DNA from: Irineochytrium annulatum
Taxonomy: Eukaryota > Chytridiomycota > Chytridiomycetes > Chytridiales > Chytridiaceae
DNA length: 17,631 bases
NCBI GenBank assembly: GCA_027600665.1
Contig: JADGJL010000580.1
Span: forward strand, 1-17,631
Direction of reading: 5' to 3'
The position numbers were made by a program, and so were the translations under genes. A model generated the notes under the pieces. It saw only the letters and a list, made by a program, of their open reading frames with translations. It had not been told where the DNA came from and made no database searches. Shown here piece by piece: positions 1 through 17,631 of the stretch. Positions within the stretch are counted from its first letter, which is position 1. Every line of letters starts with the position of its first letter.

Positions 1-115
1 ACCTCCTCCCATCGCCCCACCCATCTGACCATTCATCGCCCCGTTCATTGGCTGACCAACCCCGCCGCCCATCTGCCCACCCATTTGTCCACCCATCCCC
101 ATCCCCATGCCTTGC
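1..115 (-). repeat. Low-complexity Gly/Met/Gln repeat in the kinase tail
   Basis: Within the last visible exon of the kinase, reading on the minus strand, codons alternate GGN, ATG and CAG/CAA, giving [17 protein letters not shown] followed by further GQM and GAM units. The DNA is an imperfect array of ATGGGN/CAGATGGGT-like units and would be prone to slippage. Confidence 0.8.
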
Positions 116-1275
116 GCTTGCATATTCTGATAATCCGCGAAATACACGTGGTTCATCGCGTCCTTTGCCGAAATCCTCATGTGCGGCTGATACTGTATCA
201 TCCTGTTCAAAAGGTCGAGCGCGTACTGATCCAGCATGCCCAGCTTCGTCGTGAGCGGCTGGGGCGGATACATCGGGAACGTTTTTTTGTACTCCGGCAG
301 CTCCGAGACGCGGGGCCACGTCGCCTCCGTAGGCGTTCCAAGGAACTTGAAGATCTTAAGCAGCTGATCGTCGTTCGTCTTCCCCGGGAACAGGGGTTTG
401 CCGGAATACATCTCGGCCATGATGCAGCCGGCGGACCAAATGTCGATTGAGGTCGAATAATTACGGGAGCCGAGGAGCACGTCGGGGGCGCGATACCAGA
501 GCGTAACGACCTCGTTCGAAAAGGTGTTGACAGGGATGCCGAAGGCGCGTGCGAGGCCAAAGTCGGCGAGCTTGAGCTCGTATTTGCTGTTGATAAGGAG
601 GTTCTGGGGTTTGAGATCTCGGTGGAGCACTCTGCAGCGAAAGTTAGCACAAGGCGGCACCCGCAGAAGGAGTAACACTGACCTGTTTTCGTGACAAAAC
701 GCAATACCGGCCAACAGCTGGCCCATAAACTGTTTACACAACTGTGGCTGAATGGCCCCATTGTTACCCTGCGTGTCCATAAACTTCTTCAAATCCTAAA
801 TCGTGAGTCAGCTCCCCGATCCCACCACTCCCACGCGCAAACGTCCCTCACCATATCCATGTACTCGAAGATCAACGTCAACGTCTTCTCCGTATGGATG
901 ACATCGTACAACCTAACGATGTTGGCATGCTTCAGCTCCTTCATCAACGATATTTCCCGAATGGCCGTCGACGGCGCCCCCTCCTCCGCATCCAGATGGA
1001 TCTCCTTCAGGGCCACCACGTCCGCCGTCAGCCGGTTCTTCCCCTTGTGGACCGTTGCGTACGTCCCCTGCGATCATGTCAACACGATGCACGATTGTGT
1101 AGGTGGGAGAGTTGATTAGGTGGTTGATCAAGCAGCCTTCAACACGATCGGGTACGAACCTCGCCCAGCTTCTCCAATCGCATGTATCGCTGGAAGGGAA
1201 CATTACGATCGTTAGAACGGCGAACAGCGGACGGGCTTCGATTAGGCCGGGATGCGGGCGTGGACTTACCTCCAT
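1..1275 (-). CDS. PHO85: PHO85/CDK5-type cyclin-dependent kinase (3' end beyond window)
   Basis: Serine/threonine kinase of the Pho85/CDK5 group, which works with a cyclin in phosphate signalling, cell cycle and polarity. Coding exons by my splicing: 1275-1270, 1189-1160, 1067-852, 795-683, 631-1, phase-consistent throughout and giving 332 residues before the window edge. The start codon is the ATG two codons before the GTAAGT donor. Seen: glycine loop split across exons 2 and 3 (GEGTYATV), catalytic K33, a perfect PSTAIRE helix at 44-50, HRDLKPQN at 125-132, DFG at 145-147, activation loop [19 protein letters not shown]. The loop has Ser (S160) where CDK1/2 have the CAK-phosphorylated Thr, as is usual in Pho85 and CDK5. 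After the kinase fold comes a Gly/Met/Gln-rich tail from about residue 296 that is still open at position 1, so the true C-terminus is not seen. Assignment to the Pho85/CDK5 group is firm; PHO85 rather than another member is likely from the FEYMD-DLKKFMD segment. Confidence 0.93.
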
Positions 1276-1575
1276 GATGGGTCTGCGGCCAGCTGCTTGA
1301 ATTGCAGAATGGGCGAATGCTGTGCCGCGCGAATTCCACCAACCTGCTAGCGTCGAATACCAGCCAGAATGAACGATTAAGAGGGAAGCACAATATGTAT
1401 GAGATTTTTTCTTTCCAGAAATGATCAAGTACAAAGGACGAGCCAGGTAAACATGCGGGTCAGTGAACTAGGGACATAAAGCTCCATCCGCGGCGCCAAC
1501 GGGCAATAAACACCCCGACGGGCCGCCAATGCGATAACGAAACAAAAAGAAAGACGAAGAATAGAATATAGTTCA
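1276..1575. other. Intergenic: kinase promoter/5' UTR and LSC1 3' end
   Basis: This 300-bp stretch lies between the LSC1 stop and the kinase start, both on the minus strand. It must hold the LSC1 3' UTR and the kinase promoter and leader. I see no conserved gene, no convincing TATA box and no repeat. Short overlapping reading frames here have no recognisable content. Confidence 0.5.
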
Positions 1576-2992
1576 TCATTTCTCTAGCGCCGCCATAGCC
1601 TCCTTCATGAAGACGCCCAGCTTGGCGGGGCTGGCCGTAACGTGCACCTCCGCCTTCTCAAGTGCAGCTACCTTGTCCTCAGCCTTCCCCTTCCCACCCG
1701 AGATGATCGCACCAGCGTGGCCCATCCGCCTGCCGGGCGGGGCCGTCCTGCCAGCGATGAACGAGACAACGGGCTTCGGGTTGTCGAGCGTCAAGTTGTG
1801 CTGGATTAGGTACTCGGCAGCCTCCTCTTCCGCCGAACCGCCGATCTCGCCGATCAGGATGATGCCTGCATTTCAAAAATTTAACATGACAAAGCTCTCC
1901 ATGGTAAATGATCCAATATGCCGTGACAATCACCTTTCGTGTCCGGGTCCCGGAGGAAGACGTTAAGGGCGTCGATAAAGTTCGTTCCGTTGAAGGGGTC
2001 ACCACCAATACCGATGCAGAGCGACTGGCCAAGGCCGACAGCGGTGGTCTGCGCGACAGCCTCGTAGGTCAAGGTCCCCGAACGGGAGACGATCCCTGTA
2101 TAGCACACCACCAGTAAGCAACCCGTCAAAACGCAATTGTCTAACCGATGGTTCCCCTCTTGTGGATGTGTCCCGGCATGATCCCAATCTTGCACTCCTC
2201 CGGCTTGATAATGCCGGGGCAGTTAGGGCCGATGAGCCGGGTCTTGCTCTGAGTCCTCAACACTTGGGTGACCTGTGAACGTGCATGAGCACTGAAACAC
2301 CTTTCAAGCCCAACCACCGGCACAACCCAGAACGACTGGCACCCAGGAAGGCACGAGCTACTCTGCCAAAGGAATCACAGCATACTTACGCGAACCATGT
2401 CTTGCTGCGGAATCCCCTCCGTGATGCAAACCGCCAGCGGCACCTCCGCCTCGATCGCTTCAATAATCGCCTTCCCGGCACCCGGTGGCGGCACGTAGAT
2501 GACGGACGCGTCGGGGCGGACCTCCTTCATAGCCTAAAGCAAAACATGTCATCAGCCATCCCTTCACGCGACTTCATCGGGAAGAAAACCGTGTCCAGTT
2601 AAACAAGCGAACCTCTTTCACGGAAGCGAAGACGGGCAGGCCGAGGTGCGTGGTGCCTGCCTTGCCGGGCGAGACACCGCCGACCATGTTGGTGCCGTAC
2701 TCGATGGCCTGCCTCGAGTGGAAGGTTCCCTGCAACGATGCTCGTCAGTGCGTGCCCCCTCAGGCGCCCGTCGTCCCGTCAGTCCGCCCACGCCAAAGTA
2801 ATCCGGATGCGCATCCTCAGTAAGATCGCGACGGAAGGAGATCAAGATCCCCACCTGCTTCCCGGTGAACCCCTGGCAGATGACCTTCGTGTTCTTGTTG
2901 ATCATCAGGTTGACGGCCGAGGCCTCATACCCGCTGCCCGAGGTCGTCGCAAACAACCTCTTGGACGCCGCTTTTCGGATAAGAAGGACCAT
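1576..2992 (-). CDS. LSC1: Succinyl-CoA ligase (synthetase) alpha subunit, mitochondrial
   Basis: Alpha subunit of the TCA-cycle enzyme that interconverts succinyl-CoA and succinate with substrate-level NTP synthesis; works as a heterodimer with the beta subunit in the mitochondrial matrix. Exons: 2992-2855, 2729-2613, 2533-2390, 2272-2146, 2095-1934, 1865-1576; 978 nt, 325 aa, all phases agree, normal family length. The first 21 residues ([21 protein letters not shown]) are basic and hydroxylated with no acid, as in a matrix-targeting presequence. Seen: CoA-binding N-terminal fold with [14 protein letters not shown], then [30 protein letters not shown] and [13 protein letters not shown]. The phosphohistidine motif is [15 protein letters not shown], with His at about residue 279. 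The start is the only ATG that gives a presequence and sits just after an in-frame region lacking similarity. Nothing in the sequence indicates whether ATP or GTP is used, which the beta subunit decides. Confidence 0.97.
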
Positions 2993-3333
2993 TAGCACAC
3001 ATCCAACAGAGGGACCCGACGATCCACACGACCCGAGGCCAACGGCAACCGGGGAGGCACCGACAGAGGCTCCCCGATGCTGGCACGGAGTCGCGACCGA
3101 GCATTCGCCCACCTCTGAACATTTTTGCTGGTCGTTTCTCTCTTTTACGAAGGCGAGCTGTACTTCTGCTGCTATTATACTCCGTGTACTTGCTACTTGG
3201 TCAAGTCGAGACGTACGGAAGAACCGAACCAACCAAAGAAGCTTCCTACGCGACAAAACACCCAGCCATCATTAAGCACATGATTAAACATGTCGGTGTG
3301 CCTGCTCCCGCCACCGGTCTGAACGACGCACAT
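2993..3333. other. Intergenic: LSC1 promoter and p47 3' UTR
   Basis: This 341-bp stretch lies between the stop of the p47-like gene and the start of LSC1. It should contain the LSC1 promoter. An open frame runs through it into LSC1 exon 1, but its translation has no similarity to the family, so I treat it as non-coding. No repeat or RNA gene is visible. Confidence 0.5.
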
Positions 3334-5142
3334 TCAAACGTTCCTCTGCACCACGACCGCGTTGAGGAGACCCGCGTCCTTGAGCGTCAAGCTCGAATCC
3401 GTCAGCTCCTTGTTCGGGAACGTCGTTTGGAGAATGAAGCTCCTCCCTCCCAACTCAGGCCGATTGCTAAGAGGATAACGAGATAAGGGTAAAGTAAGCG
3501 CGTTTCCAAATTGAGCGCGAAGTAGTCAAGATATCACGTACTGAAGGATAAAGTTCCGGAGGTCCGCGATCGTGTGCGAGTGATTGAGCTTCGCAACGAG
3601 CCTGTAGGCAAAAGCCGCAACTCATTAGACCTGTCGACGAAACTCCGACGGAACTTGAACTACCCACTTGCTCCCATCCGCCAGCCTGATCTGAACCGAT
3701 GTCATCGGTGCCGACTCATCCACCACCGGGGCCGGCACCGTCGGTGCGGCCGCAGGTCGCGCCGCAGACACTCCGGACGACCCGCCAGGGAAGCCGCCCG
3801 GCATCGAGACCCCACTACCGGCACCGCCCCCGCTGGAAGCCCCGGCCTCCGCGCCGAGACGAAATCCAGACCCCGAAAAGGCCTGCGCGGGCCTTTTCGG
3901 AGGGGGCCGGTAGTCCTCCTCCATGCGGTGCTCGACCTTAACCTCGACGGGCTGGCCGTATTGAACGTTCAAGAGCGCGGTCGGGGCGCGTCTGTCACGT
4001 TATAAGACCACGCGATTAGCGTCCTATGGGGCTGAAAGAAGACGGTAGGGACATACCCGCTGTTGATAGCGCTGAGGAACTCCTGATTCTTCGGGTCGTC
4101 GTATTTCAGCAGCGGGCCATCCTCAATGCTGAAGCCGTCTCTCCAGAACGTCAAGCGCCGGTCGACCTTCTCCGGCTCTTCGGGTGCGTTCGGTCCGGGA
4201 GCGGGCCTAGGAGCGGGAGGCTTCGCGGCGTCCTCCTCTGAGCCGAGCCGGTAGCCGGAGCCTTGAAAGAGAGGCTTCTTCCGCTCGGGCTCATCCTCGT
4301 GCGGCTGGGCTCTGTAAGGTCGCAGGCGACGGTAAACAAGAATGCGGGAAATAGAGTGGTTACTTTTGAGCCTTCGAGAGGATATCCTTCACCAAATCGG
4401 TGGCCTTCTTCTTGTCCTTCGGTCCGCCCTAATGCAAACTTGAGGTTAATTCCGGGACTTTAGCATCCCAAAACACAAGGAGCAGTCGGTCACCTGCATC
4501 ATCACCCCAGACTTCTCGCCACCAGCAAAGAAGTTTTCGCGCTCCTCCTCCTCCTCATCGTCGCCCGAATTCATGATGTCCCGCAGGGTCCTCATCTTTG
4601 CCGACGTTGATATGTTCCCCGTTCCTTTTGGTATAAGATGATGAGTCAGTCTCCCCCTTCGACTCCTCACAAACGTTCTTCGCTCCAGTGTCATTCTTCT
4701 GAATGTATCGTCCATGATGACAATACGATCTCTCCGTACGCTCAACACGACGGCTCTTTGCAAGATCATGCGAGCCTCATCCATACTCATTTCTCCACCT
4801 ACTCCACATCACGCTATTTCTTCCGAAGCGACTCCTCTAAACCCTCCTCTGAAAGGCGCTGTATTTCATACCTCTTGCGCTCGACGAGGACGGGTTGCCC
4901 GACGACGAGGGTCCGGGCGCGACCCTCTGCGGCGCCGGTTGATTGTCCATCACGTCCCCGTCATCCGCATCCTCATCATCGTCTCCCTCCATTCCTTCTC
5001 CCCCTTGCTCCTGGCTCGCAAAGTATGCCGACACGGCCCCGTTCATGTCGCCCTTGTGGGCCTGAAGGTAGAACTTGGCCTGGTCGGCCGTGCAGCCCGT
5101 AAGGCCCACAAAGCTCGCGATGTTCTGCTCCTCGTCCGCCAT
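3334..5142 (-). CDS. SHP1: p47/Shp1-type UBA-SEP-UBX cofactor of Cdc48/p97
   Basis: Adaptor that binds the AAA+ ATPase Cdc48/p97 and ubiquitin, with roles in membrane fusion, protein degradation and PP1 regulation. Exons: 5142-4872, 4624-4494, 4428-4364, 4311-4057, 3991-3668, 3601-3542, 3466-3334; 1239 nt, 412 aa, close to yeast Shp1 and a little longer than animal p47. Domain order: UBA-like helices at 1-45 ([20 protein letters not shown]), a long acidic and Ser/Pro linker, the conserved [21 protein letters not shown] segment in exon 2, SEP domain at about 207-270 ([13 protein letters not shown] through [11 protein letters not shown]), UBX domain at about 332-412 with the loop TFPNKEL and the ending [13 protein letters not shown]. 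The SEP and UBX domains are each split by an intron; the chosen donors (GTATGT, GTGGGT) are the ones that restore continuous domain sequence. The first intron (247 nt) is the longest in the gene and its 3' site is the least certain junction. Confidence 0.94.
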
Positions 5143-5774
5143 CCTGCACGTTAGGCGCGAGCTGGTTGAAGGGTTCGGCGATCTGGAGGGGTTCGCGCGT
5201 TCGGTGAAGTCAGGCCGCGTAGACTTCAGATCAATTCACTGATCTTCGTCAAAGCTGCTAACACTTTCAACAGGATAACTGAAGTCTGCAAACATGCAAG
5301 ACTCTGACGCTAACAGGCACTTAGTATGATCATTTTCTGATATTCAGTGGACGCGATCCTTATTATGCGGCCGAGAGCGAGCTGAATTGAATGCGAATAC
5401 TTGCACGGGCCCTCTGTAAAAAAAAAAAAAATGTTCTACTTTGTGGCATCCTCGAAGGAGATCGTAAAAAGGTCCTTTCCTTATCTGTCGTATCGAAAAC
5501 GTGGCAGACGAAGCGGACATGCATGTCCAAACGGCCGGCCGCTGATTGGATCGCATTCGATCCGAAGGTCAGCAAGAAAAAGGAGGCAGAAGCCCGGGTG
5601 CCGATCCTCTCTCCCGCCACTCGGCCGCCGTCCTCATCCGACTCGACGTGGGCTCGCCGGCCTTCAAGCTCTTCCGTACTCGACCACCCAACTTGATCCT
5701 CCGGCGGACGGCGACCGCCAGGCAAAAGCCGGCCCATCGTGGCGTCGACAGCGTTTCCGCGAGGTGGCTCCATC
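5143..5774. other. Divergent intergenic region with possible bidirectional promoter
   Basis: This 632-bp stretch separates two divergently transcribed genes, the p47-like gene (leftward) and the mitochondrial carrier (rightward), so it carries both promoters. A run of 14 A residues lies at 5418-5431, a possible nucleosome-excluding poly(dA:dT) tract. Several overlapping frames are open here on both strands, but their translations are Arg/Ser/Pro-rich with no motif, so I do not call a gene. Confidence 0.6.
5418..5431 (+). repeat. Homopolymer A tract (14 A)
   Basis: Fourteen consecutive A residues in the middle of the divergent promoter region. Such tracts commonly exclude nucleosomes in fungal promoters; that role here is inferred from position only. 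Confidence 0.9.
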
Positions 5775-7356
5775 ATGGCCGACGGCGTACCCTCCGTCGT
5801 CGTCCAGGTACGGTATTGATCTTGATTCTTCCTTCCGGCGATCCTGAATGCGCCTGCCTTATCCCTCGCGTACGTCGCCGAATTGGCCACAATATAACCC
5901 TTACCCTTTTGTAGCAATCGATGCAGCAGCCGAAGATGACCTCGCCGTCATCATATCAGCGCATGCTATCTGCTTGCGGCGGTGCCTTTATCGTAGCTCT
6001 TCTAGGTGAGCATTTTGCCTGCAAACAATAACAGGAAAATTTAAGCTAGTTAAGCTTGCTAACCCTTTCTCACCTATACAACTCGTTAGTCACGCCTTTT
6101 GATGTCGTCAAGACCCGCATGCAGTCCAGCATCACCCTGGACGTCTCACGCTCCTCCTCCACCTCCTCCTCCTCCTCGTCCTCCTCCACATCATCTACCG
6201 CCTACCGCGCCCCCTATTTCCCACATCGGTATCACCGCGCTGCAAGAGCTTCTCACTTCGCAACACCGACACCATCACTCCCCGCTTCCTCCGCCACAGT
6301 TGGCGCTGCGGCGACTCGGATGTTGATCAACAACGTCGAGACGCCAGTCAACGGGACGGTCGATAGCATCGCGAAGATCATACGGCATGAGGGGGCAGCG
6401 AGGCTGTGGAGGGGTCTGAGCCCGACGTTGATGATGCAGGTGCCGGCGACCGTAGTGTATTACCTTGGATACGAGAGCATCCGGGACGGCGTCACGCCGA
6501 AGTTCAGGGAGTGGCATGGGAAGAGGTCAGATGTGTATGCGCCGCTGGTCGCAGGGGCTGTAGCGAGAAGTGAGTCATTCTGAAGGTGTTCCGTGGCAGG
6601 CAAAAGTGGCTAACTTGTATGATCAGCCGCCGCCGCCATCTGCATCTCCCCGCTTGAGCTCATCCGCACGCGCATGCAGGCCAGCCACGCCAACTACAGC
6701 CTCGTCGGCATGGTCCGCGAGGTAGTCGGCATGTCGAACAGCTGCGGCTTCTTCTCCCTCTGGCGAGGACTTGCTCCTACGCTGTGGAGGGACGTGCCGT
6801 TTTCGGCCATTTACTGGACGGGGTATGAGACTATCAAGAAGGGGCTGATGGGCGTGAGCGCGGATGCTGTGGTTGCTGCAGAGGGGAGACGGGCGATCGC
6901 GGTGGAGGCGCAAGCGGTTATGGCGACGCCGTCGAGGGAGTTTATGACGAGTTTTGCGGCGGGCGCGATTGCGGGATCGGTATGTTTCTCCCCGTTTACC
7001 TGCCCTTTTCTTTCGCTGACAAATAGTTTAGATTGCCGCCGTCTTTACGTCTCCCTTTGATGTGGCCAAGACCCTCCAGCAGGTGACCCGGCACGACGAG
7101 CCCGGCGCCGCGTCTGCGAGGAGGAGCTGGGGCATGTTATCGATCCTGAGAACGATCGTCGAGACTCAGGGTTACAGAGGGTTGTTCCGCGGGCTGTCGC
7201 CGAGGATCGCGAAGGTGGCGCCGAGCTGCGCTATTATGATCTCCAGTGAGTGTTTATGCTTCAAGTCTGCAGGAGCGGTGTTGTAATGCTGCTTAACCAG
7301 GCTATGAGCTCGGAAAGCGGTTTTTCGAGCGGCAGAACGCCCGATTTGCTTTGTGA
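5775..7356 (+). CDS. MTM1: Mitochondrial carrier, SLC25A39/40/Mtm1 type
   Basis: Six-helix inner-membrane carrier. The animal members import glutathione into the matrix; yeast Mtm1 loss disturbs manganese/iron handling of Sod2. Exons: 5775-5807, 5915-6005, 6090-6569, 6627-6979, 7032-7245, 7301-7356; 1227 nt, 408 aa, somewhat longer than the usual 350-370. The three carrier repeats each show the P-x-[DE]-x-x-[KR] signature: TPFDVVKTRMQ (43-53), SPLELIRTRMQ (about 209-219), SPFDVAKT (about 326-333). Family-specific blocks: IIRHEGAARLWRGLSPTLMM, VPATVVYYLGYE, LAPTLWRDVPFSAIYW. The extra length is in the first matrix loop (about 54-120), which carries a Ser-rich simple repeat and, in my translation, no cysteine. 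Start: a short first exon MADGVPSVVVQ followed by a GTACGG donor; a farther upstream start cannot be excluded. The C-terminus ends ELGKRFFERQNARFAL. Confidence 0.93.
6151..6188 (+). repeat. In-frame TCC trinucleotide repeat encoding poly-Ser
   Basis: An imperfect run of TCC triplets interrupted by ACC and TCG lies in exon 3 of the carrier and encodes a nearly pure Ser stretch with a few Thr in the first matrix loop. It is the type of sequence that changes length by slippage. Confidence 0.9.
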
Positions 7357-7972
7357 GGAACAACGTCTCCGGCCCCTCTGCCCATCGTGGTCTCCGTCAA
7401 TGACCAAAGTCGTCCCTTTCACGATTAATAACAATCCCGTTTTTTCCTTCGTCTCTTTCGGCCTCTGTATCTTTTATTTGTGCTACTTTTTCTCGATTTT
7501 GTGGAAACATCGCCATTCCAATCTCGTCTCTCACTTAAAGCCTTTTTGTGTCCGTTACCTGTGTCATACTTCACCTGTATAGTATAGCATTCTATAATAG
7601 CCTGTGCTTTACTTTTCCGTGTGCCATCTCTTCCCACTTCCTCTTTTCACCACTTCAGTTCTTCCGTTGTCGGTCTTTGGCTCTTGGATGTCAACATACC
7701 CTGTCATTGTAGTTGTGATGGGTGTAGGAATGGATACTCACGAATGGGATCGTAAATACAGTTACGCACTAATCTCCTCAATATTTATGTACCTTCACGT
7801 CACCTGTTGAGAAGGGAATTCGTCGTATGTCTGCACTTATGCGAGCTCTGGCAGCCTACCAAGTTCTTGATTTGTCGAGGTGGTCGCGTGAGTTGGGTGG
7901 CCAAGTTGAAACTCAGCCTGATCCCGACATTCCCACGGAAGGCTCCCAACTACTAGAGCGCGTCGACTGACA
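7357..7972. other. Intergenic: carrier 3' UTR and upstream region of coiled-coil/MIF4G gene
   Basis: This 616-bp stretch follows the carrier stop. The part from about 7420 to 7680 is T- and CT-rich on the plus strand, without motifs. At 7828 an ATG opens a 48-codon frame ending in TGA at 7972. It contains a consensus-like GTGAGT near 7889 and AG sites near 7955 and could be a spliced 5' exon of the downstream gene, but no similarity supports that. No RNA gene is visible. Confidence 0.45.
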
Positions 7973-9520
7973 ATGCACGACTTCGCTGCCGCTGTCGCCG
8001 CGATCCGCGCCGGTATGCGCGCCGAGATGGCCGTTATGGTGGCGAAACAACGGCTGGATATGGCGGCGCTGCGGGCCGAGGTGTGGGCAGACCGCGCCAA
8101 TGCGGAGATTCGGCGCGTTAAGGACATGCCGGACGCGCAGGAAACGGAGGTATTGCGCAAGGCGTTCAATTCTTGCCTCTTGGCGCCGCAATTTAATGCA
8201 GGACCGCTGGAATGCAGAAAGCAAGTGATGACCTGGCATTCGAGGTTATAAAGTTGAAGGAGGAGCTGCAGTCGATGGAGGTATTATTTTCATCCTTGCA
8301 ACGCAGGGTCTGAGATATATGCCCAGCTCAAGTTCTCGGCCGCCGAAGTTTCATCAAGGACGATGGCGCTTAAAGTTCAGGAGACAGAAGCGGCGCTGGA
8401 GGCCATGCGAATGAGAGTCAAAAATGAGGAGTCGAGGGACGCGATGGAAGTTACAGCCGATGAGGCCGAGGTTCTGGCGCAAGATGTGCAGATCAAAGCT
8501 TTAGAGGCCGACGGGACGAAGAAGGCTATGCGGCGCTACCGCCATATCACTGAAGACTTGTTGGAGATTATGGCTTCCGGAGTCGATGTCCTTGAGGCGT
8601 CGGAAGCGATGGATTCCGGAGTTGATTTTTCGGAGGGGCCGGAAGAGATGTCATTTCCAGTAAAAGATTATGGTCTCGGAGCGACACGGCACGATGAAGT
8701 GGCCAACGTTGTTGAAACGGTAAAAGACTACGCGCTTGGAGCGATACGGATGCATGAGGAGCCCTCAAATGCGGACTTGTATCAACCACAGGACGAATTG
8801 CTACAACGGGAACAGTCTGAGATCGATGAAGACGAGAGCATTGAGGAGAAGGCGTTCTGCGCCTTACTGAACATGTTGGACGAAGTCGGGCCGAAGAAGT
8901 TGTCGAAAGAAATTCTGAATCTCGAGGTCACGACGCTTTATCGGCTAAATCGGCTTGTAGATCTGGTATACGACAAGGCTGTTGACGAGGAGCAGCAGCC
9001 GTGTAAGTACGCGCCTCTTTGTCGAACAATATCGGATGGGCTATGTAGTACACAAAAGTGGATTTCCGATGGCGGGAGAAACCTCTTTTGCAAGCTGCTG
9101 GTGGCTAAATGCGAGGCTGAATTCGTTCGAAGTCTGAGTAAGGGCAACGGCCGCGAAGCAGAAGCGCGAGGGATGGATCTGGATCTTGGTTTAACCAGGA
9201 GTGTAGAGGTCAGGAATTCCAAGCGTCGCCAGCAACGGAACGTCGGCTTCATCGGGGAGTTGCTTGATGAGGGGTTAGCGACGCATGAGACCGTTTTAAG
9301 ATACCTCCGGCACTTGGTCCCGTCGCTGGGTTGCTCTGACGATGAGAACATGCAATCGCTGTATTTGCTGTTGAAGAGCGTGCGCAAGTGTATTGACCAC
9401 GAAACCTTCGCTGCAGTCAACGAGTTTTTGAAAAAAGGGACCGTACGCTTCTTTTTTCCCAGCCGCGTTCGATCCACTCTGAATGAAATCAGAAGCTGTC
9501 TTTACTCGAAGCAACTGTAA
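7973..9520 (+). CDS. Coiled-coil protein with C-terminal eIF4G-like MIF4G domain
   Basis: I do not recognise this as a named gene. Proposed exons 7973-8149, 8218-8280, 8327-9520 give 477 aa with phase 0 junctions and introns of 68 and 46 nt. Residues 1 to about 145 are Ala/Glu/Arg/Lys-rich and helical, coiled-coil-like, opening with a twice-repeated A[IL]RA-x-x-R-A-E-M-A type unit. Residues about 160-232 hold two small tandem duplications (13 and 20 aa) and are acidic. Residues about 255-470 match the order and spacing of a MIF4G HEAT domain of eIF4G: AFCALLNMLDEVGPKKL, EILNLEVTTLYRLNRLVDLV, YDKAVDEE with YAPLCRTI, LFCKLLVAKCEAEFV, RRQQRNVGFIGELLDEGL, then ENMQSLYLLLKSVRKCID and SRVRSTLNEI. 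In eIF4G this domain binds eIF4A and RNA. Here there is no MA3 or W2 domain after it and no clear N-terminal eIF4E-binding motif; the only Y-x4-L-hydrophobic match (YRLNRLV) lies inside a MIF4G helix. The start at 7973 is provisional; a 5' exon from 7828 is possible. Confidence 0.7.
8575..8652 (+). repeat. 39-bp in-frame tandem duplication (2 copies)
   Basis: TTCCGGAGT-initiated units begin at 8575 and 8614 and translate as SGVDVLEASEAMD and SGVDFSEGPEEMS. The second copy has diverged in its 3' half. The unit length is a multiple of three, so the frame is kept. Confidence 0.75.
8660..8779 (+). repeat. 60-bp in-frame tandem duplication (2 copies)
   Basis: Units beginning GTAAAAGA at 8660 and 8720 translate as VKDYGLGATRHDE... 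and VKDYALGAIRMHEE.... The first 13-14 codons are well conserved between copies and the rest is diverged. It lies directly after the 39-bp duplication, between the coiled-coil region and the MIF4G domain. Confidence 0.8.
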
Positions 9521-9959
9521 GCGCGCGTCGTGTGTGCGTCGAATGTGATTCGGAGTCGTGTGCGCGCTTTGGCTGTTCAGCAGAAAAGGATGCGCGCTTT
9601 AGCGCGTAAGGGCGACATTGTGTACAAAAAAAATTGTGAATTAAAAACACGAGTAACATTACCAACACCAAGAACAAACATAAATAGCTATCGCAGCTGG
9701 CTCCCCAGTACTTACTGCTAAATGCACCAAAATGTTTTTTGCGTAAGGTCTCCATATATTGTTATTACATGTACCCGCTCGCGGTTCGGTGGGAGCGTCT
9801 CTACACATATTTGTGTACGAATACTTACTTGATAGTCCACGTTCTATTTGTGGTCGCTTAATGCCGCTAACCGTGTCATGAGGTCACGTGGCGTGCCTCT
9901 TCGCCTTCGTACTGTATCCAAAAGCGCTTCATAATTGCGAACCCAAAAATAGTGCTTTC
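9521..9959. other. Convergent intergenic region (two 3' ends)
   Basis: This 439-bp stretch lies between the stops of the plus-strand coiled-coil/MIF4G gene and the minus-strand CC2D2A-like gene, so it holds both 3' UTRs. The first 90 bases are rich in GTGTGCG/GCGCGC and contain a repeated TGCGCGCTTT (9561 and 9591). The part from 9620 to 9700 is A-rich (AAAAAAAATTGTGAATTAAAAA) and is the likely polyadenylation region. No gene is visible. Confidence 0.55.
9593..9606. terminator. Short perfect GC hairpin downstream of the MIF4G gene
   Basis: CGCGCT-TT-AGCGCG is a perfect inverted repeat with 6-bp arms, about 75 bases after the stop codon and just before an A-rich stretch. It may only be a chance palindrome in a CG-rich patch; eukaryotic 3' ends do not need such a hairpin. 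Confidence 0.3.
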
Positions 9960-12900
9960 TTAGTTTCGAATCAACTCCATTGCGGAGAGGTCAGCCATAT
10001 AACCTACGACAAGTTTTAGCCCAGCTCATGTTAACATAATCAATTCGCTTACCGATGCCGATCCAAACGGAGCATGCGCCTAAGGGGTGGCAAAAGATCC
10101 TTGCGGCAATCACGTACATGACCCCAGGTATCGACGCATCCAGGATACCGGCGGACACTATGTACCGTGAGTCATTTCGAGGCATGAATAGTTACGCTAC
10201 CGATTTGATCCGTGATCGCCTCCACGTCCATGTCCTTAAAATGGAAAACATCACCCCGCCACCAATGCCCATCCGGCAACAGATCCACCATCGTCTCATC
10301 CACCAGCCTCGACAAGCTTGGCTCCATATTATTTAGCGAGTTATCCCGAAACAGCGTAAGCGACAGCAACGACCCTCTCGACCCGGCCCTCCGCCTAAAC
10401 GGCGGCGCGTTGGACGCGACGCCGGAGCCGTTGGCATCGAACGGGCTGAACTGGTTGTCCCCCAGGTTCGCGATCGCACGCTCGGTTAGAATGCCGGTGA
10501 GGGTGGACTCGAACCGGTTAAGCTGTGACTGGAGGTGCTTGGAGCCGTCACGGTGGAACTCGGTCTCGGAGATGAAGAGGACGTGGCGGCGGTAGAGCTG
10601 GATGTAGTCGATGAGTTCTTGTAAAAGATTTCTGTGTAAATATAAGAGTAAACAAAACGGCCAACAAAGACAAGCACAGTACTTGTCATCTGTCCGCTCG
10701 TCGCGATTGTAGCTTGGCGATGAATACATAACAAACGTCGGGGCCGAGTCTAAAGTGACGAAATCAATGCTGGAATCTTATTTGGGTTCGAAGACTCACA
10801 AAAGCACTTCAATACGTCTGAGGACTTCAACGCCTCGGGGAAGAAGGGTATCCAATGTTCCGTATTTTCCAGGTTCCATGAGAAGTACGGTCGACTTAGC
10901 AGGTCCGTTTTCTGCACGTTGTAATAGATATTTTCATGATTGAATAACGTTTCCAATCGATCGAAGAGGAAACCCTTCTCTCGGGGGGACTCAAATGTCC
11001 TCCCTAGTTCTTCATCAGCCATCGACGCCCTATTACGTCCTTACCGGTGAGGGCATCCCAATGCACGACCTTGAAGCGCTTATTCGCCTCCTGTGCCTTA
11101 ATAGCGTCCCTCAGATTCGCAAATTCCGATCGTTGGAACTCGACCGAGGGGTTCTCATCGCTATAGTAGTACGAGATCTTGCACGGGGCGAACTCATCAA
11201 AATTCCCCGTGTCCTCCCGCACGGTGATCGGGTTAATAGTGACGACCCACACGTACGGCCGCCGCTTTACTGAAATTCAACAATTAACGCGTTAGTCTAA
11301 ATCAATAAAAATAAAAATACAATAAAATTAAAAAAAGAACTAGGCGCACCTTTACCGATGGCAACATACGCCTTAAACCCCATCCCTAGCAACAACCCAC
11401 ACAACAGCAACGAGTGCTCAATCAACGACCCCCTCCTGGACAACAACATTGTCTGCGGCGACGAGATCTGCCCATAAAAGTTCTCCGTCGCAACCGAATG
11501 CGGGTTCTGGCATAACATCCAACCTGCAATGGCGGTCGAATCCGTCATCAGACTATTATCAACAACCTTCTCCTCCGCAGCGCTCATGTGCAGCGCCATC
11601 AACCTCTTGGTGGCCGTGGATCGGGGCACGATGGGGATGATGTAGGGGATGCGGGAGACGGCCATGGCGGCGTCCTGGGGCGTGAAGAGGCGGGTGTCGT
11701 GCATGGTCACGGGGCGGACGAAGGAGGTTAAGGGGCGGATGACGTTGTTCTCGTCGAGGCCGAGGGTGTTGAAGACGCGGCGGCGGAAGGGGACCCGGAG
11801 GGCTCGGGGAACGGCGGTGTATTGGGTCCAGACGTCGAACTTCGACATGCGATCAATAAGTATTCCATGGTGGCGAAATAGAAGCTTACCAGGTTGCGAG
11901 AGCGCTCCGCGTTGGCGTCTTGGGCGGCTTCGTCTGATACGTCGCGTTAGGACGTTGATATGTGATTTAGGCACTCACATTCGATCTCACTTTCCCTTCG
12001 AGTGCCGCGTCCCTTTGTTCCCTTTCTTGATACCTGATAGTATTTAGAACTTCATGCCTTTCAATAGGCTTACCGCAGATTTCCGATTTTGCGCGACGCC
12101 ACGCAGGTCATTGATGAACTTCGCAGGATGTCTCTTCAGCCAAACTGACGGACTTTAAGAACAAAGTGTGAAATATCAGCAGCACGTACGCTCCTCCGGG
12201 TATGTGTAGGCGTCCACAATCTTGGCCCAAGCCCACCGCTCCTGCGTCAAGTCCATGATGCTCACTTCGATGCAGGCCTGGTCGGACTCGTTCGTCACGC
12301 TGTCGGGTGAATTGAGCTTGAGGACCTGCCAGATCGGCTTTTTCGCGGAAAGAAAGACTCGCGTGAGGGGGAAAAAGGCTGTCGCGACGAGCTCCGTGTG
12401 GCTGCGAATGTTGTCAGTGTCGATGTTTCGGGGAGTTGACGTACGCAACGACGCCTGTCTCGTTGTAGTCCAGAAGCGAGACCTGGATGGTTTGACGTTC
12501 AACCCACTGCTGCACGTCTTGTATCTCACCGGGGGGGATCGTGATGTTGAATGTGAGGTCTTGGTCCCACTCTGGCTTTGTCTAACACGAATACCCAGTC
12601 AGCGCTTTCCAACGCAACATCGGCTCACCGATCCAATGACCGCGGTGGTCTCATGAACGACTCCTGCGCATTCTACCCGAACCAGCGGGTCCATGGATTG
12701 ATAGTCAATCTCCTTCTTAAACCGCTTCTTCAACCTCGAGTATCCCCTCAAATTCCGCGCCGCGCACACGCGGACCACGATCTTCCGTCTAAGCGCGTTC
12801 ATGTCGTCGATGTACCCGTTTTTGATAATCTCCGACGTGAGCGTCTCCTGGTTCGTAAAAAAGAACTCAGGGTCGTCCAATTGTAGCGATTCCAGGTACG

Positions 12901-13565
12901 AATTCGGGTCCGGGTAAGAGCAGATGAAGTGCCGAGCGACGACGACTTTCTGTACTGCAGTTTAAACAGAGGATCCAAGCAAGCTCACGTCTAATATAAT
13001 CATACCGCATTACTGTTCGCTATTGGCAGACCTGGATGCCACTCTTCTTCATCTGGGATGTCTTTTGTCACTGAGTACTGCGCATAAGACGTGATCAATA
13101 CAAGCGAGATCTGGCAAAGAACACCCACATCAAGCTGCTCGTTATATTGCATTAACGCCTTGTCCCTCTTCTGCGCAAGAGTCGCTTGGTAATCAGCCAA
13201 GAACTCGAGGAAATCCTCAAAGTCCATCGCGCCAGTGCATGAGCTCTCATACTGATACAAGAACAGTTTGACCTGCTCCAAGCTGACGGGCGGTCCCAGT
13301 CGTGGCTGTAAGGAATGCAATGAGTGCCCGCGTCCTCCTTAGTGAAGTTCCAAATTCCCCAACATACGATCAACGTATGCAACTCATGCGCCGTCAGCCT
13401 GTAGTTCAGCTTCAGCTTCCAGCTCATCGGTGGGTCATCAAAGTCCTTGCTATCGCCCGCGTTCAGCTGGTCGGTCTCGATCTCAGCCTCGCTGATGGCA
13501 TCCTCGGAGTACTGGTTGAAGATGAACCGGAACCTCCGACTCTGATACTCGGTAAAATGCGCCAT
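9960..13565 (-). CDS. CC2D2A-like ciliary C2/transglutaminase-fold protein, short form
   Basis: CC2D2A is a transition-zone (MKS module) protein at the ciliary base. Fifteen exons, phase-consistent: 13565-13368, 13305-13006, 12949-12629, 12581-12445, 12401-12190, 12144-12074, 12033-11979, 11933-11890, 11839-11356, 11269-11045, 11003-10800, 10749-10683, 10631-10201, 10157-10053, 10003-9960; 2898 nt, 965 aa. Residues about 216-390 form a C2-like sandwich (ALRRKIVVRVCAARNL, MDPLVRVECAG, KPEWDQDLTFNI, HTELVATAFFPLTRVF). Residues about 447-760 match the degenerate transglutaminase-like domain: NVIRPLTSFVRPV, AVSRIPYIIPIVP, SLIEHSLLLCGLLLGMGFKA, PYVWVVTINP, VVHWDALTG, NIYYNVQKTDLLSRPYF. The C-terminus IPGVMYVIAARIF... 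CSVWIGIG, ending LIRN, matches CC2D2A (CEP76 is the more distant alternative). It is much shorter than animal CC2D2A (about 1,600 aa), mostly missing N-terminal sequence. Exons 7 and 8 (residues 414-446) are the least certain, supported only by phase. Confidence 0.82.
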
Positions 13566-14193
13566 GACGCTTCCCAGGCGCGCGCGTGCAGGACTATGAC
13601 GGAGACCACAGTGAGATCGCGGGGTATGAAAGTGGGAGGACGGCGGTCAATTTCGCCCATTCATCACTAGGCTCCCCAATTTACGCTGCGATCTTGATCC
13701 GAGCCCGCATCCGGGCTGACCTTAATGAGCCAGATTCTTCTTCTCTCAGCATCGTTCGTGAAGGATCGTGGTCTAACCTTTACTGAGCGAAACGATCTCA
13801 CCGAACGTTTTTTAAGTGTAGGATTTGTTCGCGGGTGACTAGGGATGTCGAAGCGATGCACCGACTTGATTAATTGGTATGGCGGTGGCATTGAGACTCA
13901 GGGACGAATCACATCTAGGGGGCGCGTCGTAGGTCGAGGCTTCGGCAGCGGGGCAGACCACAGAGCACGATACGCTGGCACGCGACGAATGTCCCACCCC
14001 CGACAACAGCGGTTTGGTCTGTTGCGCATGCGGCTGCGACTTTAGTTTCACTTATCACTTTCGTCGCTTAAGACACGCCAATATACTGTAGCAGTCTGAC
14101 TATCTCGGACGTAAGTTGTAACGCTCGAGGGTAATAAGGAAATCAAGAGAAAACTTGGCATAAGTTATTACACTCCTCCATACTGCCATCAAC
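13566..14193. other. Intergenic: CC2D2A-like promoter and UBE3D 3' UTR
   Basis: This 628-bp stretch sits between two minus-strand genes. It should contain the 3' UTR of the UBE3D-like gene and the promoter of the CC2D2A-like gene. The open frames in it are short and translate to Ser/Arg-rich sequence without motifs. I see no RFX-type X-box I would defend, no repeat and no RNA gene. Confidence 0.5.
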
Positions 14194-16107
14194 TTAGACG
14201 GGCCGGTCAACAGCAGAGTTTTGAAGATGGGACGCCATGGTCAAGTCCAGAGGAATCTGCGCAATGCTAAATCCGTTCATTGTTCTCAAAGCCCTCGGCA
14301 TCGCCGCTGTAGAACCCTTCAAAGTGCGCAGCAGATCCTCAATAAACAATCCCTCAAACGGGGGGAGCTTTTCTAAGGTCTTGTCGGTCGCCCATGTCGC
14401 CAAAACACTATAAAGAATTGATTATTATGCGTCGCGATGTCCCAACCAACCCAGCGGACGAGTCAGCGTTCTCGCGGCAATCAATATAAAGCACCTTTAA
14501 TGCTTTGAGAAGTTAGGATTTATATAACGTAAAATTGTCACCTCGACAGAAAGGCGCGTCGGACTTTTGACTATTAAACATAAAAGCGTTCGAATTCAAC
14601 AGCCAAAGCTAAAACAGGAAGATTAATTTCACAACTTTATTGCCCATAGTATCATACCAGCAACATCGGCTCACTCGAACCTCTGGGATACAGAACGAAC
14701 TTGTACACCGCATGTGCATTTGCAGACTCGGACATCAGGTCTCCAATATATGAAGAGAAGGGCTGGTGTCCAATGATTCTGTTAGGGTCGAAATTAGGTC
14801 ACGATGAAAAAACTTGGGCAAACCGTGAGTTTAGCTCCACGTCAACGGTATATCTCCAGAACTTGAAAACGGTGTTGACTACGTCGACGGTTACTGACAT
14901 AGGCAAAGAAAAGATTGTATGTACCTTCTTCGTCATTCTCCCTCTTATACTGCAAAGACTCTCCCAGCACAGTCCTGCATTTCCCGCATGAAACCGGTGC
15001 CCATTTTAACGGCCGCAAAGCCCGGGCAGCCTTCCTCCTGTACTACGAACAAATTTAAACCAGCTAAACAACGTAGAAAAAGAGGGTGCAAGAGAATGTA
15101 TCCAACCGTGTGGACCTCTGAACAGACGCTTAAGTTGAACACAGGTGTATAAAATCGGACTTTCAAAGCACACAACAAATCCATGAATATTGATATTGGA
15201 AGAATGTATCAGACATCGCTCAAACGCCTTAAAAGCACGTCTTTCTTGTTCTTCCTTCGAAGGGGCATCTAAGTTATGACTCACGACTTACGGTTTCGAG
15301 ACTCTCAGCATCCTTGTGCTTTTCCTCCCCTCGCGCGCCTCCGGTTGACGCGTGGTCGAGCTCGTTATCCACATCCACATCGCCATCCGACTTCACATGC
15401 GAGCTCACGACGGCCACATCCGGCGACGACCGATCCCCATCTTGATCGCCCTCATCGCGCGCCGCGTTAAAGTCCACCGCCTCCGATGCGACGTCGAGAC
15501 CGTTCAGAAGAAGCTGGCCCACGCCGCCGACCAAACACTCGCCCTCCGACGCCGGAATAACCGATCCGACGTGACCCCTGCGCAGGAACGAGTAGTCCTC
15601 CAAGTGGCACGCCCACGAGTCCAGCAGCTCGTGCCAATGCTCCGACGGCAGATCCAGAACGCGCTTAAACCGGGTATTTTGCTCCCCGGGTAGCTCGCGC
15701 ACGAGGTCCGATCCACAGGAGTGGCATCGCACGCGTCGCAAATCCTTCATCCACCGCGCACCAAACACCGGTGTCGACGCGCTGTCGTCCTCGGCCGATG
15801 GCAGATGATGCGCCCGAACGGGGGCCTTCAAGACGACCTCAGCGCTGCCCTCAAGCGGAGTTGACGATATCACGGCGTCGTTGAAGTCCACGGGGATAGG
15901 AAGCGGGACTCGGAGTGATGGGGATGGTGACGCTCGATCCGGGTAGAACGTGACGGCGCCGCCTTGGTAGCTCAGCGCGGATGCACACCGTTGCACGTTG
16001 CACGTAGAAAGGGCGGTCGATGAAATGATGAGCCGCATTTCGACGGGGAGGTCCATGTGACACGTCAGGGATTTCACGTTCGGTAGAAGCTCAAAAAAGA
16101 ACGACAT
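14194..16107 (-). CDS. UBE3D: UBE3D/Ipa1-type HECT_2 E3 ubiquitin ligase
   Basis: Member of the E2-binding, HECT-like UBE3D family; the yeast relative Ipa1 is linked to mRNA 3'-end processing and the animal protein binds an E2. Exons: 16107-15292, 15042-14925, 14878-14824, 14778-14658, 14608-14529, 14407-14194; 1404 nt, 467 aa, longer than the human protein (about 390). Seen: first CxxC at 128-131 (VRCHSCGSDLV), then LPSEHWHELLDSWACH at 153-168 and GECLVGG, an acidic spacer (about 205-272), a second CxxC-x3-LG block at 291-298 (CGKCRTVLGES), FKFWRYTVDVELN, AHAVYKFVLYP, MLLLWLLNSNAFMF, and the C-terminal AAMPRALRTMNGFSIAQIPL. The motif order and final helix match UBE3D well. The first intron (249 nt) is long for this gene and could hide a further small exon; the last donor (GTTATA) is weak but is the only phase-2 site that joins to the final exon. 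Confidence 0.87.
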
Positions 16108-16414
16108 GACGGCGCTAGTTTATGCTAAAGCAAAAAGGGACCTAGGGCGGACGTTAACTGTAAACTTTGTTCTTCGAAGGTCGCGCGTGAAGAACGAGAG
16201 GAAAAAAGCATTTCCATCACTATCACCTCAAAGAATTTTGCTAGTTCGAAAGAATCACGGTGGTTTGAGCTATGGGCATGTAAACCGAAGCAGTTTATGA
16301 ACGACGTCGATCCGGAGTGGGCGTGAATGGACTTCGCGTTTAATTGACAGCACAGTTATAAAGACGAAGTCAGCACCCATCCCACATTTAGTTTGACTGA
16401 TTTCAAACGCGTGC
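16108..16414. other. Upstream region of the UBE3D-like gene
   Basis: This stretch of about 307 bp precedes the minus-strand UBE3D-like start and should hold its promoter. I see no conserved reading frame on either strand and no repeat. Its right border is where similarity to the coiled-coil gene begins. Confidence 0.45.
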
Positions 16415-16500
16415 GAGATGACCGCTCTGCGAGCCAAGCTTCGCGCCGAAATGGCACCGTCGGTGCCGACGGAACAATTGGAAATGCCCGCTGCGGACGG
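16415..16500 (+). pseudogene. Fragment related to exon 1 of the coiled-coil/MIF4G gene (copy C)
   Basis: From an ATG at 16418 the plus strand reads MTALRAKLRAEMAPSV, then about eight residues on LEMPAADGALI. This parallels AAIRAGMRAEMAVMV and LDMAALRAEVW at the start of the gene at 7973. Similarity fades by about 16500, after which the frame continues without recognisable content, so this is a truncated fragment rather than a gene. Its frame differs from that of the following fragment at 16659. Confidence 0.6.
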
Positions 16501-16658
16501 AGCTCTGATCACTGCTTTAAAAAAATGGACAAAATAACTAGATGTACTGTCGTCAAAGCCCAACACGTTGAGGTAACCACATGGGAACCGAGCGCGCCTC
16601 CCGTCACCGTGCGGACGATGCAACCGTGCCGTCAGCATCAGCATCCCGTCCGAAATGT

Positions 16659-16942
16659 GGCTGCGTCGGCCGACATCGCCGCGCTGCGAGCCGAGCTCCG
16701 CGCTGAAATGGCCGCGTCGGTGGCGAAGCAGAAGTCGGAGATTGCGCCCGGAGCTTGCCGATCTGGAGCTCCGGCGGGTCAGAGAGATCAGCGTCAGAGG
16801 GGATCTGAGGATGCCTGAGGTGATTATCGCAGAGTGGCAATCATAGCCTGATCTTTTTTCGAAAGGGCTTCGTGCAAGGGAGGAGACAGATGATCGAGGG
16901 GCAGAGGTAGATAATTTGAAAGCAGAGCTGGAGACGATGCAG
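16659..16942 (+). pseudogene. Decayed paralog of the 5' exons of the coiled-coil/MIF4G gene (copy B)
   Basis: The plus strand reads ADIAALRAELRAEMAASVAK, then shifts frame by one near 16745 and continues RPELADLELRRVREI to PE at 16819. A GTGATT donor follows, at the position equivalent to the GTATTG donor ending exon 1 of the gene at 7973. After about 46 bases an exon resumes, reading REETDDRGAEVDNLKAELET then MQ, ending at 16942 before GTACCG, as the intact gene reads SDDLAFEVIKLKEELQSME before GTATTA. Both exon-intron boundaries are therefore shared. Beyond 16942 nothing corresponds to exon 3 or the MIF4G domain; the tandem array begins instead. The frameshift and missing 3' part make it a pseudogene or truncated copy. 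Confidence 0.68.
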
Positions 16943-17051
16943 GTACCGTTACGCGGCATGTCGAGTCGGGCATGACATGCGAAATGCACAAAAGCTGCAT
17001 TCGCCGCAAAACATTGAATGAGAAAGCGCAAAACGGACATGGCAAAAACTA

Positions 17052-17097
17052 CTCAATTGTCCTGCTTACGTACACGCAATTGTCATGCTAACGAACA
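17052..17097. repeat. 23-bp minisatellite, first cluster (2 copies)
   Basis: Two adjacent copies of a 23-bp unit, consensus CGCAATTGTCNTGCTAACGTACA, begin at 17052 (CTCAATTGTCCTGCTTACG...) and 17075 (CGCAATTGTCATGCTAACGA...). Each contains the palindrome CAATTG. Confidence 0.88.
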
Positions 17098-17223
17098 CGC
17101 AAGACAGGTACAGTATATTGGATGCTCAAAATCGTTCCGAAGACATGGGAAATACTCAAAAGCTGCATTCGCTGTAAAACGGGAGTTGATTGAGCAAGCG
17201 CAAACAAGACATGACAAAAATCA

Positions 17224-17316
17224 CGCAATTGTCTTGCTAACGTACACTCAATTGTCTAGCTAATGTGCACGCAATTGTCCTGCTAACGTACACGCAATTG
17301 TCTTTGCTAACGTAGA
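17224..17316. repeat. 23-bp minisatellite, second cluster (4 copies)
   Basis: Four adjacent copies of the same unit begin at 17224, 17247, 17270 and 17293; the last is 24 bp through one extra T. Copies at 17224 and 17270 differ at one base (T or C after GTC), which suggests recent amplification. Both clusters are followed by CGCAAGA, indicating that the whole composite block was duplicated. Confidence 0.9.
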
Positions 17317-17400
17317 CGCAAGATGCGTACAGCATATCGGAATGCTCAAATCGTTCCGAAGACAAGCGAAATGCTCAAAGGCTGCATACGCCGTGTCGGG

Positions 17401-17567
17401 CGGAACGCTCTTTCACATTTCTGGGGTTATACATATAGGTTCGATATGCCATAATCACTAAGAGGTGATGCGCCCAAATGTTCCCATCCGATAGAAATCA
17501 CGCTCATTCCTGGTGAAAGAGCACACCAATAGGTTATTGGTGGAATAAAGTGGATAGTGTTCGCAAC
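17401..17567. other. Non-coding stretch at right edge with a hairpin
   Basis: Between the tandem array and the G-tract block I see no reading frame of interest. The only structure is the inverted repeat at 17524-17542. Confidence 0.4.
17524..17542. repeat. Perfect inverted repeat (8-bp arms, 3-nt loop)
   Basis: CACCAATA-GGT-TATTGGTG can fold as a perfect 8-bp stem. It includes CCAAT on one arm and ATTGG on the other, so it could equally be a double CCAAT-box; no gene start is visible in the window to connect it to. Confidence 0.7.
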
Positions 17568-17631
17568 GGGACGGGACGGGTCGGTTTCGGGTCGGGATCA
17601 AAAAAAAACGGGTCGGTTTAGGGCAGGATCC
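17568..17631 (+). repeat. G-tract block with repeated ACGGGTCGGTTT
   Basis: Five GGG tracts fall within 17568-17596 and a sixth follows at 17610. The 12-mer ACGGGTCGGTTT occurs at 17576 and 17608, 32 bases apart, separated by a run of nine A. The block is G-rich on the plus strand only and could form a quadruplex. The window ends here, so its full length is unknown. Confidence 0.75.

Follow-up and report, generated by a model that had tools for sequence, protein, structure and literature searches.

PAIP1 is a short protein with a single MIF4G domain, of the PAIP1 type, and a PAM2 motif. UPF2 carries three MIF4G domains and an Upf2 C-terminal region, and DAP5 (eIF4G2) has a MIF4G followed by further C-terminal HEAT domains (MA3, W2). 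DAP5 is described as being without an eIF4E site in the available excerpt of PMC7470955. S. cerevisiae eIF4G is without MA3 according to PMC12063893, and MA3 is thus not universal in fungi. Both mammals and trypanosomatids have more than one eIF4G according to the excerpts of PMC7470955, PMC12063893 and PMC3399392. The last two describe trypanosomatid eIF4G paralogues as forming different eIF4F-like complexes with differing eIF4A use, and EIF4G3 and EIF4G4 as retaining eIF4E-binding motifs and C-terminal regions after MIF4G. In Chytridiomycota, a survey of fungal eIF4E, as excerpted, gives two paralogues per species in five members of the phylum (PMC11791286). Our literature search for eIF4G/MIF4G paralogues returned no paper on chytrid eIF4G among the matches listed.

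We analyzed a window of 17,631 nucleotides, that is, the whole stretch of DNA from Irineochytrium annulatum under study. It contains on the plus strand a gene predicted to encode a 477-amino-acid protein from three exons joined in frame, with the following features.

7973..8149, plus strand: exon 1, 59 codons, the N-terminus; ATG at 7973, in-frame stop upstream at 7919; a homologous decayed copy is present
8150..8217, plus strand: intron 1, GT..AG, 68 nt, placed by frame and splice signals; partial alignment with the decayed copy
8218..8280, plus strand: exon 2, 21 codons; the decayed copy reads ..LKAELETMQ, then GT
8281..8326, plus strand: intron 2, GT..AG, 46 nt; compare the 51-nt intron inferred in the neighboring kinase gene
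8327..9520, plus strand: exon 3, 397 codons and the stop, an open frame with the remaining N-terminal region, an acidic linker and the MIF4G
8864..9517, plus strand: MIF4G domain of eIF4G type, reaching the last codon; Pfam match at 8864-9430

The start, two introns and stop of the 477-residue reading proposed in the first-pass annotation were reproduced exactly from frame and splice signals. Both introns are phase 0, and the reading frame ends with the stop at 9520. The predicted splicing is supported by the decayed copy, which aligns from exon 1 across intron 1 and exon 2 to the donor that follows, and by the 51-nt kinase-gene intron. The GC3 of exon 3 was 0.60, compared to 0.71-0.81 across four further genes or domains, a value that fits weak expression or relaxed selection. 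An Rfam scan of the window returned nothing at gathering scores. Pfam identified the following neighbors.

1-795, minus strand: protein kinase with an inferred 51-nt intron, which we take to be of CDK type
3625-5235, minus strand: gene with UBA and SEP domains, presumably p47/UBX-like
6050-7286, plus strand: mitochondrial carrier
15274-16119, minus strand: HECT_2 protein

A probable multi-exon gene also lies at 10172-13646 on the minus strand, with a match to a CEP76 peptidase-like domain at 11297-11974. We assume that it resembles the ciliary protein CC2D2A, which would fit a zoosporic fungus.

Judged by its sequence, the C-terminal domain is a complete, diverged and plainly eIF4G-derived MIF4G. 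The first-pass annotation had proposed a diverged, eIF4G-like MIF4G at this end of the protein, and matches were obtained both in Pfam (PF02854, E = 3.5e-07 in exon 3) and in the PDB. The PF02854 scores straddle the curated cut-off of 30.8 bits, with 30.6 for exon 3 and 30.3 for the 477-aa protein below it and 32.2 in the own-genome profile search above it. Pfam recognized no domain besides MIF4G in exon 3 at E<=1 or in the 477-aa protein at E<=0.01, the latter search including MA3 and W2 after the MIF4G, and NCBIfam gave no match to the protein. A separate MA3 search found no match in the fungus's own genome, nor in the controls, and the reading frame of the own eIF4G extends to the end of its contig, which leaves the loss of MA3 proposed in the first-pass annotation no more than a possibility. 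Using phmmer against the PDB, the matches were to eIF4GII (1.7e-10), eIF4GI (1.5e-09), yeast eIF4G (2.2e-06) and DAP5 (0.00028); the 6 different sequences obtained at E<=1 were eIF4Gs without exception, three of them eIF4GI. When the domain alone was searched at E<=10, the same eIF4Gs accounted for 6 of the 8 sequences, the other 2 being STAT2. Neither PAIP1 nor any other short MIF4G protein was matched among PDB chains at E<=10; the PDB chains of PAIP1 and other short MIF4G proteins are matched by the fungus's own eIF4G. The PDB also contains UPF2, CBP80 and CWC22 structures, and the PDB matches of the 477-aa protein included no decay or splicing MIF4G protein.

Pairwise BLASTP gave 34% identity to the eIF4G of the same genome (85/249 alignment columns, E=9e-27). 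Five reference eIF4Gs (own fungus, human GI, human GII, DAP5 and yeast) have 31 columns identical among them, and the 477-aa protein keeps 18 of these. Its blocks run in the order EILNLEVTTLYRLNRLV, FCKLLVAKCEAEFV, FIGELLDEGL, which corrects the earlier description, in which FIGELLDEGL came first. Single-sequence structure prediction of exon 3 had a mean pLDDT of 39.2 and yielded no usable model.

The public model of the same gene is HK101_009342 (Irineochytrium annulatum, Chytridiales), a hypothetical protein of 214 aa that starts at 8363 and has 213 of its 214 residues in common with exon 3. Its end is reproduced by the following intron, or by one of 424 nt starting at 9001.

9003..9132, plus strand: intron of 130 nt with a GTAAGT donor; would excise conserved MIF4G blocks; probably an erroneous call

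The 130-nt intron would take out KYAPLC and FCKLLVAKCEAEF, two blocks that align with eIF4Gs, and homology resumes downstream. Because both candidate introns would excise eIF4G-aligning MIF4G blocks, we take HK101_009342 to be wrong. The intron that truncates its MIF4G is probably false and would be the reason that the domain is hidden in the public protein, although HK101_009342 may instead be a product of alternative splicing. It could also be argued that exons 1 and 2 belong to another transcript, the true product then being either exon 3 alone, translated from an ATG within it, or the 214 residues of the public model. The public start at 8363, the GTAAGT donor at 9003 that reproduces the public end and the weakness of the coil signal described below are compatible with that argument. 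However, the public intron cuts out KYAPLC and FCKLLVAKCEAEF although homology continues beyond them, and the phase-0 introns and the second decayed copy support exons 1 and 2, making this explanation very unlikely.

In the spliced 477-aa protein, the N-terminus had been described as rich in Ala, Glu and Arg, and the composition of residues 1-150 agrees, these being the three commonest residues (21%, 13% and 9%, respectively) and Pro and Gly numbering three in total. It had also been called a coiled coil. The mean heptad score compared to shuffled sequences gave P=0.023 for residues 1-150, a weak signal in favor, and P=0.22 for residues 1-60. Scores were similar, however, in the linker (P=0.037 for residues 150-245) and in the part with the MIF4G (P=0.073 for residues 245-477), so the coiled coil is weakly supported and the signal is not specific to the N-terminus. 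The segment is probably helical, with a coiled coil being plausible. The linker that follows, residues 150-245, is acidic, with a net charge of -16. Neither Pfam nor NCBIfam assigned the N-terminus to a family; as first suspected, the architecture matches no named family in either database, with the domain itself being eIF4G-derived. An arm motif of the form W-x-P, tentatively matched by eye ahead of the domain, reads WVP in the fungus's own eIF4G and YQP in the 477-aa protein, at a similar distance.

Decayed copies of exons 1 and 2 were found on the same contig, 8.7 kb downstream.

16414..16485, plus strand: decayed copy A, part of exon 1; 76% to copy B, with a protein-level match to exon 1
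16647..16945, plus strand: decayed copy B, comprising exon 1, intron 1, exon 2 and the donor; frame broken, then direct repeats

Copy B had a local alignment score of 85, and 500 shuffles averaged 28.4 and reached 56 at most. The own-genome MIF4G profile search found no match after copy B, where direct repeats stand in place of exon 3. These repeats occupy 16974-17400 of the window, immediately 3' of copy B, in units with GCAATTGTC and GCTAACGTACAC. Copies A and B indicate that the front end belongs to a locally duplicated segment. No other convincing copy of the N-terminus was found in the genome by searches of limited sensitivity, each of which missed known same-contig sequences (both copies A and B, exon 1, or copy A); contig C998 had one weak match (32% identity, E=2).

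The own-genome MIF4G profile search scored 8 candidates and gave 7 matches on four contigs, which carry the eIF4G (C839, with a reading frame that extends to the contig end), UPF2 (C64), a tandem frame (C943) and the 477-aa gene. The UPF2 is a separate gene and carries the Upf2 region. On C943 (L023:3135-5393, minus strand), a 753-aa open frame carries a tandem pair of eIF4G-like MIF4G domains (Pfam 5.8e-50 over two stretches), which keep 19 and 18 of the 31 reference-invariant columns; this frame would be an unusual second eIF4G paralogue. A tree of 8 sequences separated the human and yeast eIF4Gs from four chytrid domains with a support of 93. Inside the chytrid group, supports were low (37 and 57), and the branch of the 477-aa protein was long (2.0). 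The split makes it most likely that the 477-aa gene originated as a paralogue within the chytrid lineage, although its grouping with the chytrid domains may be a long-branch artefact.

Protein-database searches admitted candidates whose length was 0.55-1.75 times that of the query, and in two of the three the list was trimmed to the best-sharing ones; such searches can overlook ordinary eIF4Gs as well as distant orthologs. Within these limits, the whole 477-aa protein had no match at E<=0.001 among 7995 candidates scored and the MIF4G part had none among 1447, the 214-aa HK101_009342 being too short to qualify in either search. The four-domain alignment, with 7996 scored, had one match, the gene's own HK101_009342. 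In viral contigs, 0 of 34 pattern matches were confirmed. No ortholog of the 477-aa protein was thus found in the length-limited protein-database searches or in the viral contigs.

These results raise the possibility that the gene is a former eIF4G copy that is losing constraint, either a young pseudogene or a near-dead paralogue, whose N-terminal exons have been duplicated and are decaying nearby. Two decayed exon 1 copies on the contig (one with exon 2), the low GC3, the long branch and the lack of an ortholog in the length-limited searches are what such a copy could leave. However, exon 3 is open for 397 codons with the whole domain 34% identical to eIF4G, and an open frame of this length despite deep divergence argues for long selection. 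Retention of the reference-invariant columns (18 of 31) is also on a par with that in the tandem paralogue, which together with the open frame favors a living gene. We consider loss of constraint unlikely.

The first-pass annotation found no obvious eIF4E-binding motif, and the only YxxxxL-hydrophobic match in the protein, at residue 285, indeed falls inside the MIF4G. The same annotation held that the helicase-binding module was kept, which is plausible at best, since modelled eIF4A contact positions are changed. Five eIF4G-eIF4A contacts (S738, R764/S767, T773, Q779/Q783 and D982) are given for the human pair, modelled on the yeast complex, in the excerpt of PMC7470955, in which human T773I is inactive in a tethering assay. 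We mapped these positions, with S738 left unmapped, on a MAFFT alignment of eight domains. The acid at D982 is kept as E, the Q783 position is E as it also is in yeast eIF4G and DAP5, and positions 779 and 767 vary within the family. In contrast, position 764 is A in the 477-aa protein and basic in 6 of the 7 other domains, T773 is D where all 7 others have T, and P replaces a reference-invariant F in the contact loop. This loop can be aligned in more than one way: with phmmer, eIF4GII yields the MAFFT alignment but eIF4GI a shift of three residues that sets G against T773, and with BLASTP a gap falls in the loop when the own eIF4G is the partner. T773 was kept in none of the alignments made.

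The changed loop suggests weaker or altered eIF4A binding, and with D in place of T773, eIF4A may not bind at all. The domain could then have moved outside translation, as a protein scaffold or a binder of another helicase in the manner of decay and splicing MIF4G proteins, and the changes at 773 and 764 and the P in the loop would be expected of it. That the domain is closest to eIF4G, that its PDB matches include no decay or splicing MIF4G protein, that Q783 to E is shared with yeast eIF4G and DAP5, and that the D982-equivalent acid is kept speak for a place within translation, and we find such a departure doubtful. A helicase-binding role of the MIF4G domain is plausible.

We put at roughly one half the probability that this is a protein-coding, lineage-specific eIF4G paralogue with an unrelated N-terminus that acts as an eIF4E-independent adaptor for helicase or RNA, or as a competitor; the eIF4E independence is suggested by there being no eIF4E motif outside the domain. 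In this reading an eIF4G-type MIF4G sits behind an unrelated, probably helical, locally duplicated N-terminal segment. The MIF4G would hold a DEAD-box helicase of the eIF4A type and/or RNA independently of eIF4E, the N-terminus would oligomerize or bind a partner, and the protein would in this way modulate the full eIF4G complex or act as its competitor, on certain mRNAs or during a particular life stage. Helicase choice is possibly altered, with eIF4A binding weaker or changed via the contact loop. Overall the gene appears to be a genuine, if rather ordinary, lineage-specific offshoot of the known eIF4G family: present alongside the normal eIF4G scaffold of translation, fast-evolving, with a new front end and reduced to the helicase- and RNA-binding middle domain of eIF4G. 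A broader and quite unlikely scenario is that chytrids evolved a set of eIF4E-independent eIF4G paralogues, one with a new N-terminus and one MIF4G and one with a tandem double MIF4G, whose alternative helicase complexes would differ in the helicase chosen and serve, for instance, when zoospores store mRNA or at germination. Single-domain and tandem-domain paralogues in one small genome would be natural variants of the eIF4A-binding surface.

Compared to eIF4G (human eIF4GI/II, yeast and the fungus's own), the 477-aa protein likewise has a complete eIF4G-type MIF4G and an acid at the D982 position, but it is short, without an eIF4E motif outside the domain, unmatched at its N-terminus and changed at 764 and 773. 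Like DAP5, it has an eIF4G-type MIF4G without an eIF4E site; unlike DAP5, it ends with the MIF4G, the only Pfam domain, and identity between the two is 20%. With PAIP1 it shares the plan of a short protein on one MIF4G domain. It differs in giving no match to a simple PAM2 pattern and in having no PAIP1 chain among its PDB matches, all eIF4Gs at E<=1, so the PAIP1-like comparison made at first is weak. UPF2 was rejected as an identity, as the protein has one MIF4G only and the genome's UPF2 is separate. Trypanosomatid EIF4G3 and EIF4G4 are alike in having a short N-terminus, a MIF4G and several paralogues, but differ, as far as the excerpted sources describe them, in their eIF4E-binding motifs and post-MIF4G C-terminal regions. 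By analogy, and on those same excerpts, trypanosomatids would come closest as a precedent for a number of short eIF4Gs that differ in their use of eIF4A, and a chytrid paralogue set, if real, would parallel their multiple eIF4F complexes.
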